Assembly: GCF_030733745.1 (NCBI RefSeq)
Contig: NZ_JASHIK010000002.1
Location: forward strand, 186,001-250,000
Source: Stappia sp. MMSF_3263
Lineage (GTDB): Bacteria; Pseudomonadota; Alphaproteobacteria; Rhizobiales; Stappiaceae
DNA length: 64,000 nt
Direction of reading: 5' to 3'
Shown here: one piece after another, positions 1 through 64,000 of the stretch
Layout: each line of letters starts with the position of its first letter
Position numbering within the stretch: position 1 is the stretch's first letter
The notes under the pieces: generated by a model
Told to the model about the DNA's origin: nothing
Database searches by the model: none
What the model saw: only the letters and a program-made list of their open reading frames with translations
Program-made: the position numbers and the translations under genes

Positions 1-155
1 GTGCGCTCCTTGCGCTCGCCCGAATTGCGGTCCTTCCAGGTCTCCGAGGTCGCCACGCGAAGGTTGACCACGGGGCGGCCGTCCTGCATCCGGCGAACCT
101 CCGGGTCCGCTCCCAGATTGCCCACGAGGATCACCTTGTTGACGCTTCCCGACAT
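1..155 (-). CDS. ssb: Single-stranded DNA-binding protein, N-terminal part
   Basis: The gene runs off the left edge of the window, so only the first 51 codons are visible. They read [20 protein letters not shown] and continue with the [16 protein letters not shown] segment, the standard start of the bacterial SSB OB-fold. SSB coats single-stranded DNA during replication, recombination and repair. It is divergent from uvrA, an arrangement found in many proteobacteria, and the shared upstream region holds a LexA box, so SOS control is likely. The C-terminal acidic tail cannot be checked here. Confidence 0.95.
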
Positions 156-171
156 CGTCGTCTCCTTGTTC

Positions 172-214
172 GCCGGCCATGCCGGCCCTTTTCCGTCGGC
201 CCGGCATGGCCGGC
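172..214. repeat. 14-bp perfect inverted repeat in the ssb leader
   Basis: GCCGGCCATGCCGG at 172-185 is the exact reverse complement of 201-214, with a 15-nt loop. It lies 17 bp upstream of the ssb start codon and would form a stable hairpin in the ssb 5' leader. No T-run follows on either strand, so it is not an ordinary terminator. Confidence 0.75.
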
Positions 215-285
215 CGTTTGATCGGTCTCGCCGGGCGGTGCCGGCGCTCATGTTCCTGTCGCCGGGTTGCCCCGGCCGTCCCGCC

Positions 286-337
286 GACCTTAGCCCCGCA
301 TGCGCGGCCGGCGAAAGGCCCGTGCGGGGCTAAGGTC
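286..337. repeat. 15-bp perfect inverted repeat between ssb and the SOS box
   Basis: GACCTTAGCCCCGCA at 286-300 pairs perfectly with 323-337 around a 22-nt loop. Two further inner positions could pair in RNA. It sits between the candidate ssb promoter and the ssb start, so it would be a second strong hairpin in that leader. No T-run follows, which argues against a simple terminator. Confidence 0.75.
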
Positions 338-434
338 GATGGCCACGCGGATTTTGGCGCTTATCCACACTTGCGGGGACAAGTCCGGCGGACAGCGCCG
401 CATGCAGCCGGCATTGCCGCCGGTTTCAGCCATC

Positions 435-464
435 TTGCGGAACCATACATGTTCCTGATATGTT
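435..464 (+). promoter_or_regulatory. Candidate uvrA promoter overlapping the SOS box
   Basis: TTGCGG at 435-440 and TATGTT at 459-464 are separated by 18 bp and resemble sigma-70 -35 and -10 elements. The LexA half-sites cover the spacer and the -10, so bound LexA would block it. It would give uvrA an unusually long leader of roughly 415 nt. Confidence 0.5.
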
Positions 465-471
465 CACGCAA
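442..471 (-). promoter_or_regulatory. Candidate ssb promoter overlapping the SOS box
   Basis: On the minus strand TTGCGT (471-466) and TATGGT (447-442) are 18 bp apart, with the whole LexA box in the spacer. This mirrors the uvrA promoter on the other strand, so one operator could control both genes. Confidence 0.5.
451..465. promoter_or_regulatory. LexA (SOS) box, GTTC-N7-GTTC
   Basis: The sequence is GTTC (451-454), CTGATAT, GTTC (462-465), an exact match to the direct-repeat LexA operator known from alphaproteobacteria. It lies between the divergent ssb and uvrA genes, both classical SOS or repair genes, and overlaps candidate promoters on both strands. Confidence 0.85.
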
Positions 472-885
472 TCGGATTCGCCCCGGGACACGTAGAGAGC
501 ACCGGGTCATCAACAGGACAAGGCCGGCTGTCGGCCGGCGCATCGGAAAAGCGGAAAACCGGCGGTTGCCGCCGCCGGCCGGGCTACCGATATGAGGCTC
601 GGCGCGCGGGAGGCTGCGCGCCCGCAACAGGAACTGCCCGGGCTCCGGGGAGCGTCGCCGGCACGCATGGATGCGGGCCGGTCGGATTGCTCGAACGCGC
701 GCCACGCGCCATGGAATCGACGGCGGCCGGCGCTTGTCGTAGAAGGTCATCAACGGCCTGCCGCGCCATTCAAGCCGGGGCGGCAGGCCAAGCAGGAAAT
801 CAGTACGGCTTTGCAGGCCCGCGCCCTCCCGCGCGGGAGGCAGGCCACGCGCCGCAAGGCCGTCATCCAGGGACACCGCACGCAC
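472..885 (+). other. Long uvrA leader with GC-rich palindromes
   Basis: No convincing gene is seen between the SOS promoter region and the uvrA start. The stretch contains a GGCGCGC/GCGCGCC stem (601-607 with 616-622) and a perfect 16-bp palindrome CCTCCCGCGCGGGAGG (825-840). The uvrA frame is open upstream from a start at 592, but that extension is not UvrA-like and reads as low-complexity GC-rich translation. Confidence 0.5.
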
Positions 886-3800
886 ATGCCGAAGTCGCGT
901 TCGACCTCAACGCCGCCCGCCTCCCCCGCTTCCGCCGCCGACCGGCGGGTGATCAGCGTGCGCGGCGCGCGCGAGCACAATCTGAAGAATGTCGATCTCG
1001 ACCTGCCGCGCGACGCACTGATCGTGATGACCGGTCTTTCGGGCTCGGGCAAGTCGTCGCTCGCCTTCGACACGATCTATGCGGAAGGCCAGCGACGCTA
1101 TGTCGAAAGCCTTTCGGCCTATGCGCGCCAGTTCCTGGAGATGATGCAGAAGCCCGACGTCGACCAGATCGACGGGCTGTCGCCGGCGATTTCCATCGAA
1201 CAGAAGACGACCTCGCGCAACCCGCGCTCCACCGTCGGCACGGTGACCGAGATCTACGATTACCTGCGCCTGCTGTTCGCGCGTATCGGCGTGCCCTATT
1301 CGCCGGCGACCGGCCTGCCGATCGAGAGCCAGACGGTGAGCCAGATGGTCGACCGGGTGCTGGCGCTGGAGGAAGGCACCCGGCTCTACCTGCTGGCGCC
1401 GGTGGTGCGCGGGCGCAAGGGCGAGTACCGCAAGGAACTGGCGGAGCTCATGAAAAAGGGCTTCCAGCGGGTCAAGATCGACGGCACCTTCCACGAGATC
1501 GCCGAGGCGCCGGCACTCGACAAGAAGCTGAAGCACGACATCGACGTGGTCGTCGACCGGATCGTGGTGCGCGAGGACATCGGCGGGCGTTTGGCGGATT
1601 CGCTGGAGACGGCGCTCGGCCTCGCCGACGGAATCGCGATTGCCGAATATGCCGACCGGCCGCTGCCCGAGCGCGACGCGGATGCGGTGCTGCAGAACCG
1701 CAACGAGACGCATGAGCGGATCACCTTCTCGCAGAAATTCGCCTGCCCGGTCTCCGGCTTCACCATTTCCGAGATCGAGCCGCGGCTGTTCTCCTTCAAC
1801 AACCCCTTCGGCGCCTGTCCGACCTGCGACGGGCTGGGCACGACGCTCGCCTTCGAGCCGGACATGGTGGTGCCGGACCAGACGCTGACCCTGCGCGAGG
1901 GCGCGGTGCTGCCCTGGGCCAAGACCGGCTCGACCTCGCCCTATTATGCCCAGACACTGGAGGCGATTTGCCGCCATTTCGACGCGTCGATGGCAACCCC
2001 CTGGGCCGAGCTGCCGGAGGCCGTGCGCGACACGATCCTCCATGGCTCGGGCCGGGAGAAGATCGAGTTCACCTATGACGACGGGGTCAGGAGCTACCGT
2101 ACGGCGAAAACCTTCGAGGGCGTCGTCGGCAATATCGAGCGGCGCTGGCGGGAGACGGACAGCGACTGGGTGCGCGAGGAGCTGTCGCGCTACCAGTCCG
2201 ACCGTCCCTGCCCTGCCTGCGGCGGTTACCGGCTGAAGCCCGAGGCGTTGTCGGTGAAGATCGCCAGGCGGCATGTCGGCGAGATCGCGCAGCTGTCCAT
2301 CCGCGATGCGGCCGAATGGTTCGAGGCGCTGCCGGGGGAACTCACCGACAAGCAGTCGGAGATCGCGGTCCGGATCCTCAAGGAAATCCGCGAGCGGCTG
2401 AAATTCCTCAACGATGTCGGGCTCGACTATCTGTCGCTGTCGCGCAATTCGGGCACGCTGTCGGGCGGCGAGAGCCAGCGCATCCGGCTCGCCTCGCAGA
2501 TCGGCTCGGGACTGACCGGCGTGCTCTACGTGCTCGACGAGCCTTCGATCGGCCTGCACCAGCGCGACAATGCCCGCCTGCTCGATACGCTGAAGCACCT
2601 GCGCGACCTCGGCAACACGGTGATCGTCGTGGAGCATGACGAGGACGCGGTGCTGACCGCCGACTATGTGGTCGATATCGGCCCGGGCGCCGGCATCCAT
2701 GGCGGCGAGATCGTCGCCCAGGGTACGCCGGCGGAAATCCTGGCAAACCCTGCCTCGCTGACCGGGCAGTACCTGTCCGGCGCGATGGCGATCCCGATGC
2801 CGGAGGGGCGGCGCAAGCCGAAGACGCGCCGGCAGATCCACGTGGCGGGCGCGCGCGGCAACAACCTGAAGAATGTGTCGGCCGACATCCCGCTCGGCAC
2901 CTTCACCTGCGTCACCGGCGTTTCCGGCGGCGGCAAGTCCACCTTCCTGATCGACACGCTCTACAAGGCGGCGGCGCGCCGGCTCAACGGCGCGCGCGAG
3001 ACGCCGGCACCGCACGACCATATCGACGGGCTGGAACTGCTCGACAAGGTGATCGACATCGACCAGTCGCCGATCGGGCGCACGCCGCGCTCCAATCCGG
3101 CCACCTATACGGGCGCCTTCACGCCGATCCGCGACTGGTTCGCCGGCCTGCCGGAGGCCAAGACGCGCGGCTATGCGCCGGGGCGCTTCTCCTTCAACGT
3201 CAAGGGCGGGCGCTGCGAGGCCTGCCAGGGCGACGGCGTCATCAAGATCGAGATGCACTTCCTGCCCGATGTCTATGTCACCTGCGACGTGTGCAAGGGC
3301 AAGCGCTACAATCGCGAGACGCTGGAAGTCGAATTCAAGGGCAAGTCGATCGCCGACGTGCTCGACATGACGGTGGAGGAAGGGGCGCGCTTCTTCTCCG
3401 CCGTGCCGGCGGTGCGCGACAAGCTGGAGACGCTGGCGCGGGTCGGCCTCGGCTACATCAAGGTCGGCCAGCAGGCGACGACGCTTTCGGGCGGCGAGGC
3501 GCAGCGCGTCAAGCTCGCCAAGGAACTGTCGAAGCGCGCGACCGGCCGCACGCTCTACATTCTCGACGAGCCGACGACGGGCCTGCATTTCCACGATGTC
3601 GCGAAGCTGCTGGAAGTGCTGCACGAACTGGTCGAACAGGGCAACACGGTGTTGGTTATCGAGCACAATCTCGAGGTCATCAAGACGGCCGACTGGATCA
3701 TCGACCTTGGTCCCGAGGGCGGCGATGGCGGCGGCACGATCGTGGCGCAGGGAACGCCGGAGGATGTCGTCGAGGTGGAGGCAAGCTATACCGGACGCTT

Positions 3801-3891
3801 CCTCAGGGAGGTGCTGGAGCGGCGGCCCGTGCGACGCGGCAAGGCCCGCGCGGGCGAGCGCTCCGGTGAACGCATGAGCGCGGCCGAATAG
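886..3891 (+). CDS. uvrA: Excinuclease ABC subunit A
   Basis: This is the damage-recognition ATPase of nucleotide excision repair (1001 aa), which loads UvrB at lesions. Residues 50-57 give the first Walker A (GLSGSGKS) and a second ATPase core carries [11 protein letters not shown] signatures (LSGGESQR and LSGGEAQR), Walker B regions ([20 protein letters not shown]) and zinc-binding cysteine pairs (CPTC, CPAC, CEAC, CDVC) are all present. The ATG at 886 was chosen because the conserved start ([20 protein letters not shown]) follows about 20 residues later; the upstream in-frame extension is not conserved-looking. It is divergent from ssb with an SOS box between. Confidence 0.98.
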
Positions 3892-3967
3892 AAGTCCGTC
3901 GCCCACGCATCCGCGGCCGCCAAGGCGAACGCGGCGCGGCATTCAGCACGGCGTGAGCCCCTCTCCG

Positions 3968-4310
3968 GCCGTCATCCCGGGCAGGACGAAGCCGCGACCC
4001 GGGGCCGTTCGGTCCCGGAGCGAAGGCGACAGGATCGCGGCGGCTTGCCTTGCCGGTCCGGTCCGCCGGCGCCGATGGGGGCCACGCCAGCCGCAGGCAT
4101 CCGGGCCCTCACAACCGCTGGGGCGCCAATGGCTCCCCGGTCAAGCCGGGGATGACCTCGGTGCAAGTGGCAAGGGTCCCGCGTATCGGCCCTGACGTGG
4201 GGGATAAGCCCTGAGAGGGGGCAAAGCCAACGCCCTCACATCCGCCAATACCTCCCGGCTCTCCGGCCGGGCCCGCGGCCGGAATGACAACCGGGCAGGA
4301 CAAGAGGCCG
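3968..4310. repeat. REP-like palindromic intergenic elements
   Basis: The 712-bp stretch after uvrA (3892-4603) shows no gene. It contains sequences typical of dispersed alphaproteobacterial repeats. One starts GTCATCCCGGGCAGG at 3971 and ends in a CCCGGGG block near 4003. A second is a TCCCCGG/CCGGGGA hairpin with a TCAAG loop (4134-4152) followed by ATGAC. Further CCGGCC-rich inverted repeats lie around 4260-4300. Copy number elsewhere in the genome cannot be judged from this window. Confidence 0.5.
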
Positions 4311-4603
4311 GCGCTGCGAAGGCGGTTACGGCACCCATTCCTTTTCCACAAAATTCGGCCGCACTGCGCCCGCGCCATGCGTCGGCGACAATTCCCGGGC
4401 AACGGCTGACGCCGGGTTCCCCGCGACTTCGCATACGTTGCAGGAGAAACTATTGCTGCGATGCACAATATGCATGGCTGACGTGCAGAAATCGCGCTTT
4501 TTTTCGGGAGCTGAAAAAACTATCTCTTGGTCATCGGATCGGAGCGCTGCCGACGGACAAGCCGGGCAGCCAACTCCCTCAGGACATGCACACAGAGGCT
4601 ATC

Positions 4604-4753
4604 ATGTTCGACACACTTGCTCGCACCTACCGCAACTGGCGGACCTACCAGAGCACTGTTTCGGAGCTTTCGCGGCTTTCCACCCGTGAGCTCGACGATC
4701 TCGGCATTGCACGCGGCGACATTCGTTTCATCGCCAAGCGCGCCAGCCGTTAA
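4604..4753 (+). CDS. DUF1127 small protein (first copy)
   Basis: A 49-aa basic protein beginning MFDTLARTYRNWRTYQ. It carries the DUF1127 signature ELSRLSTRELDDLGIARGDI and ends in a basic RFIAKRASR tail. Proteins of this family are arginine-rich, and several have been linked to RNA handling, phosphate or stress responses in alphaproteobacteria. The best parallel here is the gene upstream of the CcsR small RNAs in Rhodobacter sphaeroides. An AGAGG lies 7 nt before the ATG. The stop is 15 bp before the first hairpin of a CcsR-like small RNA, so the two are probably co-transcribed. It shares about two thirds of its residues with the second copy at 5108. Confidence 0.9.
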   Translation: MFDTLARTYRNWRTYQSTVSELSRLSTRELDDLGIARGDIRFIAKRASR

Positions 4754-4765
4754 CAGTTCACGTTC

Positions 4766-4889
4766 AAAGAGATAGACCTCCTCCCCTATCTCCTTGACGT
4801 GTCCCGGCGGGGCATCCTCCTCCCAGCCCCGTTCGGATATTGCGACGCCCGCCGGTTCTCCTCCCTCCGGCGGGCGTTCGCTTTTTTTT
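4766..4889 (+). ncRNA. CcsR/cuckoo-type small RNA, copy 1
   Basis: Three successive hairpins expose a pyrimidine anti-Shine-Dalgarno motif in the loop. Hairpin 1 has stem GAGATAG/CTATCTC (4769-4775 with 4786-4792) and CCTCCTCCC at 4777-4785. Hairpin 2 has stem CGGGGC/GCCCCG (4808-4813 with 4826-4831) and CCTCCTCCC at 4816-4824. Hairpin 3 is the terminator, whose loop carries CTCCTCCC. The position directly after a DUF1127 gene and the loop motifs match the CcsR (cuckoo) RNA family described in Rhodobacter. The 5' end is unknown because it probably comes from processing of the DUF1127 transcript. Confidence 0.8.
4845..4889 (+). terminator. Rho-independent terminator of small RNA 1
   Basis: A perfect 11-bp stem, ACGCCCGCCGG at 4845-4855 with 4867-4877, and a TTCTCCTCCCT loop are followed by TTCGC and eight T residues (4882-4889). 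The loop repeats the anti-SD motif of the upstream hairpins. Confidence 0.9.
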
Positions 4890-5107
4890 AACAACCTCCG
4901 CATGCTCCGCGGCCTTCCTGCAAGGCTCTTCCGGATGACGCGGGCGTGACATGACCCCGGTGCATTTTGCAGAGCGGGCATGCCGAAACAGCGCGCCACA
5001 AACGGCGCGACACACCCCATATCAGGCTCACCGGAGCGATGACGCGATGCAGCATCCGCTGCCTCGGACGGCCGCTTCACCTCAACACCGTTCTCATGGA
5101 GAGACCA

Positions 5108-5257
5108 ATGCTCAACACCCTCGTTCGCAAGTACAATTCCTGGCAGAAGTACCGTCAGACCTATGACGAGCTGTCCCGCCTTTCCAACCGCGAGCTCAGC
5201 GACCTGGGCATCGGCCGGGGCGACATCGACTTCATCGCCCGCAGCCACACCCGCTGA
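5108..5257 (+). CDS. DUF1127 small protein (second copy)
   Basis: A 49-aa protein beginning MLNTLVRKYNSWQKYRQ, with the DUF1127 core ELSRLSNRELSDLGIGRGDI and a C-terminal FIARSHTR. Length and core match the copy at 4604, so this looks like a local duplication. A GGAGAG lies just upstream of the ATG; the open frame extends further upstream but without family similarity. After the stop comes an 8-bp hairpin (5265-5272 with 5279-5286) and then a strong terminator. Unlike the first copy, this gene is therefore separated from the small RNA that follows it. Confidence 0.9.
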   Translation: MLNTLVRKYNSWQKYRQTYDELSRLSNRELSDLGIGRGDIDFIARSHTR

Positions 5258-5297
5258 GGCCATGCGGCAGGTCGCCGCACCTGCCGACAACACGTTC

Positions 5298-5330
5298 AAA
5301 CGCCGCCCGAAAGGGCGGCGTTTTGCGTTT
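5298..5330 (+). terminator. Terminator after the second DUF1127 gene
   Basis: AAACGCCGCCC (5298-5308) pairs with 5313-5323 around a GAAA tetraloop, followed by TTTTGCGTTT. The same tail follows two other terminators in this window. Confidence 0.85.
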
Positions 5331-5367
5331 CAGGCCTTTGATTCGATTGATTTTTCCTGATGTCATG

Positions 5368-5396
5368 TTGCTCTGCACAAAAAGCGGGGCTGATAT
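5368..5396 (+). promoter_or_regulatory. Candidate promoter of small RNA 2
   Basis: TTGCTC (5368-5373) and TGATAT (5391-5396) are separated by exactly 17 bp. They lie after the DUF1127 terminator and upstream of the second small RNA, which suggests independent transcription starting near 5403. A heat-shock sigma factor promoter is possible by analogy with Rhodobacter but cannot be decided here. Confidence 0.45.
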
Positions 5397-5402
5397 GCAT
5401 CA

Positions 5403-5568
5403 TCGGGTCTGGAAATGTCGAGGAGACTCGCCCATATCAATTGCAACGGAGCAAGCGATCCTCCTCCCACGCTTCGCTCCCGTTCAGGCCGGTGATCCTC
5501 CTCCCTTCATCGGCCATCGAAAAACGACGCCCACCGGTTCTCCTCCCTCCGGTGGGCGTTCGTTTTTT
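5403..5568 (+). ncRNA. CcsR/cuckoo-type small RNA, copy 2
   Basis: It has the same three-hairpin plan as copy 1. Hairpin 1 pairs 5448-5457 with 5470-5480 (one bulged C) and presents CCTCCTCCC at 5460-5468. Hairpin 2 pairs CCGGTGA (5489-5495) with TCATCGG (5507-5513), including one G-U, and presents CCTCCTCCC at 5497-5505. Hairpin 3 is the terminator with CTCCTCCC in its loop. Stems differ from copy 1 while loops are conserved, as expected for a functional RNA. The 5' end is inferred from a candidate promoter; a processed form could begin near 5440. Confidence 0.8.
5527..5568 (+). terminator. Rho-independent terminator of small RNA 2
   Basis: ACGCCCACCGG (5527-5537) pairs with 5549-5559 around TTCTCCTCCCT and is followed by TCG and six T residues (5563-5568). 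It equals the copy 1 terminator except for one base pair, changed on both arms (G-C to A-T). Confidence 0.9.
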
Positions 5569-5741
5569 CAGCACTGTTCCCTTCCGCCCCTTCGCTTCCG
5601 GACAACCGGCTTCCACGCACAGACGATCGCCAATGCGCGAACGGCTTCGCGGCCGCTCGGATCATGTGATCGTTTGAGGGAAAAGACCGCCGTGGCAGAT
5701 GCAGTCGGAGGCTCATGCCGGCAGAGGCACCCGGCCCGCCT

Positions 5742-6086
5742 TCAACGCCTGTCCGCAGATCCCATCATGTCGAGATAGGCCTTCTGCATGTCGCCGATGC
5801 GACCGGCGACACGGGCGTTCGCCTTGAAGGAGATTTCGGCCTGCATCATGTCGACCATGGCGCTCGCCATGTCGGGGGCAAAGCCGATCCGTCCGGAGCC
5901 GGTCGGCCGGCCGCTGCCCTGCGCGCCCCCGTCCGCGCTCGTATCCCCGGCTGGCGACGCCGCGGCAACAAGGCTGTTGCCGGCTTCGGCACCGGCCGCA
6001 ACGATGCGACGGGCGGATGCTTCGAAGCGCTGGCCGGCGGCCTGGAGGCCGGAAAGGGATATGGACAGGGCGGACATGATCTGCAC
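5742..6086 (-). CDS. Small flagellar basal-body rod-like protein
   Basis: About 114 aa. The N-terminus (SALSISLSGLQAAGQRFEAS) resembles the start of rod, hook and FlgEFG-type proteins. The C-terminus (DMASAMVDMMQAEISFKANA) resembles their C-terminal coiled region; the middle is a short Ser/Gly/Ala-rich linker. Such stand-alone mini-rod proteins occur in alphaproteobacteria, but their role is not settled. The GTG at 6086 is preferred because GAGGGGG lies 10 nt upstream; the ATG at 6077 would be too far from it. No other flagellar gene is in the window. Function is inferred only from the terminal motifs. Confidence 0.65.
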   Translation of the reverse strand: MQIMSALSISLSGLQAAGQRFEASARRIVAAGAEAGNSLVAAASPAGDTSADGGAQGSGRPTGSGRIGFAPDMASAMVDMMQAEISFKANARVAGRIGDMQKAYLDMMGSADRR

Positions 6087-6187
6087 AGTATCGCCACCCC
6101 CTCTTAACGAATCCTGAGTCCCTTCCTTCGCATTTGAGCCAGACGTTCCCAAGCCGTCCCTGTTGTTTCAATCAAGGATTGCAGTTC

Positions 6188-7117
6188 ATGCTTCTGACAC
6201 TCTCGATCACCGGCCCGTTCTTCGCCGTCATCGCGTTTGGTTTCTTCGCGGCGAAACGCGGCTGGATGCCGGACGGCGCGGTGCGCAGCCTCAATGTCTT
6301 CGTCTTCAACTTCGCCATGCCGGCGCTGGTGATCCGGGCCCTGGCCGGACAGGACATCATCGCCGCACTGACCGGGCCGATGGTGCCGGTCTGGGTGCTG
6401 GCGGGAGCCGCGACCTTCGCCATCTCGATGCTGGCGATGCGGCTGCTGTGCCGTGGCAGCCTGGCCGAGATGGCGGTGAGCGGCCAGGCCGGCACGATCG
6501 GCAACATCGGCTTTCTCGGCCTGCCCCTGATGCTGGCGGCCTTTGGCGACCGGGCGGCCGCCCCAATGGCGGTGGTGCTGATCGTCGACCTGACGATCTT
6601 CATTCCGCTCTGCATCGGCCTTCTGGAATGGGCCTCAGGCAAGGGTGCAAGCTGGAAACTGATCATGACGGTGGCGAAGGGCGTCGTCTTCAATCCCTTC
6701 GTTCTTGCCATTTTCGGCGGCACCCTGCTGTCGCTTGCCGGTGGCAAGCTACCGCCGGCGGGCGACAATCTTCTGAATTTCCTGGGCGATGCGGCGGGGG
6801 CAACCGCCCTCTTCTCCCTCGGCGTGCAGCTCGCCGCCCGGCGGGTGGAGGGCGAGGCACGCGCGATCTCGCTGATGATCGTGCTGAAGCTGTTCCTGCA
6901 TCCACTGGCGGTGCTGGGCGCGGCAATGCTGTTCGGTCTCGATCCGTCTCTGACAGCGGTGCTGGTGGTGGTCGCCTCGCTGCCGATCGCGGGCAATGTC
7001 TTCGTGGTTGCCGAGCGCTACGGCATCTTCATCCAGCAACTGTCGGCGGCAATCCTGCTGTCAACGACGGCCGGCGTCATCACCGTGTCGCTCGCCCTGA
7101 TGTGGGCGGGAATATGA
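6188..7117 (+). CDS. AEC family transporter (auxin efflux carrier-like permease)
   Basis: A 309-aa integral membrane protein of the AEC/BASS-like fold with about ten hydrophobic segments. The start (MLLTLSITGPFFAVIAFGFF) and the repeated glycine- and proline-rich helices are typical of bacterial YfdV/MdcF-type permeases, which move small carboxylates or other organic anions. The ATG at 6188 is preceded by AAGGA; an upstream in-frame start at 6134 would add a non-hydrophobic stretch. The substrate cannot be inferred from its neighbours. Confidence 0.85.
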   Translation: MLLTLSITGPFFAVIAFGFFAAKRGWMPDGAVRSLNVFVFNFAMPALVIRALAGQDIIAALTGPMVPVWVLAGAATFAISMLAMRLLCRGSLAEMAVSGQAGTIGNIGFLGLPLMLAAFGDRAAAPMAVVLIVDLTIFIPLCIGLLEWASGKGASWKLIMTVAKGVVFNPFVLAIFGGTLLSLAGGKLPPAGDNLLNFLGDAAGATALFSLGVQLAARRVEGEARAISLMIVLKLFLHPLAVLGAAMLFGLDPSLTAVLVVVASLPIAGNVFVVAERYGIFIQQLSAAILLSTTAGVITVSLALMWAGI

Positions 7118-7225
7118 GGCACGGGCGGCGCGCCGGGGGCTGACAGAGGACCCGCGCGGTCCCATATTCGGCATCGACATGGCCGGCGCCTCCCGCCGGC
7201 CGGCACCGCCTGAAGGACATTTCCC

Positions 7226-9283
7226 ATGACCGACGCCGTCGTCGCCGACCGCAACCCGCTGCTTGCCGAGTGGAGCGCACCGTTCGGACTGCCGCCGTTT
7301 GCCGATATCGAGACCTGGCACTATGAACCCGCCTTCGACGAGGCGCTGGCGCTGGCGCGGCAGGCCGTGGACGCGATCGCGGCGAACCCGGACGCACCGA
7401 GCTTTGCCAACACGATCGAGGCGATGGAACTGTCCGGCGCCGAACTGACACGCGTCGCCTCCGTCTTCTTCAATCTCTCCGGCTCGCACACGTCCCAGGA
7501 ATTGCAGCGGATCGAAAGGGAGATGGCGCCAAGACTTGCCCGCCATTCCAGCGAGACGCTGCTCAACCAGGCGCTTCATGCCCGCATCGCAGCCCTGTGG
7601 GAGACGCGCGACGACCTCGACCTCGATGCGGAACAGGCGCGGGTGCTGGAACGCTATCACCGCATGTTCACCCGCGCGGGCGCGGGGCTCGACGAGGCGG
7701 GCCGCGCCCGAATGGCGGAGATTTCCCAGCGGCTCGCCGTGCTGGGCACGCAGTTCTCGCAGAACGTGCTCGCCGACGAGGCCGGCTACCAGCTGCTGCT
7801 GGAGCGCGAGGAGGATCTTGCCGGCCTGCCCGCCTTCCTGCGTCAGGCAGCGGCGGAGGCTGCAAGCGAACGCGGCCATCCGGGCAAGCACGTGATCACC
7901 CTGTCGCGATCGCTGATCGAGCCCTTCCTGCAATTCTCGACAAGGCGCGACCTGCGCGAGATCGCCTTCAATGCCTGGAGCGCGCGCGGCGAGGCGGAGG
8001 GCGAAACCGACAACCGGGCGGTGATCGCCGAAATCCTCACCCTTCGCGACGAGCGGGCGAAGCTGCTCGGTTTCGACAGTTTCGCCGCCTACAAGCTGGA
8101 CGACACGATGGCCGGCACGCCGCAGGCGGTGCGCGAGCTGCTGGAGACCGTGTGGAGCCCGGCGGTGGCGCAGGCCCGCAGGGAAGCGGAGGCGCTGCAG
8201 CGGCTTGCGGCCGAGCACGGCGAGAACATCGCCATCGCGCCGTGGGACTGGCGTTTCTACGCGGAGAAGCTGCGGAGCCGCGACCATGCGCTGGACGAGG
8301 CGGAGCTGAAGCCGTACTTCCAGCTCGAGAACATCATCCAGGCCGCGTTCCACACGGCCGGGCGGCTGTTCGGCCTGAGTTTCCGTGAGGTGGAAGGGCT
8401 GAAACTCTACCATCCGGATGTGCGCGCCTTCGAGGTTCTGGACGCGGACGGCGCCCATGTCGGCCTCTTCCTGGGCGACTATTTCAACCGCTCGACCAAG
8501 CGCAGCGGCGCCTGGATGAGCGCCTTCCGTCGGCAGGAGAAGCTGGCGGGCAACATTCGCCCGATCATCGTCAACGTGATGAACTTCGCCAAGGCGCCGA
8601 AGGGCGAACCGGCGCTGCTGACCTTCGACGACGCGCGCACGCTGTTCCACGAGTTCGGCCATGCGCTGCACGGGCTCCTGTCGGACGTCACCTATCCGAT
8701 GATCTCCGGCACGTCGGTGTCGCGCGACTTCGTCGAACTGCCCTCGCAGCTCTACGAGCACTGGCTGTCGGAACCGGAAATCCTGACGCGCTTCGCCCTG
8801 CACGTGGAGACCGGCGAACCGATGCCGGCCGAGTTGATGGAACGGGTGCTGGCGGCGCGCAACTTCAACCAGGGCTTCGCCACGGTCGAATATCTTGCCT
8901 CGGCGCTCTTCGATCTCGACGTGCACACGCGCGACGCGGGCGGCGCGACCGACGTGGCGGCGCTGGAGCGCGAGACGCTGACCCGCATCGGCATGCCGGC
9001 GGAAATCACCATGCGCCACCGGCCGACCCATTTCGCCCATGTGTTTTCCGGCGACGGCTATTCGGCCGGCTATTACAGCTACATGTGGTCGGAAGTGATG
9101 GATGCCGATGCCTTCACCGCCTTCGAGGAGACGGGCGACATCTTCAACGCGGAACTTGCCCGGCGGTTGCGCGAGGCGATCTATTCCGCCGGTGGCCGGC
9201 AGGACCCGAAGGAGGCCTATGTCGCCTTTCGCGGCGCCCTGCCCGATGCCGGGCCGCTGCTGAAGAAGCGCGGCTTCGCGTGA
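7226..9283 (+). CDS. M3 family metallopeptidase (peptidyl-dipeptidase/oligopeptidase A type)
   Basis: A 685-aa zinc oligopeptidase. The catalytic HExxH is HEFGH at residues 475-479, inside FHEFGHALHGLLSDV, and the M3 signature continues through SGTSVSRDFVELPSQLYEHW, which supplies the third zinc ligand region. There is no signal peptide, so a cytoplasmic role in trimming short peptides is expected. Length matches Dcp and OpdA (about 680 aa). GAAGGA precedes the ATG at 7226. It stands alone and converges on the carbonic anhydrase gene; dcp versus prlC naming cannot be settled from sequence alone. Confidence 0.93.
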   Translation: MTDAVVADRNPLLAEWSAPFGLPPFADIETWHYEPAFDEALALARQAVDAIAANPDAPSFANTIEAMELSGAELTRVASVFFNLSGSHTSQELQRIEREMAPRLARHSSETLLNQALHARIAALWETRDDLDLDAEQARVLERYHRMFTRAGAGLDEAGRARMAEISQRLAVLGTQFSQNVLADEAGYQLLLEREEDLAGLPAFLRQAAAEAASERGHPGKHVITLSRSLIEPFLQFSTRRDLREIAFNAWSARGEAEGETDNRAVIAEILTLRDERAKLLGFDSFAAYKLDDTMAGTPQAVRELLETVWSPAVAQARREAEALQRLAAEHGENIAIAPWDWRFYAEKLRSRDHALDEAELKPYFQLENIIQAAFHTAGRLFGLSFREVEGLKLYHPDVRAFEVLDADGAHVGLFLGDYFNRSTKRSGAWMSAFRRQEKLAGNIRPIIVNVMNFAKAPKGEPALLTFDDARTLFHEFGHALHGLLSDVTYPMISGTSVSRDFVELPSQLYEHWLSEPEILTRFALHVETGEPMPAELMERVLAARNFNQGFATVEYLASALFDLDVHTRDAGGATDVAALERETLTRIGMPAEITMRHRPTHFAHVFSGDGYSAGYYSYMWSEVMDADAFTAFEETGDIFNAELARRLREAIYSAGGRQDPKEAYVAFRGALPDAGPLLKKRGFA

Positions 9284-9323
9284 GCTGATCGCACCGCAAG
9301 CCCTCCGGCTGCGGGCGACACCT

Positions 9324-9352
9324 TGCGGCGGCGCGAGACCCGCGCCGCCGCA
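9324..9352. terminator. Convergent hairpin between the M3 peptidase and carbonic anhydrase genes
   Basis: A perfect 12-bp stem, TGCGGCGGCGCG at 9324-9335 with 9341-9352, has a 5-nt loop. It sits between two convergent stops. There is no T-run, so it may act only as a weak bidirectional terminator or an mRNA 3'-end stabiliser. Confidence 0.45.
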
Positions 9353-9358
9353 TCTTCG

Positions 9359-10084
9359 TCAGACGAGTTCGACCTTGCCCGTGGCGATGTCGTAGACCGC
9401 ACCCACGACCCGGACCTTGCCTGCGGCAACCGCCTCGGAAACGATGGGGCCGGCGGCCTTCAGCTTCTCGACATTGTGCAGGACGTTCGCCCGGGTCGCG
9501 GCGGCGAGCGGATCGGCCGGCTTTTCGGACAAGGCCGCCTCGACACCGGGCTTCAGCGCCTTCACCAGTTCAGGCAGATGACCGGGCAGTTCAGTGCCGT
9601 TCTCCACGACGTTGATCGTGGCGGAAACGGCCCCGCAATTGGTGTGGCCCATCACCACGAGAAGCGGGATGCCAAGAACGGCAACGCCGTATTCAATGCT
9701 CGCAAGCCCGCTGACATCCACGAAGTTGCCGGCAACGCGCATGATGAACAGCTCGCCCGGCCCCTGGTCGAAGAGCAGTTCCGGCGCGACGCGCGAGTCG
9801 GCGCAGGAGAGGATTCCGGCAAAGGGATATTGCGCACCGGCGCGCGCCGCGCGGCCGGCGGAGAAGTCGCTGTTACAACCGGCGTCGGCGACGTAGCGGG
9901 CATTGCCTTCGGTCAGTCGCTGCAACGCCGCATCGGGGCTGATGTCATTTGGAGCCGCCTTCGTCTCCGTTGCCCGGGCGTTCCCGGGCAAGGCAAAGGC
10001 ACCGGCGAATGCAGTCGAAGCGGCTGCGGCACCAAGGCCGAGCAGGCCGCGCCGCGACACGTCAAAACGATGATCCTCACACAT
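9359..10084 (-). CDS. Beta carbonic anhydrase, Tat-exported
   Basis: A 241-aa protein that interconverts CO2 and bicarbonate. Zinc ligands are visible in CADSR (Cys and the Asp/Arg dyad) and in HTNCGAV (His and Cys). The N-terminus carries a twin-arginine signal (VSRRGLLGLGAAAASTAFAG) with an ALPGNARA-like cleavage region, so it should act in the periplasm after folding in the cytoplasm. Exported beta-class enzymes are less usual than cytoplasmic ones but occur in this group. It is monocistronic, with about 330 bp upstream. Confidence 0.92.
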   Translation of the reverse strand: MCEDHRFDVSRRGLLGLGAAAASTAFAGAFALPGNARATETKAAPNDISPDAALQRLTEGNARYVADAGCNSDFSAGRAARAGAQYPFAGILSCADSRVAPELLFDQGPGELFIMRVAGNFVDVSGLASIEYGVAVLGIPLLVVMGHTNCGAVSATINVVENGTELPGHLPELVKALKPGVEAALSEKPADPLAAATRANVLHNVEKLKAAGPIVSEAVAAGKVRVVGAVYDIATGKVELV

Positions 10085-10416
10085 TTTATGAAATTCCTTT
10101 TGGGGTCGGCGCGACCAGCCGGATCATCCGGCTGGCGACGTGCGACCATGTCAGTCAATCGGCCGGGACCCGCCACCGCCCGGACGGGGCAATCGCCGAA
10201 ACCCGCTGCGCCGCCGGACCGATGACGGAGAAAACCGTGATTCCCGCCTGACCGTGCTGCAACCCTTAGCAGCTACCCGAGCGGCGCCAGCCCCGAAACG
10301 TGTATCGGCGCCGGTTTCCTGAATTGTTGGTTTCCCGGAAATTATCTTTTCAATGCAATATGCTACACGCTTTTTATGCGGCGCGGTGCGGTGCCGGCGA
10401 GCTTCCGCTACGTTCC
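10085..10416. other. Intergenic region between soxG and the carbonic anhydrase gene
   Basis: No gene is supported in these 332 bp. The part near 10300-10380 is locally AT-rich (for example AATTGTTGG and TTATCTTTTCAATGCAATATG). It may hold the carbonic anhydrase promoter on the minus strand or the 3' end of the sox transcript. No clear terminator is seen. Confidence 0.4.
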
Positions 10417-11001
10417 TCACCCCTCGATGAGGAGCCCCTCGACGTAAGGGGCGAAGCTGCGCCAGACCTCGATCGCGAAGGCCTCGTCACCAAGGCGCCA
10501 GAGGGTGATCTCCGCCTTGGTGAAGAGCGTGCGCGTCGCCGTGCCGACCGGGAAGGCTTCCGGCGACAGATCGAGGAAGACATGGGCGTTGAGAAGATCG
10601 GCCGCGCCTGCTCCCTCGACCAGCAGCGCGACATTGCGCTCCGACACGTCGACCAGCGAATGGGGCGTGTCGCCGAGCGCAGCCGCGACCTCGCCGGCGA
10701 GTTGCCGGGCGAGCATGTCGACCGCCTGCTCCCCGTCCGCTTCCGGGCGGGCCAGCAGCAGCCATTCGTCCGGGCCCTGCCAGAGCGCCGCACGGGCACC
10801 GACCGCGTTTGCCGCCAGCGGCGCAACGGGCAGCGCGGCGCCGAAGGCCCCACCGGCCTTGCCGGCAGCGGCCGCATCGCCGCGGAAGACGAAACGGGCA
10901 AGCGGGCCGGCGCGGGTCACCTTGATGCCGGGGCGCGCAAGAACCTCGGCGTTGGCCTGATTGTCAGCCAGGGCGGGACGGTAGAGGGCGGTCTCAGACA
11001 T
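10417..11001 (-). CDS. soxG: Sarcosine oxidase gamma subunit
   Basis: A 194-aa subunit of heterotetrameric sarcosine oxidase with a GcvT-like fold, recognisable from the segments LWQGPDEWLLLA and SLVDVSERNVALLVEG. Gamma helps assemble the complex and shape the folate site of alpha. It is last in the operon and its ATG overlaps the soxA stop by 8 nt (ATGTCTGA), so translation is probably coupled. An in-frame start further upstream would lie inside soxA. Confidence 0.93.
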   Translation of the reverse strand: MSETALYRPALADNQANAEVLARPGIKVTRAGPLARFVFRGDAAAAGKAGGAFGAALPVAPLAANAVGARAALWQGPDEWLLLARPEADGEQAVDMLARQLAGEVAAALGDTPHSLVDVSERNVALLVEGAGAADLLNAHVFLDLSPEAFPVGTATRTLFTKAEITLWRLGDEAFAIEVWRSFAPYVEGLLIEG

Positions 11002-14000
11002 TGAGCCGGTTTCCTTCCGGATCGACGAAGACGGGCGACACCACCTCGACGGCAATGGCGCCGCCCGGCATCGGCACATGGAGGGTCTCGCCCATGCGGG
11101 CGCGGCCATTGGCGATCATCGCCAGCGCGATGGGCCGGCCGGCGGCGGGCGAGACATAGGAGGACGTCACGTGGCCGAGCGCCGGTGTGCGGCGTGCCGG
11201 TTCGGCCTCGACCGTCACCTGTGCGCCCTCCTCCAGCAGCGTCGTAGCATCCTTCGTCAGCAGGCCGACCATCTGCTTGCGCCCCTCGGCGACAAGGTCG
11301 GGCCGGGCCAGCGAACGCTTGCCGACGAAATCCGGCTTCTTCTTGCCGATCGCCCAGGACATGCCGACATCGTCGGGCGTCACCGTGCCATCGGTCTCCT
11401 GACCGACGATGATGTAGCCCTTCTCGGCGCGCAGCACGTGCATCGTCTCGGTGCCGTAGGGACAGCCGCCAAGCCGCTCGACATTGGCGAAGACCGCCTC
11501 CCAGACCTGGCGGGCGCGGGAAGGCGGCACGTTGATCTCGTAGCCCGCCTCGCCGGTGAAGCTCATGCGGAACAGCCGGCAGGGAATGCCGCCCATGACA
11601 TGGCCTTCGCGCACCGACATATGCGGCATGGCGTCGGTCGACAGGTCGATGTCGTCGACAAGCGGGGCGATCGCCTCGCGCGCCTTCGGCCCCTGCACGG
11701 CGACCACCGCCCATTGCTCGGTTGTCGAGGTGAGCCAGACCTCCAGGTCCGGCCACTCTGTCTGGAGATAGTCCTCCATGAGGGCCAGGACGCGCGGCGC
11801 GCCGCCGGTCGTCGTCGTCACGTGGAAGCGGTCCTCGGCGAGGCGTCCGACGACGCCGTCATCGATGATGAAGCCGGCCTCGTTGAGCATCAACCCGTAG
11901 CGCAGGCGACCGACGCCCAGCTTCTTCCAGGGATTGGTGTAGATGCGCTCGAGGAACTCGGCCGCGTCCGGGCCCACCACCTCGATCTTGCCAAGCGTCG
12001 TGGCGTCGAAGATGCCGACGCTTTCGCGCACGATGCGGCATTCGCGCTCCACCGCCTTGTGCATGTCCTCGCCGGGTCCCGGGAAGTACCAGGCGCGTTT
12101 CCACAGCGCGACATCCTCGAAGGCAGCGCCCTTTTCCGCCGCCCAGGGATGGATCGGCGTGCGCCGCACCGGATCGAAGAGATCGCCGCGCGAGGTCGCC
12201 GCCAGGGTGCCGAAAGTGACCGGCGTGTAGGGCTGGCGGAACGTGGTGAGACCGACCTGCGGGATCTGGTTGTCGAGCGCGCTGGAGGCGATGGAGAGCG
12301 CATTCATGTTGGACAGGCGCCCCTGGTCGGTCGCCATGCCGGTGGTCGTGTAGCGCTTGATGTGCTCGATGGAATGCATGCCCTCGCGCACGGCAAGCTT
12401 GACGTCCTTGGCGGTGACGTCGTTCTGGAAATCGACGAAGGCGCGCACCCGGGCGGCATTTCGGTCATGCGGGACCGTGCCGAGCCACCAGCCGGAGCCC
12501 GCCTCGCCGCCCGTCGCGGGAAAGTCGGGCACCGGCGCGGGCGTGCCCGTCGCCGCTTCCACGGCCTGCGCCCCGGCTGCCGCGCCGTCGGCCAGCACCG
12601 CCGCGAGACCGTCCACGCCCCGGCAGCTGCCGGCGGAACGCTGCGCCTGAACCGGATCGCCGGGCAGGAAGGCGCCCTTCTCCGGCTGCCAGTCGAGCTT
12701 GCCGCGCGCCTGCGAGTGTAGACTGACATTCGGCGTCCAGCCGCCCGACATCAGCAGGCAGTCGCAGGAAATCTCGCCGGCGGCGACGACGCCGGATGCC
12801 TTGCGCCGACCGATGAGAACACCCTTGACCCGCTTCTTGCCAAGCACGCCGGTGACAACGCAATCCGTCTCGATGCGGATGCCCGCTTCGCGCGCACGGG
12901 CCACCAGAGCCGCGCCCGGATCGGGCCGCATGTCGATGATCGCGGCAACCTTGCCGCCGGCCTCCGCAATGTCCAAGGCGGCGACCCAGGCGCTGTCGCA
13001 GGCGGTGGCGACGACGATCTCCTCGCCCGGCAGGACGCCGAAGCGGCCGGCATAAATGCGCGCCGCCTCGGCCATCATCACGCCGGGGCGGTCGTTTTCC
13101 GGGAAGACCAGCGGCCGCTCGATGGCGCCAGTGGCGATCACCACCTGGCGGGCACGGACCTGCCACAACCGCTCGCGCGGCAGCGAGGGGTCGGGGGCTG
13201 CGAGGTGGTCGGTGACGCGCTCGGCGAGCGCGACGAAATTCTGGTTGAAATAGCCGAAGACCGTGGTGCGCGGCAGGATCGTGACGCGCGCGTTGCCGGC
13301 AAGCTCGGCAACGGCCGAGGCCACCCAGTCCGTTGCCGGCTTGCTGTCGACCGTGGCGCCCGTCTCATGCAGCAGCGAGCCGCCGAATTCGCCCTGCTCG
13401 TCGGCGATGATCACGCGTCCTCCGGCACGCGCCGCCGCAAGCGCTGCTGCAAGACCGGCGGGGCCGCCGCCGGCGACAAGCACGTCGCAGTGGGCGTAGC
13501 GGTTGGCATAACGGTCGGGGTCGGGTGCCGTCGGAGCCTTGCCGAGGCCGGCGGCGGAGCGGATGAACGGCTCGTAGACGCTGTTCCAGAAGCTCTTCGG
13601 CCACATGAACGTCTTGTAGTAGAAGCCGGCGACGAAGATCGGGGCGAGCCGGTCGTTGACCGCGCAGATGTCGAAGGCAAGCGAGGGCCAGCGGTTCTGG
13701 CTGACAACGACCATCCCCTCGTGGATCTCGACCTGGGTGGCGCGCAGGTTCGGCACGCTCTGGCCCGCAGCGGCAGCGGCGGCGGACTTCGCCACGCCGA
13801 CGAGCGCGTTCGGCTCCTCCGAGCCGGCGGTCAGGATGCCGCGCGGACGGTGATACTTGAACGACCGGCCGACCAGATGGATGCCGTTGGCAAGCAGCGC
13901 CGAGGCCAGGGTGTCGCCGGCAAATCCCTGCAGGGTGCGGCCGTCGAAGGTGAAGGTGACGGGCACCGAGCGGTCGATGCGCCCGGTGGCGGGGGTGCGA

Positions 14001-14014
14001 TGAGGCTGGCTCAT
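10994..14014 (-). CDS. soxA: Sarcosine oxidase alpha subunit
   Basis: 1006 aa, the full length of the family. The N-terminal part has a ferredoxin-like segment (VTFTFDGRTLQGFAGDTL) and the NAD-binding fold LVAGGGPAGLAAALAAARAG. The C-terminal third is an aminomethyltransferase (GcvT-like) domain that binds tetrahydrofolate. The complex converts sarcosine, O2 and THF to glycine, H2O2 and methylene-THF. It overlaps soxD by 4 nt (ATGA) and soxG by 8 nt, so the operon is tightly coupled. No folate or glycine genes are nearby to use the products. Confidence 0.97.
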   Translation of the reverse strand: MSQPHRTPATGRIDRSVPVTFTFDGRTLQGFAGDTLASALLANGIHLVGRSFKYHRPRGILTAGSEEPNALVGVAKSAAAAAAGQSVPNLRATQVEIHEGMVVVSQNRWPSLAFDICAVNDRLAPIFVAGFYYKTFMWPKSFWNSVYEPFIRSAAGLGKAPTAPDPDRYANRYAHCDVLVAGGGPAGLAAALAAARAGGRVIIADEQGEFGGSLLHETGATVDSKPATDWVASAVAELAGNARVTILPRTTVFGYFNQNFVALAERVTDHLAAPDPSLPRERLWQVRARQVVIATGAIERPLVFPENDRPGVMMAEAARIYAGRFGVLPGEEIVVATACDSAWVAALDIAEAGGKVAAIIDMRPDPGAALVARAREAGIRIETDCVVTGVLGKKRVKGVLIGRRKASGVVAAGEISCDCLLMSGGWTPNVSLHSQARGKLDWQPEKGAFLPGDPVQAQRSAGSCRGVDGLAAVLADGAAAGAQAVEAATGTPAPVPDFPATGGEAGSGWWLGTVPHDRNAARVRAFVDFQNDVTAKDVKLAVREGMHSIEHIKRYTTTGMATDQGRLSNMNALSIASSALDNQIPQVGLTTFRQPYTPVTFGTLAATSRGDLFDPVRRTPIHPWAAEKGAAFEDVALWKRAWYFPGPGEDMHKAVERECRIVRESVGIFDATTLGKIEVVGPDAAEFLERIYTNPWKKLGVGRLRYGLMLNEAGFIIDDGVVGRLAEDRFHVTTTTGGAPRVLALMEDYLQTEWPDLEVWLTSTTEQWAVVAVQGPKAREAIAPLVDDIDLSTDAMPHMSVREGHVMGGIPCRLFRMSFTGEAGYEINVPPSRARQVWEAVFANVERLGGCPYGTETMHVLRAEKGYIIVGQETDGTVTPDDVGMSWAIGKKKPDFVGKRSLARPDLVAEGRKQMVGLLTKDATTLLEEGAQVTVEAEPARRTPALGHVTSSYVSPAAGRPIALAMIANGRARMGETLHVPMPGGAIAVEVVSPVFVDPEGNRLNV

Positions 14015-14322
14015 TTGCCGCCCTCCATGCCGGTCGACGCGGCGTCAAGGTCCGGGCGCGGCTCGCCCGTCCTGTAGACCGCGAGGAAGCGGTCGCTGAC
14101 GGTGTCGCGCAGCGCGTTGAAGAAGCGGCCGCAGCCGTGCACATGGCGCCAGCGCTCGGCCGTCACGCCCTTCGGGTTGCTGCGCATGTAAAGGAAGTCG
14201 GCCCATTGATGGTCATCGAGCGCCGAAGGGTCGGCGGGGCGCGCGATATGCGCCTCGCCGCCGTGGCGAAACTCGATCTCGGGGCGGTCGACGCCGCAGC
14301 AGGGGCAGTGGATCAGAAGCAT
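14011..14322 (-). CDS. soxD: Sarcosine oxidase delta subunit
   Basis: A 103-aa zinc-binding subunit. The ligand set fits the family: Cys6 and Cys9 in IHCPCCG, and His60 and Cys64 in RHVHGC. It has a structural role in the heterotetramer. Its stop overlaps the soxA start (ATGA), and it lies 10 bp downstream of the cupin gene. Confidence 0.95.
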   Translation of the reverse strand: MLLIHCPCCGVDRPEIEFRHGGEAHIARPADPSALDDHQWADFLYMRSNPKGVTAERWRHVHGCGRFFNALRDTVSDRFLAVYRTGEPRPDLDAASTGMEGGK

Positions 14323-14332
14323 CGGCCCTGTC

Positions 14333-14689
14333 CTAGATCTCGGTCTTCTGCGCGGCGGTCTCCGGATCGCCGGTATTGGGCGTGCCGGAGGGCTCGATCA
14401 GCAAAACATGGGTTTCGGTCTCGGCGACGGGGCAATGCTCGACGCCCTTGGGAACGACGTAGATCTCGCCAGGGCCCAGGGTCACATCGCCATCGCGCAT
14501 GCGTATGGTCAGCCGGCCGGACAGGACCTGGAAGAAGTCGTCCGTGTCGGGATGCGAATGCCAGGTGAACTCGCCCTTGACCTTGACCACCATCAGGTCG
14601 TGGCCGTTGAACGAGCCGACGACCTTGGGCGACCAGTGCTCGGAGAACAGAGAGAGCTTTTCGGCAAGATTGACGGGCTGGCGGGACAT
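14333..14689 (-). CDS. Cupin-domain protein inside the sox operon
   Basis: A 118-aa single-domain cupin. Motif 1 is visible as HSHPDTDDFFQVLSGRL and motif 2 as GEIYVVPKGVEHCP, which together give the metal-binding His/Glu set of small cupins. It lies between soxB and soxD, 8 bp after the soxB stop and 10 bp before the soxD start, so it is clearly part of the transcript. Typical soxBDAG operons have no gene at this place. Its function is unknown; a role in handling a reaction product, in metal-dependent chemistry or in sensing is inference only. Confidence 0.85.
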   Translation of the reverse strand: MSRQPVNLAEKLSLFSEHWSPKVVGSFNGHDLMVVKVKGEFTWHSHPDTDDFFQVLSGRLTIRMRDGDVTLGPGEIYVVPKGVEHCPVAETETHVLLIEPSGTPNTGDPETAAQKTEI

Positions 14690-14697
14690 GTGCGGCC

Positions 14698-15951
14698 TCA
14701 ATGGGCGACGGCGGCGGCCGCCGCCTCGTCGATGAGCCGGCCGGTACGGAACCGGTCCAGCGTGAACGGCGCATTGATCGGATGCGGCTCGCCATGCGCG
14801 ATGGTGTGGGCGAAGACATGCCCCGACCCCGGCGTTGCCTTGAAGCCGCCCGTTCCCCAGCCGCAATTGACGAAGAGGCCGGGCACCGGGGTCTTGCCGA
14901 TGATCGGCGAGCGGTCGGGCGTCACGTCGACGATGCCGCCCCAGTTGCGCAGCATGCGCATGCGGCGGAACATCGGAAACAGTTCGCAGATGGCATCGAC
15001 GGTGTGGGTGGTGATCTGCAAGCCGCCGGTCTGACTGTAGGAAACGTACTGATCGGTGCCCGCGCCGATCACCAGTTCGCCCTTGTCGGACTGGGAAAGA
15101 TAGGCATGCACCGTGTTCGACATGACGACGCAGGGGAAGCACGGCTTCACCGGCTCGGAGACGAGCGCCTGCAGCGGGTTCGATTCCAGCGGCATGCGCA
15201 CGCCCGCCATCTCCATGACGACCGAGGAGTGGCCGGCGGCAACGACGCCGACCTTCTTCGCTCCGATGAAGCCGCGCGAGGTCTCGACGCCGGCCACCGA
15301 CCCGTCGGCATGGCGGCGGATGCCGGTGACGGCGCAGTTCTGGATGATGTCGACGCCGCGCCTGTCGGCACCGCGCGCATAGCCCCATGCGACCGCGTCG
15401 TGGCGGGCGACACCGCCCTTGCGCTGCAGCGCCGCGCCCATCACCGGATAGCGGATGTTCCTGCCGATGTTGAGCGGCGGGCAGAATTCCTTCGCCTCCT
15501 CCGCGCTCAGCCATTCGTTCTGGACGCCGGCGAGCCGGTTGGCGTGAACGTGACGCTTGAACACCTGCACGTCATGCACCGTATGGGCGAGCATCATCAC
15601 GCCGCGCGCCGAATACATGACGTTGTAGTTCAGCTCCTGGGACAGGTCCTGCCACAGGTCCATGGCATGGTCGTAGAGCGCCTCGCTCTCCTCCCACAGA
15701 TAGTTGGACCGCACGATGGTGGTGTTGCGGCCCGTGTTGCCGCCGCCGAGCCAACCCTTCTCCAGAACAGCGACATTGGTGATGCCGTGCTGGCTGGCAA
15801 GGTAATAGGCCGTCGCCAGCCCGTGACCGCCGGCGCCGACGATGACAACGTCATATTCGGGCTTCGGATCGGGCTTGCGCCACTGGTGGCCCCAGTCCTG
15901 ATGGGCGTTGAGTGCCTTCAACGCCAGATCCCAGAAGGAAAAACGGGTCAT
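14698..15951 (-). CDS. soxB: Sarcosine oxidase beta subunit
   Basis: A 417-aa flavoprotein that carries the sarcosine-oxidising site. A dinucleotide fold near residue 36 ([18 protein letters not shown]) binds FAD, and the conserved [11 protein letters not shown] (His184) corresponds to the covalent FMN attachment region of the family. The ATG at 15951 has GAGG 7 nt upstream and gives the usual family N-terminus [15 protein letters not shown]; an in-frame start 15 nt earlier is less likely. First gene of the operon, with its promoter presumably in 15952-16116. Confidence 0.96.
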
Positions 15952-16116
15952 GCGAGCCTCGATCAAGACGGCGCCGGCAACAAGACAGGCGATCAGCGTG
16001 TCCTGTTGTTGTGCAGCCGATAAAGCGGCACGGCTTGTACAAAACCGACATCGGGACTAGCCATTGCGTCGCCGGCCGAGAGAGCTCCGCGACGCGGTGG
16101 CGCAGGCGGCGACCTT

Positions 16117-16524
16117 TCAGGCGGGGCGGGCGGCGATCCGCATCACGCCGGCGAGGAGAATGGCGAGCCAGCCGCTCATCAAAAGCGTGCCGCCGAGCGG
16201 CGCGGCAAAGGCGAAGAGCCGGTGGCCAAGCCAGGCCCGGGCACACAGGTCCCCGCAGAAAAGCAGAAGGCCGAGCGCGAGCGCCGCCGCGCCGAGCGCC
16301 AGCACCCGACGCACCGCGCCACCCCTGCCCCACGCCGGCACAAGAAGCGCCAGGGCCAGGAACGCGGGGGCATGAAAGAGCAGCATGCGCGCGGCCGGAT
16401 CCAGAAGGTTCGCCGCAGCACTGTGGGCCGCCGCCGCCGAGAGCGCGACGCCGGCAAGTCCGGAAAGGCCGGCGGCCAAGAGGCAGGCGCCATTCGGCGC
16501 GGGAACGGGCCTATCGCCAGACAT
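16117..16524 (-). CDS. DUF423 family membrane protein
   Basis: About 135 aa with four hydrophobic segments. The pattern GLSGLAGVALSAAAAHS near the N-terminus and the C-terminal P-G-G-T-L-M-S-G-W segment fit DUF423 (YgdD-like) inner membrane proteins of unknown function. The ATG at 16524 follows GGGGAG with 8 nt spacing and is 5 bp after the stop of the nitrilase-family gene, so the two are probably co-transcribed. Confidence 0.75.
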   Translation of the reverse strand: MSGDRPVPAPNGACLLAAGLSGLAGVALSAAAAHSAAANLLDPAARMLLFHAPAFLALALLVPAWGRGGAVRRVLALGAAALALGLLLFCGDLCARAWLGHRLFAFAAPLGGTLLMSGWLAILLAGVMRIAARPA

Positions 16525-16529
16525 GACAC

Positions 16530-17444
16530 TCACTCCCCGACCAGCGTGACATGTTGGGCCGACCAGTTGCCCGGCCACACCTCGGCACCGCCCGCGCGCA
16601 GCGCCCGCACCGCCGCCACAGGCACATCGGCAACCAGGAAAGGCTCCTCGCCCTTCGTCCCGTCCACGGGCGCGATTTCACCGGCGACACCGTGATAGCC
16701 GAGCGAAGGCTCGCAGGGGACATAGAGGGCGGCTCCGGAGACATTCGTGTCGTTCTGGGTGGTTCCGGGCGCGGCACCGACCACACCGCAGACCGCGACC
16801 GAGCACATCAGTTCGATGGCGCGCGCCCTGGCGCAGCCGAAAACGCGGTGATAGCCGGCAAGGCTCGAGGTCATCGAGGGCACGATGAGCAGGTCCGGCG
16901 CATCACGGGCGATGAGGCAGGACAGCGCCGGCATCTCGATATCGAGGCAGATCAGCATCATCACCGACAGGCCGGCGAATTCGAAGTGCACGGCCCTGTC
17001 GCCCGGCGTCAGCAGCCAGCTGTCGCGGTCGAGCTCGAACGGGGTGAGCGCGAGCTTGTCGTGGACGATATCCCGTCCGTCGGAGAGAAGCGCAATCGCC
17101 CGGTTGAGATGGCCGCCCGCCCCGTCGGGCCAGGGCACGGAGCCGGCAACAAGCGACACGCCGTGCCGCGCCACCAACGCGCGAAGATCGGGCAGAAGCA
17201 CTTCGGCCTCGCTCGCCATGAATGCGAGTTCCGACGTGGGTTCAAGACCTTCCGGCTTCCACGCGAGAAAGGCTTCGCTGAGATACTCGGGCAGCACCAG
17301 AAGCGCTGCGCCTTCCGCCCGGGCCCGGGCAAGGCGGGCATCGATCGCGGCAAGGAAACTGCCCCGCGATGGGCCGCCATTGGCGAGATTGAAGGCGCAA
17401 AGCGCGAGGCGGAACGTGTCGGGCAACGAGGCTGGCTGGGTCAT
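16530..17444 (-). CDS. Carbon-nitrogen hydrolase (nitrilase superfamily)
   Basis: A 304-aa protein with the Glu-Lys-Cys catalytic triad in the usual order: Glu in LVLPEYLSE, Lys in HDKLALTPFE and Cys in MLICLDIEMPA. It most likely hydrolyses an amide or nitrile of a small metabolite; no specific substrate can be assigned. The ATG at 17444 was chosen over a TTG at 17480, which adds 12 residues without similarity. The downstream DUF423 gene starts 5 bp after its stop. Confidence 0.88.
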   Translation of the reverse strand: MTQPASLPDTFRLALCAFNLANGGPSRGSFLAAIDARLARARAEGAALLVLPEYLSEAFLAWKPEGLEPTSELAFMASEAEVLLPDLRALVARHGVSLVAGSVPWPDGAGGHLNRAIALLSDGRDIVHDKLALTPFELDRDSWLLTPGDRAVHFEFAGLSVMMLICLDIEMPALSCLIARDAPDLLIVPSMTSSLAGYHRVFGCARARAIELMCSVAVCGVVGAAPGTTQNDTNVSGAALYVPCEPSLGYHGVAGEIAPVDGTKGEEPFLVADVPVAAVRALRAGGAEVWPGNWSAQHVTLVGE

Positions 17445-17548
17445 GCCGGCGATGCTGACCGCAAGCCGTGCCCGGATCAAGACGACAAAACGCGCAGGCG
17501 GGCTGCGCGTCGGTCAATCCTGTTGATGATCGGAACAGACGGGTGCCG

Positions 17549-17752
17549 TCAGTCCTGCAGGCCGAGCATCTTGGCGGCCATCAGCAGCGACGCCAGAACC
17601 AGCCCCGCACGCACCGGCGTGACGGCGGGATCACTGTCCTCGACGCGGGCGGTCACGCCCCTCGCCTGAAGCTGGCGCAAGGCACGCTCCGCATTGTCGG
17701 CAGCATTGTCGACATCGGCCATCAAATGACGCAACTGGGCCCGAGGAGACAT
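17549..17752 (-). CDS. Small hypothetical protein
   Basis: A 67-aa reading frame beginning MSPRAQLRHLMADVDNAADN. The first half is an amphipathic, Ala-rich helix and the end (PVRAGLVLASLLMAAKMLGL) could be one short membrane segment. A GGGATGGAA stretch precedes the ATG at a usable distance. I do not recognise a family. It is not overlapped by another convincing gene. Confidence 0.55.
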   Translation of the reverse strand: MSPRAQLRHLMADVDNAADNAERALRQLQARGVTARVEDSDPAVTPVRAGLVLASLLMAAKMLGLQD

Positions 17753-17869
17753 GATTCCATCCCGCTTCTTCCATCCAGGGACACGTTAGCGCCGGCGAAG
17801 TTTCGCCTTCCTTAACGGAGCGGCAATTCCTGCCGATGGGCAAAAGCCGCCATGTTCCGCATTCGCCTA

Positions 17870-18691
17870 TCAGACACGGCGCGGGGCCGGGTCGAGCACG
17901 CCGGCGGCAATGTCGGCGGCGCCGCTGGCGAACACCAGCTCGACGGCGAACATCGGCCAGCACCCGGCATTGACCTCGATCACGCGGTTCTCCAGGTCGG
18001 TGTTGAAGGAACGCGAGCGCAACAGCGGCGCGCCGACGGAGACCTGAAGCTCGCGCGCCTCGGCCTCGGTCGCGAGATCGGCGAAGATCCGCGTCTCGGC
18101 GCGCACATAGCGGGGAATGCCGGCCGCCGCATAGGCATCGAGGATCGAGCCGCCGCGCGCCACGACCGCCTCCATGCCGGCGAAGACATCGATGCGGAAT
18201 TCCTTGGCGGCGAGATAGACAGGCGTTGCGCCGATGACGATGGCGCTGCGCATCGCGAACACCTCCTCCCCCTCGGCAAGGGAAAAGGCCCGGATCGCGG
18301 CGGCAGAGGCAGGCTTGCGCACCAGCGAGAGGATCTTCAACTCGGCCGCGTCGTCGCAGACCGCTTCGTTGAACGCCTCGTGCCGGTGCACGATGTAGCG
18401 CACGGTGGGCGCGCGCACGAAGATGCCGACGCCCTTTCGGGCCTGCAGTCGTCCCTCGCGCTGGTGGCGGTCGAGGGCGCGGCGCAGCGTGATCCGGCTG
18501 ACGCCGAAGAGCGCGGCAAGATCGTCCTCGCCCGGCAGCTTCTCCCCTTCGGCGAGCGTCCCGCTTTCCAATGCGCTTTCGAGACGGTCATAGATCTGTA
18601 GCCAGATCGGACGGTCGCTCCGGTCGCCATAGGCTTCCGAGGCAAGCCGCCTCAATTCCTCGATCACAGCCAAGGCTCTGGTCCCTCTCAC
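17870..18691 (-). CDS. GntR/HutC family transcriptional regulator
   Basis: About 273 aa. The N-terminal winged helix is visible in PIWLQIYDRLESALESGTL and KLPGEDDLAALFGVSRITLR, and the C-terminal UTRA effector domain follows (FNEAVCDDAAELKILSL onwards). It is divergent from the sugar ABC operon at 18892 and probably represses it until a sugar or sugar-phosphate binds. The start is uncertain: the frame is open to a TTG at 18703, and GTG codons at 18691 and 18667 are alternatives. None has an ideal ribosome site. Confidence 0.88.
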   Translation of the reverse strand: MRGTRALAVIEELRRLASEAYGDRSDRPIWLQIYDRLESALESGTLAEGEKLPGEDDLAALFGVSRITLRRALDRHQREGRLQARKGVGIFVRAPTVRYIVHRHEAFNEAVCDDAAELKILSLVRKPASAAAIRAFSLAEGEEVFAMRSAIVIGATPVYLAAKEFRIDVFAGMEAVVARGGSILDAYAAAGIPRYVRAETRIFADLATEAEARELQVSVGAPLLRSRSFNTDLENRVIEVNAGCWPMFAVELVFASGAADIAAGVLDPAPRRV

Positions 18692-18750
18692 ATCTGCCCG
18701 CAAGCCGCCTCAGAACTTTTCGGGCGACCCGATTTTTCCTGAAAATCCTT

Positions 18751-18836
18751 TATGTCACATATAGTTAATAGACAGGCACTGTCACAGATCTTTCGTCGAG
18801 CCTTGGTAAAACCGGCAGGTCGCTGCTGTGTATACA
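18751..18836. promoter_or_regulatory. Candidate operator palindromes of the GntR regulator
   Basis: Two palindromes share the core TGTCACA: TATGTCACATA (18751-18761) and CTGTCACAG (18779-18787), with centres 27 bp apart. A third, TGTATACA, lies at 18829-18836. They sit between the divergent gntR and ABC operon, where the regulator should bind. Assignment is by position and symmetry only. Confidence 0.45.
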
Positions 18837-18891
18837 GGAAAGAGCGGCACGTCACTCCTGCTCCCCACAGGCTCTCCGAGAGGTTTCCGAC

Positions 18892-20139
18892 ATGGCACAA
18901 TTCACGTCCACGCGCCGCACCTTCCTGGCCGGAACGGCAGGTCTCGCCGCCGCCTCCCTGCTCCCCTTCCGCGCCCTTGCCAGCTCTGACGCGACCGTCA
19001 CGGTTTCCAGCCCCTGGGGCTCCAACCAGCCGTTCCAGAAGGTCGTCGACGCCTACAACGCCAAGAAGACCGGCGTCAGCGTCATCAACCGCATGGACGG
19101 CGATTACCAGGAGATGGCCACCAAGGCGCTCGCCTCGATCGCCTCGGGCCGCCCGCCGGAAATGATGGTCACCGGCTGGAAGTTCGGCTATTTCGCCCGC
19201 CGGACCCTTGGCGCACGCGACCTTGCCGAGATCGACGCCGGCAAGGCGGAGGAGATCATCGGCCGGTTCAAGCCGAACGTCCGCCCGCTCGTCACCATCG
19301 ACGATGCGCTGATCGGCCTGCCCTGGGCGATGTCGACCCCTGTCACCTGGATCAACATGGATCTGTGGCGCGAGGCCGGCCTCGACGAGAACATCCCGCT
19401 CGACGTGAGCCACGCCTGGCTGGTGGAGCAGGCGGCGAGGATCGACAAGGCGCTGGGTGGCAGGAACCATCCGACCTATCGCTCGGCCCTCGATCTTTCC
19501 AACAATGAGTGGACGTCGCAGGCCTATATCCAGAATGCCGGCGGCTTCATCCTCGACGGCGACAAACTCGTGTGCGACAGCGCCGAGGCGATCGAGGGCA
19601 TGACCCGTTTCGCCGAGCCGGTGCGCGCCGAACTGTGGACCAACATGGACTACCGCGCCCAGCAGAAGGCCATGTTCGCCGGCAACATCGCCATCGTCAC
19701 CACCTCCTCCTCCCGCGCGGCGGCCGCAGCCAAGGCAGACATCGAGTTCAAGGACGTGATGTTCCCAAGCATTGAGGGCAACCGCAAGATGAATTCCGGC
19801 GGCAACTTCCTGGCCGTCTACGCCCGAGACGAGGAACTCGCCAGGGCGTCGATGGACTTCCTCGCCTTCTGCGCCTCGAGGGAAGGCCAGGAAATCTGGT
19901 CCGAGGTCGGGTACCTCAACACCTCCGTGCATGATATTCCGCGCGGACCGTTGCAGGAGGCCGCCATCGCCCAACTGGAAGCCGGCCTGACGCCGGAAAC
20001 GATCTGGCCGGGCGCACGCGGTCTCGAGGGCCAGGACGTGTGGCGCCAGTGGGTCGCGCGCATCCTGGACGGCGAGGTCCAGCCGGCCGAAGGCCTTGCT
20101 CGCGCCAAGGACGACCTGGCGCCTCTCGTCGTCAACTGA
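18892..20139 (+). CDS. Sugar ABC transporter substrate-binding protein
   Basis: A 415-aa extracellular solute-binding protein of family 1. The N-terminus (RRTFLAGTAGLAAASLL, cleavage near ALA-SSD) is a Tat-like or Sec signal. The body has family features such as the trapping of a sugar between two lobes (PWGSNQPFQKVVDAYN and GLPWAMSTPVTWIN). GAGAGG lies upstream of the ATG. It is the first gene of an importer operon with two permeases and a PfkB kinase; the sugar is not identifiable from sequence. Confidence 0.92.
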   Translation: MAQFTSTRRTFLAGTAGLAAASLLPFRALASSDATVTVSSPWGSNQPFQKVVDAYNAKKTGVSVINRMDGDYQEMATKALASIASGRPPEMMVTGWKFGYFARRTLGARDLAEIDAGKAEEIIGRFKPNVRPLVTIDDALIGLPWAMSTPVTWINMDLWREAGLDENIPLDVSHAWLVEQAARIDKALGGRNHPTYRSALDLSNNEWTSQAYIQNAGGFILDGDKLVCDSAEAIEGMTRFAEPVRAELWTNMDYRAQQKAMFAGNIAIVTTSSSRAAAAAKADIEFKDVMFPSIEGNRKMNSGGNFLAVYARDEELARASMDFLAFCASREGQEIWSEVGYLNTSVHDIPRGPLQEAAIAQLEAGLTPETIWPGARGLEGQDVWRQWVARILDGEVQPAEGLARAKDDLAPLVVN

Positions 20140-20165
20140 GACGGCGCGAGACGAGAAAGCCCATC

Positions 20166-21068
20166 ATGACCCGCGCCCGTGTGCGGACCGCGATGACGAT
20201 GCTGGCCCCGTATCTGCTGACGGGGCCAGCCATCGTCTTCGTCGCCGTGTTCCTTTACGCCCCGGTGCTGTTTTCCGTCGGCCTGTCCTTCTCCGACTGG
20301 AACTTCATCCACCCGGAGGCGCGCTTCGTCGGGCTGGACAATTACGCCCAGGTGCTCGGCGATCCGTATTTCCGGGAGGCGGCCTGGAACACGGCTCTTT
20401 ATTGCATCGTGTTGATCCCGGCGCAGATCGTCATTCCACTAGCGCTCGCCGCGCTCCTTCTGCGGGTCGGCGAAAGCCGGGCGGGCCGGATCTACAAGCC
20501 GCTTCTGTTCCTGCCGACGATCCTCGCCTACTCGACCGCCGGCATCGCATGGCTGTGGCTGTTCGATCCGCTGAACGGTTTTCTCAACACGGTGCTGACG
20601 ACGCTCGGGCATGCGCCGAGCCGTTGGTACACGGACCCGGACCTGGCGCTGTGGACGGTCGCGATCGTCACCTTCTGGAAGACGTTCGGGCTGAACATGC
20701 TGCTGTTCCTCGCTGCCCTGGTCAGCATTCCGAAGGACATCCTGGAGGCCGCGACCATCGACAAGGCGGGGCCTTTCACCCGGTTCCGGACGATCGAGCT
20801 GCCGCTGATCTCGCCGACTTTCTTCTTTGTGGCCGTCACCACCAGCTTCGGCGTTCTCGACGACATTGTCGGCGTGATCGACGTGCTGACGGGCGGTGGC
20901 CCCTACGGCTCCTCGACCAACATCCTCTACTACATGTTCGAACGGGGGCTGAAATACTTCCAGTTCGGCCAGGCAAGTGCCGCCTCGGTGATCATCATCG
21001 TGCTCGTGCTCGCGGTCACCTGGGCGCAGTTCCGCCTGCTGGAGCGAAAGGTCCATTATGAAAGCTGA
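20166..21068 (+). CDS. Sugar ABC transporter permease (MalF/UgpA type)
   Basis: A 300-aa inner membrane protein with six predicted helices. The EAA loop reads EAATIDKAGPFTRFRTIELP, where the ATPase would dock. The N-terminal helix (LLTGPAIVFVAVFLYAPVLF) is typical of CUT1 importers. The ATG at 20166 starts 26 bp after the binding-protein stop. Its last 11 nt overlap the next permease gene. Confidence 0.93.
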   Translation: MTRARVRTAMTMLAPYLLTGPAIVFVAVFLYAPVLFSVGLSFSDWNFIHPEARFVGLDNYAQVLGDPYFREAAWNTALYCIVLIPAQIVIPLALAALLLRVGESRAGRIYKPLLFLPTILAYSTAGIAWLWLFDPLNGFLNTVLTTLGHAPSRWYTDPDLALWTVAIVTFWKTFGLNMLLFLAALVSIPKDILEAATIDKAGPFTRFRTIELPLISPTFFFVAVTTSFGVLDDIVGVIDVLTGGGPYGSSTNILYYMFERGLKYFQFGQASAASVIIIVLVLAVTWAQFRLLERKVHYES

Positions 21069-21894
21069 TGCCTTCGCGCGCCGCCAACCGGTGAGCCATG
21101 TGCTGCTTGCCGTGGCGACCCTGCTCGCCGTCTTTCCGCTGTTCTGGATGATGACGACGGCCTTCACGCCGAACGAACTGGTGCTCACCAAGGCGTTCCG
21201 CTTCTGGCCCGACGAGCCTTCGCTCGCCAATTTCCGCAAGGCCTTTTCCGAGCAACCGGTCGGCGCCTGGCTGGTCAATTCGCTCGTCATCGCCAGCCTC
21301 GTCACGCTCGGCAAGCTCGCCATCGCCTTCCCGGCGGGCTTTGCCTTCGCGCATCTGCGCTTTGCGGGGCGCGAGTGGTTGTTTCGCGCCATCATCGCGA
21401 CCATGGCCTTCCCGGTGGCCATCGGCATCGTCCCGCTTTATGTGGGCGTGTCGCTGACCGGCTGGTACGATACGCGCGCCGGGGTGATCGTCCCCTCGAT
21501 CGCCTATGTGGGCTTCTACGTCTTCTTCGCCCGCCAGGCCTTCAAGACGCTGCCGCCCGAGATGTTCGAGGCGGCAAGGCTCGACAATGCCGGCCCGTTC
21601 CGGCAATTTTTCCAGATCGCGCTGCCCAATGTGCTGCCCGCTGTCGCCTCGCTCGCGGTGGTGAGCTTCATGGGCGCATGGAACATCTATCTGTGGGCCC
21701 TGCTTGTGCTCGACTCGCCGGAAAAACGGACGCTCGCCATCGGCCTCAAGGCCTTCACCTCGCTCGATGACGTGGAGCCCTTGTGGGGGCCGATGATGGC
21801 GGTCGCCCTGCTCTCGGCCCTGCCCGTGCTCGTGCTCTTCGCCTTCGCGCAGCGCTTCATCATGGCGGCCTTCAGCGGCAAGGTCGGCGCATGA
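21058..21894 (+). CDS. Sugar ABC transporter permease (MalG/UgpE type)
   Basis: A 278-aa partner permease. The EAA motif is EAARLDNAGPFRQFFQIALP, and the usual start is present (LLAVATLLAVFPLFWMMTTAF). It overlaps the upstream permease by 11 nt and the downstream kinase by 4 nt, so the genes are translated in a coupled way. No MsmK/UgpC-type ATPase gene follows, so an ATPase from elsewhere must energise the importer. Confidence 0.93.
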   Translation: MKADAFARRQPVSHVLLAVATLLAVFPLFWMMTTAFTPNELVLTKAFRFWPDEPSLANFRKAFSEQPVGAWLVNSLVIASLVTLGKLAIAFPAGFAFAHLRFAGREWLFRAIIATMAFPVAIGIVPLYVGVSLTGWYDTRAGVIVPSIAYVGFYVFFARQAFKTLPPEMFEAARLDNAGPFRQFFQIALPNVLPAVASLAVVSFMGAWNIYLWALLVLDSPEKRTLAIGLKAFTSLDDVEPLWGPMMAVALLSALPVLVLFAFAQRFIMAAFSGKVGA

Positions 21895-22790
21895 GCCGCA
21901 TCGCGATCCTCGGCAATCTCGGCGTCGACATCCTCTACCGCGTAGCGCGCCTGCCGCGTCAGCACGAGAAGGTGCAGACCCCCGAGATGACGATCGCGGG
22001 CGGCGGCGCGCCGGCCAATGTCGCCCACTGGCTCGCCCGGCTCGGCCATGACGTGAGCTTTCACGCGGTCACGGGAACGGATCCCCTGTCGCGGATGGCG
22101 ACCGGGTTCCTCTCCGATGCGGGTGTCAATGTCACCGGAATTGCCCACCTTCCGGATGTCGGGCCCTCGGTCGCCTCGATCTTCACCGGCGGCACGAGGA
22201 AGGCGATGGTCTGCGGCGGGCCACGCGGGGTCGACGCGCATTGGCGCGCGCTTGCAGCCGGAATCAGCTTTTCAGGTGTCGACCACGTCCATTTCGCACC
22301 CTCCCTTCACGCCTTGCTGTTCGAAGGGGGCCGGCGCGCGGATCTCGCGCAGGCAAGCATCTCGACCGATCTCAACGGCAGTGTCAGCCTGGAGCTGCTG
22401 CGCGATCCCGACATCGCCTTCACCAACGGGGACGAACTGGACGCTGCCCTGAAAACCACCGGCGCGGCGGATCTGGCGGCGCTGCTCGCCGAGGCCCATG
22501 CAGGCGGGACAAGGCGACTGATCGTGACGGAGGGCGACAAGGGCGTCGCCTGCCATCGCGGCGGGGAGACGATCACCGCCCGGCCCGACCCCGTGACGCC
22601 GGTCGACCGCACCGGCGGAGGCGATGCCTTCGCCGCCGGATACCTTCACGCGATGCTGGGCGGATGCGGCGAGGCCGCGGCGCTGCGGGCAGGCTTGAGG
22701 CTTGCACGAGCCGCGCTGTCGGGCATCGGCAGCCGGCCGCAAACGGACGATGTCGCCAGCGCGCTCACGGAGCTTGCAGGTCCGGCGTGA
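21891..22790 (+). CDS. PfkB-family carbohydrate kinase
   Basis: A 299-aa ribokinase-like enzyme. The N-terminal glycine motif (GGGAPANVAHWLARLG) and the C-terminal PfkB signature DRTGGGDAFAAGYLHAML, with the catalytic Asp, are intact. It presumably phosphorylates the sugar brought in by the transporter encoded just upstream. The ATGA overlap with the permease stop marks the same operon. The exact substrate is unknown. Confidence 0.9.
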   Translation: MSRIAILGNLGVDILYRVARLPRQHEKVQTPEMTIAGGGAPANVAHWLARLGHDVSFHAVTGTDPLSRMATGFLSDAGVNVTGIAHLPDVGPSVASIFTGGTRKAMVCGGPRGVDAHWRALAAGISFSGVDHVHFAPSLHALLFEGGRRADLAQASISTDLNGSVSLELLRDPDIAFTNGDELDAALKTTGAADLAALLAEAHAGGTRRLIVTEGDKGVACHRGGETITARPDPVTPVDRTGGGDAFAAGYLHAMLGGCGEAAALRAGLRLARAALSGIGSRPQTDDVASALTELAGPA

Positions 22791-22794
22791 CCAG

Positions 22795-22811
22795 CCTGCC
22801 GGCGTGGCAGG
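22795..22811. terminator. Convergent hairpin between the PfkB kinase gene and recJ
   Basis: CCTGCC (22795-22800) pairs with GGCAGG (22806-22811) around a GGCGT loop, in the 24-bp gap between convergent stops. There is no T-run; a weak bidirectional terminator is the likeliest role. Confidence 0.35.
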
Positions 22812-22814
22812 ACG

Positions 22815-24644
22815 TCAATGACGGACCTTGCGCGGATCCGCCACGTCGATGACCCGAAGCTGGACGCGCTCGCGCCCCTGCCAGCTGTCGATCGAGAGCG
22901 AACCGGCAACATGCAGCGGCGCGGCGCGACCCTCGAGAATCGCCTGGCCGAGCGGCGTGTCGGCCGCCTTGAAGGCGATGGCCTTGAGCGAGCCGCCGCC
23001 GCCATCGCCCAGCGTAAGCCGGACATGGCCCTTGCCGACCACGTCGGCATAGGAAATGCGATGGCTGGGAAAGGCGAAGACCGGCTCGGGGTGACCTGCG
23101 CCGAAGGGGCCGGCCTGTTCCAGCGCATGGATGAGCTCGACGCTCGCGGCACTTGCCGTCAGCGCGCCGTCGATCTTGAGCTCCGTCGTGGCGCGGGCCG
23201 TCTCGACATCGGCCTTGAGCCTTTCGTCGAGGAAAGCCGCGAGATCGGCGAGCCGCTCGCGGCGCACGGTAAGACCGGCCGCCATGGCGTGGCCGCCGCC
23301 CTTTTCCAGGAGCTTTTCCTCGACGGCCTTGCGCACGGCAGCACCGAGATCGACGCCGGGTATCGAGCGGCCCGATCCGGTGCCCTTGCCGTCGACGTCC
23401 CAGGCGATGGCGAAGGCCGGACGGCGGTAGCGGTCCTTCAGGCGCGAGGCGACCAGCCCGACGACGCCGGGATGCCAGCCATCCGCACCGGTGAGCAGCA
23501 CGGCCGGGTCGGATGCCTCGACGGCAACGAGTGCCTGGGCGTCACCCTCCTGCAGCATCTCCGCCTCGATCGCCTGGCGTTCGCCGTTGAGCGCGTCGAG
23601 CCGCTCGGCAATGCCGCGCGCCTCGTCCATGTCACTTGTGGTGAGCAGCCGCGCGCCAAGCGCCGCATCGCCGATGCGTCCGCCGGCATTGATGCGCGGG
23701 CCGATCATGAAGCCGAGGTGATAGGGCGTCGGCGGGCCGTGGATGCGGGCGACATCGCCAAGGGCCGCAAGGCCGGCATTGGCGCGACCATGCAGCGCCA
23801 GCAGTCCCTTGCGCACGAAGGCCCGGTTGAGGCCTTTGAGAGGCACCACGTCGCAGACCGTGCCGACGGCGGCGAGATCCAGAAGCGACAAAAGATCCGG
23901 CTCGCGACGCGCCCGGAAGAACCCCCGCCGGCGCAGTTCGCGGTTGAGCGCGACGACAAAGACGAAGGTGACACCGACGGCGGCCAGATGGCCAAGGCCG
24001 GAAAGGTCGTCCTGGCGGTTGGGATTGACGAGCGCGGCGGTCGGGGGAAGCTCCTCGCCGACCTGGTGGTGATCGAGCACGACCACGTCCAGCCCGACGA
24101 CGCGAGCTTCCTGGAAAGCCTCGAAGGACGTGCTGCCGCAGTCGACGCAGACGAGCAGGCCGGCGCCCTCCTCCCGCAGCATACGGATCGCCGGGCCGTT
24201 CGGCCCGTAGCCCTCAATGATGCGGTCGGGAATATGGATGCGGCTTTGCGTGCCGAGCGCGGCCAGATAGCGTGACAGCAACGCCGAGGAGGTGGCGCCG
24301 TCGACATCGTAGTCGCCGAAGATCGCAACCTGCACGCCCGCCATGACCGCATCGGCGACGCGGGCCGCGCCGGCGTCCATGTCGCGAAGCGTCGAGGGAT
24401 CGGGCATCAGGTCCTTGATCGTGGGATCCAGGAATCCTGCGGCCGCTTCCAGCGACACATCTCGGGCGGCAAGCACCCTTGCGACGATCTCCGGCAGACC
24501 GAGACGCTGCGCGATGGCAAGTGCCGTTGCCCCCTGCTGCGCGGTGAGCCGTTCCCGCCACCCCTTCTCGCCGGCCGAACGCACCACGCCGAGAACGCGG
24601 CGACGCGCGTCGTCGGACAGGGCACTCGGGTCGGGTCGGGTCAT
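22815..24644 (-). CDS. recJ: Single-stranded-DNA-specific 5'-3' exonuclease RecJ
   Basis: A 609-aa DHH-superfamily nuclease acting in recombination and mismatch or base excision repair. Motifs are in order: DYDVDG (from residue 111), CVDCG, DHH (191-193), and the DHHA1 motif GGGHAMAAG, followed by an OB-type C-terminal domain. It is the last gene of the aminotransferase-hom-glpX-recJ run, 25 bp after glpX, an order often seen in Hyphomicrobiales. Confidence 0.97.
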   Translation of the reverse strand: MTRPDPSALSDDARRRVLGVVRSAGEKGWRERLTAQQGATALAIAQRLGLPEIVARVLAARDVSLEAAAGFLDPTIKDLMPDPSTLRDMDAGAARVADAVMAGVQVAIFGDYDVDGATSSALLSRYLAALGTQSRIHIPDRIIEGYGPNGPAIRMLREEGAGLLVCVDCGSTSFEAFQEARVVGLDVVVLDHHQVGEELPPTAALVNPNRQDDLSGLGHLAAVGVTFVFVVALNRELRRRGFFRARREPDLLSLLDLAAVGTVCDVVPLKGLNRAFVRKGLLALHGRANAGLAALGDVARIHGPPTPYHLGFMIGPRINAGGRIGDAALGARLLTTSDMDEARGIAERLDALNGERQAIEAEMLQEGDAQALVAVEASDPAVLLTGADGWHPGVVGLVASRLKDRYRRPAFAIAWDVDGKGTGSGRSIPGVDLGAAVRKAVEEKLLEKGGGHAMAAGLTVRRERLADLAAFLDERLKADVETARATTELKIDGALTASAASVELIHALEQAGPFGAGHPEPVFAFPSHRISYADVVGKGHVRLTLGDGGGGSLKAIAFKAADTPLGQAILEGRAAPLHVAGSLSIDSWQGRERVQLRVIDVADPRKVRH

Positions 24645-24669
24645 GCGGTCGCCTTCAGCGCCTCGCGTT

Positions 24670-25665
24670 TCAGTCGAGGTGGAACTTCTCGAGCTGGGTG
24701 TGGCGTGCCTTGATGTAACGGACCGTTCCGGTCGCCGCGCGCATCACCACGGTGTGGGTGGTGATGTCGGTGCGACCGAAGCGCACGCCCTGCAGGAAGT
24801 TGCCGTCGGTGACGCCGGTGGCGGCGAAGAGCACATCGCCCTTTGCCATGTCTTCCATCGTGTACTTGCGCTTGATGTCGTCGATGCCCATCCGGTGGGC
24901 GCGCTCGACCTGCTCGTCGCGGGTGATGACCAGCCGCCCCTGCATCTGGCCGCCGATGCAGCGCAGCGCCGCGGCCGCCAGAACGCCTTCCGGCGCGCCG
25001 CCGATGCCCATGTAGATGTCGATGCCGGTTTCATCGGCATCGGTGGTGTGGATGATGCCGGCGACGTCGCCATCGCCGATCAGACGGACGGAAACGCCGG
25101 TGGCGCGCAGTTCCTCGATCAGGCGGGCATGGCGCGGACGGTCGAGAACGCAGGCCGTGATCTCGCCGACGGGAACACCCTTGGCCTTGGCCAGCGCCTC
25201 GATGTTCTCCACCGCGGGAGCGTCAAGATCGACGATGCCGGCGGGATAGCCCGGACCGATGGCGATCTTGTCCATGTAGCTGTCGGGTGCGTTGAGCAGC
25301 CCGCCCTTCGGCGCCATGGCGATGACGGCGAGCGAGTTCGGCAGGTTCTTGGCGCAGATCGTCGTGCCCTCGAGCGGATCGAGGGCGATGTCCACTGCCG
25401 GGCCGTCGCCGGTGCCGACCGTCTCGCCGATATAGAGCATCGGCGCCTCATCGCGCTCGCCCTCGCCGATGGTCACCGTGCCGTCGATCGGCAGGCAGTT
25501 GAGCTCGCGGCGCATCGCGTCGACGGCGGCCTGGTCGGCGGCCATCTCGTCGCCACGGCCGCGCAGGCGGGCGGCGGCGACGGCGGCGCGTTCGGTGACG
25601 CGGGCCAGTTCCAGGGTCAGAATGCGGTCGAGAGCTTCACTGGGGGCGGTTTCGGTCTTGGACAT
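24670..25665 (-). CDS. glpX: Fructose-1,6-bisphosphatase class II
   Basis: A 331-aa metal-dependent phosphatase of gluconeogenesis and the Calvin cycle. Class II signatures are visible in IDGTVTIGEGERDEAPMLY, DPLEGTTICAKN and IGGAPEGVLAAAALR. GAGG lies 6 nt before the ATG. It sits 32 bp downstream of hom in the same direction, so it is likely in one operon with hom and recJ. Confidence 0.96.
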   Translation of the reverse strand: MSKTETAPSEALDRILTLELARVTERAAVAAARLRGRGDEMAADQAAVDAMRRELNCLPIDGTVTIGEGERDEAPMLYIGETVGTGDGPAVDIALDPLEGTTICAKNLPNSLAVIAMAPKGGLLNAPDSYMDKIAIGPGYPAGIVDLDAPAVENIEALAKAKGVPVGEITACVLDRPRHARLIEELRATGVSVRLIGDGDVAGIIHTTDADETGIDIYMGIGGAPEGVLAAAALRCIGGQMQGRLVITRDEQVERAHRMGIDDIKRKYTMEDMAKGDVLFAATGVTDGNFLQGVRFGRTDITTHTVVMRAATGTVRYIKARHTQLEKFHLD

Positions 25666-25697
25666 CGGTTCCTCGAATATGGGACTTTGCTTGCGGC

Positions 25698-27020
25698 TCA
25701 GCCGAGTTTCTCGATCCGGATCATCTGCGGCGTGCCGGCAACGACGTTCTGTTCGGAGATCGTCGCCAGCGCGCGCTTGACCGCGGCCTCTGTGGTTTCA
25801 TACGTGATCAGGATGACAGGCTGAGGCGCATCGGTATGCGCGCCCGCCTCGCCCGACTTGCGGGTGCGGTCGCGCTGGACGATGGACTCCAGCGAAATTC
25901 CCTCTACAGCCATGATCCGGGCAATCTCGGCAAAGGCGCCGGGACGGTCGTAGACGGCAAGGCGGATATAGTAGCCACCCTCGTGCAGGCGCATGCGCGC
26001 GGCCCGGTAGGGCGACAGCTCTTCGACGGGACGCCCGAGCGTGGGCACGTGGATGCCACGGGCGATGTCGGAGATGTCGCCGAGAACGGCGGAGGCCGTC
26101 GCGTTGCCGCCGGCACCGGGGCCGACCAGCACGACCTCGCCGACCGCGTCTCCGTCGATGGCGACCGCATTGAGCACCCCGTCGATGCGGGCGATGGCCG
26201 AGGCACGCGGCACCATGGTCGGGTGGACGCGCTGCTCGATGCCGCTTTCGGTGCGCTGCGCGACGCCGAGCAGCTTGATCCGGTAGCCGAGTTCGCTCGC
26301 CGCCTCGATATCGGCGCGGGTGATGGAGGTGATGCCCTCCAGATAGATCGCATCGACGTCGATCTCGCAGCCGAAGGCGAGCGAGGTGAGGATCGCGAGC
26401 TTGTGGGCGGTGTCGAAGCCCTCGATGTCGAAGGTCGGGTCCGCCTCGGCATAACCAAGCCGCTGGGCATCCGCGAGGCAGTCGGAAAAGTCGAGGCCGT
26501 CCTGCTCCATCCGGGTCAGGATGTAATTGCAGGTGCCGTTGAGAATGCCGTAGATGCGGCTGATGTCGTTGCCGGCCAGCGCTTCGCGCATCGTCTTGAC
26601 GACCGGGATGCCGCCAGCGGCGGCAGCCTCGAAGGAGAGGCTGACGCCATTCTCCTCGGCAAGACGGGCAAGCGCGACGCCGTGGCGGGCAAGCAGCGCC
26701 TTGTTGGCGGTGACCACGTGCTTGCCGGCGGCAAGCGCGGCCCTGACACTGTCCTCAGCCGCGCCGCTGTCGCCGCCGATCAACTCGACGAAAACGTCGA
26801 TGTCCGGCGAGACGGCCAGGGCCGTAGCGGTGTCGTGCCAGGTGAGTTGCGACAGGTCGATGCCGCGATCGCGCGAGCGGTCGCGCGCGGCGACGCCCGT
26901 CACCACGACCTTGCGGCCGCAGCGGGCGGCAAAACTGTCGGACTTCTGCCGCAGCAGGCGAACGAGGGACGCACCAACCGTACCGAGGCCGGCGACGCCG
27001 ACACGCAAGTCAACTTTCAT
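25698..27020 (-). CDS. hom: Homoserine dehydrogenase
   Basis: A 440-aa enzyme that reduces aspartate semialdehyde to homoserine for threonine and methionine synthesis. The Rossmann motif VGVAGLGTVGASLVRLL opens the protein, the catalytic core carries VTANKALLA and NGTCNYILTRM, and a C-terminal ACT domain (from about residue 350) suggests threonine feedback. It follows an aminotransferase gene with a 51-bp gap. Confidence 0.97.
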   Translation of the reverse strand: MKVDLRVGVAGLGTVGASLVRLLRQKSDSFAARCGRKVVVTGVAARDRSRDRGIDLSQLTWHDTATALAVSPDIDVFVELIGGDSGAAEDSVRAALAAGKHVVTANKALLARHGVALARLAEENGVSLSFEAAAAGGIPVVKTMREALAGNDISRIYGILNGTCNYILTRMEQDGLDFSDCLADAQRLGYAEADPTFDIEGFDTAHKLAILTSLAFGCEIDVDAIYLEGITSITRADIEAASELGYRIKLLGVAQRTESGIEQRVHPTMVPRASAIARIDGVLNAVAIDGDAVGEVVLVGPGAGGNATASAVLGDISDIARGIHVPTLGRPVEELSPYRAARMRLHEGGYYIRLAVYDRPGAFAEIARIMAVEGISLESIVQRDRTRKSGEAGAHTDAPQPVILITYETTEAAVKRALATISEQNVVAGTPQMIRIEKLG

Positions 27021-27071
27021 GAAAATCGCGATCCGTTTGCGGAAGGCCGCGCCGCACGAGGCGGCACGCCC

Positions 27072-28289
27072 TCAACCCGAGGCTCCGATGGGGATGACGT
27101 TGTGCAACTTTTCGTCCGCCGTTTCAAGGAAGCGGCGCAGCCCGCGCGCCGCCTGGCGGATGCGCTGCTCGTTTTCCACCAGGGCGATGCGCACATGGGT
27201 GTCGCCATATTCGCCGAAACCAAGGCCCGGCGCGACGGCAACGTCGGCGTGCTCGATCAGGAGCTTGGAGAATTCCAGCGACCCCAGGTGACGGTATTTC
27301 TCCGGGATCGGAGCCCAGGCGAACATGGAGGCCTCGGGCGACGGGATCTGCCAGCCGGCACGACCGAAGGAATCGACCAGCGCATCGCGACGCTTGCGGT
27401 AGGTCTCGCGGGCCGCGACGATGCAGTCCTCCGGTCCGTTCAGGGCCGCGGCCGCCGCCACCTGGATCGGTGTGAAGGCACCGTAGTCGAGATAGGACTT
27501 CACGCGGGCAAGGGCCGCGATCAGCCGCTCGTTGCCAACGGCAAAGCCCATGCGCCAGCCGGGCATGGAGAAGGTCTTGGACAGCGAGGTGAACTCCACC
27601 GCGACATCCATGGCGCCGGGCACCTGCAGCACGGAGGGCGGCGGGGTGGAGCCGAAATAGATCTCCGAATAGGCAAGGTCGGACAGCACGAAGATGTCAT
27701 GCTTCTTGGCGAAGGCGATGACGTCCCGGTAGAACTCGATATCGGCCACGTAGGCGGTCGGGTTGGCCGGGTAGCACAGGATCAGCGCGATCGGCTTGGG
27801 CACCGAATGGATCAGAGCGCGTTCCAGCGCATGAAACACTTCCGGCCCCGGTTCGGCCGGAATGGCGCGCAGCACGGCGCCAGCCATCAGGAAGCCGAAG
27901 GCGTGGATCGGGTAGCTCGGATTGGGGACCAGCACCACGTCGCCAGGCGCGGAGATCGCCTGCGCCATGTTGGCAAAGCCTTCCTTGGAGCCGAGCGTGG
28001 CGACGACCTGGGTGTCCGGGTCGAGCTTCACGCCGAAGCGGCGCTCGTAATAGGCGGCCTGGGCGCGGCGAAGGCCGGGAATGCCCTTGGAGGACGAATA
28101 GCGGTGGGTCTTGGGATTCTGGACCGTCTCGGTCAGCTTGTCGACGATGTGCTTCGGTGTCGGCAGGTCGGGATTGCCCATGCCCAGGTCGATGATGTCG
28201 GCGCCGCCCGCGCGTGCCTTTGCCTTGAGCCGGTTGACCTGTTCGAACACGTAGGGCGGCAGCCGCCGCGTCTGGTAGAACTCTTCCAT
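27072..28289 (-). CDS. Class I/II aminotransferase (LL-DAP/aspartate/alanine type)
   Basis: A 405-aa PLP enzyme of fold type I. The PLP lysine is in SLSKTFSMPGWRMGF, preceded by the conserved LSDLAYSEIYF and DLGMGNPDLPTP segments. Genes at this position beside hom are commonly called LL-diaminopimelate aminotransferase, but the close family also includes alanine and aspartate aminotransferases; sequence alone does not separate them. The ATG at 28289 gives the family start MEEFYQTRRLPPYVFEQVN. Confidence 0.9.
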   Translation of the reverse strand: MEEFYQTRRLPPYVFEQVNRLKAKARAGGADIIDLGMGNPDLPTPKHIVDKLTETVQNPKTHRYSSSKGIPGLRRAQAAYYERRFGVKLDPDTQVVATLGSKEGFANMAQAISAPGDVVLVPNPSYPIHAFGFLMAGAVLRAIPAEPGPEVFHALERALIHSVPKPIALILCYPANPTAYVADIEFYRDVIAFAKKHDIFVLSDLAYSEIYFGSTPPPSVLQVPGAMDVAVEFTSLSKTFSMPGWRMGFAVGNERLIAALARVKSYLDYGAFTPIQVAAAAALNGPEDCIVAARETYRKRRDALVDSFGRAGWQIPSPEASMFAWAPIPEKYRHLGSLEFSKLLIEHADVAVAPGLGFGEYGDTHVRIALVENEQRIRQAARGLRRFLETADEKLHNVIPIGASG

Positions 28290-28545
28290 GGCTCAATCCT
28301 CACCCGCAAAGCGTGGTGTCCGCCCGCGCCGGGGTCGATGCGCGCCTAGCGGACTTCGGCCCACGTCGCAGCGGCGATGCTTGCCCGAGCAGACGTGAAC
28401 GGCGGCTTCATACCAGCCGCGAAGCCGGCATGCACCGGCAAAAATGGTCGTAGCCGCCAAAATACCGGAGCACCAAACACCAGCGACAAGAATACTGCGC
28501 CGGGGCACCGCCGTCCGGGCGAATCCGTCTCCGGCAGCCCCGGTT

Positions 28546-29043
28546 TCAGTCCGCCGCGTCCGCCTCGATCTCCGAGATGGCGCGCGACCCGTGATTCTCG
28601 CGCAACTCGCGCAGCTGGCTGGCCGTCGTGGAGGCCCGCGGCCGGGCTCCCGTGCTGCGCGTCTGGGCAATTCCCTTGAGCCAGTCGCGGGTGGCGTCGG
28701 CCTGGTCGCGGGAGAGAAGCACACCCGGTCCGCCGCCCGCCTGGCCAGCGCCCAGCGGTCCGGCTTGGCCGGGAACGGCCGCGACCGCCTCGCCCGTCGG
28801 GCCATAGGCCGTCGGCGGGGGCAATGATTGCAGGCTTGTGTCCGGCACGCCGGCCGCCAGATCCGTCGGCGCTCCGGCCGCGGGCTGACGGGCGAGTTCG
28901 GCTTGAGAGGCTGGTGCCGTGAGTGTGGCGCGCTGGGCGTGTTCGGGCTCCAGGGCCTCGACCAGAGTGCCGGAAGGCGCGTAGGCGCAACCGGTGACCA
29001 TCGCGGACGTCAAAAGCAGGATTGCCAGACACCTGTAGCGCAT
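28546..29043 (-). CDS. Putative lipoprotein, Ala/Pro/Gly-rich
   Basis: A 165-aa protein with a lipoprotein signal: YRCLAILLLTSAMVTGC, with the lipobox Cys at about residue 19. The mature part is low-complexity (many A, G, P, Q). It has one more ordered stretch (LSRDQADATRDWLKGIAQT) and an acidic end. I recognise no domain. The start at 29043 was chosen because it gives a clean signal peptide; the frame is open well upstream. It is divergent from phaC. Confidence 0.75.
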   Translation of the reverse strand: MRYRCLAILLLTSAMVTGCAYAPSGTLVEALEPEHAQRATLTAPASQAELARQPAAGAPTDLAAGVPDTSLQSLPPPTAYGPTGEAVAAVPGQAGPLGAGQAGGGPGVLLSRDQADATRDWLKGIAQTRSTGARPRASTTASQLRELRENHGSRAISEIEADAAD

Positions 29044-29083
29044 GGATTTTTGAACCTGTCCCGAATTTGCCAAGCTTCCCGGT

Positions 29084-29119
29084 TTGCAAGCCAGAGGCCA
29101 CTTGCAAGCCAGAGGCCAC
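29084..29119. repeat. 18-bp perfect tandem repeat upstream of phaC
   Basis: TTGCAAGCCAGAGGCCAC occurs twice in direct succession (29084-29101 and 29102-29119). Each copy starts with the palindrome TTGCAA. It lies between the divergent lipoprotein gene and phaC. PhaR-type repressors of PHA genes bind TGC-rich sites, so an operator role is possible; it could equally be a chance slippage product. Confidence 0.7.
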
Positions 29120-29265
29120 CTACGACATTGTAGGTGCATTGTCCAACTTGTCAGTCGCGCGTCATAAAGGGCTATTATGGCGGCAACTGGCCCAAGGTCA
29201 AAAGACCGGCACCGGAGCCGGCCGGCAAAGCGCCCCAACGCGGCCCAGCGGAGGACAGATCAAGG

Positions 29266-31071
29266 ATGACTGACGAGAAACACGGCCCCCTGCTCCAGTA
29301 CATCGTCAAGAATCCCGAAGCCTTCGCACAGAACCTCGCACGGATCGTCGAAAACGCCGGAAAGGCCATGGCGGCCTATGTGGAACCGCGCGAAAAAGGC
29401 GAGATAAAGCCGGAACTTGCCGATGAGATGACAGTCATCTTCAAGACGCTGGCGCAGGTCGGCGAGTACTGGATGTCCGACCCGCAGCGCGCAATGGAGG
29501 CGCAGACGCGGCTGTGGACGCGCTATGTCGATCTGTGGAACTCCTCGCTGAAGCGGATGATGGGCGAGCAAAGCACGCCGACCGCCGCCCCCGACCCGCG
29601 CGACAAGCGCTTCGGCGACCCGGAGTGGAACGAGAACCAGTTCTTCGATTTCGTCAAGCAGCTCTACCTGATCACCTCGCAATGGGCCGAGCAGCTTGTC
29701 GTCGAGACCGGCGACCTCGACGAGCACACCCGGCACAAGGCCGATTTCTACGTCAAGCAGATCGCAAACGCGCTATCGCCGTCGAACTTCGTGCTGACCA
29801 ACCCGGAACTCCTGCGCGAGACGCTGGAGACGAATGGCGAGAACCTGGTGCGCGGCATGAAGTTGCTGGCCGAGGACATCGAGGCGGGCAAGGGCGAGCT
29901 CAAGATCCGCCAGTCGGACCCGACCAAGTTCCGGGTCGGTACCAACCTTGCCCTGACGCCGGGCAAGGTGATCGCGCAGAACGACGTGCGCCAGGTGATC
30001 CAGTACACGCCGACAACGGAGACCGTACAGAAGCGGCCGCTTCTGATCGTGCCGCCCTGGATCAACAAGTTCTATATCCTGGACCTCAATCCGGAGAAGT
30101 CCTTCATCAAGTGGGCCGTCGACCAGGGCCATACCGTCTTCGTCATTTCCTGGGTCAATCCGGACGAGCATCAGGCGAAAAAGGGCTTCGAGCACTACAT
30201 GCGCGAAGGCATCCTGGAGACGCTCGACGTGATCAAGAAGGCCACGCGGACCGAGGAAGTCAACGCGATCGGCTATTGCGTCGGCGGCACGCTGCTCGGC
30301 GTCACGCTCGCCTACATGGCGGCGACCGGCGATACGCGGATCGCCAGCGCCACCTTCTTCACGACACAGGTCGATTTCACTTATGCAGGCGACCTGAAAG
30401 TGTTCGTCGACGAGGAGCAGATCCAGGCGGTGGAACGGCGGATGGGCGAGAAGGGCTATCTCGACGGGTCGAAGATGGCCTCCGCCTTCAACCTGCTGCG
30501 CTCCAACGACCTGATCTGGCCCTATGTCGTCAACAATTACCTGAAGGGCCGCGAACCCTTCCCCTTCGACCTGCTCTACTGGAATTCGGACTCCACCCGC
30601 ATGCCGGCGGCCAATCATTCGTTCTACCTGCGAAACTGCTACCTGGAGAACCGGTTGACCAAGGGCGAGATGGAGATCGGCGGCAAGCGGCTCGACCTTA
30701 GCAAGGTGAAGATCCCGATCTACAATCTTGCAACGCGCGAGGACCATATCGCACCACCGCAATCGGTGTTTCTGGGCTCGCAGTTCTTCGGCGGCCCCGT
30801 CGACTACGTCCTGTCCGGATCAGGCCATATCGCCGGCGTCGTCAATCCACCGGCCCGCAACAAGTATCAGTACTGGACAGGCCCGCGCCCCAAGGGCGCC
30901 TACGAGGACTGGGTGGCAAAGGCGAAGGAGCATCCCGGTTCCTGGTGGCCGCACTGGGACGCCTGGATTCGCGATCTCGATGGCGAGACCGTGAAGGCCC
31001 GCAAGCCGGGCGCCTACCGGATGAAGATCCTGGAAGATGCCCCCGGCAGCTTCGTCAAGGCAGCTTCGTAA
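29266..31071 (+). CDS. phaC: Class I poly(3-hydroxyalkanoate) synthase
   Basis: A 601-aa polymerase that joins 3-hydroxyacyl-CoA units into PHA storage granules. The lipase-like box is GYCVGG with catalytic Cys338; Asp493 (in REDHIAPP) and His521 (in [12 protein letters not shown]) complete the triad. The N-terminal PhaC domain and the C-terminal [10 protein letters not shown] segment are standard. The ATG at 29266 matches the family length; the frame is open from 29134. A weak promoter (TTGTCA at 29148, TATTAT near 29173) lies upstream. The phaA, phaB and phasin genes are not in the window. Confidence 0.97.
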
Positions 31072-31387
31072 AGCCCCGTCCTGACGTCAAGGAAGGTTTT
31101 TGCCGCTGGCGCGAACGGCGCGCGCGGATATGGCGTCGGCGAACGAGTTGCGATAAGCTTCCCGCCGGAGGAAGGACGCAACCAGGGGCGGCAGTCGTTT
31201 CAGGCGACTGGATCTGTGTGCTCGCCGAGGCAGGGCGGGCGCGACAGAGGGACAGGCTGTTCTCGACAGCGTGTCCGGCCGGCTTTGATGTCCCTGCCCT
31301 CCCGTACGAAACACCCGCGAGGGACCCTTTCAGAACGCCAGTGCACGGAGCATTGCGCAGTCGAAGGGGCGGGCAAGCGACAAGACG
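31072..31387. other. Intergenic region after phaC
   Basis: I see no gene and no strong terminator in these 316 bp. A T5 run follows GACGTCAAGGAAGG near 31097, but the stem in front of it is weak. Confidence 0.35.
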
Positions 31388-32002
31388 ATGCAGCAGTTGG
31401 CAAGGATCAAGGAACCGAGCAAGCACTACGCCGCCTACAGGCCGATGAATGCCGGCCGGCTGCGCATGCTTGGAATGGACCAGGATATCTGGCATCGCCA
31501 TGCGAGCGGCTGGAGCGTTTGGACGCGCTTCGCAACGCTTCCGGTGCTGTTCCTGTCGATCTGGTCGCATGCCTGGTTCGGATGGCCGCTAGCCGGCCTG
31601 CTGATCGCCACCGTCTGCCTGTGGCTGTGGTTCAATCCGAGGATCTTTCCTCCGCCGCGGCGGTTTGACACCTGGCACGCCCGGGCAACCTTCGGCGAGA
31701 GGGTCTGGCTCAACCGCGGTATCGTTCCCATTCCAGCCGATGACAACCGCCGCGCGGTCCTGCTCTCGCTGCTGACGGCCGCCGGCTTCCTGCTCGGTAT
31801 GTGGGGGGCGGTCTCGACCCACCTGACCGCCGTGCTGATCGGAACGGTACTGACCTATGCCGGCAAGATCGCCTTCCTGCATGGCATGGTCTCCCTCTAC
31901 GACCAGATGCGCGATGCCCACCCTGTCTACCGCTCCTGGACAACCGTTCCCGACAATGACAACACGGGCCAGACCCCAAAGCATCACAAGACGGCGTCCT
32001 AG
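31388..32002 (+). CDS. DUF6653-like membrane protein
   Basis: A protein of up to 204 aa with about four membrane segments. Recognisable stretches are WHRHASGWSVWTRFATLP, LWLWFNPRIFPPPRRFDTW and ERVWLNRGIVPIP, which I associate with the DUF6653 family of unknown function. The start is uncertain: ATG codons at 31388, 31445 and 31475 are possible, and the conserved part begins near the last. It ends 9 bp from the convergent hydroxylase gene. Confidence 0.7.
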   Translation: MQQLARIKEPSKHYAAYRPMNAGRLRMLGMDQDIWHRHASGWSVWTRFATLPVLFLSIWSHAWFGWPLAGLLIATVCLWLWFNPRIFPPPRRFDTWHARATFGERVWLNRGIVPIPADDNRRAVLLSLLTAAGFLLGMWGAVSTHLTAVLIGTVLTYAGKIAFLHGMVSLYDQMRDAHPVYRSWTTVPDNDNTGQTPKHHKTAS

Positions 32003-32011
32003 TCCGGGTCC

Positions 32012-32785
32012 TCAGCTTTCCGAGGATTTGCCCCCGTTCCTTGCCCGCCCGGTGGTCTCGAAGCGGCGCACTTCCGCATCATATTCAGGATGCAGCGTGC
32101 CGCCGACCCGATCCCAGAACGAGAAGAAATTGGCGTAGTTGTAGCGAAAGCGCGAATGGTGCTGGTCGTGGAAGGTGACGCACACCATCGGCGAGGGCAT
32201 GCGCGACAGGCGCGAGGCGTAGAACTCGAACCCCGAGTGACCGATCGTGCCGTTGAAGTGATCCAACAGCCGGTGCAGGATCAGGATCTCCACCGGAATG
32301 GGCAGGATGAACACGGCCCACAGATAATAGCTCTGCATCACAAAGGCATCGACAAGGTCGTCGCTATAGGTGCTCCACACGGTGGGCGCGACCGACCGGT
32401 GGTGCTTGGCGTGGAACCGGTAGAGCCAGGGCGTGTGCATCAGCCGGTGGCCCCAGTAGAACCAAGCGTCGAAGGCGATCATCGATACGAGGAGCATCAG
32501 CGCCGCCGACCACCAAGTCAACGGCAGCGGCTCGACGAACGTCAAGCCCTTCACCGAAGCGAAGACGCCGGCGGCGATGCACCCCGCCGTAACCGTCAAC
32601 GACAGGAGGCTCTGGCGAATCTCGCGCCACATCCGCGTCTCGCCGCGGCGCCCCTGCTGGATGCGCCGCTCCGGATGGCGCGACTGAAGCGCGACCAGCG
32701 CAAGGTTGGTTGCGAAATACAGAAAAACATTGATGCCGTAGGCGGCCGCGTAGAACAGCAGGAAGTCCAGCACGGCAGTGGCCAT
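32012..32785 (-). CDS. Sterol desaturase/fatty acid hydroxylase family protein
   Basis: A 257-aa membrane-bound di-iron enzyme. Histidine clusters that bind the iron are HRLMH, HAKHH and HDQHH, set between hydrophobic helices. Bacterial members hydroxylate or desaturate lipids, for example carotenoids, ornithine lipids or hopanoids; the substrate is not evident here. The ATG at 32785 gives a membrane helix immediately; the longer open frame upstream is not hydrophobic and not family-like. Confidence 0.88.
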   Translation of the reverse strand: MATAVLDFLLFYAAAYGINVFLYFATNLALVALQSRHPERRIQQGRRGETRMWREIRQSLLSLTVTAGCIAAGVFASVKGLTFVEPLPLTWWSAALMLLVSMIAFDAWFYWGHRLMHTPWLYRFHAKHHRSVAPTVWSTYSDDLVDAFVMQSYYLWAVFILPIPVEILILHRLLDHFNGTIGHSGFEFYASRLSRMPSPMVCVTFHDQHHSRFRYNYANFFSFWDRVGGTLHPEYDAEVRRFETTGRARNGGKSSES

Positions 32786-32995
32786 AACCCAAGTAACCCC
32801 GGCACTTTGCACGCGCTGGCGGCCTTGCGACGCCCCCATCCGCGCTCGCGGCTGACACCCGCAGCGCATCCCTGCCCGGCGCGGTTTCGCGACACCACAC
32901 GGCATCCGATTCGGCCCGGCAAGGCACTCGCGAGACTTAACGCATCATGCGTGATTACTCCAGAATTTTGGCAATGCGACGGCGTTTGACACGCG

Positions 32996-34207
32996 TCACC
33001 GGGCGCTGGTCAGCACCTTCTCGAAACGCTCGAGCGCCCAGTCGACCTCCTCGGCGGTGATGACAAGCGGCGGCGCGATGCGGATCGTGTGGTCGTGGGT
33101 GTCCTTGGCAAGGATCCCCTCCTGTCGAAGCGCCTCGCAATAGGCCCGCGCGGCGCCGGCCTCCTCGTGCAGCTCGACGGCCAGCATCAAGCCGCGGCCG
33201 CGCACATCGCTGACCGCGTTGGAGCGGATGGACCGCAACCCCTCGACAAAGCGCTGCCCCTGCTTCTCGGCATTCTCGATCATGCCTTCCTCGACCAGTG
33301 CCTTGAGAGCCGCGCGCGCGACCGCACAGGCGAGCGGATTGCCGCCGAAGGTGGAGCCGTGCTCGCCCGGGTTCAGCACGCCGAGCACCTCGGAGTTGGA
33401 GAGCACCGCCGAGACCGGATAGAAGCCGCCCGACAACGCCTTGCCGACCAGCGTCACGTCCGCCTCGATGCCCTCGTGCTCCTCGGCAAGCAGCTTGCCG
33501 GTACGCCCGAGGCCGGTCTGGATCTCGTCGAGGATGAGCGTGACGTTGTTCGCGGTGCAGAGCTCACGGGCCCGGGCGAAATAGCCGGCCGGCGGAATGA
33601 GGATACCCGCCTCGCCCTGAATCGGCTCGACGAGGAAAGCGACAGTGTTTTCCGTGATTGCCTGCTCCAGCGCATCGGCATCGCCGAAGGGCACGACGCG
33701 AAAGCCCGGAGCGAAGGGGCCAAACCCGGTGCGTGCGGTCGGATCGGTGGAGAAACCGACGATGCCGAGGGTGCGGCCATGGAAATTGTTGGCGCAGACA
33801 ATGATCTCGGCCTTGTTCGCCGGCACGCCCTTGACCTCGTAGCCCCATTTGCGCACCGCCTTGACGGCGCTCTCTACGGCTTCCGCGCCGGAGTTCATCG
33901 GCAGGATCTTGTGGGCCCCAGTCAGCCTGGCCAGATCCTCGTAGAGCAGCGCAAGCTGGTCGTTGCGGAAGGCCCGCGAGGTCAGCGTCAACTTCGCCGC
34001 CTGCTCGGTCATGGCCTTGAGGATCTTCGGGTGGCAATGGCCCTGGTTGACGGCGGAATAGGCCGCCAGGCAATCTATGTAGCGGTTGCCGTCGACATCC
34101 CACAGCCAGACGCCCTCGCCGCGCGCCAGCACCACGTCGATCGGCTTGTAGTTATGCGCGCCAAGCTCGTGTTCGGCGGCGATATAGTCTTCGGGCAAGC
34201 GGGTCAC
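32996..34207 (-). CDS. rocD: Ornithine aminotransferase
   Basis: A 403-aa PLP enzyme of class III that converts ornithine and 2-oxoglutarate to glutamate semialdehyde and glutamate. The PLP lysine is Lys256 in [15 protein letters not shown], and [14 protein letters not shown] and [13 protein letters not shown] are typical. The GTG at 34207 was chosen because GGAG lies 9 nt upstream and the protein then has normal length. It follows arginase by 28 bp, so arginine to ornithine to glutamate semialdehyde is one operon. Confidence 0.95.
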
Positions 34208-34235
34208 GCGGTCAGCTCCATTCAGGTTTTCAACC

Positions 34236-35189
34236 TCAGGCAAAGGCCTGGGTCGGTCGGTCCATGACATCCTGGCCGAAGAGGCTGGCGACCAGCTCGG
34301 CCAGCGCAATGGCGCTGCGGCCGCGTTCGTCCAGGAAGGGGTTGAGCTCGACAATGTCGAGGGAAACGGTGACGCCGGCATCCTCCAGAAGCTCCATCAC
34401 CAGATGGGCCTCGCGATAGGTGGCGCCGCCGGGAACGGTGGTGCCAACGCCCGGCGCGATGCCGGGATCGAGGAAGTCGACATCAAGCGAAACATGAAGA
34501 ACACCGTTCTCCATTTTGATCTTCTTGAGAAAGTCGCGCATGAGCAGCGAGACGCCATTCTCGTCGATCTGGCGCATGTCGCAGACGGTCACGCCGCGCC
34601 GGCGCAGCAGGTCGCGCTCCTTCGGGTCGATGGAGCGGGCGCCGAAGACGCACATGCGTGACGGATCGACGACGGCGCGCGGGGCATCGCCCATCACCGG
34701 GAAAAGCTCCTCCTCGCCGGCGGTGAGCGCCAATGACATGCCGTGCAGGTTGCCCGAGGGCGAGATCGAGGGCGTGTTGAAGTCGGCATGGGCATCGAGC
34801 CAAAGGACGTAGAGCGGACGCCCCTTCTCCTGCCAGTGGCTGGCGACACCGGCAAGCGAGCCCATGGACAGCGAATGGTCGCCGCCCATGAAGACTGGCA
34901 GATGACCCTCGTCGCACAGGCGTCGCGCCTCGCGGGCAAGCGGGCGCACCCAGGAGGCGACGACCTCCGGCACATGCGCCCTGCCCGGCAGGTCGAGCCG
35001 GCCGACCGCATCGAGGGGAAGCTGTGCGACATCTCCGAAATCGGTCACGGACCACCCCAGCGCCTCAAGCCGTTCGGCAAGACCCGCGACGCGCAGGGCG
35101 GCCGGCCCCATGGCGGCGCCGCGCCGGCCGGTGCCCGCCTCGAGCGGCACTCCCAGAAGTGCGATCGGCTGTGTCCTGTCGGTCGACAT
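34236..35189 (-). CDS. rocF: Arginase
   Basis: A 317-aa ureohydrolase that splits arginine into ornithine and urea. The binuclear manganese site is visible in [18 protein letters not shown] and SLDVDFLDP. The ATG at 35189 follows GGAG with 7 nt spacing. It is the first gene of the rocF-rocD operon and is divergent from an AsnC/Lrp regulator, the usual local activator of arginine catabolism in this group. Confidence 0.96.
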
Positions 35190-35238
35190 GTGCATCTCCT
35201 GCCTTGCTGTCACAAATGAAGGTCGGCGGTCCGTTTCG

Positions 35239-35294
35239 CATCCGGCCACAACCGCCTCGTGCCAGCCTAGCCTAGCGCGGATGATGGCCGGATG
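35239..35294. promoter_or_regulatory. 10-bp inverted repeat in the rocF-asnC intergenic region
   Basis: CATCCGGCCA (35239-35248) and TGGCCGGATG (35285-35294) are perfect reverse complements, 36 bp apart. The spacing would suit a DNA-wrapping Lrp-type regulator contacting two sites. It may also be a simple chance repeat in GC-rich DNA. Confidence 0.4.
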
Positions 35295-35377
35295 AAGGGA
35301 TAACGAACAGGTGATATTTCGACAGATTGGATGTAAGATTTGGCTATCTGCTAAGCCTGATAGAGCAAAGTGCACAG

Positions 35378-35800
35378 ATGGACGACCTCGACCGCCGACT
35401 CATCGCCCTCCTGCGTCATGACGCGCGCCTGCCCGTCGCCTCGCTCGCTGCAGATCTCGGCGTGTCGCGGGCAACGGTGAAGGCACGCATCGACCGCCTG
35501 AGCGAGGCGGGCATCATCCAGGGGTTCACCGTACGGCTGCGCAGCCACGAGGCGGGCGGGCGAGTGCGGGCGATCATGATGATCGAAGTCGATGGCCACC
35601 GCGCGGAGACGGTGGTGCGGCGGCTGCAGGGGTTTCCGGAAGTGCGCGCCCTGCACACGACCAACGGGCGCTGGGACGTCGTGGCCGAGCTGGAGACCGA
35701 CACGCTGGAGGCGTTCGACCGCCTCCTCTCCACCGTCCGCCTGCTCGATGGCATCGCCGGTTCGGAAACCAGCATCCTGTTGTCATCTCGCAAGGGGTGA
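35378..35800 (+). CDS. Lrp/AsnC family transcriptional regulator
   Basis: A 140-aa regulator with an N-terminal helix-turn-helix (ASLAADLGVSRATVKARIDRL) and a C-terminal RAM ligand-binding domain (RAIMMIEVDGHRAETVVRRL). The ATG at 35378 fits the family start MDDLDRRLIALLR; the open frame begins 51 nt earlier. By position it likely activates the divergent rocF-rocD operon in response to arginine or ornithine. Confidence 0.93.
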   Translation: MDDLDRRLIALLRHDARLPVASLAADLGVSRATVKARIDRLSEAGIIQGFTVRLRSHEAGGRVRAIMMIEVDGHRAETVVRRLQGFPEVRALHTTNGRWDVVAELETDTLEAFDRLLSTVRLLDGIAGSETSILLSSRKG

Positions 35801-35875
35801 AAGCTGGACGCGCCGGATCCGGGGTGCAACGCTGCGCCGTGCCTGAACGGCATTGAACCAGTTGGAGCGATCCCG

Positions 35876-36442
35876 GTGACCGGAAAGACGGATATCCTGT
35901 TCTGGCGGCGCGTCGACGTGCCGGGCCTGGAACGCATGGCATTGCACCACCACGACGACGGAGTGCTGGCAGAAGCGAGTGTCCTATGCCTTGAGGACGG
36001 AGGCTTTCAGCTGACCCACCGCTGGCGGCTCGATCCGCTCTGGCGGACCCTGTCGCTTGACGTCGTGAAGCTGGCGGGGAGCAATGAACAGCGTCTGCGG
36101 CTCGAGAGGACCCGTGACGGGTGGGCAGTCGATGGCGATCACCGGCCCGATCTCGACGGGCTCGACGAGCCGGATCTCTCGGTCACGCCCTTCTGCAACA
36201 CGCTGCCCATCCGGCAGATGCTGGCGGGAACGGCCTCAAGCCAGGTTCTTTCGACCTGCTACATCAACGCGGCAGACATGCGTGTCGTCGCTTCAACCCA
36301 GAAATACGAGCGCATCTCGGACACGCGGTTCCGCTATATCGACCTTGGTGTCTTCACGGGCTTCGAGGCCGTCCTTGACGTTGACGCAGACGGGTTTGTC
36401 GAACGCTACGAAGGACTTTTCGAGCGCATCCGGCCGGCTTGA
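35876..36442 (+). CDS. Putative glycolipid-binding domain protein (DUF1089)
   Basis: A 188-aa protein similar in layout to the PF06475 family, whose fold resembles the LolA/LolB-type lipid-binding barrel. Segments such as ERMALHHHDDGVLAEASVLC, VTPFCNTLPIRQML and RFRYIDLGVFTGFEAVLDVD are recognisable. No signal peptide is present, so it is probably cytoplasmic. The GTG at 35876 has GGAG 8 nt upstream. The true ligand is unknown. Confidence 0.75.
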   Translation: MTGKTDILFWRRVDVPGLERMALHHHDDGVLAEASVLCLEDGGFQLTHRWRLDPLWRTLSLDVVKLAGSNEQRLRLERTRDGWAVDGDHRPDLDGLDEPDLSVTPFCNTLPIRQMLAGTASSQVLSTCYINAADMRVVASTQKYERISDTRFRYIDLGVFTGFEAVLDVDADGFVERYEGLFERIRPA

Positions 36443-36465
36443 CTGCAGCATTGACACTGCAGCCC

Positions 36466-36500
36466 AAACGCAAAACGGCCCGCCGAAGGCGGGCCGTCGA
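36466..36500 (-). terminator. Terminator after rpsI
   Basis: On the minus strand ACGGCCCGCC (36497-36488) pairs with 36484-36475 around a 3-nt loop and is followed by TTTTGCGTTT. It ends the rplM-rpsI transcript and may also serve the convergent gene at 35876. Confidence 0.85.
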
Positions 36501-36525
36501 AACTTGCAAGAGCGATCCCGAAAGA

Positions 36526-37002
36526 TCAGCGCTTGGAGAACTGGAAGCTCCGACGCGCCTTCCGGCGGCCGTACTTCTTGCGCTCCACGACGCGGCTGTC
36601 GCGGGTCAGGAAGCCTTCCTTCTTGAGCACGCCGCGCAGCTCCGGCTCGTAATAGGTCAGAGCCTTGGAGATGCCGTGGCGCAGGGCGCCCGCCTGGCCG
36701 GACAGACCGCCGCCGGAAACGGTGGCGACCACGTCGTACTGGCCGTCGCGGTTGGTCAGCATGATCGGCTGGCGCAGGATCATCTGGAGGACCGGACGCG
36801 CGAAATACGCGAGGTAGTCCTTCTTGTTGATGATGATCTTGCCCGTGCCCGGCTTGATCCAGACGCGCGCGATGGCGTCCTTGCGCTTGCCGGTCGCATA
36901 GGCGCGGCCAAGCGAATCGAGCTTCTGAACATGAACCGGCGCTTCGGCCTGGGCGGTGCCCATCGCGCCGCCGAGGTCCTCGAGGGACTGGATCTCAGCC
37001 AT
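36526..37002 (-). CDS. rpsI: 30S ribosomal protein S9
   Basis: A 158-aa protein. The S9 core is clear ([37 protein letters not shown]), and the C-terminus ends in [17 protein letters not shown], whose tail reaches the ribosomal P site. The N-terminal extension of about 35 residues is usual in this group. It follows rplM after 2 bp, the universal L13-S9 operon. Confidence 0.99.
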
Positions 37003-37004
37003 CG

Positions 37005-37472
37005 TTAAGCCCTCTTTCCGTCGTTCTTCGCGTTGAAGGCCTTGAAGTCGACCGGAACCGGCGACTGGGCCTCATGCGGATGCGTTGCACCGGTGTAAAC
37101 CCGGAGATTCCTGAGCTGCTGGCGGCTCAACGGGCCACCCGGCATCATGCGCTTCACGGCCTGCTCGAGGACGCGCTCGGGGAACTTGCCCTCGAGGATC
37201 GCACGCGCGGTGCGCTCCTTGATGCCGCCCGGGTAGCCGGTGTGCCAGTAGTACTTCTTGTCGTAGTACTTCTTGCCGGTCAGCACCGCCTTGTCGGCGT
37301 TGATGACGATGACATTGTCACCGCAGTCGATATGAGGCGTGAAGGTCGGCTTGGTCTTGCCACGCAGCGTGTTGGCGATGAAGGCGGCCAGACGACCGAC
37401 GACAACGCCCTCGGCGTCGATCAAGATCCACTTCTTCTCGACCTCGGCCGTCTTGGCAGAATAGGTCTTCAT
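37005..37472 (-). CDS. rplM: 50S ribosomal protein L13
   Basis: A 155-aa protein starting [20 protein letters not shown], with the conserved [18 protein letters not shown] and [20 protein letters not shown]. The ATG at 37472 gives the standard length; the frame is open upstream. First gene of the rplM-rpsI operon, behind a good sigma-70 promoter. Confidence 0.99.
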
Positions 37473-37582
37473 GGGTTCGATCCGTTGTTGTCGCGGACCG
37501 AACCCCACCCGAACGATGGTGGAGCCGGTCCGAATTCCATGCAAAACGATCCCGAAACCGGGGCCGCGTGCTGTCGGAAGGG

Positions 37583-37611
37583 TGTTTACGCCCAGTCGCC
37601 GAGCCTGTCAA
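37583..37611 (-). promoter_or_regulatory. Sigma-70 promoter of rplM-rpsI
   Basis: A consensus TTGACA (37611-37606) is followed after exactly 17 bp by TAAACA (37588-37583). Transcription would start near 37576, leaving a leader of about 100 nt before rplM. It sits at the edge of an AT-rich tract. Confidence 0.65.
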
Positions 37612-37868
37612 TCAGCATTATTGGATGATGGCACCGATAAATCATTATAAAACAACAACTTAAAAAAACGGTACTATTTTACCACATAAAATATCCCAAT
37701 TCTCGGCTGCGCCGACGGCACCTGCGATCGGGCGCCTGCCATGCGGGTTGCCAGGAATGTATTTATCGAGGCGATTGCCCGCATGGATTGCACATGCTTT
37801 ATTGCCGGGTATTGCCCTGACGTCGCGCGATGCCACCGTAGTCGTTGGATCTTTTTTCAGGAATCCGG
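37612..37868. other. AT-rich intergenic island
   Basis: This stretch, especially 37612-37700 (AATCATTATAAAACAACAAC, AAAAAAACGG, TATTTTACCACATAAAATAT), is far richer in A and T than the rest of the window. No gene is supported here. It separates the ribosomal operon from an orphan secreted protein gene and may be acquired DNA or a strong promoter region. Confidence 0.6.
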
Positions 37869-38366
37869 ATGACAAAATTCCACTTTCACCATCTTTCGAC
37901 GTTTCGCTGCCTGGTGATTGCAAGCTTGGCTTTTGCCGCCAGCACCCTCGTTTCCGGCCCGGCAGGCGCAATGTCGTTCGAGCGCGCCACTGAACTTGGA
38001 GCTCACCGCTGGGCGTGCACCACAAAGGCCGCCTATTCGCAACATAGGCGCCGACTTTCAAGTGGCCGGTTCAGCACCGAATATATTGGCGAAAAACCCG
38101 TCCTTTTCGATTACATATCCCGAAAATTCGTCGCCTCGCCGGACTGCTTCCCTCTCACGGACAAGACCGTGCGCGTCGTCGAACGCTCGATGTTCGCCGG
38201 GCAGTGGTGCGTAACGTCGAAAAGGCATAGCCCATGCCTTTGGATCGACAAGTCGAAGTTCCGGCAGTTCTTCAGCGGTTCCGTCGATGGCACCGTCTTC
38301 CGAAGGCATCCCGTCCGTATCATCACCCCGAGAAGAACGCGCCCGACGTCCTCCCCTCGACCCTAG
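37869..38366 (+). CDS. Hypothetical secreted protein with four cysteines
   Basis: A 165-aa protein. The start MTKFHFHHLSTFRCLVIASL leads into a signal peptide with probable cleavage after PAGA. The mature part has four cysteines (WACTT, PDCFP, QWCVTS, PCLWID), which would fit two disulfides in the periplasm, and a basic Arg/Pro-rich end. AGGA precedes the ATG at 37869. I recognise no family. Base composition at its 5' end is lower in GC than its neighbours, and it lies beside the AT-rich island, so horizontal acquisition is possible. Confidence 0.65.
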   Translation: MTKFHFHHLSTFRCLVIASLAFAASTLVSGPAGAMSFERATELGAHRWACTTKAAYSQHRRRLSSGRFSTEYIGEKPVLFDYISRKFVASPDCFPLTDKTVRVVERSMFAGQWCVTSKRHSPCLWIDKSKFRQFFSGSVDGTVFRRHPVRIITPRRTRPTSSPRP

Positions 38367-38378
38367 CCCCTGCGGCGT

Positions 38379-38804
38379 TTATCTCGGCGGGATCGAATAG
38401 GTAGCGGTGGCATGGGCGACGAGATCGTCCTCTCCCCTGCCCGCGATCCCGCATTCGGTCACGGCCAGACGCTTGCCGAGCTTCAGCAGCCGGCAGGTGC
38501 CGACAAGATCGCCCGGCCCCGGCTTCCTGAGAAAGTTCATGTTGAGATTGGTGGTGACGGCGAGCGCCACCGGACCGATATGGGCAAGGATCACCGCATA
38601 GGCGGCAAGGTCGGCAAGCGCCATCATGGTGGGACCTGAAATCGTGCCGCCGGGGCGCAGATGTCTTTCCGACGGCTTCACCGAGATAACCGCCTCGCCC
38701 GGTGACACCGCCTCGATCTCGTAGATGCGGCCGTCGGCATGGATCTGCGGGAACTCGCGGTCAAGAAAGGCGTTCAGCTCGGCAGCGGTCATCACGGGTT
38801 GCAC
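38379..38804 (-). CDS. PaaI-family hotdog thioesterase
   Basis: A 141-aa hotdog-fold acyl-CoA thioesterase. The family signature is visible in LRPGGTISGPTMMALADLAAY, and the following strands (NLNMNFLRKPGPGDL) are standard. It probably hydrolyses short or aromatic acyl-CoA. The GTG at 38804 has AGAGGA 9 nt upstream; an ATG at 38792 is too far from it. It is divergent from an enoyl-CoA hydratase gene. Confidence 0.88.
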   Translation of the reverse strand: MQPVMTAAELNAFLDREFPQIHADGRIYEIEAVSPGEAVISVKPSERHLRPGGTISGPTMMALADLAAYAVILAHIGPVALAVTTNLNMNFLRKPGPGDLVGTCRLLKLGKRLAVTECGIAGRGEDDLVAHATATYSIPPR

Positions 38805-38948
38805 GGATCTGTTTCCTCTTGTTTTCCTGTCTTGACGCTTTCGTTAACGTAAGCCGTGAAAAGCGACAAGGCGCAATGGGAACGAAGGTCTCCTTTGTCG
38901 GGCCTGACGTCTCGGTTATAAGGGGCGAAACGACAGGGAGCAGACGCA

Positions 38949-39791
38949 ATGACCAGTACGGGGACCAGTGCGGGGACCGCGAGCGCGGAAACGAAGGGCG
39001 ATTGCGGACCGCTGGCCCGGGAGTTGTCCGGCGGCGTGTTGCGGCTGACGCTGAACCGGCCCGAGCGACGAAACTCGCTTTCGGAGGAAATGATGGCCGC
39101 TCTCCAGCAGGCGCTCGATGCAGCCGCCGGAGACAAGGCCGTGCGCGTCATCCTGCTGCGGGCCGAGGGCAATGTCTTTTGCGCCGGACACGATCTCAAG
39201 GAAATGACGGCCGCGCGGGCGCATGCGGATCGCGGGCGCGCCTATTTCACCGAGGTGATGAACCGCTGCGCGGCGCTGATGCAGACCATCGTCACGCATC
39301 CCAGGCCGGTGATCGCCGAGGTCGACGGCATGGCGACGGCGGCGGGCCTGCAACTCGTCGCCTCCTGCGACCTGGCGATTGCCAGCGACCAGGCCCGCTT
39401 CTGCACGCCGGGCGTCAATATCGGTCTTTTCTGCTCGACCCCGATGGTGGCGCTGACCCGCAACGTTTCGCGCAAGCAGGCGATGGAAATGCTGCTCACC
39501 GGCGAGATCATCGACGCCTCGACGGCGCGCGAGTTCGGCCTCGTCAACCGGGTGGTGCCGGCCGACTATCTGGCGCAAGTGACCGCGAAATACGCGGAGA
39601 CCATTGCCGCAAAATCGCCGCTGACGCTGAAGATCGGCAAGGAGGCGTTCCACGCGCAGGCGGAAATGTCGCTTGCCGACGCCTATGCCCATTGCGCACA
39701 GGTGATGGTGGAGAACATGCTGGCGCGCGACGCGGAGGAAGGCATCGGCGCCTTCATCGAAAAGCGCGCGCCCGAATGGACCGGGGAATGA
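38949..39791 (+). CDS. Enoyl-CoA hydratase/isomerase family protein
   Basis: A 280-aa crotonase-fold protein. The CoA-binding loop NVFCAGHDLKEM and the oxyanion segment DGMATAAGLQLVASCDLAIA are present. Its features are close to the ECHDC3-like group. GGGAG lies upstream of the ATG at 38949. It overlaps the next gene by 4 nt, so the two share an operon. The substrate is not known. Confidence 0.9.
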   Translation: MTSTGTSAGTASAETKGDCGPLARELSGGVLRLTLNRPERRNSLSEEMMAALQQALDAAAGDKAVRVILLRAEGNVFCAGHDLKEMTAARAHADRGRAYFTEVMNRCAALMQTIVTHPRPVIAEVDGMATAAGLQLVASCDLAIASDQARFCTPGVNIGLFCSTPMVALTRNVSRKQAMEMLLTGEIIDASTAREFGLVNRVVPADYLAQVTAKYAETIAAKSPLTLKIGKEAFHAQAEMSLADAYAHCAQVMVENMLARDAEEGIGAFIEKRAPEWTGE

Positions 39792-40330
39792 ACAAGGCCG
39801 TGACCTCGATCTACCATGACAGCTATTCCGACACCCATATCCGCGCGATCCTCGACGAGGTGAAGACCATCGCCATGGTCGGCGCCAGTCCGAACAATGT
39901 GCGGCCCTCCTATTTCGTGCTGAAATACATGCTGTCGAAGGGTTACGAGGTCTTTCCGATCAACCCGGGCCATGCGGGCAAGGAGATTCTCGGCCAGAAG
40001 GTCTATGCCAGCCTCGCGGACGTGCCTGTCACCATCGATATGGTCGACATCTTCCGCAACTCTGACGCTGCCCTTGACGTGACGCGGGAGGCGCTGGCCC
40101 TGTCGCCACAGCCGAAGGTGATCTGGATGCAGCTTTCGGTCCGGAACGACGAAGCGGCGACCCTTGCGGAAGACGCCGGCGTCAAGGTGGTGATGAACCG
40201 CTGTCCAAAGATCGAGTATGGCCGGCTCTCCGGCGAGATCGGCTGGACCGGCGTCAACTCGCGCACCCTGTCGGCGAAGCGCCCGGCCCTGAAAGGCGGC
40301 TTCCAGCACCGAGGGCTGAGGAAGGAGTGA
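39788..40330 (+). CDS. CoA-binding domain protein (YccU type)
   Basis: A 180-aa protein with the CoA-binding Rossmann fold (TIAMVGASPNNVRPSYFVLKYML, FPINPGHAGKEILGQKVYAS) and the C-terminal motif VVMNRCPKIEYGRLSGEIGW. Family members bind CoA and may regulate acyl-CoA enzymes, but the role is not defined. It begins within the stop of the upstream hydratase gene (ATGA). Confidence 0.9.
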   Translation: MNKAVTSIYHDSYSDTHIRAILDEVKTIAMVGASPNNVRPSYFVLKYMLSKGYEVFPINPGHAGKEILGQKVYASLADVPVTIDMVDIFRNSDAALDVTREALALSPQPKVIWMQLSVRNDEAATLAEDAGVKVVMNRCPKIEYGRLSGEIGWTGVNSRTLSAKRPALKGGFQHRGLRKE

Positions 40331-40425
40331 AGGAGACGCCACCTTGCAGTGGCATGACCGCATACGCTTCGCATTGCCCCGTCCGGATTCAGGGAATCTT
40401 CGCACGCGCCTGATACCAGCAAGCG

Positions 40426-40635
40426 ATGGAAACGCTTCTTGCGCCCCTGATGACCCCCTTCAACATTACCGTCCTTGCGGCGATTGTCGCGCTCGTTGCC
40501 GCCGCGCTTGTGCTGATCGCAGTCGGCCGACGGGAGGGCCGCTATCGCAGCGAGCGCTCGATCCATGCCGGCCATGACGGGGGTGACGGCGGCTGGGGTT
40601 TCGGCGACAGCGACGGGGGATGCGACGGCGACTGA
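40426..40635 (+). CDS. Small single-pass membrane protein, glycine/aspartate-rich tail
   Basis: A 69-aa reading frame with one membrane helix (ITVLAAIVALVAAALVLIAV). It is followed by a basic stretch (GRREGRYRSER) and a Gly/Asp-rich tail (HDGGDGGWGFGDSDGGCDGD). This layout is typical of real small membrane proteins, but the ribosome site is weak. I know no family function. Confidence 0.5.
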   Translation: METLLAPLMTPFNITVLAAIVALVAAALVLIAVGRREGRYRSERSIHAGHDGGDGGWGFGDSDGGCDGD

Positions 40636-40769
40636 ACCGGTGTCGCGGGCGGCGATACCTTCCAGGCGAAAGCCGTTCCCCTCAGACGCCTGAAACGAAA
40701 CCGCTTTCCTTTGACCTCCTCACGGGCATCGGCCAGTATGCCGCCGAATTGTTGCCGAAGGAGAATTTC

Positions 40770-42053
40770 ATGAGCGACCGTATTCCCGGATTCTCGACGC
40801 TGGCGATCCATGCCGGCGCCCAGCCCGACCCCTCGACCGGCGCACGGGTGACGCCGATCTACCAGACCACGTCCTTCGTCTTCGACGATGTCGATCACGC
40901 GGCCTCGCTGTTCGGTCTGCAGGCCTTCGGCAACATCTACACGCGCATCACCAACCCGACGACGGCGGTGCTGGAGGAGCGCGTCGCCGCACTCGAGGGC
41001 GGCACGGCGGCACTCGCGGTCGCCTCGGGCCACTCGGCGCAGTTGCTCGCCTTCCACACGATGATGACGCCGGGCGACAACATCGTTGCCGGCAACAAGC
41101 TCTATGGCGGCTCGATCAACCAGCTCAACCATTCCTTCAAGAGCTTCGGCTGGGAAGTGAAATGGGCCGACGCCGAGAACCCGCAGAGTTTCGAGGCCTT
41201 GATCGACAGCCGCACGCGCGCGATCTTCATCGAGAGCCTTGCCAATCCCGGCGGTGTGGTGACCGACATCGAGGCGATCTCGAAGATCGCGAAGGCGCAC
41301 AACGTGCCGCTGGTCGTCGACAACACGATGGCGACACCCTACCTGTGCCGGCCGATCGAGCATGGCGCCGACGTCGTCCTGCATTCGCTGACCAAGTTCA
41401 TGGGCGGCCATGGCAATTCGATGGGCGGCGTTCTGGTCGATGGCGGCAGCTACGACTGGTCCTCGAGCGAGAACTATCCGATGCTGTCGAAGCCGCGCCC
41501 GGAATATTCCGGCATGGTGCTGCACGAGACCTTCGGCAACTTCGCCTTCGCCATCGCCTGCCGCGTGCTCGGCCTGCGCGACCTTGGACCCGCGATCTCG
41601 CCGATGAACTCATTCATGCTGCTGACCGGCATCGAGACGCTGCCGCTGCGCATGCAGCGCCATTGCGACAACGCCCAGAAAGTGGCCGAGCACCTCGCCG
41701 CCCATGACAAGGTCGCCTGGGTCTCCTATGCGGGCCTGTCCAGCGATCCGAACCACGCCAAGCAGCAGAAATACATGCCCAAGGGCGCCGGTGCGGTCTT
41801 CACCTTCGGCGTCACCGGCGGCTACGAGGCGGGCGTCGCGCTGGTTTCGAACTGCCAGATCCTGTCGCATCTGGCCAATATCGGCGATACGCGTTCGCTG
41901 ATCATCCATCCGGCCTCGACCACCCACCGCCAGCTCACCGACGAACAGAAGACGGCGGCGGGCGCCGGTCCCGACGTGGTGCGCCTGTCGATCGGACTGG
42001 AGGACGCGGAGGACATCATCGCCGATCTCGACCAGGCGCTTGCCTCGATCTGA
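40770..42053 (+). CDS. metY: O-acetylhomoserine aminocarboxypropyltransferase (sulfhydrylase)
   Basis: A 427-aa PLP enzyme of the Cys/Met metabolism family that makes homocysteine from O-acetylhomoserine and sulfide. The PLP lysine is in [18 protein letters not shown], and [22 protein letters not shown] is the family N-terminal signature. GAAGGAG precedes the ATG at 40770. A terminator follows. No SAM-II riboswitch was recognised upstream. Confidence 0.94.
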
Positions 42054-42076
42054 GAACCAGACGGCGATTGAACGAG

Positions 42077-42104
42077 AAAAGCCGAGCTTTGGCCCGGCTT
42101 TTTT
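42077..42104 (+). terminator. Terminator after metY
   Basis: AAAAGCCG (42077-42084) pairs with CGGCTTTT around a 10-nt loop, and a run of six T residues ends the element. It lies between convergent metY and ctaA. Confidence 0.85.
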
Positions 42105-42122
42105 CATGCCCCCAAGCTGACG

Positions 42123-43223
42123 TCAGGCGCGGACCGGCTCGGAGAAACGGGCGCGAACCCAGAACTCGACCACCGCGACCATGACGACGGCGATGAAGCC
42201 CTGATGGGCGAGAGCCAGCCAGAACGGCACATGGCCAAGCAGCGTGGCGATACCGATGACCATCTGGACGACAAGTGCCACTGCAACGCCGTGGGCGGCG
42301 CCGCGCAGATGGCGGGCGGCGCCGGAGCGGTAGACCGCCCACATCGCCCACAGGCCGAGCGCAACGATCAGATAGGCCGTCATCCTGTGCTGGAACTGGA
42401 CGGTCAGCACGTTCTCGAAATGGTTGATCCAGGCCGGCGCCATGGTCCACAGGCCGGAGGGAATGAAGGCCCCGTCCATCAGCGGCCAGGTGTTGAAGGA
42501 AAACCCCGCCTTCAGTCCGGCAACGAGCCCACCGAGGAAGATCTGGGCAACCAGCAGGACGAGCAAAAGTGTTGCCGTGCCGAGAAAGGGCCGTTGCCGC
42601 TCCGGCGCCGCGGCGGGTCGCCCGACCGGGGTGAGCGCAAGATAGCGGGCAAGGGAAAAGAGATAGAGGAAGATCAGGCAGGCCAGCGTCAGATGGACCG
42701 CGAGCCGGTACTGGCTGACGTCGACACGCTCGGCAAGCCCCGAGACGACCATCCACCAGCCGACGACGCCCTGCATGCCGCCAAGGACGAAACCGCCGAC
42801 GAGCCAGGGCAGCAGCTGGCGTTCGACGCGGCCACGCCACCAGAACCAGACGAGCGGCACGAAGAAGGCAAGACCGATAATCCGGCCAAGCAGGCGATGC
42901 CCCCATTCCCACCAGAAGATGAACTTGAATTCCTCCAGCGACATGCCCTTGTTGACGAGCTGGTATTCGGGGATCTGGCGGTACTTCTCCAGCTCCTCCT
43001 CCCACTCGGCGACGGAAAGCGGCGGAATGATGCCGTGGATCGGCTTCCATTCGGTGATGGAAAGACCGCTGTCGGTGAGACGGGTGGCGCCGCCGACGAC
43101 GATCATCGCAAAGATCAGCAGGCAGATGCCGTAGAGCCAGATGCGGATCGCCCGCCGGTCGCGGACAACGCGCGGGGACGGTTCCAGGGCGCCGGACGGG
43201 GAGGTAGCGGTCGTTTCGGACAT
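42123..43223 (-). CDS. ctaA: Heme A synthase (COX15/CtaA)
   Basis: A 366-aa membrane protein with about eight helices that oxidises heme O to heme A for aa3-type oxidases. Family histidines are seen in WEWGHRLLGRIIG, RLAVHLTLACL, QFQHRMTAYL and LALAHQGFIA, and the loop GGATRLTDSGLSITEWKPI is conserved. It stands alone, divergent from a DUF2842 gene. Confidence 0.96.
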   Translation of the reverse strand: MSETTATSPSGALEPSPRVVRDRRAIRIWLYGICLLIFAMIVVGGATRLTDSGLSITEWKPIHGIIPPLSVAEWEEELEKYRQIPEYQLVNKGMSLEEFKFIFWWEWGHRLLGRIIGLAFFVPLVWFWWRGRVERQLLPWLVGGFVLGGMQGVVGWWMVVSGLAERVDVSQYRLAVHLTLACLIFLYLFSLARYLALTPVGRPAAAPERQRPFLGTATLLLVLLVAQIFLGGLVAGLKAGFSFNTWPLMDGAFIPSGLWTMAPAWINHFENVLTVQFQHRMTAYLIVALGLWAMWAVYRSGAARHLRGAAHGVAVALVVQMVIGIATLLGHVPFWLALAHQGFIAVVMVAVVEFWVRARFSEPVRA

Positions 43224-43381
43224 GGATCACATCGCTCAGGGACGGTTTCGCAGGCCTTGCTGCCGGCGACCTGCCACCGGTTACAGACCGCTGCGCGCGA
43301 TGACAAGGCCTTGACGGATACCCCTCGTGTGACACATGCACTCACACGCAATGACAGTTTGAAGGCCGGAGCCAGGATCGC

Positions 43382-43612
43382 ATGAAGAACGGCGTCAGGA
43401 AATTCATCGGAATGCTGCTGCTCGTCGGCTTCGTGATCACCTACGCCTTCATCGCCATGGTGCTCGGCGACATGACGATGCAGAACACCTCGCGTGGCGT
43501 GCAGATTCTCTATTTCGCCATTGCCGGCATCGCCTGGACGCTACCGGCCGGAGCCATCATCTGGTGGATGGAGCACGGCTTCCGGCTCAGCCGCAAGCCG
43601 GGTGCGGAATGA
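43382..43612 (+). CDS. DUF2842 family small membrane protein
   Basis: A 76-aa protein with two membrane helices (IGMLLLVGFVITYAFIAMVL and ILYFAIAGIAWTLPAGAIIW), the layout of the alphaproteobacterial DUF2842 family. Function unknown. Its 3' end overlaps the convergent deacetylase gene by 26 bp. It is divergent from ctaA, and such genes are often near respiratory assembly genes. Confidence 0.8.
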   Translation: MKNGVRKFIGMLLLVGFVITYAFIAMVLGDMTMQNTSRGVQILYFAIAGIAWTLPAGAIIWWMEHGFRLSRKPGAE

Positions 43613-44666
43613 CCGTGTCGCGGATGCGCCGGGCTGCGTTGTAAACCGGGAACGGGGCTCCCGTCAGGTATTGGGAGACGATCGCGGCGCTCTGGAAATA
43701 ACCGTTGAGAGAGACGCGCGGCAGGGCCATCGGCTCGTTGCCCGGAGAAATGACGCCGGGACGCGTTGTGACGGCGGCATCGAAGCCGAGTTCGCGAACC
43801 ACATCCATCGACTGGGAATTGACCGCCGCCTCGTAGCCGTAGGGATAGGCGAAGATACGCGGGCGCAGGCCGAGCTCCGCCTCGATCCGGTCGAGCCCGG
43901 CGACGACATCCTGGCGCATGCGCTCGCCGGTGAGCCGGGCAAGCGCATAGTGATTGTGGGTGTGCGCCCCGACGGAAAAGAGCGTGTCACGGCAAAGCTC
44001 GCGCAACTCGTCCCAGGACAGGATCAGTTCCTTCGCCAGCGCCTCGATGTCGAAGTTGTGGGCCGCCGCAAGCCGGCGCAATTCAAGACGCTGCGAATCC
44101 TCGCCGAGATCGCGGGTGAACCAGTACAGCAGATGGCAGAAGACATGCTCCTTCTGCCGGTCGGTAACGACAGGGAGCTTGCGCATGCGCGCGCCCACCG
44201 GGACCTCGATTTCCCGCGCCCCGGCGACAATGCGCTCGAGCGCCTCCCACCAGATCTCCGCGGTCCGGTCGACGAAGCCGGAGGTGACGAAGATCGTGAA
44301 AGGCGCGCCGTGGCGCTTGAGAACCGGCCAGGCGTGCTCGAGATTGTCGCGATAGCCGTCATCGAATGTCAGGGCAGCGAAGCGCGGCCGGCCTCCGGCA
44401 GGCTCCGCCATTCGGGCGACGGCTTCCTCCAGAGGCACGATCTGCATGCCCGCGGCGCGGATCTGGCGAATGGTGTGGTCGAGAAACTCCGGCGTGACCT
44501 GCAGGTGGCGGTTCGGAGCGAAGGCACGGGCCTCGCCTGCCGGACGCACGCTGTGCAAGGTGAAGATCACCCCCTGTCCGCCGGTCAGCGGCGACATCAG
44601 ACGACCGATGCCGCTCCAGTGAAGCAGCTTGCAGCTTCCGGCCAGCAATTGGCGCCGCAGATCCAT
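43587..44666 (-). CDS. Polysaccharide deacetylase (NodB homology)
   Basis: A 359-aa enzyme of carbohydrate esterase family 4. The catalytic Asp and metal-binding motif are in ALTFDDGYRDN, the two histidines in GAHTHNHYALA, and FAYPYGYEA gives a third motif. No signal peptide is obvious, which is common for this subgroup linked to exopolysaccharide loci. It is divergent from the GNAT gene at the head of the EPS cluster and may trim acetyl groups from the polymer. Confidence 0.9.
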   Translation of the reverse strand: MDLRRQLLAGSCKLLHWSGIGRLMSPLTGGQGVIFTLHSVRPAGEARAFAPNRHLQVTPEFLDHTIRQIRAAGMQIVPLEEAVARMAEPAGGRPRFAALTFDDGYRDNLEHAWPVLKRHGAPFTIFVTSGFVDRTAEIWWEALERIVAGAREIEVPVGARMRKLPVVTDRQKEHVFCHLLYWFTRDLGEDSQRLELRRLAAAHNFDIEALAKELILSWDELRELCRDTLFSVGAHTHNHYALARLTGERMRQDVVAGLDRIEAELGLRPRIFAYPYGYEAAVNSQSMDVVRELGFDAAVTTRPGVISPGNEPMALPRVSLNGYFQSAAIVSQYLTGAPFPVYNAARRIRDTVIPHPACG

Positions 44667-44830
44667 TCCTCACCCGCCCAAACTCAAAATCGAATGACGG
44701 CCCACTGAAAAGGCACGTCTTTTTCAACGATACGGATCATATCGACGTTTTCTTTAGAACTCGTTGCTAGTGATGCGTGCAACGGGACAGTTGGTCACAC
44801 GTGTTTCAGCAGGCAGCGAGGGCGAGGCGG

Positions 44831-46057
44831 ATGGGGAACGCATTAGCCAGGTCGACGGACCTGTTCCAGTCGCATGACTGGGACGACATGGACCTTGAGG
44901 CAATGAGGCTCGACGCAATGCTGGAAAACGGCGAATTCGTCATCCGCACCCTGCGCGATCCGGCCGAGGCCCGGAGCGAATGGCTGACCCTTCAGGACAA
45001 TTCCTTCGGCACCATGTTCACCAGCCATGAATGGCTGTCGTCGTGGTTTTCCCATGTGGCGCGGGCACGGGGCATCGAAGCGCTGATCGTGGTCGGCGAC
45101 ATCGACGGGCAACCGGCCTTCCTGCTGCCGCTGGCGATCATGCCGGCCGCGCGCGGGCTGCTGCGGGTCGGACGGTTTCTCGGCGACTTTCACGGCAACC
45201 AGAACAGCGGACTGTGGCGCAAGGACATCCTCGCCGGCATTCACGGCCAAAGCCTGCACAAGGCGCTGCTGAAGATCGGCCGCGAGCATGGCATCGACCT
45301 GTTCGACCTGAAATACGTTCCGGCCGAGATCGACGGGCGGATCCACCCGCTCGTCGACCGCCACGCGATCGAAAGCCTCAACGCGGTGCATGCGCTGCCG
45401 CTCGAACCCGATTTCGAGACGCTTTACAGGAATCGCCGCAGTTCGAGCGCCCGCAAGAAGCTGCGGACAAAGGAAAAGAAGCTTGCGGAAATGGGCGCGC
45501 TGTCCTGCCGCAAGGCGGAGGACGCGGAAACCGCCCTTCATTTCCTCGACACGCTAGTCGCACAGCGCAGCGCCCGCCAAGCGAGCCAGGGCATTCCCAA
45601 CGTCTTCGAACCCGCAGACGTGCGCGCCTTCCTCAGTGATCAGCTGCTCGCCTCGCTGCGTGAAGGCGACAACCGGGTCACGATCCACGCGCTGGAAGCT
45701 GGAGGGCGCATCCGCGCCACCTATCTGTGCGGCATGCAGTTCGGGCGCTATCACGCCTACACGAACAGCATCGACGAGGATGTCGCGGCCTGCAGCCCCG
45801 GTGACATCCTGCTCAATCACGTCATCGCCGATGCGTGCCGCAGCGGCGCGGAGAGCTTCGATTTCGGCCTCGGCGCGGAACGCTACAAGACCGCCTGGGC
45901 CGACAAGGAAGTCCTGATGGACGTGAAGATCCCGGTGACGACGAAGGGACGTGCGGCACAGGAGGCGATCCGTCACCTGCGCCAGATCAAGCGCCGCATC
46001 CGAAACACGCCGGCGCTCTGGTCGATCGTGCGCGCCCTGCGCAAGCTCCGCGCCTGA
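44831..46057 (+). CDS. GNAT family protein (BcsL/CelD-like acetyltransferase)
   Basis: A 408-aa protein with a double-GNAT, FemAB-like layout. The C-terminal domain (LEAGGRIRATYLCGMQFGRY to FDFGLGAERYKTAWA) matches the Acetyltransf_6 pattern. Such proteins accompany bacterial polysaccharide genes and probably acylate or modify sugar units. The ATG at 44831 was chosen for its purine-rich upstream stretch; a GTG at 44777 is possible but lacks a ribosome site. Confidence 0.8.
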   Translation: MGNALARSTDLFQSHDWDDMDLEAMRLDAMLENGEFVIRTLRDPAEARSEWLTLQDNSFGTMFTSHEWLSSWFSHVARARGIEALIVVGDIDGQPAFLLPLAIMPAARGLLRVGRFLGDFHGNQNSGLWRKDILAGIHGQSLHKALLKIGREHGIDLFDLKYVPAEIDGRIHPLVDRHAIESLNAVHALPLEPDFETLYRNRRSSSARKKLRTKEKKLAEMGALSCRKAEDAETALHFLDTLVAQRSARQASQGIPNVFEPADVRAFLSDQLLASLREGDNRVTIHALEAGGRIRATYLCGMQFGRYHAYTNSIDEDVAACSPGDILLNHVIADACRSGAESFDFGLGAERYKTAWADKEVLMDVKIPVTTKGRAAQEAIRHLRQIKRRIRNTPALWSIVRALRKLRA

Positions 46058-46092
46058 CGCACCGGCCCCTGCCGCAAAACCTTGCCTTCACG

Positions 46093-46130
46093 AACGCAAA
46101 ACCCGGGCCGTCGAGCCCGGGTTTTGCGTT
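46093..46130. terminator. Bidirectional terminator between the GNAT gene and the wzc-like gene
   Basis: A perfect 16-bp inverted repeat (46093-46108 with 46115-46130; core AAAACCCGGGC) has a 6-nt loop. The arms give T-runs on both strands, TTTTGCGTTT on the plus strand. It lies between convergent genes. Confidence 0.85.
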
Positions 46131-46159
46131 TCCGGCAGCAGTTCCGGTTCCCCGACGCC

Positions 46160-48376
46160 TCAGGCGGCCATGTCCGAGCGGCCACGCGCCGCCTGCGGGG
46201 CACCCTCGCCCGAACTCTCGATGGCGACCGGCGCGCCGGTCTGGTCCTCGAGCATGCGCAGCGCATCCTCCAGTTCCGGTCCGGCCGGCGATCCGCCGGT
46301 GGCGACCACCACCTGGTCGGCCATGGCGAGGATCTGCGCGCTGATCAGCGAATCGTCGATCAGGCCGAGATCGAAGAACACCTGATCATAGGTGTGGTCG
46401 ATGGCGTCCATCAGCATCTCGAAACGCTCGTTCTGGGCGAGTTCGTCATCAATGGCGCGACGTCCCGATTCAATGACATGGGCGCGCGATGCGGCGTCCC
46501 GGTAGATCACGCCGGCAAAAGACGCGCTGCCGTCGAGAAGCTCGGCGAAACCGGGGACGGCCTGAGGATCGGCAAGGTCCGGACGAACCTCCAGGAAAAG
46601 CGGCATGACACCGTCCTCGGCCGCCTCGCGCACGAGGCGGAACGTCACCCCTTGCGAGACCTCGTCGCTGTCGACGCTGAGCACTGCGACGCGGCGCGGA
46701 CGATCCGCGTCACTCCGGGCGACATCGCCTGCCGCCGCAGCCGGCGCGGAGGCCATCGCCGCGGCTGCCGTCCCGGCATCGCCCGGCGTTTCGGCTGCCA
46801 CCGGCGCCGTAACCGGCGGCTTCCAGTCATAGGAGAAGGATGCGGGATAGGCGCTGCCGGATGCCATTGTCGGGGCAGACGGGTCCAGACGACGGGGTCG
46901 CTCCGGCGCAGCCTCGCGCGCCGGCTCGGTCATCTCGGACGGGTCGGTCTCATAGCGCCGGGTGGTGAAGGCGCGCCCGGACAGGAATTGCCCCAGGATC
47001 ACCGACATCACTGAGAGCAGGAAGACGACAAAAGTCGCGATCCCCGCGATTTGCGGCACTTTCGGCGAGAACGGCTCCAGCGGCACGGTGGCCTTGGAGA
47101 TCACACGCGCATCGGCCCCCAGAACGGGAGCGTTGCGCCGCGTGTCGGCTTCCCGGTAGCGCGTCATCAACTGATCGAGCTGCGAGGTCTTCACGGCCGC
47201 TTCGCGCTCCAGCTCGCGCAGGCGGATCTGGTCCTCGTTCGACTGGGCCGTGGTCACCTTCAACTCGTTGAGCGTCTGGGTCAGGGAGGCGACGCGCTCT
47301 TTCTGGATGCGCGCCTCGCTCTCCAGTCCGGCCGCGATCTTGGCAGCCTCCTGGCGGACCTGCCGGTCGAAATCGGTCAGTTGGGAACGCAGCGCGCGAA
47401 TCTGCGGATGGTTGGGCAGCAGAGTTGTCGACAGTTCGGCAATGCGGGCCTGCAACTCGACCTGACGCTCGCGCAGGCGCTGGATCAGCTGGGAGTTGAG
47501 CACGTCCTGGGCGCTGTCCAGCGACCCGCCGCCATCGAGCTGGCTGCGGATCAGCTTGGCGCGGGCCTCGGCCTGAGACTGGGCGGCGCGGGCATCCGAC
47601 AGTTGCGTGCCGATCTCGCCGAGCTGCTGGCGGTCGAGCGTCTGGTTGTCGGCGCCAAGCAGCAGGTCGTTCTGCGAGCGGAACGCCTCGACCCGCTGTT
47701 GCGCCGCCTTCACTTCCGCCTGCAACCGCTCGATCTGGGGCTCCAGGGCGGTCGCGGCTAGATCCGTGGTCTCGCGCTTCACCGACGATTGCAGGTTGAT
47801 GTATTCCTCGACCAGCGCGTTGGCGACCCGGGCCGCGACTTCCGGATCCTTCGACACGAAACGCACCGAAATCACGCGCGACCCGTCTACCCGGTAGACA
47901 TCGAGATTGTCATAGAAAACCTTGAGGACCCGCTCCTCGCGGGAATTACTGCCGGGATCGCGCATCAGCCCGAGGGCGACAAACATGTCGCGCAGCAGAC
48001 TGGAGGAGCCCGCGTCGAACTCGGCCAGGGAGGCAAGGTCCAGGCGTTGGGCGACCCGCCGCAGGAGATCGCGGGAGAGCAGCAGCTCGACCTGGCTGGC
48101 GACGCCCTCGTTGTCGAGCAGCGCCCTCTCCTCCTCCACGCCGCGCGCATCACCCGGATAGACGCTGTCGGACGTCTCGATCAGAACCTTGGATTCAGCC
48201 CGGTAGCGGGGCGAAACCAGCTGAAGCAGGACGAAGGTGCCGATGGCCACCACGACACACAGGGGAACGAGCCAACGCAGTGACCTGCGCAACGCGCCGA
48301 GGATCGACGACAGGTCGATCTCGACCCGTTCGTCGTCGCCGTGGTGCCGGGCGCCGTATGCCTGCGACTCGTTCAT
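46160..48376 (-). CDS. Wzc-like polysaccharide co-polymerase with degenerate kinase domain
   Basis: A 738-aa inner membrane protein that should set chain length and help export of the exopolysaccharide. The N-terminal Wzz domain has a helix at residues 35-54, the middle has long coiled coils and a GNVR-type domain, and a second helix lies at 443-463. The cytoplasmic region 561-738 resembles a bacterial tyrosine kinase but lacks the Walker A P-loop: SVDSDEVSQGVTF stands where GEGKS(T/S) is expected. It also has LFLEVRPDL in place of the LxIDxD motif and no C-terminal tyrosine cluster. It is therefore probably inactive as a kinase. Confidence 0.88.
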   Translation of the reverse strand: MNESQAYGARHHGDDERVEIDLSSILGALRRSLRWLVPLCVVVAIGTFVLLQLVSPRYRAESKVLIETSDSVYPGDARGVEEERALLDNEGVASQVELLLSRDLLRRVAQRLDLASLAEFDAGSSSLLRDMFVALGLMRDPGSNSREERVLKVFYDNLDVYRVDGSRVISVRFVSKDPEVAARVANALVEEYINLQSSVKRETTDLAATALEPQIERLQAEVKAAQQRVEAFRSQNDLLLGADNQTLDRQQLGEIGTQLSDARAAQSQAEARAKLIRSQLDGGGSLDSAQDVLNSQLIQRLRERQVELQARIAELSTTLLPNHPQIRALRSQLTDFDRQVRQEAAKIAAGLESEARIQKERVASLTQTLNELKVTTAQSNEDQIRLRELEREAAVKTSQLDQLMTRYREADTRRNAPVLGADARVISKATVPLEPFSPKVPQIAGIATFVVFLLSVMSVILGQFLSGRAFTTRRYETDPSEMTEPAREAAPERPRRLDPSAPTMASGSAYPASFSYDWKPPVTAPVAAETPGDAGTAAAAMASAPAAAAGDVARSDADRPRRVAVLSVDSDEVSQGVTFRLVREAAEDGVMPLFLEVRPDLADPQAVPGFAELLDGSASFAGVIYRDAASRAHVIESGRRAIDDELAQNERFEMLMDAIDHTYDQVFFDLGLIDDSLISAQILAMADQVVVATGGSPAGPELEDALRMLEDQTGAPVAIESSGEGAPQAARGRSDMAA

Positions 48377-48546
48377 GCTCGCTACTCCGAAAGGTGCTTG
48401 GCGAGAATGATGGAGACTTATGGTAAGCGTAGGGTTAACCGGACGCCAGCCGGGCCGGATTGCCCTCCTGAAACAATGATCGCCGGATTCACCGCAAGTT
48501 AACCACGTTGCGGAAAAGAATGGCGCAGTCGTTTCAGGAGATCGGA

Positions 48547-49104
48547 ATGTTCACGCGCCTCATCGTCGCCCTCTGCCTGGCCTTCGCGGTCTCCGCCTGC
48601 AGCGGCTACCGGCAGCCGCCGACCGCGTTCCACGATATCCTGACCAAGCCCTACAGGCTTGATTCCAGCGACGTCCTTCGGGTCATCGTGTTCGGACAGA
48701 CGGACCTCAACAACACCTATACGGTCGATCAGGCCGGTTATATCGCAATGCCGCTGATCGGCAGCGTTGCGGCCCGCGGCCTGACCCTTCGCGAGCTTGA
48801 GGCGACCATCACAAACCGCTTGAAAAACGGGTACTTGCGCGATCCGGACGTCTCCGTCGAAGTGGCCACCTACCGCCCTGTCTTCGTCATGGGCGAGGTC
48901 GCCAATGCCGGCCAGTACCCGTATGTGGCCGGCATGACCGCACAGAACGCGATCGCAACGGCCGGCGGCTTCTCGCCGCGCGCCAAACAGACGGCCGTCG
49001 ATATCACCCGTCAGATCAACGGCGAGATCATCAGCGGCCGTGTGCCGATCACCGATCCGGTCCGTCCTGGCGACACGATCTATGTGCGCGAGCGCTTCTT
49101 CTGA
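48547..49104 (+). CDS. Polysaccharide export lipoprotein (Wza/GumB/ExoF type)
   Basis: A 185-aa outer membrane export protein. The lipoprotein signal ends in FAVSACSG (Cys at residue 18), followed by the Poly_export domain (PYRLDSSDVLRVIVFGQTDL) and a SLBB segment (VFVMGEVANAGQYPYVAGMT). The ATG at 48547 has GGAG 6 nt upstream and starts directly with the signal peptide. It is shorter than Wza, as is common in rhizobia. It is divergent from its wzc-like partner. Confidence 0.92.
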   Translation: MFTRLIVALCLAFAVSACSGYRQPPTAFHDILTKPYRLDSSDVLRVIVFGQTDLNNTYTVDQAGYIAMPLIGSVAARGLTLRELEATITNRLKNGYLRDPDVSVEVATYRPVFVMGEVANAGQYPYVAGMTAQNAIATAGGFSPRAKQTAVDITRQINGEIISGRVPITDPVRPGDTIYVRERFF

Positions 49105-49239
49105 CCGCGCGACTCACTCGTTCTGCCTGCCAGTGGCGAGAGTTAACCTGAGACTCATCCCTGCCTGCTAACGTTTCTCCATGCCTGATCCGGAAAATAA
49201 TCCGGGCATGCAGACGCGTTGAACCAGGGAGTTCTTCAG

Positions 49240-50478
49240 ATGACCGCCGCGCCCTTGCGCATCATTCATATCGTCCGCGCTCCGATCGGTGGCATTTTCC
49301 GCCATATCTCGGATCTGGCGATCGCCCAGACCCGGGCCGGCCATCAGGTTGGCGTCGTTTGCGACGCTTCGACCGGCGGCCCGTTCGAGGATGCGGCCAT
49401 TGCCCGCCTCGCCCCGCAACTCGCCCTCGGCATCGCGCGTTTCCCGATGCGGCGCCAGGTCACCCCGGGTGACCTGAAAGCCGCAGGCAGCCTCTACCGG
49501 CACATTCGCGACCTCAAGCCCGATGTCCTCCACGGTCATGGCGCCAAGGGCGGCGTCTTCGCCCGGGCCATCGGCACGGTGCTGCGCATGCGTGGCCGCA
49601 AGGTGACGCGCATCTATTGCCCGCATGGCGGCAGCCTTCACTATGACGCCTCGAAGATCGAGGGGAAGGTCTATTTCGCGCTTGAGCGCCTCCAGCAGCG
49701 CTTCACCGACGGGCTCGTCTTCGTGTCAGACTACGAGTACTCGGCCTATGAATCGAAGGTCGCACCTCCCCGAATCGCCGCGCGCGTCGTCTATAACGGG
49801 CTGATGCCGGAGGAGTTTTCCGCGGTCCAACCGCAGGACGATGCCGTCGATTTCCTCTTCATCGGCATGTTGCGCGATCTGAAGGGCCCCGATCTCTTCA
49901 TCGAGGCGCTGTCGCGCATGAAGACGGTCTTCGGCCTCACCCCGCGGGCCCATATCGTTGGCGAGGGCGACGATCGCCCGCGCTATGAGGCCATGGTCCG
50001 CGACCACGGGCTTGAGGAACAGGTGACGTTCCTGGGCCCCCTTCCCGCCCGCGAGGCCTTTGGCCGCACGCATTGCGTGGTGGTGCCCTCGCGCGCCGAG
50101 GCCATGCCATACATCGTCCTGGAGACCGTGGCCGCGAATGTGCCGCTGATCGCGACCCGGGTTGGCGGAATTCCCGAGATTTTCGGCCGCTACGCGGACA
50201 AGCTGGTGACGCCGGGCAATGCCGAGGACCTTGCCTCCGCCATGGCAACCGCCTACAGCGACCGCGAGGCCATGCGCCGGCGGGCCGAAGGCCAGCGCAA
50301 GTGCCTGTCCGAGACTTTCAATGTCGACCTGATGAACGATCGCATCACCTCGCTCTATCTCGAGACGCGCGGTCACAAGCGTTCCGACAAGGCGGGCCGC
50401 TCGAGCGACGCACCGTCGCTTGTCGGCGGCAGGGTTCTGGCCAAGACCGAGGCGAGTTCGCCCCGCGGTCGGGAATAG
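49240..50478 (+). CDS. Glycosyltransferase family 4
   Basis: A 412-aa GT-B enzyme. The N-terminal domain shows the acceptor-side motif HIVRAPIGGIFRHISDLA, and the C-terminal domain shows the donor site VVPSRAEAMPYIVLETVAANVPLIATRVGGIPE. It probably adds a sugar to the lipid-linked repeat unit. The ATG at 49240 has GGGAG 8 nt upstream. The priming glycosyltransferase gene begins 15 bp after its stop. Confidence 0.92.
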   Translation: MTAAPLRIIHIVRAPIGGIFRHISDLAIAQTRAGHQVGVVCDASTGGPFEDAAIARLAPQLALGIARFPMRRQVTPGDLKAAGSLYRHIRDLKPDVLHGHGAKGGVFARAIGTVLRMRGRKVTRIYCPHGGSLHYDASKIEGKVYFALERLQQRFTDGLVFVSDYEYSAYESKVAPPRIAARVVYNGLMPEEFSAVQPQDDAVDFLFIGMLRDLKGPDLFIEALSRMKTVFGLTPRAHIVGEGDDRPRYEAMVRDHGLEEQVTFLGPLPAREAFGRTHCVVVPSRAEAMPYIVLETVAANVPLIATRVGGIPEIFGRYADKLVTPGNAEDLASAMATAYSDREAMRRRAEGQRKCLSETFNVDLMNDRITSLYLETRGHKRSDKAGRSSDAPSLVGGRVLAKTEASSPRGRE

Positions 50479-50493
50479 GGGGACCGAGCCGTG

Positions 50494-52032
50494 ATGACAC
50501 GCAATCACGCAGACCGACTGCGCGATGCCCTTCCCGCCGAGAAAGCGGCGGGCGCCGAAGGCGCCGCGGAAAACCCGCATGGCAGCAAGCTGTCCCCGCA
50601 GGCGCTGCAGATCGCCAGCCGGCTGCAGAAATCCGTGATCTCGCCGATCGTCCTGGCCGGCACCGTCCGTCTTGCCGATCTGGCGATCGTCGCCGCCTTC
50701 GGTTTCGCGTCGCTCAACTCCGGCGGCGTTCCCCTGACATCCTCGACCACGCTGCTGCCGGTTGCGACCGCACTGATCCTTTCGGCAGCGTTCTTCCAGG
50801 CATCGGACTGCTACCAGATCCCGGTGATGCGCAACATCGTCGCCCAGGGCGCCCGGATCACGATCGCCTGGACGCTGGTCTTCGTCACCCTGTTCATGGC
50901 CAAGACCTTCGGCAATGTCATGCGCGGCTTCGAGAGCGACCTGCTGATCATCTGGTACGGATTCGGCATGGCGACGCTGCTGACCGTCCGCCTGATCGTC
51001 TCCACCTTCGTGCGTCACTGGACCCGCGATGGCCGCCTGGAGCGCCGCGCGGTCATCGTCGGCGGTGGCCAGGCGGCAGCCGACTTCATTCATGAAATCG
51101 AGCGCCAGCCGAACAACGACATCCGCATCTGCGGGCTGTTCGACGATAGAAAGGGCGACCGTTCGCCCGATATCGTCGCGGGCTATCCCAAGCTGGGAAC
51201 GGTGTCGGACCTGGTCGAATTCGCCCGCATCGCGCGCATCGACATGCTGATCGTGACTATCCCGCTGCGCGCCGAGAAGCGCCTGCTGGAGTTCCTCAAG
51301 ACGCTCTGGGTGCTGCCGGTGGACATTCGCCTGTCGGCCCATACCGACAAGCTGAGCTTCCGCGACCGGGCATCGTCCTTCATCGGCACCGTACCGATCG
51401 TCGATGTCGTCCTCAAGCCGATGGCGGACTGGGATTCCATCGCCAAGCGCGGTTTCGACCTGGTCGTCGCCAGCATGCTGATCGTGCTGCTGACCCCGGT
51501 GATGCTCGCCACGGCGCTGGCCATCCGGCTCGACAGCAAGGGGCCGGTGCTGTTCCGCCAGAAGCGCTACGGCTTCAACAACGAGGTCATCGACGTCCTC
51601 AAGTTCCGCTCCATGTATCACGAGATGGCGGACCCGACGGCGAAGAAGGTCGTCACCCGCAATGACCCGCGCGTGACCCGCGTCGGACGCTTCATCCGTC
51701 GTTCGTCGATCGACGAGTTGCCGCAGCTCTTCAACGTGCTGCGCGGCGAGCTGTCGCTGGTCGGCCCTCGCCCGCATGCCGTCAATGCCCATACCAACGA
51801 GAAGCTGTGGGACGAGGTCGTCGACGGCTATTTCGCCCGCCACAAGGTGAAACCGGGTGTAACCGGCTGGGCGCAGATCAATGGCTGGCGGGGCGAGGTC
51901 GATACCCAGGAGAAGATCCAGAAGCGCGTCGAATACGATGTCTACTACATCGAGAACTGGTCGATCCTCTTCGATATCCGGATCCTCATCCAGACCCCCT
52001 TCGCGCTGCTGAAGACGGAGAACGCCTATTGA
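50494..52032 (+). CDS. Undecaprenyl-phosphate glucose phosphotransferase (WcaJ/ExoY type)
   Basis: A 512-aa polyisoprenyl-phosphate sugar-1-phosphate transferase that starts the repeat unit on undecaprenyl phosphate. N-terminal membrane helices are followed by a CoA-binding-like Rossmann domain (RAVIVGGGQAAADFIHEIE) and the C-terminal transferase (KRGFDLVVASMLIV, FRQKRYGFNN, RRSSIDELPQLFNVL, LVGPRPHA). A GTG at 50491 directly before the ATG is an alternative start; both share the GGGGGA ribosome site. Confidence 0.95.
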   Translation: MTRNHADRLRDALPAEKAAGAEGAAENPHGSKLSPQALQIASRLQKSVISPIVLAGTVRLADLAIVAAFGFASLNSGGVPLTSSTTLLPVATALILSAAFFQASDCYQIPVMRNIVAQGARITIAWTLVFVTLFMAKTFGNVMRGFESDLLIIWYGFGMATLLTVRLIVSTFVRHWTRDGRLERRAVIVGGGQAAADFIHEIERQPNNDIRICGLFDDRKGDRSPDIVAGYPKLGTVSDLVEFARIARIDMLIVTIPLRAEKRLLEFLKTLWVLPVDIRLSAHTDKLSFRDRASSFIGTVPIVDVVLKPMADWDSIAKRGFDLVVASMLIVLLTPVMLATALAIRLDSKGPVLFRQKRYGFNNEVIDVLKFRSMYHEMADPTAKKVVTRNDPRVTRVGRFIRRSSIDELPQLFNVLRGELSLVGPRPHAVNAHTNEKLWDEVVDGYFARHKVKPGVTGWAQINGWRGEVDTQEKIQKRVEYDVYYIENWSILFDIRILIQTPFALLKTENAY

Positions 52033-53336
52033 GCGCGAGTGTCCCGTACGGATCGAACGCCGGCGCACCCGCGCCGGCGAAGGTGCGCGCGGGGCTTCGC
52101 CTTGACGGGCGCATCATCGGCACGGTGGCGCTTTGGGCCGTCGTCTTCCTCGGCGGCTTCGTCCTGCGCGAGCCTGCTCCCTACGAACTGGCGATGGTCG
52201 TCGTTCTCTCCGGCTGGCTGCTCAGCGCACCGCGCCTGTCTCCGGCGCTGGCGCCGCTTCTGCTCGTCGTCGTGCTGTTCATCTGCGGCGGACTTCTTGC
52301 GACGCTGATGTCCGACGATTTCGGCGAGGCGATCATGTACATCGCCGTCACCGGTTTCCTGGCGCTGACCAGCGTCTTCTTCGCCGCCGTGACCTCGGCC
52401 GACCCCTCCCGCCTCAGGACGGTTGCCAACGCCTATCTGGCGAGCGCGCTGATCGTCGCCCTGCTCGGTATCGGCGGCTATTTCGGCGCCCTGCCCGGCA
52501 GCCTGTTCACGCTTTACGGCCGGGCCAAGGGAACGTTCCAGGACCCGAACGTCTTCGGCCCCTTTCTCGTGTTGCCCTGGACAGTGATGCTGCACGCGGT
52601 GCTGACCCGCCCGCTGTCCCGCACCCTCCTGCCGGTCGCGGCGCTTGCTGTGCTGAGCTTCGCCATCCTGCTCAGCTTCTCGCGCGCCGCGTGGGGGCTT
52701 GCCGCCTTTTCCGGGCTGGGCGTCTATCTGCTGATCTTCATCGTCACGCGCGATGCGCGTGCCCGCGCCCGCCTTCTCGGCTTCGGGCTGGCCGGCGTCG
52801 TCGCACTCGTCGCGATGGTCGTCATCGCGCTCTCGGTCGATTCCATTTCCGGCATGCTTCTGCAGCGCGCCAAGCTGGTGCAGGACTACGACACGGCGCG
52901 GCTCGGCCGTTTTGCCCGCTACGCGCTCGGCTTCCAGATGGTTCTCGACAACCCGTTTGGCCTGGGTCCGCTGCAGTTCCGCAACTTCTTCCCCGAGGAT
53001 GAGCACAACACCTACCTGAAGGCCTTCACCACCTATGGCTGGCTCGGCGGCGTCGCCTATCTGGCGCTGGTCGGGTTTACGGCAACGCGCCTTTTCCCGC
53101 TCGTCTTCCAGCCACGCCCGTGGCAGTGGGCGGCGCAATGCGTCTTCGTCGTGCTGCTCGGCCACATGCTGATGTCCGTGGTCATCGACACCGATCGCTG
53201 GCGTCATCTTTATCTTCTGTACGGCCTCGCCTGGGGGCTGATCGCCTGCGAATACGGCTGGCGGGCGCGGGCCGCCGCGTCGATGCGCGCAGGCTGTACA
53301 CAGGCTCGTGCAGACACGCCGGACGCACGCCCTTAA
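52029..53336 (+). CDS. O-antigen ligase/polymerase-like membrane protein
   Basis: A 435-aa protein with about eleven membrane helices and the Wzy_C-type core around FQDPNVFGPFLVLPWTVM and LGPLQFRNFFPEDEHNTYLK, with a large periplasmic loop. In this cluster a polymerase or ligase role for the exopolysaccharide is likely. The start is TTG at 52029 and overlaps the stop of the upstream gene by 3 nt, with GGAG 9 nt before it, so translation is coupled. No flippase (Wzx) gene is seen nearby. Confidence 0.85.
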   Translation: MSASVPYGSNAGAPAPAKVRAGLRLDGRIIGTVALWAVVFLGGFVLREPAPYELAMVVVLSGWLLSAPRLSPALAPLLLVVVLFICGGLLATLMSDDFGEAIMYIAVTGFLALTSVFFAAVTSADPSRLRTVANAYLASALIVALLGIGGYFGALPGSLFTLYGRAKGTFQDPNVFGPFLVLPWTVMLHAVLTRPLSRTLLPVAALAVLSFAILLSFSRAAWGLAAFSGLGVYLLIFIVTRDARARARLLGFGLAGVVALVAMVVIALSVDSISGMLLQRAKLVQDYDTARLGRFARYALGFQMVLDNPFGLGPLQFRNFFPEDEHNTYLKAFTTYGWLGGVAYLALVGFTATRLFPLVFQPRPWQWAAQCVFVVLLGHMLMSVVIDTDRWRHLYLLYGLAWGLIACEYGWRARAAASMRAGCTQARADTPDARP

Positions 53337-53340
53337 GCGC

Positions 53341-53369
53341 TTGCACGCCGGTTGCGAAGCGGATAGGAA
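53341..53369 (+). promoter_or_regulatory. Candidate promoter of tRNA-Pro
   Basis: TTGCAC (53341-53346) and TAGGAA (53364-53369) are 17 bp apart, 30 bp upstream of the tRNA. The match is moderate. Confidence 0.4.
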
Positions 53370-53398
53370 GAACGGGCTTCGCGGAAACGCTGGGCAGT

Positions 53399-53475
53399 CG
53401 GGCAGTAGCGCAGCCTGGTAGCGCACTTCACTGGGGGTGAAGGGGTCGTCGGTTCAAATCCGGCCTGCCCGACCA
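53399..53475 (+). tRNA. tRNA-Pro (anticodon GGG)
   Basis: The 77-nt sequence folds as a cloverleaf. The acceptor CGGGCAG pairs with CTGCCCG, and the C1-G72 pair typical of bacterial tRNA-Pro is present. The anticodon stem CTTCA/TGAAG encloses CTGGGGG with anticodon GGG. The T-arm carries GGTTCAAATCC, and the discriminator A is followed by encoded CCA. It reads proline codons CCC and CCU. No integrated element is visible at its 3' end. Confidence 0.96.
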
Positions 53476-53639
53476 TTTATCTCGAAAATCTCCGTCATAA
53501 GAGCAACATGTCACGGCGTTTTTTTCGCCCGTGGCATGCGTTCGCCGGAATTCCGGCTCATTTGCGCGGCAGGGAGTGGTGGCGGCGAATGCCGCTGCCC
53601 TGTCCCGCCTTTCAAGCTCCGACGAACGGTCGCTCCCAG

Positions 53640-54377
53640 ATGCGGCGAAGCCTTGCGATTTCGATTGCCCTGCATGTCGCGGCCTTCGCCCTGCTGCAAT
53701 ACCTGCCGGACGCGCCCGAGCCCCACGTTCCCCGCGCGGGCCAGTCGATAGATGTGGTTCTGGTGCCGCGACGCCTTCGCACCGTGCCGCCGGCCTCTCC
53801 CACGCCGGCGCGCCCGCAACAGAGAGCCGAGGTCCGGCCACGCGACCTCGAAGCACCTCCCGCGGAAGACCCGGCCGTGCAAGCGCCTGTCCGTGAGCGG
53901 CGGGAGAATTTCCGCTCACCAATCGCCAAGGACACCGCGCGCCTGACGCCGTCGCCCGCGCCAAAGCGCAAGAAAGCGCCGGAACTTGTTGAGGCGACCA
54001 CGCTCTACACCGCACATGCGCTCGCCTCGCGGTTGGGAAAGGCGACCCTTGCCGACCTGGACCTGACCGATCCGCAGGAACGCATCATCCAGCTTTGCAA
54101 TTACGAAGCCATCGAGCAGGTGCGCCGGGAGCATCCGAAGCTGCGGGCGGACTTCGCCCTTGCGGAAGCTCGCAGTGCACCTACCCTTTCCGGCCTCTCG
54201 GTCACTGCGCAGGGCGCTGCCATACAGGGCGGAGGGCGCTGGTACGACCTGTCGTTCCGCTGCGAGGTCGCTGCCGATCTTGCCGGTGTTGCCGCTTTCG
54301 CCTTCGCTCTCGGCGATGCGATTTCCGCCCCCGAGCGCGAACGGCTCGACCTTCCAGCAGAGACCCCAGTCGACTGA
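53640..54377 (+). CDS. DUF930 domain protein
   Basis: A 245-aa protein with an N-terminal signal or membrane anchor (RRSLAISIALHVAAFALLQY), a proline-rich, TonB-like linker and a C-terminal DUF930 domain (LASRLGKATLADLDLTDPQE, RIIQLCNYEAIEQVRREHPK). Two cysteines in the domain could form a disulfide in the periplasm. The role is unknown. The ATG at 53640 gives an immediate membrane segment; the frame is open from 53508 and an ATG at 53589 is possible. Confidence 0.75.
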   Translation: MRRSLAISIALHVAAFALLQYLPDAPEPHVPRAGQSIDVVLVPRRLRTVPPASPTPARPQQRAEVRPRDLEAPPAEDPAVQAPVRERRENFRSPIAKDTARLTPSPAPKRKKAPELVEATTLYTAHALASRLGKATLADLDLTDPQERIIQLCNYEAIEQVRREHPKLRADFALAEARSAPTLSGLSVTAQGAAIQGGGRWYDLSFRCEVAADLAGVAAFAFALGDAISAPERERLDLPAETPVD

Positions 54378-54474
54378 AAGACCTGCGCACTTGTGCCGAG
54401 GGCGGACGGCGCTACCATGTGTTCCGCGGACGCAACATCGACAAGAACGCATCCGCGACGCGGGAGGAACGCGC

Positions 54475-54765
54475 ATGTGCCATATCTTTGCCGGTCAGGA
54501 CCCCAATGACTACGAGCCGGAGACACGCCGCCTGCGGTTGAACGGGCAGAGCACCAGCATCCGTCTTGAACGCTCTTTCTGGGAAATCGTCGACGATATC
54601 GCCGCCTCTGAAGGCATCAGCACGCCGGCCTTCATTTCCAAGCTGCATTCCGAGGTGCTCGAGCTGCGCGGCGAGACACGCAACTTCACCTCGCTGCTGC
54701 GCTGCGCCTGCCTGGTCCGCCTGCGCCAGACACTCCCGCAGCTGCATCTTGAAGCTGCCGAGTAA
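54475..54765 (+). CDS. Ribbon-helix-helix domain protein
   Basis: A 96-aa protein with the RHH pattern RRLRLNGQSTSIRLERSFWE followed by IVDDIAASEGISTPAFISKL. It fits the RHH_4 family of small alphaproteobacterial regulators that bind DNA as dimers. The ATG at 54475 follows GGAGG with 7 nt spacing. No antitoxin partner gene lies next to it, so a stand-alone regulator is likelier. A small inverted repeat (GTAGTA/TACTAC, 54776-54793) lies just downstream. Confidence 0.85.
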   Translation: MCHIFAGQDPNDYEPETRRLRLNGQSTSIRLERSFWEIVDDIAASEGISTPAFISKLHSEVLELRGETRNFTSLLRCACLVRLRQTLPQLHLEAAE

Positions 54766-54944
54766 AAATCCGGCTGTAGTACAAACATACTACCCGAGGC
54801 GACATACTCCCGGGCATTCTCGTGCCATCGGAAGATCAACATGATCCTGGCGAACTTCATCGACTGATGAGGAAACAAGCTCAGGACGGTTGAAACTTGC
54901 TCCCACCTTGACGTGGCGAGGCGAGGCAATCCGGGAGGAGACAA

Positions 54945-55340
54945 GTGGCAAAATGTATACACGCGATGCTTCGCGTGATCGATGAGACTCGGTCTGTCGC
55001 ATTCTATCGGACCGCCTTCGCACTCGACATTGCCGAGCGGCTCGAGTTCGATGATTTCATCCTTCTCTATCTCAGAAACGACGAGGCGGACTTCGAGGTC
55101 GAGCTGACGGTCAACAAGGGCCGTGTCGAACCCTACGACCTGGGGGACGGCTACGGGCACCTGGCCGTCTGCGTCGACGACCTGGATGGCGAGCACGCCC
55201 GTTTCGCGGCCGCCGGTTTCGCCCCGCGCAAGATCGTCGAATTCAACCGCGACGGCACGCTGCTCGCGCGCTTCTTCTTCGTTCAGGATCCGGACGGCTA
55301 CCAGATCGAGGTGCTGCAGCGCCACGGCCGCTACCGCTGA
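54945..55340 (+). CDS. VOC superfamily protein (glyoxalase I-like)
   Basis: A 131-aa metal-dependent fold of two beta-alpha-beta units. Metal ligand positions resemble glyoxalase I (H in CIHAMLRVID, E in DFEVELTVNKG, H in YGHLAVCVDD, E in GYQIEVLQR). It may detoxify methylglyoxal with glutathione or act on another substrate. The GTG at 54945 has GGAGG 6 nt upstream. Confidence 0.85.
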   Translation: MAKCIHAMLRVIDETRSVAFYRTAFALDIAERLEFDDFILLYLRNDEADFEVELTVNKGRVEPYDLGDGYGHLAVCVDDLDGEHARFAAAGFAPRKIVEFNRDGTLLARFFFVQDPDGYQIEVLQRHGRYR

Positions 55341-55477
55341 CCGGAGCGGGTGGGCGTTCGGCCGGGTTCTGGCGACTGTCCACAGCAGGTTCGCATTCAT
55401 GATCCTGGAGCAGCCCATTCGCGTCGGGCACGGCGCGGGTCGCTCCAGGCGGACATCGTTTCGGGAGGGAGGACACA

Positions 55478-56005
55478 ATGACCGAAACAAAGCATCACAA
55501 CCGGGCGCTCACCCGGCGACAGTTGCTGGCCCGCAGCGCGGTGCTGAGCGCCGCCTTCGTCACCGGACCGGGCTTTCTCGCCGGTTCCGGCGCAGCCTGG
55601 GCAATGGAGGTTGCCCATCTCAAGCCGCAGACCATGGCGACGCTCGTCCAGATGGCACGCGACATCTATCCGCATGACCATGTCGGAGACGCGTTCTACG
55701 CGGCCGCGGTGAAGCCCTACGACAGCGCTGACAAGGCGGCGATGGTGGAGGCCGGCATCGCCGCGCTCGATGCCGCGGCCCGTGGCAAGGGGCATGCCGG
55801 TTATCTCGCCATCGGCTGGGAACGCGACCGGGTCGACCTGTTGCGCGCCATGGAGGACGGCGCCTTCTTCCAGGCCGTGCGCGGGGGGCTCGTCACCGGG
55901 CTGTACAACCAGAAGGCCGTCTGGCCGCTCTTTGGATACGAAGGCGAGAGCTATTCCAAGGGCGGCTATATCGACCGCGGTTTCGACGACATCAACTGGA
56001 TCTGA
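55478..56005 (+). CDS. Tat-exported small subunit of a GMC dehydrogenase (gluconate 2-dehydrogenase subunit 3-like)
   Basis: A 175-aa protein with a twin-arginine signal (LTRRQLLARSAVLSAAFV). The mature part resembles the small subunit of membrane FAD dehydrogenases for gluconate, fructose or sorbitol. It lies 13 bp before the GMC flavoprotein gene. In such complexes the small subunit provides the Tat signal for the large one, which here has no signal of its own. GGGAGG lies upstream of the ATG. Confidence 0.85.
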   Translation: MTETKHHNRALTRRQLLARSAVLSAAFVTGPGFLAGSGAAWAMEVAHLKPQTMATLVQMARDIYPHDHVGDAFYAAAVKPYDSADKAAMVEAGIAALDAAARGKGHAGYLAIGWERDRVDLLRAMEDGAFFQAVRGGLVTGLYNQKAVWPLFGYEGESYSKGGYIDRGFDDINWI

Positions 56006-56018
56006 GGGAGGCGCTGTC

Positions 56019-57590
56019 ATGGCTGCACCATTCGACCTGAACGACGACAGCGTCGTCGTCATCATCGGCACCGGCGCGGGCGGCGGGGTTCTCGCCAATG
56101 AACTGGCGCAGAAGGGCGTCAGCGTGGTCGCGCTCGAGGCCGGCGGACGCTACCTGCCCGACGACTACATCAATGACGAGTGGGAGAGTTTCGGCCAGCT
56201 CGCCTGGCTCGATCCCCGCTCGACATCGGGCGACTGGCGCGTGGCGAAGGATTTTTCGGGGCTGCCCACCTGGATCGTCAAGGCGGTGGGCGGAACCACC
56301 ACCCACTGGGCCGGCGCCTCGCTGCGCTTCCAGGCGCACGAATTCAAGGCGAAGACGACCTATGGCAACGTGCAGGGCGCGAACCTGCTCGACTGGCCGA
56401 TCGACCTTGCCGAGATGGAACCCTGGTACGAGAAGGCGGAGGACAAGCTCGGGGTGACGCGCACCGGCGACCGTGCCGGCCTGCCCGGCAACAACAACTT
56501 CAAGGTGCTGGAGGCCGGTGCCCGCAAGCTCGGCTACAAGGAGGTCCATACCGGTCGCATGGCGATCAACTCGGCGGAGAATGACGGGCGCTATGCCTGT
56601 CAGCAGACCGGCTTCTGCTTCCAGGGCTGCAAGTGGGGCGCCAAGTGGTCCGCCGCCTACACGGACATCCCCCGCGGCGAGGCGACGGGCAATCTGGAAG
56701 TCCGCGACAGGGCCCATGTTCTGAAGATCGAGCACGACGCCTCCGGCAAGGCGAGCGGTGTCCTTTATGCCGACAAGGACGGCAACCAGCACCTGCAGAA
56801 GGCCCGGGTGGTATGCATCGCCGGCAATTCCATCGAGAGCCCGCGCCTGCTGCTCAACTCGGCCTCCAGCATGTTCCCCGACGGGCTTGCCAATTCCTCC
56901 GGACAGGTGGGACGCAACTACATGCGCCACATGACCGGGTCGGTCTATGCCGTCTTCGACAAGCCGGTGCGCATGTGGCGCGGCACCACGATGGCCGGCA
57001 TCGTCCAGGACGAGGCCCGGCACGATCCCTCGCGCGGCTTCGTCGGCGGCTACGAACTGGAGACGCTGGCGCTCGGCCTGCCCTTCATGGCCGCGTTCCT
57101 CGATCCGGGCGGCTGGGGGCGCGAGTTCACCACGGCACTCGATTCCTACGAGAACATGGCCGGCCTGTGGATCGTCGGCGAGGACATGCCGCAGGAAACC
57201 AACCGCATCACCCTCAATCACGAACTGAAGGACCAGTACGGGCTGCCGGCGCCGAACGTTCATTTCTCCGACCATCCCAACGACACCGCCATGCGGGCGC
57301 ATGCCTACAAGCAAGGCATGGCGATCTACGAGGCGGTCGGGGCGACCCGCACGTTCCCGACGCCGCCCTACCCCTCCACCCACAACCTGGGCACCAACCG
57401 GATGTCGGAGAACCCCAGGGACGGCGTGGTGAACCGCTGGGGCCGCACGCATGACGTGCCGAACCTCTATGTCTCCGACGGTAGCCAGTTCACCACGGGC
57501 GCGGCCGAGAACCCGACGCTGACCATCGTGGCTCTCGCCATCCGGCAGGCGGACCATATCGCTTCGGAGCTGGCGAGCGGCACCCTTTAG
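56019..57590 (+). CDS. GMC-family FAD-dependent oxidoreductase, large subunit
   Basis: A 523-aa flavoprotein. The ADP-binding fold VVIIGTGAGGGVLANELA opens the protein, GGTTTHWAGASLRF follows, and the C-terminal catalytic region THNLGTNRMSENPRDGVVN and DGSQFTTGAAENPTLTIVAL is intact. Three cysteines (194, 200, 204 in YACQQTGFCFQGC) could bind an iron-sulfur cluster as in some glucose dehydrogenases; this is inference. No signal peptide is present, so export with the small subunit is expected. The substrate may be a sugar, polyol or sugar acid. Confidence 0.92.
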   Translation: MAAPFDLNDDSVVVIIGTGAGGGVLANELAQKGVSVVALEAGGRYLPDDYINDEWESFGQLAWLDPRSTSGDWRVAKDFSGLPTWIVKAVGGTTTHWAGASLRFQAHEFKAKTTYGNVQGANLLDWPIDLAEMEPWYEKAEDKLGVTRTGDRAGLPGNNNFKVLEAGARKLGYKEVHTGRMAINSAENDGRYACQQTGFCFQGCKWGAKWSAAYTDIPRGEATGNLEVRDRAHVLKIEHDASGKASGVLYADKDGNQHLQKARVVCIAGNSIESPRLLLNSASSMFPDGLANSSGQVGRNYMRHMTGSVYAVFDKPVRMWRGTTMAGIVQDEARHDPSRGFVGGYELETLALGLPFMAAFLDPGGWGREFTTALDSYENMAGLWIVGEDMPQETNRITLNHELKDQYGLPAPNVHFSDHPNDTAMRAHAYKQGMAIYEAVGATRTFPTPPYPSTHNLGTNRMSENPRDGVVNRWGRTHDVPNLYVSDGSQFTTGAAENPTLTIVALAIRQADHIASELASGTL

Positions 57591-57594
57591 GCGA

Positions 57595-57629
57595 GTGCCG
57601 GGCGGAGGCGTGCAGCACCCGCCCGGCAC
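57595..57629 (+). other. 11-bp hairpin between the GMC gene and the propeller dehydrogenase gene
   Basis: GTGCCGGGCGG (57595-57605) pairs perfectly with 57619-57629 around 13 nt. There is no T-run. It may terminate part of the transcripts or protect the upstream 3' end. The 57630-57700 stretch after it is AT-rich and could hold a second promoter. Confidence 0.55.
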
Positions 57630-57807
57630 GACCGTGACTTGTGCTATTTGTCATATGTATGATTTGATATCGCTTGCAAACCTTGCCCTCCCGCGCATCC
57701 GATCGTCCCCTGAAAGGACAAGCGGGCGGGCCTTTCGATTGCCCAATCGGGACGCAGATCCCGAAGACACAGCCGCAACCGCGGCACATATCACCCCGGA
57801 GGAAACG

Positions 57808-59061
57808 ATGAAGACAGTTCTGCTTGCAAGTGCCAGCCTGCTGATGGCCACGGCCCTGGCCTCGGCTCAGGCGCCCGTTCCGGACAATCTGGAAAAGCTC
57901 TCCAACTTCCAGAGCACCGGAACGACTGAATTCACCTATGTCGAACAGGACGGCGACTACGCCGCAGGCATCCGGGAAACCCTGAAAGGGATCAAGCTGC
58001 CGGACGGGTTCAGGATCGAACTCTATGCGGTCGTTCCCGACGCCCGCCACATGGCTGTCGGCCCGCAGGGCATCGTCACCTTTGTCGGCACTCGCAAGGA
58101 CAAGGTCTGGGCGGTCACCGATCGCAACAAGGACCGCGTCGCCGACGAGGTCAAGGACTTCGCGCCCTCGCTCAAGTTCGCCATTCCAAACGGTCCGTGC
58201 TTCTCGAAGGACGGCTTCCTCTACATCGCCGAACAGAACCGGGTGCTGGTCTATCCGGCCGCGGAGTTCTTCTATGAAAGCCCCGATGTCGCCGCCTTCA
58301 ATGTGGTGAAGCAGGGCGAGCTCGTGCCGCCGGCGGACGAGAGCTACAACCACACCGCCCGGGTCTGCAGGATCGGCCCGGACGGAAAGCTGTACATCTC
58401 GCTCGGCCAGCCGTTCAACGTCGCGCCGGCCGACAAGCTTGAGCACTACAAGGAGCATGGCATCGGCGGCATGATCCGCCTGAACACCGACGGAACGGGC
58501 CGCGAGGTCTACACCTACGGCATCCGCAACTCCGTCGGTCACGACTTCCATCCCGAGACCGGCGAGCTCTGGTTCACCGACAACCAGGTGGACGGCATGG
58601 GTGATGACATACCGCCGGGCGAGATCAACCGCCAGACGGCGGCCGGACAGCATTTCGGCCACCCCTGGTATGGCGGCGGCGACGTGCGGACCAACGAATA
58701 TGCGGGCGAGGAAGTGCCTGTCGACGTTGTCATGCCGGCGGTGGAGACCGTGGCCCATGCGGCCGATCTCGGCATGAGCTTCTACACGGGCAAGCAGTTC
58801 CCGGCGAAGTACAAGAACGCCATCTTCTCCGCTCAGCACGGGTCCTGGAACCGCACCACGCCGGTTGGCGCACGCGTCATGGTGACCTTTGTCGACGAAG
58901 AGGGCAAAGCCACGACCGAGCCTTTCGCGGAGGGCTGGATCGACGAGAATGACGAGTATCTGGGCCGTCCGGTCGATGTTGCCCAGTTGCGCGACGGCTC
59001 GATCCTCGTGTCCGACGATCTTGCGGGCGCGATCTACCGCATCTCCTACGAGGGCAATTGA
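57808..59061 (+). CDS. PQQ-type sugar dehydrogenase (beta-propeller, sorbosone dehydrogenase-like)
   Basis: A 417-aa periplasmic protein with a signal peptide (TVLLASASLLMATALASAQA). The propeller has the features of soluble aldose or sorbosone dehydrogenases, such as the segments GIRNSVGHDFHPETGELWF and AIFSAQHGSWNRTTPVGARV, where PQQ and substrate bind. PQQ synthesis genes are not in the window. GGAGG precedes the ATG at 57808. It overlaps the cytochrome gene by 1 nt (TGATG), so electrons probably pass to that cytochrome. Confidence 0.9.
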   Translation: MKTVLLASASLLMATALASAQAPVPDNLEKLSNFQSTGTTEFTYVEQDGDYAAGIRETLKGIKLPDGFRIELYAVVPDARHMAVGPQGIVTFVGTRKDKVWAVTDRNKDRVADEVKDFAPSLKFAIPNGPCFSKDGFLYIAEQNRVLVYPAAEFFYESPDVAAFNVVKQGELVPPADESYNHTARVCRIGPDGKLYISLGQPFNVAPADKLEHYKEHGIGGMIRLNTDGTGREVYTYGIRNSVGHDFHPETGELWFTDNQVDGMGDDIPPGEINRQTAAGQHFGHPWYGGGDVRTNEYAGEEVPVDVVMPAVETVAHAADLGMSFYTGKQFPAKYKNAIFSAQHGSWNRTTPVGARVMVTFVDEEGKATTEPFAEGWIDENDEYLGRPVDVAQLRDGSILVSDDLAGAIYRISYEGN

Positions 59062-59660
59062 TGCGCAAAGGCATGATCAGGGGTCTGGGCGGGGTTCTCC
59101 TCGCCCAGATCGCATTCGCGGCCCTGCCCGCCAGCGCGCAGGAGCCTGAAGGAGATCCGCAGGCCGGGCGCAAGCTTGCCGGCATGTGCCGGACCTGCCA
59201 TGGCATCGAGGGGCTTGCCCGCATTCCCATCGCCCCGCATATCGGCGGCGAGCCGGCCGGCTACCTCGCCCGGCAGCTACAGGCGTTTCGCGACGGGACC
59301 CGCACGCACGAGATGATGAGCGTGGTGGCGAAATCGCTCGACGACGCAGCGATCGCCAACCTCGCCGCCTGGTATGCCTCGCAAAAGGCGGAAGCGGTGC
59401 TCGCGGACGGCGTCTCGGCGCAGGATGCTCCGGCGGAATGCAGTGCCTGCCACGGAGAGGCGGGAATGGGGCAGATGGAGGACGTGCCGAACCTTGCGGG
59501 AGAAAGCCCGATCTATATCGACACGCAGCTCAAGGCGTTTCGTCTCGGCAAGCGCGAGCACGAGGTGATGTCGGCGATCGCGGCCGATCTCAGCGACGAG
59601 GAGATGCGGCGCTTCGCCGACTGGTACGCAGCCGTGAAACTGACAATCGAAAAGCCATAG
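59061..59660 (+). CDS. Diheme cytochrome c
   Basis: A 199-aa protein with a Sec signal (VLLAQIAFAALPASAQ) and two c-type heme motifs, CRTCH and CSACH, each in its own about 80-residue domain as in the c4/c553 group. It should accept electrons from the upstream dehydrogenases and pass them to the respiratory chain. The ATG shares a base with the upstream stop (TGATG), and GAGG lies 7 nt upstream. Confidence 0.94.
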   Translation: MRKGMIRGLGGVLLAQIAFAALPASAQEPEGDPQAGRKLAGMCRTCHGIEGLARIPIAPHIGGEPAGYLARQLQAFRDGTRTHEMMSVVAKSLDDAAIANLAAWYASQKAEAVLADGVSAQDAPAECSACHGEAGMGQMEDVPNLAGESPIYIDTQLKAFRLGKREHEVMSAIAADLSDEEMRRFADWYAAVKLTIEKP

Positions 59661-59672
59661 CAGGAAGCAGGA

Positions 59673-60365
59673 TCAGCGCGCCTGGTCTAGGATGCGCTTG
59701 CACTCGAGAAGCTCGAAAAGCGTCGCCTGGAGACGGCGGATATCGTCTTTCGACAGGTTTCCGGCAGGACCGCCCTCGACCCGGTCGCCCAACAGCCGCT
59801 CCATCAGGCGCAGGCCGGCACGGGCCTGCGGCGTGTCGGGCGCCTGCGCGCCTTCCGCGATGATGCCGCGCGGCACGGGCTCGCCGTCGTCGTCTTCTGC
59901 AACCTCGGCAACCTGATGCGCCACCGACCGGTTCGCCTCGGCATCGGCCGAACGGCCCTTCTGAGGGCCCGCGGCAACGGACTGGCCGCCACGCGCACCC
60001 TGCCCGGCCGAGCGTTCCCGGGCATCGCCGCCCGTGTCGGCGGCGGCCGCCTGCGCTGCGAGCGCGGCAAGCGCCACCCCGTCCTCGCGCCAGACCTGCA
60101 TGACGAAGCGCGGTCCCTGCTCCTTGAGGATCCGTTGAACGCCCTTGATCGTATAGCCTTCGCCATAGAGGAGATGACGGATGCCGCGCAACAGGTCGAT
60201 GTCGTCGGGGCGGTAATAGCGACGACCGCCGCCGCGTTTCAGCGGCCGGATCTGGGAGAAACGGGTTTCCCAGAACCGCAGCACGTGCTGCGGCAGGTCG
60301 AGGTCATCGGCGACCTCGCTGATCGTGCGGAAGGCATCAGGGCTTTTGTCGACCGTCGCTGAAAT
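59673..60365 (-). CDS. MerR family regulator without a canonical start codon
   Basis: About 230 aa. The MerR DNA-binding domain is clear: [20 protein letters not shown], then [20 protein letters not shown] and [20 protein letters not shown]. The middle is low-complexity, and the end ([20 protein letters not shown]) is a helical dimer segment. No ATG, GTG or TTG precedes the helix-turn-helix in frame: the frame opens after a TGA, and codons before it read ATT, TCA, GCG, ACG, GTC. An ATT start at 60365 ([15 protein letters not shown]) is assumed. The next standard start, GTG at 60284, would cut into the domain. It lies 24 bp after ihfA. Confidence 0.8.
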
Positions 60366-60389
60366 GGCGCTTCATCGTCCGGCGGCGGA

Positions 60390-60710
60390 TCAGTCTCCGC
60401 TCTCGGACGCTCCCATCATGGTCTCGTTGATACGCTTCTTCAGCACGTTCGACGGCTTGAACACCATCACGCGGCGCGGAAGAATGGGGACTTCCTCGCC
60501 GGTCTTGGGGTTGCGACCGATGCGTTCCCCCTTGGAACGAACGACGAAAGATCCGAACGATGAGAGCTTGACGGATTCGCCGGAGACAAGACAGTCGGCA
60601 ATCTCGGACAAGACCTTTTCGACGAGTTCCGACGATTCCGACCGGGAAAGGCCAACTTTCTGATACACGGCCTCGCAGAGATCGGCCCGAGTAATTGTCC
60701 TGCCGCCCAT
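60390..60710 (-). CDS. ihfA: Integration host factor alpha subunit
   Basis: A 106-aa DNA-bending protein. Conserved parts are [40 protein letters not shown] and [20 protein letters not shown], the latter holding the proline that intercalates into DNA. IHF shapes promoters and recombination sites. AAGGAGG stands 4 nt before the ATG at 60710. It lies between fabH and merR, the usual order in Hyphomicrobiales. Confidence 0.97.
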
Positions 60711-60876
60711 AGTCCCTCCTTGGCCAGACACGCGATCCGGCGGTGTCAGGGATGTTTTTGTTAGGCCCATGAGAGCCCGCAAACCCGACCGATAGCCTAT
60801 TGTCTTGCGTACTGGTGGTCAACCACGCCGGTCAACGTTGGATTGAAAAACCCACACTCGTCAAGACTTTGCGTAT

Positions 60877-61854
60877 TTACCAGCGCAACAGAGTTGCCCC
60901 CCACGTGAATCCGCCGCCCATCGCCTCGAGCATGACAAGGTCTCCTCGCGCAACGCGGCCGTCACGCACCGCCCGGTCGAGCGCAAGCGGAATCGACGCT
61001 GCGGAAGTATTGCCATGATCTTCAAGCGTGATGACGACCTTGGCGGGATCGATGCCGAGCTTCTTTGCGCTTGCATCGATGATCCGCCGGTTGGCCTGAT
61101 GCGGGATGAACCAGTCGAGCGCGTTCGCGTCGGTGCCCGTTGCCTCGAAGGCAGCCTCGACGACATCGGTGACCATCGACACCGCATGGCGGAAGACTTC
61201 CTTGCCCTGCATGCGCAGGTGGCCGACCGTCCCGGTAGAGGACGGGCCGCCATCGACATAGAGCTTGTCCTTGTGGGAGCCGTCGGAGCGCAGGTGCGAG
61301 GTCAGCACGCCGCGATCGGCCGTCGTCCCCTCGCCGTCCGCCGCTTCCAGAACGACAGCGCCGGCACCGTCGCCGAACAACACGCAGGTGGTGCGGTCTT
61401 CCCAGTCGAGGATGCGCGAGAAGGTCTCGGCGCCGATCACCAGGGCGCGCCTGGCCATGCCGGTGCGCAGATAGGCGTCCGCCGTTGCCACCGCGTAGAC
61501 GAAACCGGAACATACGGCATGCACGTCGAAGGCGAAGCCGCTGGTCAGGCCGAGCTTGTTCTGCACGGTCACGGCGGTGGCGGGGAAGGTATTGTCCGGG
61601 GTTGCCGTCGCCAGGATGATCAGGTCGATGTCGCCAGCGTCCACTCCCGAGGCCTCGAGCGCCTTGCGGGCCGCAGCTACGGCCAGATCCGAGGTCAGCT
61701 CGCCTTCGGCCGCGATATGACGGGCGCGGATGCCCGTACGCTGGACGATCCACTCGTCCGAGGTGTCAACCATCTGCGCCAGATCTTCGTTGGTTAGCCG
61801 GCGCTCCGGAAGATAGCTGCCGGTTCCCAGAACGATGGATCGCTTAACTGTCAC
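60877..61854 (-). CDS. fabH: Beta-ketoacyl-ACP synthase III
   Basis: A 325-aa enzyme that starts type II fatty acid synthesis by condensing acyl-CoA with malonyl-ACP. The catalytic triad is visible: Cys115 ([10 protein letters not shown]), His252 (FIPHQANRR) and Asn282 (DHGNTSAAS). The GTG at 61854 overlaps the plsX stop by 4 nt (GTGA), so the two are translationally coupled. Confidence 0.98.
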
Positions 61855-62912
61855 TGATCACCTTCCGATCCGTCACGCGGCGCGAAGCGACCGCGATGGA
61901 AATGCTTCAAGTCCTGAGAAATCTTGTTCATCAGGTCGTTGCGGGCCATGTCGTAGGCAAGCTCGACGGCCGAGGCGAAGCCTTCCGCGTCGGTGCCGCC
62001 ATGGCTCTTGATGACAATCCCGTTGAGGCCAAGGAAGACGCCGCCATTGACCTTGCGCGGGTCCATCTTCTCGCGCAGCCGGTCGAACGCGTCCTTGGCC
62101 AGAAGATAGCCCAGACGCGCCCGCCAGGTCCGGTTCATCGCGGAGCGCAGATATCCGCCGATCTGCCGAGCGGTGCCTTCCGCCGTCTTCAGCGCGATGT
62201 TGCCGGCGAAACCCTCCGTCACGACCACGTCGACGGCACCCTTGCCAAGGTCGTCGCCCTCGACGAACCCGGCATAGGTCAGGGAGCGCAGGTTCGCCTC
62301 GCGCAGCAGCCGGCCGGCGGTGCGCACTTCCTCAAGGCCCTTGACCTCCTCGACGCCGATATTGAGAAGGCCGACGGTCGGGCGCTCGATGGAAAACAGG
62401 ACGCGCGCCATGGCTCCGCCCAGAAGTGCGAAATCGATGAGCTGCTGTGCATCGGCGCCGATCGTCGCTCCCACGTCTAGGACGATCGACTCGCCGCGCA
62501 TGGTCGGCCAGATCGCGGCGATCGCCGGGCGCTCGATATTGGCCATCGTGCGCAGGCAGAATTTCGACATGGCCATCAGGGCACCGGTGTTGCCGGCGGA
62601 CACCGCAACATCCGCATGACCGGTCTTCACCGCCTCGATGGAGCGCCACATGCTGGATTTCCACCGGCCCTGGCGCAGCGCCTGACTCGGCTTGGCATCC
62701 ATTGCGACCGAGACCTCGCAATGGTGCAGGGTCGAGGCCTCGCGCAGACGCGGATGCGCCTCCAGCAACGGCGCCACCACGTCGGTGTTGCCGTAGAGCG
62801 AAAAGGAGATGTCGGGGCGGCGTTCGAGCGCCAGCGCTGCGCCTGGAATGACGACTTCCGCGCCCTTGTCGCCACCCATCGCATCAAGCGAGATTCGTAT
62901 CGTTTGAGCCAT
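61851..62912 (-). CDS. plsX: Phosphate acyltransferase PlsX
   Basis: A 353-aa enzyme that makes acyl-phosphate from acyl-ACP for phospholipid synthesis. Signature stretches are [35 protein letters not shown] and [12 protein letters not shown]. The ATG at 62912 gives the family start [14 protein letters not shown]. First gene of the plsX-fabH pair; the DUF177 gene lies 333 bp upstream instead of being adjacent. Confidence 0.97.
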
Positions 62913-63245
62913 CGTCCGCGTCTTCTGGATCAACGCCCGCCTCCCGCTCCGCCTCACGTGCGGTGGCTGCGCCGATCGGCATTGCCATCCCGAAACGTCC
63001 GAACCGCCATGCGGATCGGACCGGCTTCACGCCGTCTTGTCGTTCTTCCCGGCTTTTCCGTCGTCCCGGCAAGCGCGGCACGGCGGAGTGCTGTTTTGAC
63101 TGCCTAACGCTGTACGACCCGCATTGCGCGCTGTCGCCCGAGGCGTTGGGGAACATACCCGTTTACAACAGGGAAACAACAGCTTTCTGGCCATGCTGCA
63201 GGCCGGCGCGCAGCGTCTTCCCTTACGTTACATCGCGTTCGCGCT
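62913..63245. other. Intergenic region between DUF177 and plsX
   Basis: No gene is supported in these 333 bp. A 90-codon frame on the minus strand (62884-63156) overlaps the plsX start and has no domain. The region presumably holds the plsX promoter; no clear sites were identified. Confidence 0.4.
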
Positions 63246-63803
63246 TCACTCGTCGCGCTTGCGCAGCTTGTCAAGAATGGCAAAGGGCGAGGGTTTCTTC
63301 CCGTCCTCCGGCGCGTCCTGCCCGTCTTCGCGATAGTCCTCGGGCAGTTCGGCGCCGGGAGCGCGCGGGAACGGGTCGAGCGCCAGAGCAAACTGCTCGC
63401 ACAGGATGGCGCCAAGGTCGACCCGCCCGCCTTCCAGCTGGTCGGGCGGATCCTCGGCAAAGGCATCGACCTCGATCTCCCCGTCGTCGCTGCCGGAAAG
63501 CTCGGCCGCGTCCGGATCGAAGCGCATGGAAAAACTCTCGTCGATCTGCTGGTCGACCGGCGCCAGCGTGACGACGCAGGCCTGGACGGCATGCGCGACC
63601 AGCCAGCCCTCGACGGCGACCCCGACCTTGCGCCACCGGCGCAGCTCAAAGCGGGCCGAGACATCGCGGAGATCGACCAGCGAATAGGTCTCGATCATGC
63701 GCTGGATGTCATCGGGCCCCGGGGTGACCTCGACGACGACCGGGCGCTCGCCCACATGCAGGATGCCCTGCATGTAGCTGAACGGAAATGTATCAATGCT
63801 CAT
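63246..63803 (-). CDS. DUF177 (YceD) family protein
   Basis: A 185-aa protein. The DUF177 core contains the stretch WLVAHAVQACVVTLAPVDQQ, followed by FSMRFDP and an acidic segment, and the end is basic (FAILDKLRKRDE). Plant and bacterial homologues are needed for 23S rRNA or ribosome maturation. The GGAG is 8 nt before the ATG. In many bacteria it precedes rpmF and plsX; here rpmF is absent from the block. Confidence 0.9.
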   Translation of the reverse strand: MSIDTFPFSYMQGILHVGERPVVVEVTPGPDDIQRMIETYSLVDLRDVSARFELRRWRKVGVAVEGWLVAHAVQACVVTLAPVDQQIDESFSMRFDPDAAELSGSDDGEIEVDAFAEDPPDQLEGGRVDLGAILCEQFALALDPFPRAPGAELPEDYREDGQDAPEDGKKPSPFAILDKLRKRDE

Positions 63804-63826
63804 GATGCGGGCTCCGGGAAAGAGGG

Positions 63827-64000
63827 TCAGGCGGCGGCCGGCAGATCCGGCCAGCGCAGGCGACCGGCCATGATTTCGCCCGGTTCCTGTCCGGCAAGCA
63901 GGCCCGTCGCCTCGCGCAGATAGGCGGCGATCGCGCTCGCGGCAACCGGATTAGCCGCCTCGGCGAAGAGATTGCGGTCGACGACCTCGACGAGTTGCTG
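63827..64000 (-). CDS. Ubiquinol-cytochrome c chaperone family protein, C-terminal end
   Basis: Only the last 57 codons are in the window. They read QQLVEVVDRNLFAEAANPVA and end in GEIMAGRLRWPDLPAAA, which fits the tail of the CBP3/UQCC1-like chaperone needed for bc1 complex assembly. The usual alphaproteobacterial order (chaperone, DUF177, plsX, fabH) supports the call. The stop is 24 bp before the DUF177 start. Confidence 0.7.
   Translation of the reverse strand, partial: QQLVEVVDRNLFAEAANPVAASAIAAYLREATGLLAGQEPGEIMAGRLRWPDLPAAA

Follow-up and report, generated by a model that had tools for sequence, protein, structure and literature searches.

Tandem DUF1127 genes and ar14 small RNAs with VtlR/LsrB-type promoter boxes in Stappia sp. 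MMSF_3263

The stretch of DNA analysed in the current work (64,000 nucleotides, from here on referred to as the window) contains, on the + strand and from 5′ to 3′, a box, a putative promoter, the DUF1127 gene D1, the small RNA R1, a weak box, a second putative promoter, the DUF1127 gene D2, a hairpin, a further box, a third putative promoter and the small RNA R2. A preliminary description of this DNA had placed two DUF1127 genes and two small RNAs between positions 4604 and 5568 and had assigned the RNAs to the CcsR/cuckoo type. Both statements were borne out by profile searches: the two genes match PF06568, and the two RNAs exceed the gathering cut-off (58.8 bits) of the Rfam family ar14 (RF02344), which is the family of NfeR1 and of cuckoo/CcsR-type RNAs. 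The genes, RNAs and hairpins of the locus are the following.

4604-4753, + strand: DUF1127 gene D1, 49 aa (PF06568, 53.8 bits)
4754-4889, + strand: ar14 small RNA R1, 3′-UTR type, behind D1 (RF02344 match 4759-4882, 71.8 bits)
about 4759-4801, 4804-4836 and 4842-4881, + strand: R1 hairpins, from the predicted fold
4777-4785, 4816-4824 and 4858-4865, + strand: R1 loop motifs, positions checked
5108-5257, + strand: DUF1127 gene D2, 49 aa (PF06568, 56.1 bits)
5292-5328, + strand: strong hairpin 3′ of D2 (fold z −4.5)
5444-5568, + strand: ar14 small RNA R2, free-standing, NfeR1 type (RF02344 match 5441-5564, 69.3 bits)
about 5445-5484, 5487-5515 and 5519-5568, + strand: R2 hairpins, from the predicted fold
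5460-5468, 5497-5505 and 5540-5547, + strand: R2 loop motifs, positions checked

In the whole genome four DUF1127 matches were found, and the ar14 matches over the cut-off are two in number, corresponding to R1 and R2. These two RNAs are not equivalent, one being attached to a gene and the other standing alone. R1 lies directly 3′ of D1, with its first loop 24 nt past the D1 stop, and it shows the arrangement of the CIN1/CcsR type, namely a same-strand DUF1127 gene directly upstream with no promoter signal in between. R2 falls outside this type of operon, as the separate hairpin at 5292-5328, a box and a putative promoter of its own are located between D2 and R2. The hairpin in question, which is probably the terminator of D2, carries no anti-Shine-Dalgarno motif in its loop and did not appear in the output of a simple terminator scan. 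D1-R1, D2 and R2 are designated below as units 1, 2 and 3.

Both RNAs are predicted to fold far more stably than shuffled sequences (−64.3 kcal/mol, z −7.9, for R1; −61.2 kcal/mol, z −9.6, for R2). For each of them the preliminary description had proposed two hairpins presenting a loop motif and a terminator hairpin; the hairpins were recovered, the last one having the form of a terminator in both RNAs, but the number of loops had to be revised to three per RNA, since two exposed CCUCCUCCC loops are followed by CUCCUCCC in the terminator hairpin itself. Within the window this arrangement of three loops was encountered two times, and 100 shuffled versions yielded not a single instance. The 44-nt 3′ ends of R1 and R2 are 93% alike, and the preceding stems diverge more. 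The 3′ ends put forward earlier, at 4889 and 5568, agree with runs of T; the simple terminator scan reported a single site, at 4869-4882, where 1.3 are expected from shuffles. A start of the second RNA at position 5403, also proposed, was rejected because this position lies upstream of the −35 element of the putative R2 promoter, and the start is instead predicted near 5444 on account of the −10 hexamer CCATAT (5432-5437), conserved in the genus, that is found just upstream.

That the locus might be rare or specific to this genome is ruled out by the distribution of ar14 matches, of which each of the 14 genomes examined in the genus has two or three, and which were found at E ≤ 0.001 in 85 of 87 family genomes (over the cut-off in 61 of the 87). 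Gene order was determined in 54 family stretches, drawn from 53 genomes and all picked for having an ar14 match: D-R-D was seen in 22, D-R-D-R in 15 (together 37 of the 54), D-R-D-R-D-R in five and another order in five, and the remaining seven, all from one genus, are without a DUF1127 gene. Four of the D-R-D cases (L209, L211, L218 and L226) possess an extra RNA directly 3′ of D2 whose middle hairpin is devoid of the anti-Shine-Dalgarno motif. In a tree of the DUF1127 proteins, rough as it is built on 52 columns, the first genes and the last genes each group together (label changes: 3 and 5, versus about 31 in shuffles), which suggests, though it does not prove, that the gene duplication is old within the family.

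Absence of loop conservation in relatives had been named beforehand as an observation that would refute the proposed locus. Among the family ar14 RNAs with a located locus (46 sequences, a weak match, L007, being left out), 40 show all three motifs in hairpin loops, and an alignment of the same 46 RNAs displays compensatory changes in 17 of 22 predicted stem pairs; the loops are therefore kept while the stems vary. Hairpin 1 is missing from the covariation consensus, probably through misalignment. These data bear on the view that the small proteins alone are of consequence, the RNAs serving to stabilise or terminate transcripts at the 3′ end and having no targets themselves. Such a role would suit the position of R1 directly 3′ of D1 and its terminator-shaped last hairpin, but R2 has promoter signals of its own and no gene belonging to it, and constant loops on varying stems are the opposite of what a mere terminator needs, for which reasons we regard this view as very improbable.

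The neighbourhood of the locus recurs in other genomes as well. The uvrA gene located upstream has matches in a Roseibium (L138, 88% over 458 aa), a Labrenzia (L082, 93% over 215 aa) and the genome AO1-B (L144, 84% over 950 aa), in all of which uvrA adjoins a locus of this kind; these matches indicate the Stappiaceae. A scan for the triple-loop pattern in other taxa returned at least 120 stretches, and 46 of the 120 listed are preceded, at a distance of at most 1 kb, by a DUF1127 gene of the same strand, a figure that includes incomplete stretches and chance matches; five of the 120 (L042, L074, L088, L115 and L127) are from outside the Alphaproteobacteria and were taken to be such chance matches. 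Among the matches listed, five Mesorhizobium stretches (L058, L087, L101, L137 and L153) each contain two DUF1127 genes and two RNAs. Judging from these rhizobial loci and from the gene orders in the family, tandem copies are ordinary for this kind of locus, and the earlier expectation that a duplicated locus is likely to be new in kind finds no support. Published work already covers the ar14 family, its anti-Shine-Dalgarno loops, silencing, the presence of multiple copies per genome and the link to DUF1127 (the ‘CIN1 locus’). In a sample of the whole class, searched with stricter filters, ar14 was detected at E ≤ 1e-4 in 12 of 385 genomes, so that the family is patchy at this level.

From the alignment of the genus the following promoter elements were delimited; matrix ranks refer to a scanning matrix described below, and the coordinates of boxes and hexamers were checked, like those of the genes and loops.

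4462-4487, + strand: VtlR/LsrB-type box of unit 1 (TGCACAATATGCATGGCTGACGTGCA; genus alignment, matrix rank 1)
4472-4484, + strand: exact match to the consensus GCAT-N3-TG-N3-T, inside the unit 1 box
4497-4502 and 4520-4525, + strand: putative core promoter of unit 1, −35 CTTTTT and −10 CTATCT, separated by 17 nt (genus alignment)
4961-4983 and 5017-5022, + strand: putative D2 promoter, degenerate box and −10 CCATAT (genus alignment)
5374-5399, + strand: VtlR/LsrB-type box of unit 3 (TGCACAAAAAGCGGGGCTGATATGCA; genus alignment, matrix rank 3)
5409-5414 and 5432-5437, + strand: putative core promoter of R2, −35 CTGGAA and −10 CCATAT, separated by 17 nt (genus alignment)

The unit 1 box, found in all 14 genus genomes, has the form TGCA-N6-GCAT, which is the form of the site (−72 to −60) at which LsrB binds the NfeR1 promoter (PMC10746234). 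The R2 box, which would span −70 to −57 if the start is at 5444, has GCGG instead of GCAT in one half-site. The distance from the start of the box to the start of the −10 hexamer is 58 nt in both unit 1 and unit 3, and 56 nt at the D2 promoter, where a weaker version of the box is present. A simple sigma-70 scan of 4380-5640 listed no promoter, the unit 1 and R2 cores included.

The published VtlR/LsrB consensus, GCAT-N3-TG-N3-T (PMC8844928), has its sole + strand match within 4380-5640 at 4472-4484, the unit 3 box having two mismatches and the unit 2 box being weak. Considering that this short consensus occurs eight times in the window (both strands) and is weak when used alone, a matrix was derived from 44 boxes that precede DUF1127 genes in genomes outside the family, and was applied to both strands of the window; this and the other box matrices were trained on boxes selected by TGCA-N6-GCA. 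Out of 127,930 positions, the D1 box ranks first, its palindrome on the opposite strand second, the R2 box third and the D2 box 162nd; a clear D2 box is present in the relatives L159, L162, L165 and L167. When the matrix was restricted to non-Rhodobacterales boxes, the two best positions of the window were the D1 and R2 boxes (R2 at rank 2), and with a matrix from Rhodobacterales-type boxes the top position was the D1 palindrome on the minus strand, followed at ranks 9 and 245 by the D1 (+ strand) and R2 boxes. Elsewhere in the genome a box is associated with a 74-aa protein, whose membership in DUF1127 found no support: a Pfam search gave no match, and a profile comparison based on four sequences assigned it a probability of 0.8%.

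The core hexamers allow a different emphasis, in which the locus belongs mainly to an RpoH-type (heat, oxidative stress) regulon, like its counterpart in Rhodobacter sphaeroides, with the shared box being secondary. The −10 hexamer CCATAT at units 2 and 3 and, at unit 3, the CTGGAA −35 placed at 17 nt are near the RpoH1 consensus of Sinorhizobium meliloti, CTTGAA-N16-CCTATAT (PMC8844928), and RpoH-type control could apply most of all to D2 and R2. The −10 of unit 1, however, is CTATCT, and the upstream box gives the stronger signal; a mainly RpoH-dependent locus is consequently held to be a possible but rather unlikely alternative. RpoH and VtlR/LsrB control could coexist. The locus may act as a global stress regulator, as proposed in the preliminary description, although its strongest promoter signal is the VtlR/LsrB-type box.

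The association of this box with loci of the same kind was then counted across genomes. In the family (47 of the 54 stretches, the seven without a DUF1127 gene being dropped; search windows of 160 nt for genes and background and of 120 nt for RNAs), a box score of at least 10 was obtained upstream of 45/47 first and 35/55 later DUF1127 genes, as compared to 16/1229 background bins. The same score was reached by 15/29 RNAs not close behind a gene, a class that includes later members of RNA arrays, with two of the 15 matches (L160 and L210) being at odd distances, and by 0/52 RNAs right behind a DUF1127 gene, as is expected if the latter come from the transcript of the gene. The box precedes the first loop of free-standing RNAs by 86-89 nt in this genus where it was found (86 for R2) and by 115-120 nt in L196-L201, which represent two other genera; this distance is thus not fixed family-wide.

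Beyond the family, 157 segments upstream of named ar14 loci contain 19 strict boxes (TGCA-N6-GCA), as against 1.06 expected from shuffles, 13 of which are separated by 84-93 nt from the first loop motif downstream; these boxes are distributed over only 18 of the segments. Of the DUF1127 upstream regions (310 nt), 53/72 have a strict box versus 34/263 control ORFs, with 1.39 expected from shuffles, a count in which adjacent tandem genes share a box and some controls are near the same loci. For a comparison between orders, 250 nt upstream were used, the Stappiaceae-like L047, L082, L138 and L144 were left out, controls began at least 1.2 kb from any DUF1127 gene, and the stretches were grouped by the author according to record titles, L040, L092 and L155, whose titles give only Pseudomonadota or Alphaproteobacteria, being put in the Rhodobacterales by appearance. 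A matrix from the other orders then recovered 20/20 Rhodobacterales-type DUF1127 promoters and 0/52 control ORFs, and the reciprocal test, which is weaker, 15/45 non-Rhodobacterales promoters versus 0/80 controls. In this set the strict box is present in 20/20 Rhodobacterales-type regions and 21/45 others.

A candidate for the regulator recognising the box is encoded away from the DUF1127/ar14 locus, next to the following gene.

C1:14861-15769: trxB

The adjoining gene product is a LysR protein of 298 aa that matches PDB 9hh1, which is LsrB of Agrobacterium tumefaciens (PMC11975290), with 432 bits along its entire length, the second-best structure scoring 112.5. Counterparts that are 56-78% identical and adjoin trxB were found in all six non-Rhodobacterales genomes tested. 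In eight of eight Rhodobacterales genomes the counterpart is 44-47% identical and stands out clearly from the LysR protein ranked second, and no trxB was found within 1.5 kb on either side of it. For A. tumefaciens the order trxB-vtlR-abcR has been described, and the VtlR/LsrB protein of this species is described as redox-responsive (PMC11975290). The lsrB counterpart studied here is directly followed by a candidate RNA that has a single CCTCCTCCC loop and whose weak matches to ar14, ar15 and SorX are all below the cut-off; at the same lax limit, 14 unrelated control genomes also gave matches, 3 of them for ar14 and 8 for ar15. Within 600 nt behind the lsrB counterpart, one of six trxB-type relatives (L273) has an anti-Shine-Dalgarno motif, and three of eight Rhodobacterales have a C-rich string of another kind. 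As to AbcR, the published accounts of S. meliloti LsrB contradict each other: according to PMC7486931 it is not involved with AbcR, and according to PMC8844928 it activates AbcR1.

The components of the locus resemble three described systems, each in part. With NfeR1 (Smr14C2) of S. meliloti, R1 and R2 share the RNA family and three hairpins with CCUCCUCCC-type loops, and R2 in addition the free-standing gene; some 70 nt before its predicted start R2 also has a putative LsrB-type box, with the one deviating half-site. Unlike NfeR1, the locus described here has DUF1127 neighbours and a second copy behind a DUF1127 gene, and the NtrC motif TGC-N11-GCA is absent from 5300-5443, such an NtrC site having been suggested to be limited to plant symbionts (PMC10746234). 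With ccaF1-CcsR1-4, the CIN1 locus of R. sphaeroides, D1-R1 shares the order of a DUF1127 gene immediately followed by an RNA that the literature assigns to the same type, and, as in that operon, co-transcription is predicted. The R. sphaeroides locus, however, comprises one gene and four RNAs, whereas two DUF1127 genes and two RNAs are divided here among three units, with R2 standing alone; its promoter is described as RpoHI/RpoHII-dependent. With the VtlR regulon of Brucella and Agrobacterium, where VtlR activates DUF1127 genes as well as AbcR RNAs, the locus shares the kind of box, the gene classes and the trxB-vtlR neighbourhood; the RNA named there is AbcR and not ar14, and a joining of DUF1127 with ar14 is not described in the accessible parts of that work.

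Taken together, the reading that we consider quite probable is that of a tandem DUF1127/ar14 (‘cuckoo’, CIN1-type) riboregulator module of three units, controlled by VtlR/LsrB and acting by masking ribosome-binding sites; the half-site mismatch at R2 and the commonness of the short consensus make it somewhat less probable. Read directly from the sequence are the genes, the RNA folds and family membership, how these are conserved, and the occurrence of a common box at constant distance from the −10, and on this basis we infer the following course of events. VtlR/LsrB would bind to and switch on units 1 and 3 together, and in relatives unit 2 too. Transcription of unit 1 would yield an mRNA for the small protein D1, from whose 3′ untranslated region R1 would be processed; unit 2 would yield D2 and stop at the plain hairpin, and unit 3 would yield R2 from its own promoter. 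The three anti-Shine-Dalgarno loops of each RNA would pair with G-rich ribosome-binding sites and thereby block initiation of translation, the targets being most likely mRNAs for nutrient uptake (transport), and D1 and D2 may aid RNA processing, as CcaF1 does, or act on sensor proteins, as has been reported for A. tumefaciens.

As regards the loops, NfeR1 silences ABC-transport and ntrB mRNAs at the ribosome-binding site by means of three redundant loops, and loses mRNA silencing when the three loop seeds are altered (PMC10746234). The latter result counts against the loops serving chiefly as decoys for DUF1127 or another RNA-binding protein instead of acting on mRNAs, as does the report that A. 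tumefaciens DUF1127 proteins work via protein contacts (PMC12501420). A decoy would be in keeping with three identical loops on freely changing stems and with the finding that CcaF1, a DUF1127 protein of R. sphaeroides, is RNA-binding and influences how CcsR matures (PMC10253847); on balance, we judge it improbable. Regarding the targets of a ribosome-masking RNA, a clear enrichment of loop-complementary ribosome sites in the genome was considered and discarded, GGGAGGAGG-N3-10-ATG giving 5 matches versus 3 for the reversed pattern. Two of the five frames behind these sites resemble transport proteins by eye, one a permease of the ABC type and the other a substrate-binding protein; two others are shorter than 31 aa and one, of 127 aa, is perhaps inside a longer gene. 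The 16S gene was not found in the assembly.

Control of DUF1127 genes by VtlR and of NfeR1 by LsrB is in print. A literature search, which was partial and in which absence is a soft result, retrieved no report of a VtlR/LsrB box on DUF1127-cuckoo operons or in Rhodobacterales, and no paper joining CcsR with LsrB or VtlR. Whether the VtlR/LsrB-type box is the ancestral control of DUF1127-cuckoo loci in both Rhizobiales and Rhodobacterales, including the CcsR-type operons credited to RpoH, is a proposition that we see as evenly balanced; the Rhodobacterales loci would then be served by the diverged LsrB counterpart.

Both the RNAs and the small proteins have been described before, and in the accessible literature their control has been treated separately and in different bacteria. 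The present work adds a bacterial family with an ar14 match in 85 of 87 genomes, and the box shared by two units of the locus and by a second order (20/20) provides one testable hypothesis as to why DUF1127 genes and anti-Shine-Dalgarno RNAs travel together. If the box is indeed ancestral, CcsR, NfeR1, AbcR and DUF1127 would form one regulon under a LysR regulator described as redox-responsive in A. tumefaciens.

Among the Stappiaceae-type relatives that were compared for ar14 small RNA loci, several ar14-type RNAs are arrayed 3' of a single DUF1127 gene in five stretches (L190, L191, L216, L217 and L227), an arrangement resembling the CcsR array of Rhodobacter. A different layout was observed in a single genus of this family, for which seven stretches (L202-L207 and L229) have ar14 matches but no DUF1127 gene within the stretch taken; three canonical loop motifs are present in one of these stretches, two in four of them, and no cluster in the remaining two.

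With respect to candidate target sites, the MMSF_3263 genome contains five exact occurrences of GGGAGGAGG-N3-10-ATG. Two of these (L187, contig C33, and L188, contig C47) precede frames which, as judged by eye, resemble an ABC-type permease and a substrate-binding protein, a type of target known for NfeR1.

Two further features concern the LysR-type regulator LsrB and the VtlR/LsrB-type upstream element (here referred to as the box):

L271, 3285-3408: candidate anti-Shine-Dalgarno RNA directly 3' of the lsrB counterpart
L262 (contig C10 of the MMSF_3263 genome), from 4187, reverse strand: 74-aa protein MAIATTTTTAIAG..., with a like box 127 nt upstream

In eight Rhodobacterales genomes (L278-L285), one LysR protein per genome (44-47% identity) is distinctly nearer to LsrB than the runner-up, which contrasts with a section heading of PMC11975290 describing LsrB as unique to Rhizobiales. 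The candidate RNA behind the lsrB counterpart (fold z of -3.8 for 3266-3425), whose matches to ar14, ar15 and SorX all fall below cut-off, is possibly the AbcR counterpart in the family.

The 74-aa protein, for which no match was found in Pfam or NCBIfam, is also encoded behind the box at three other loci of the genus (L244, L245 and L257) and may represent an additional member of the box regulon.
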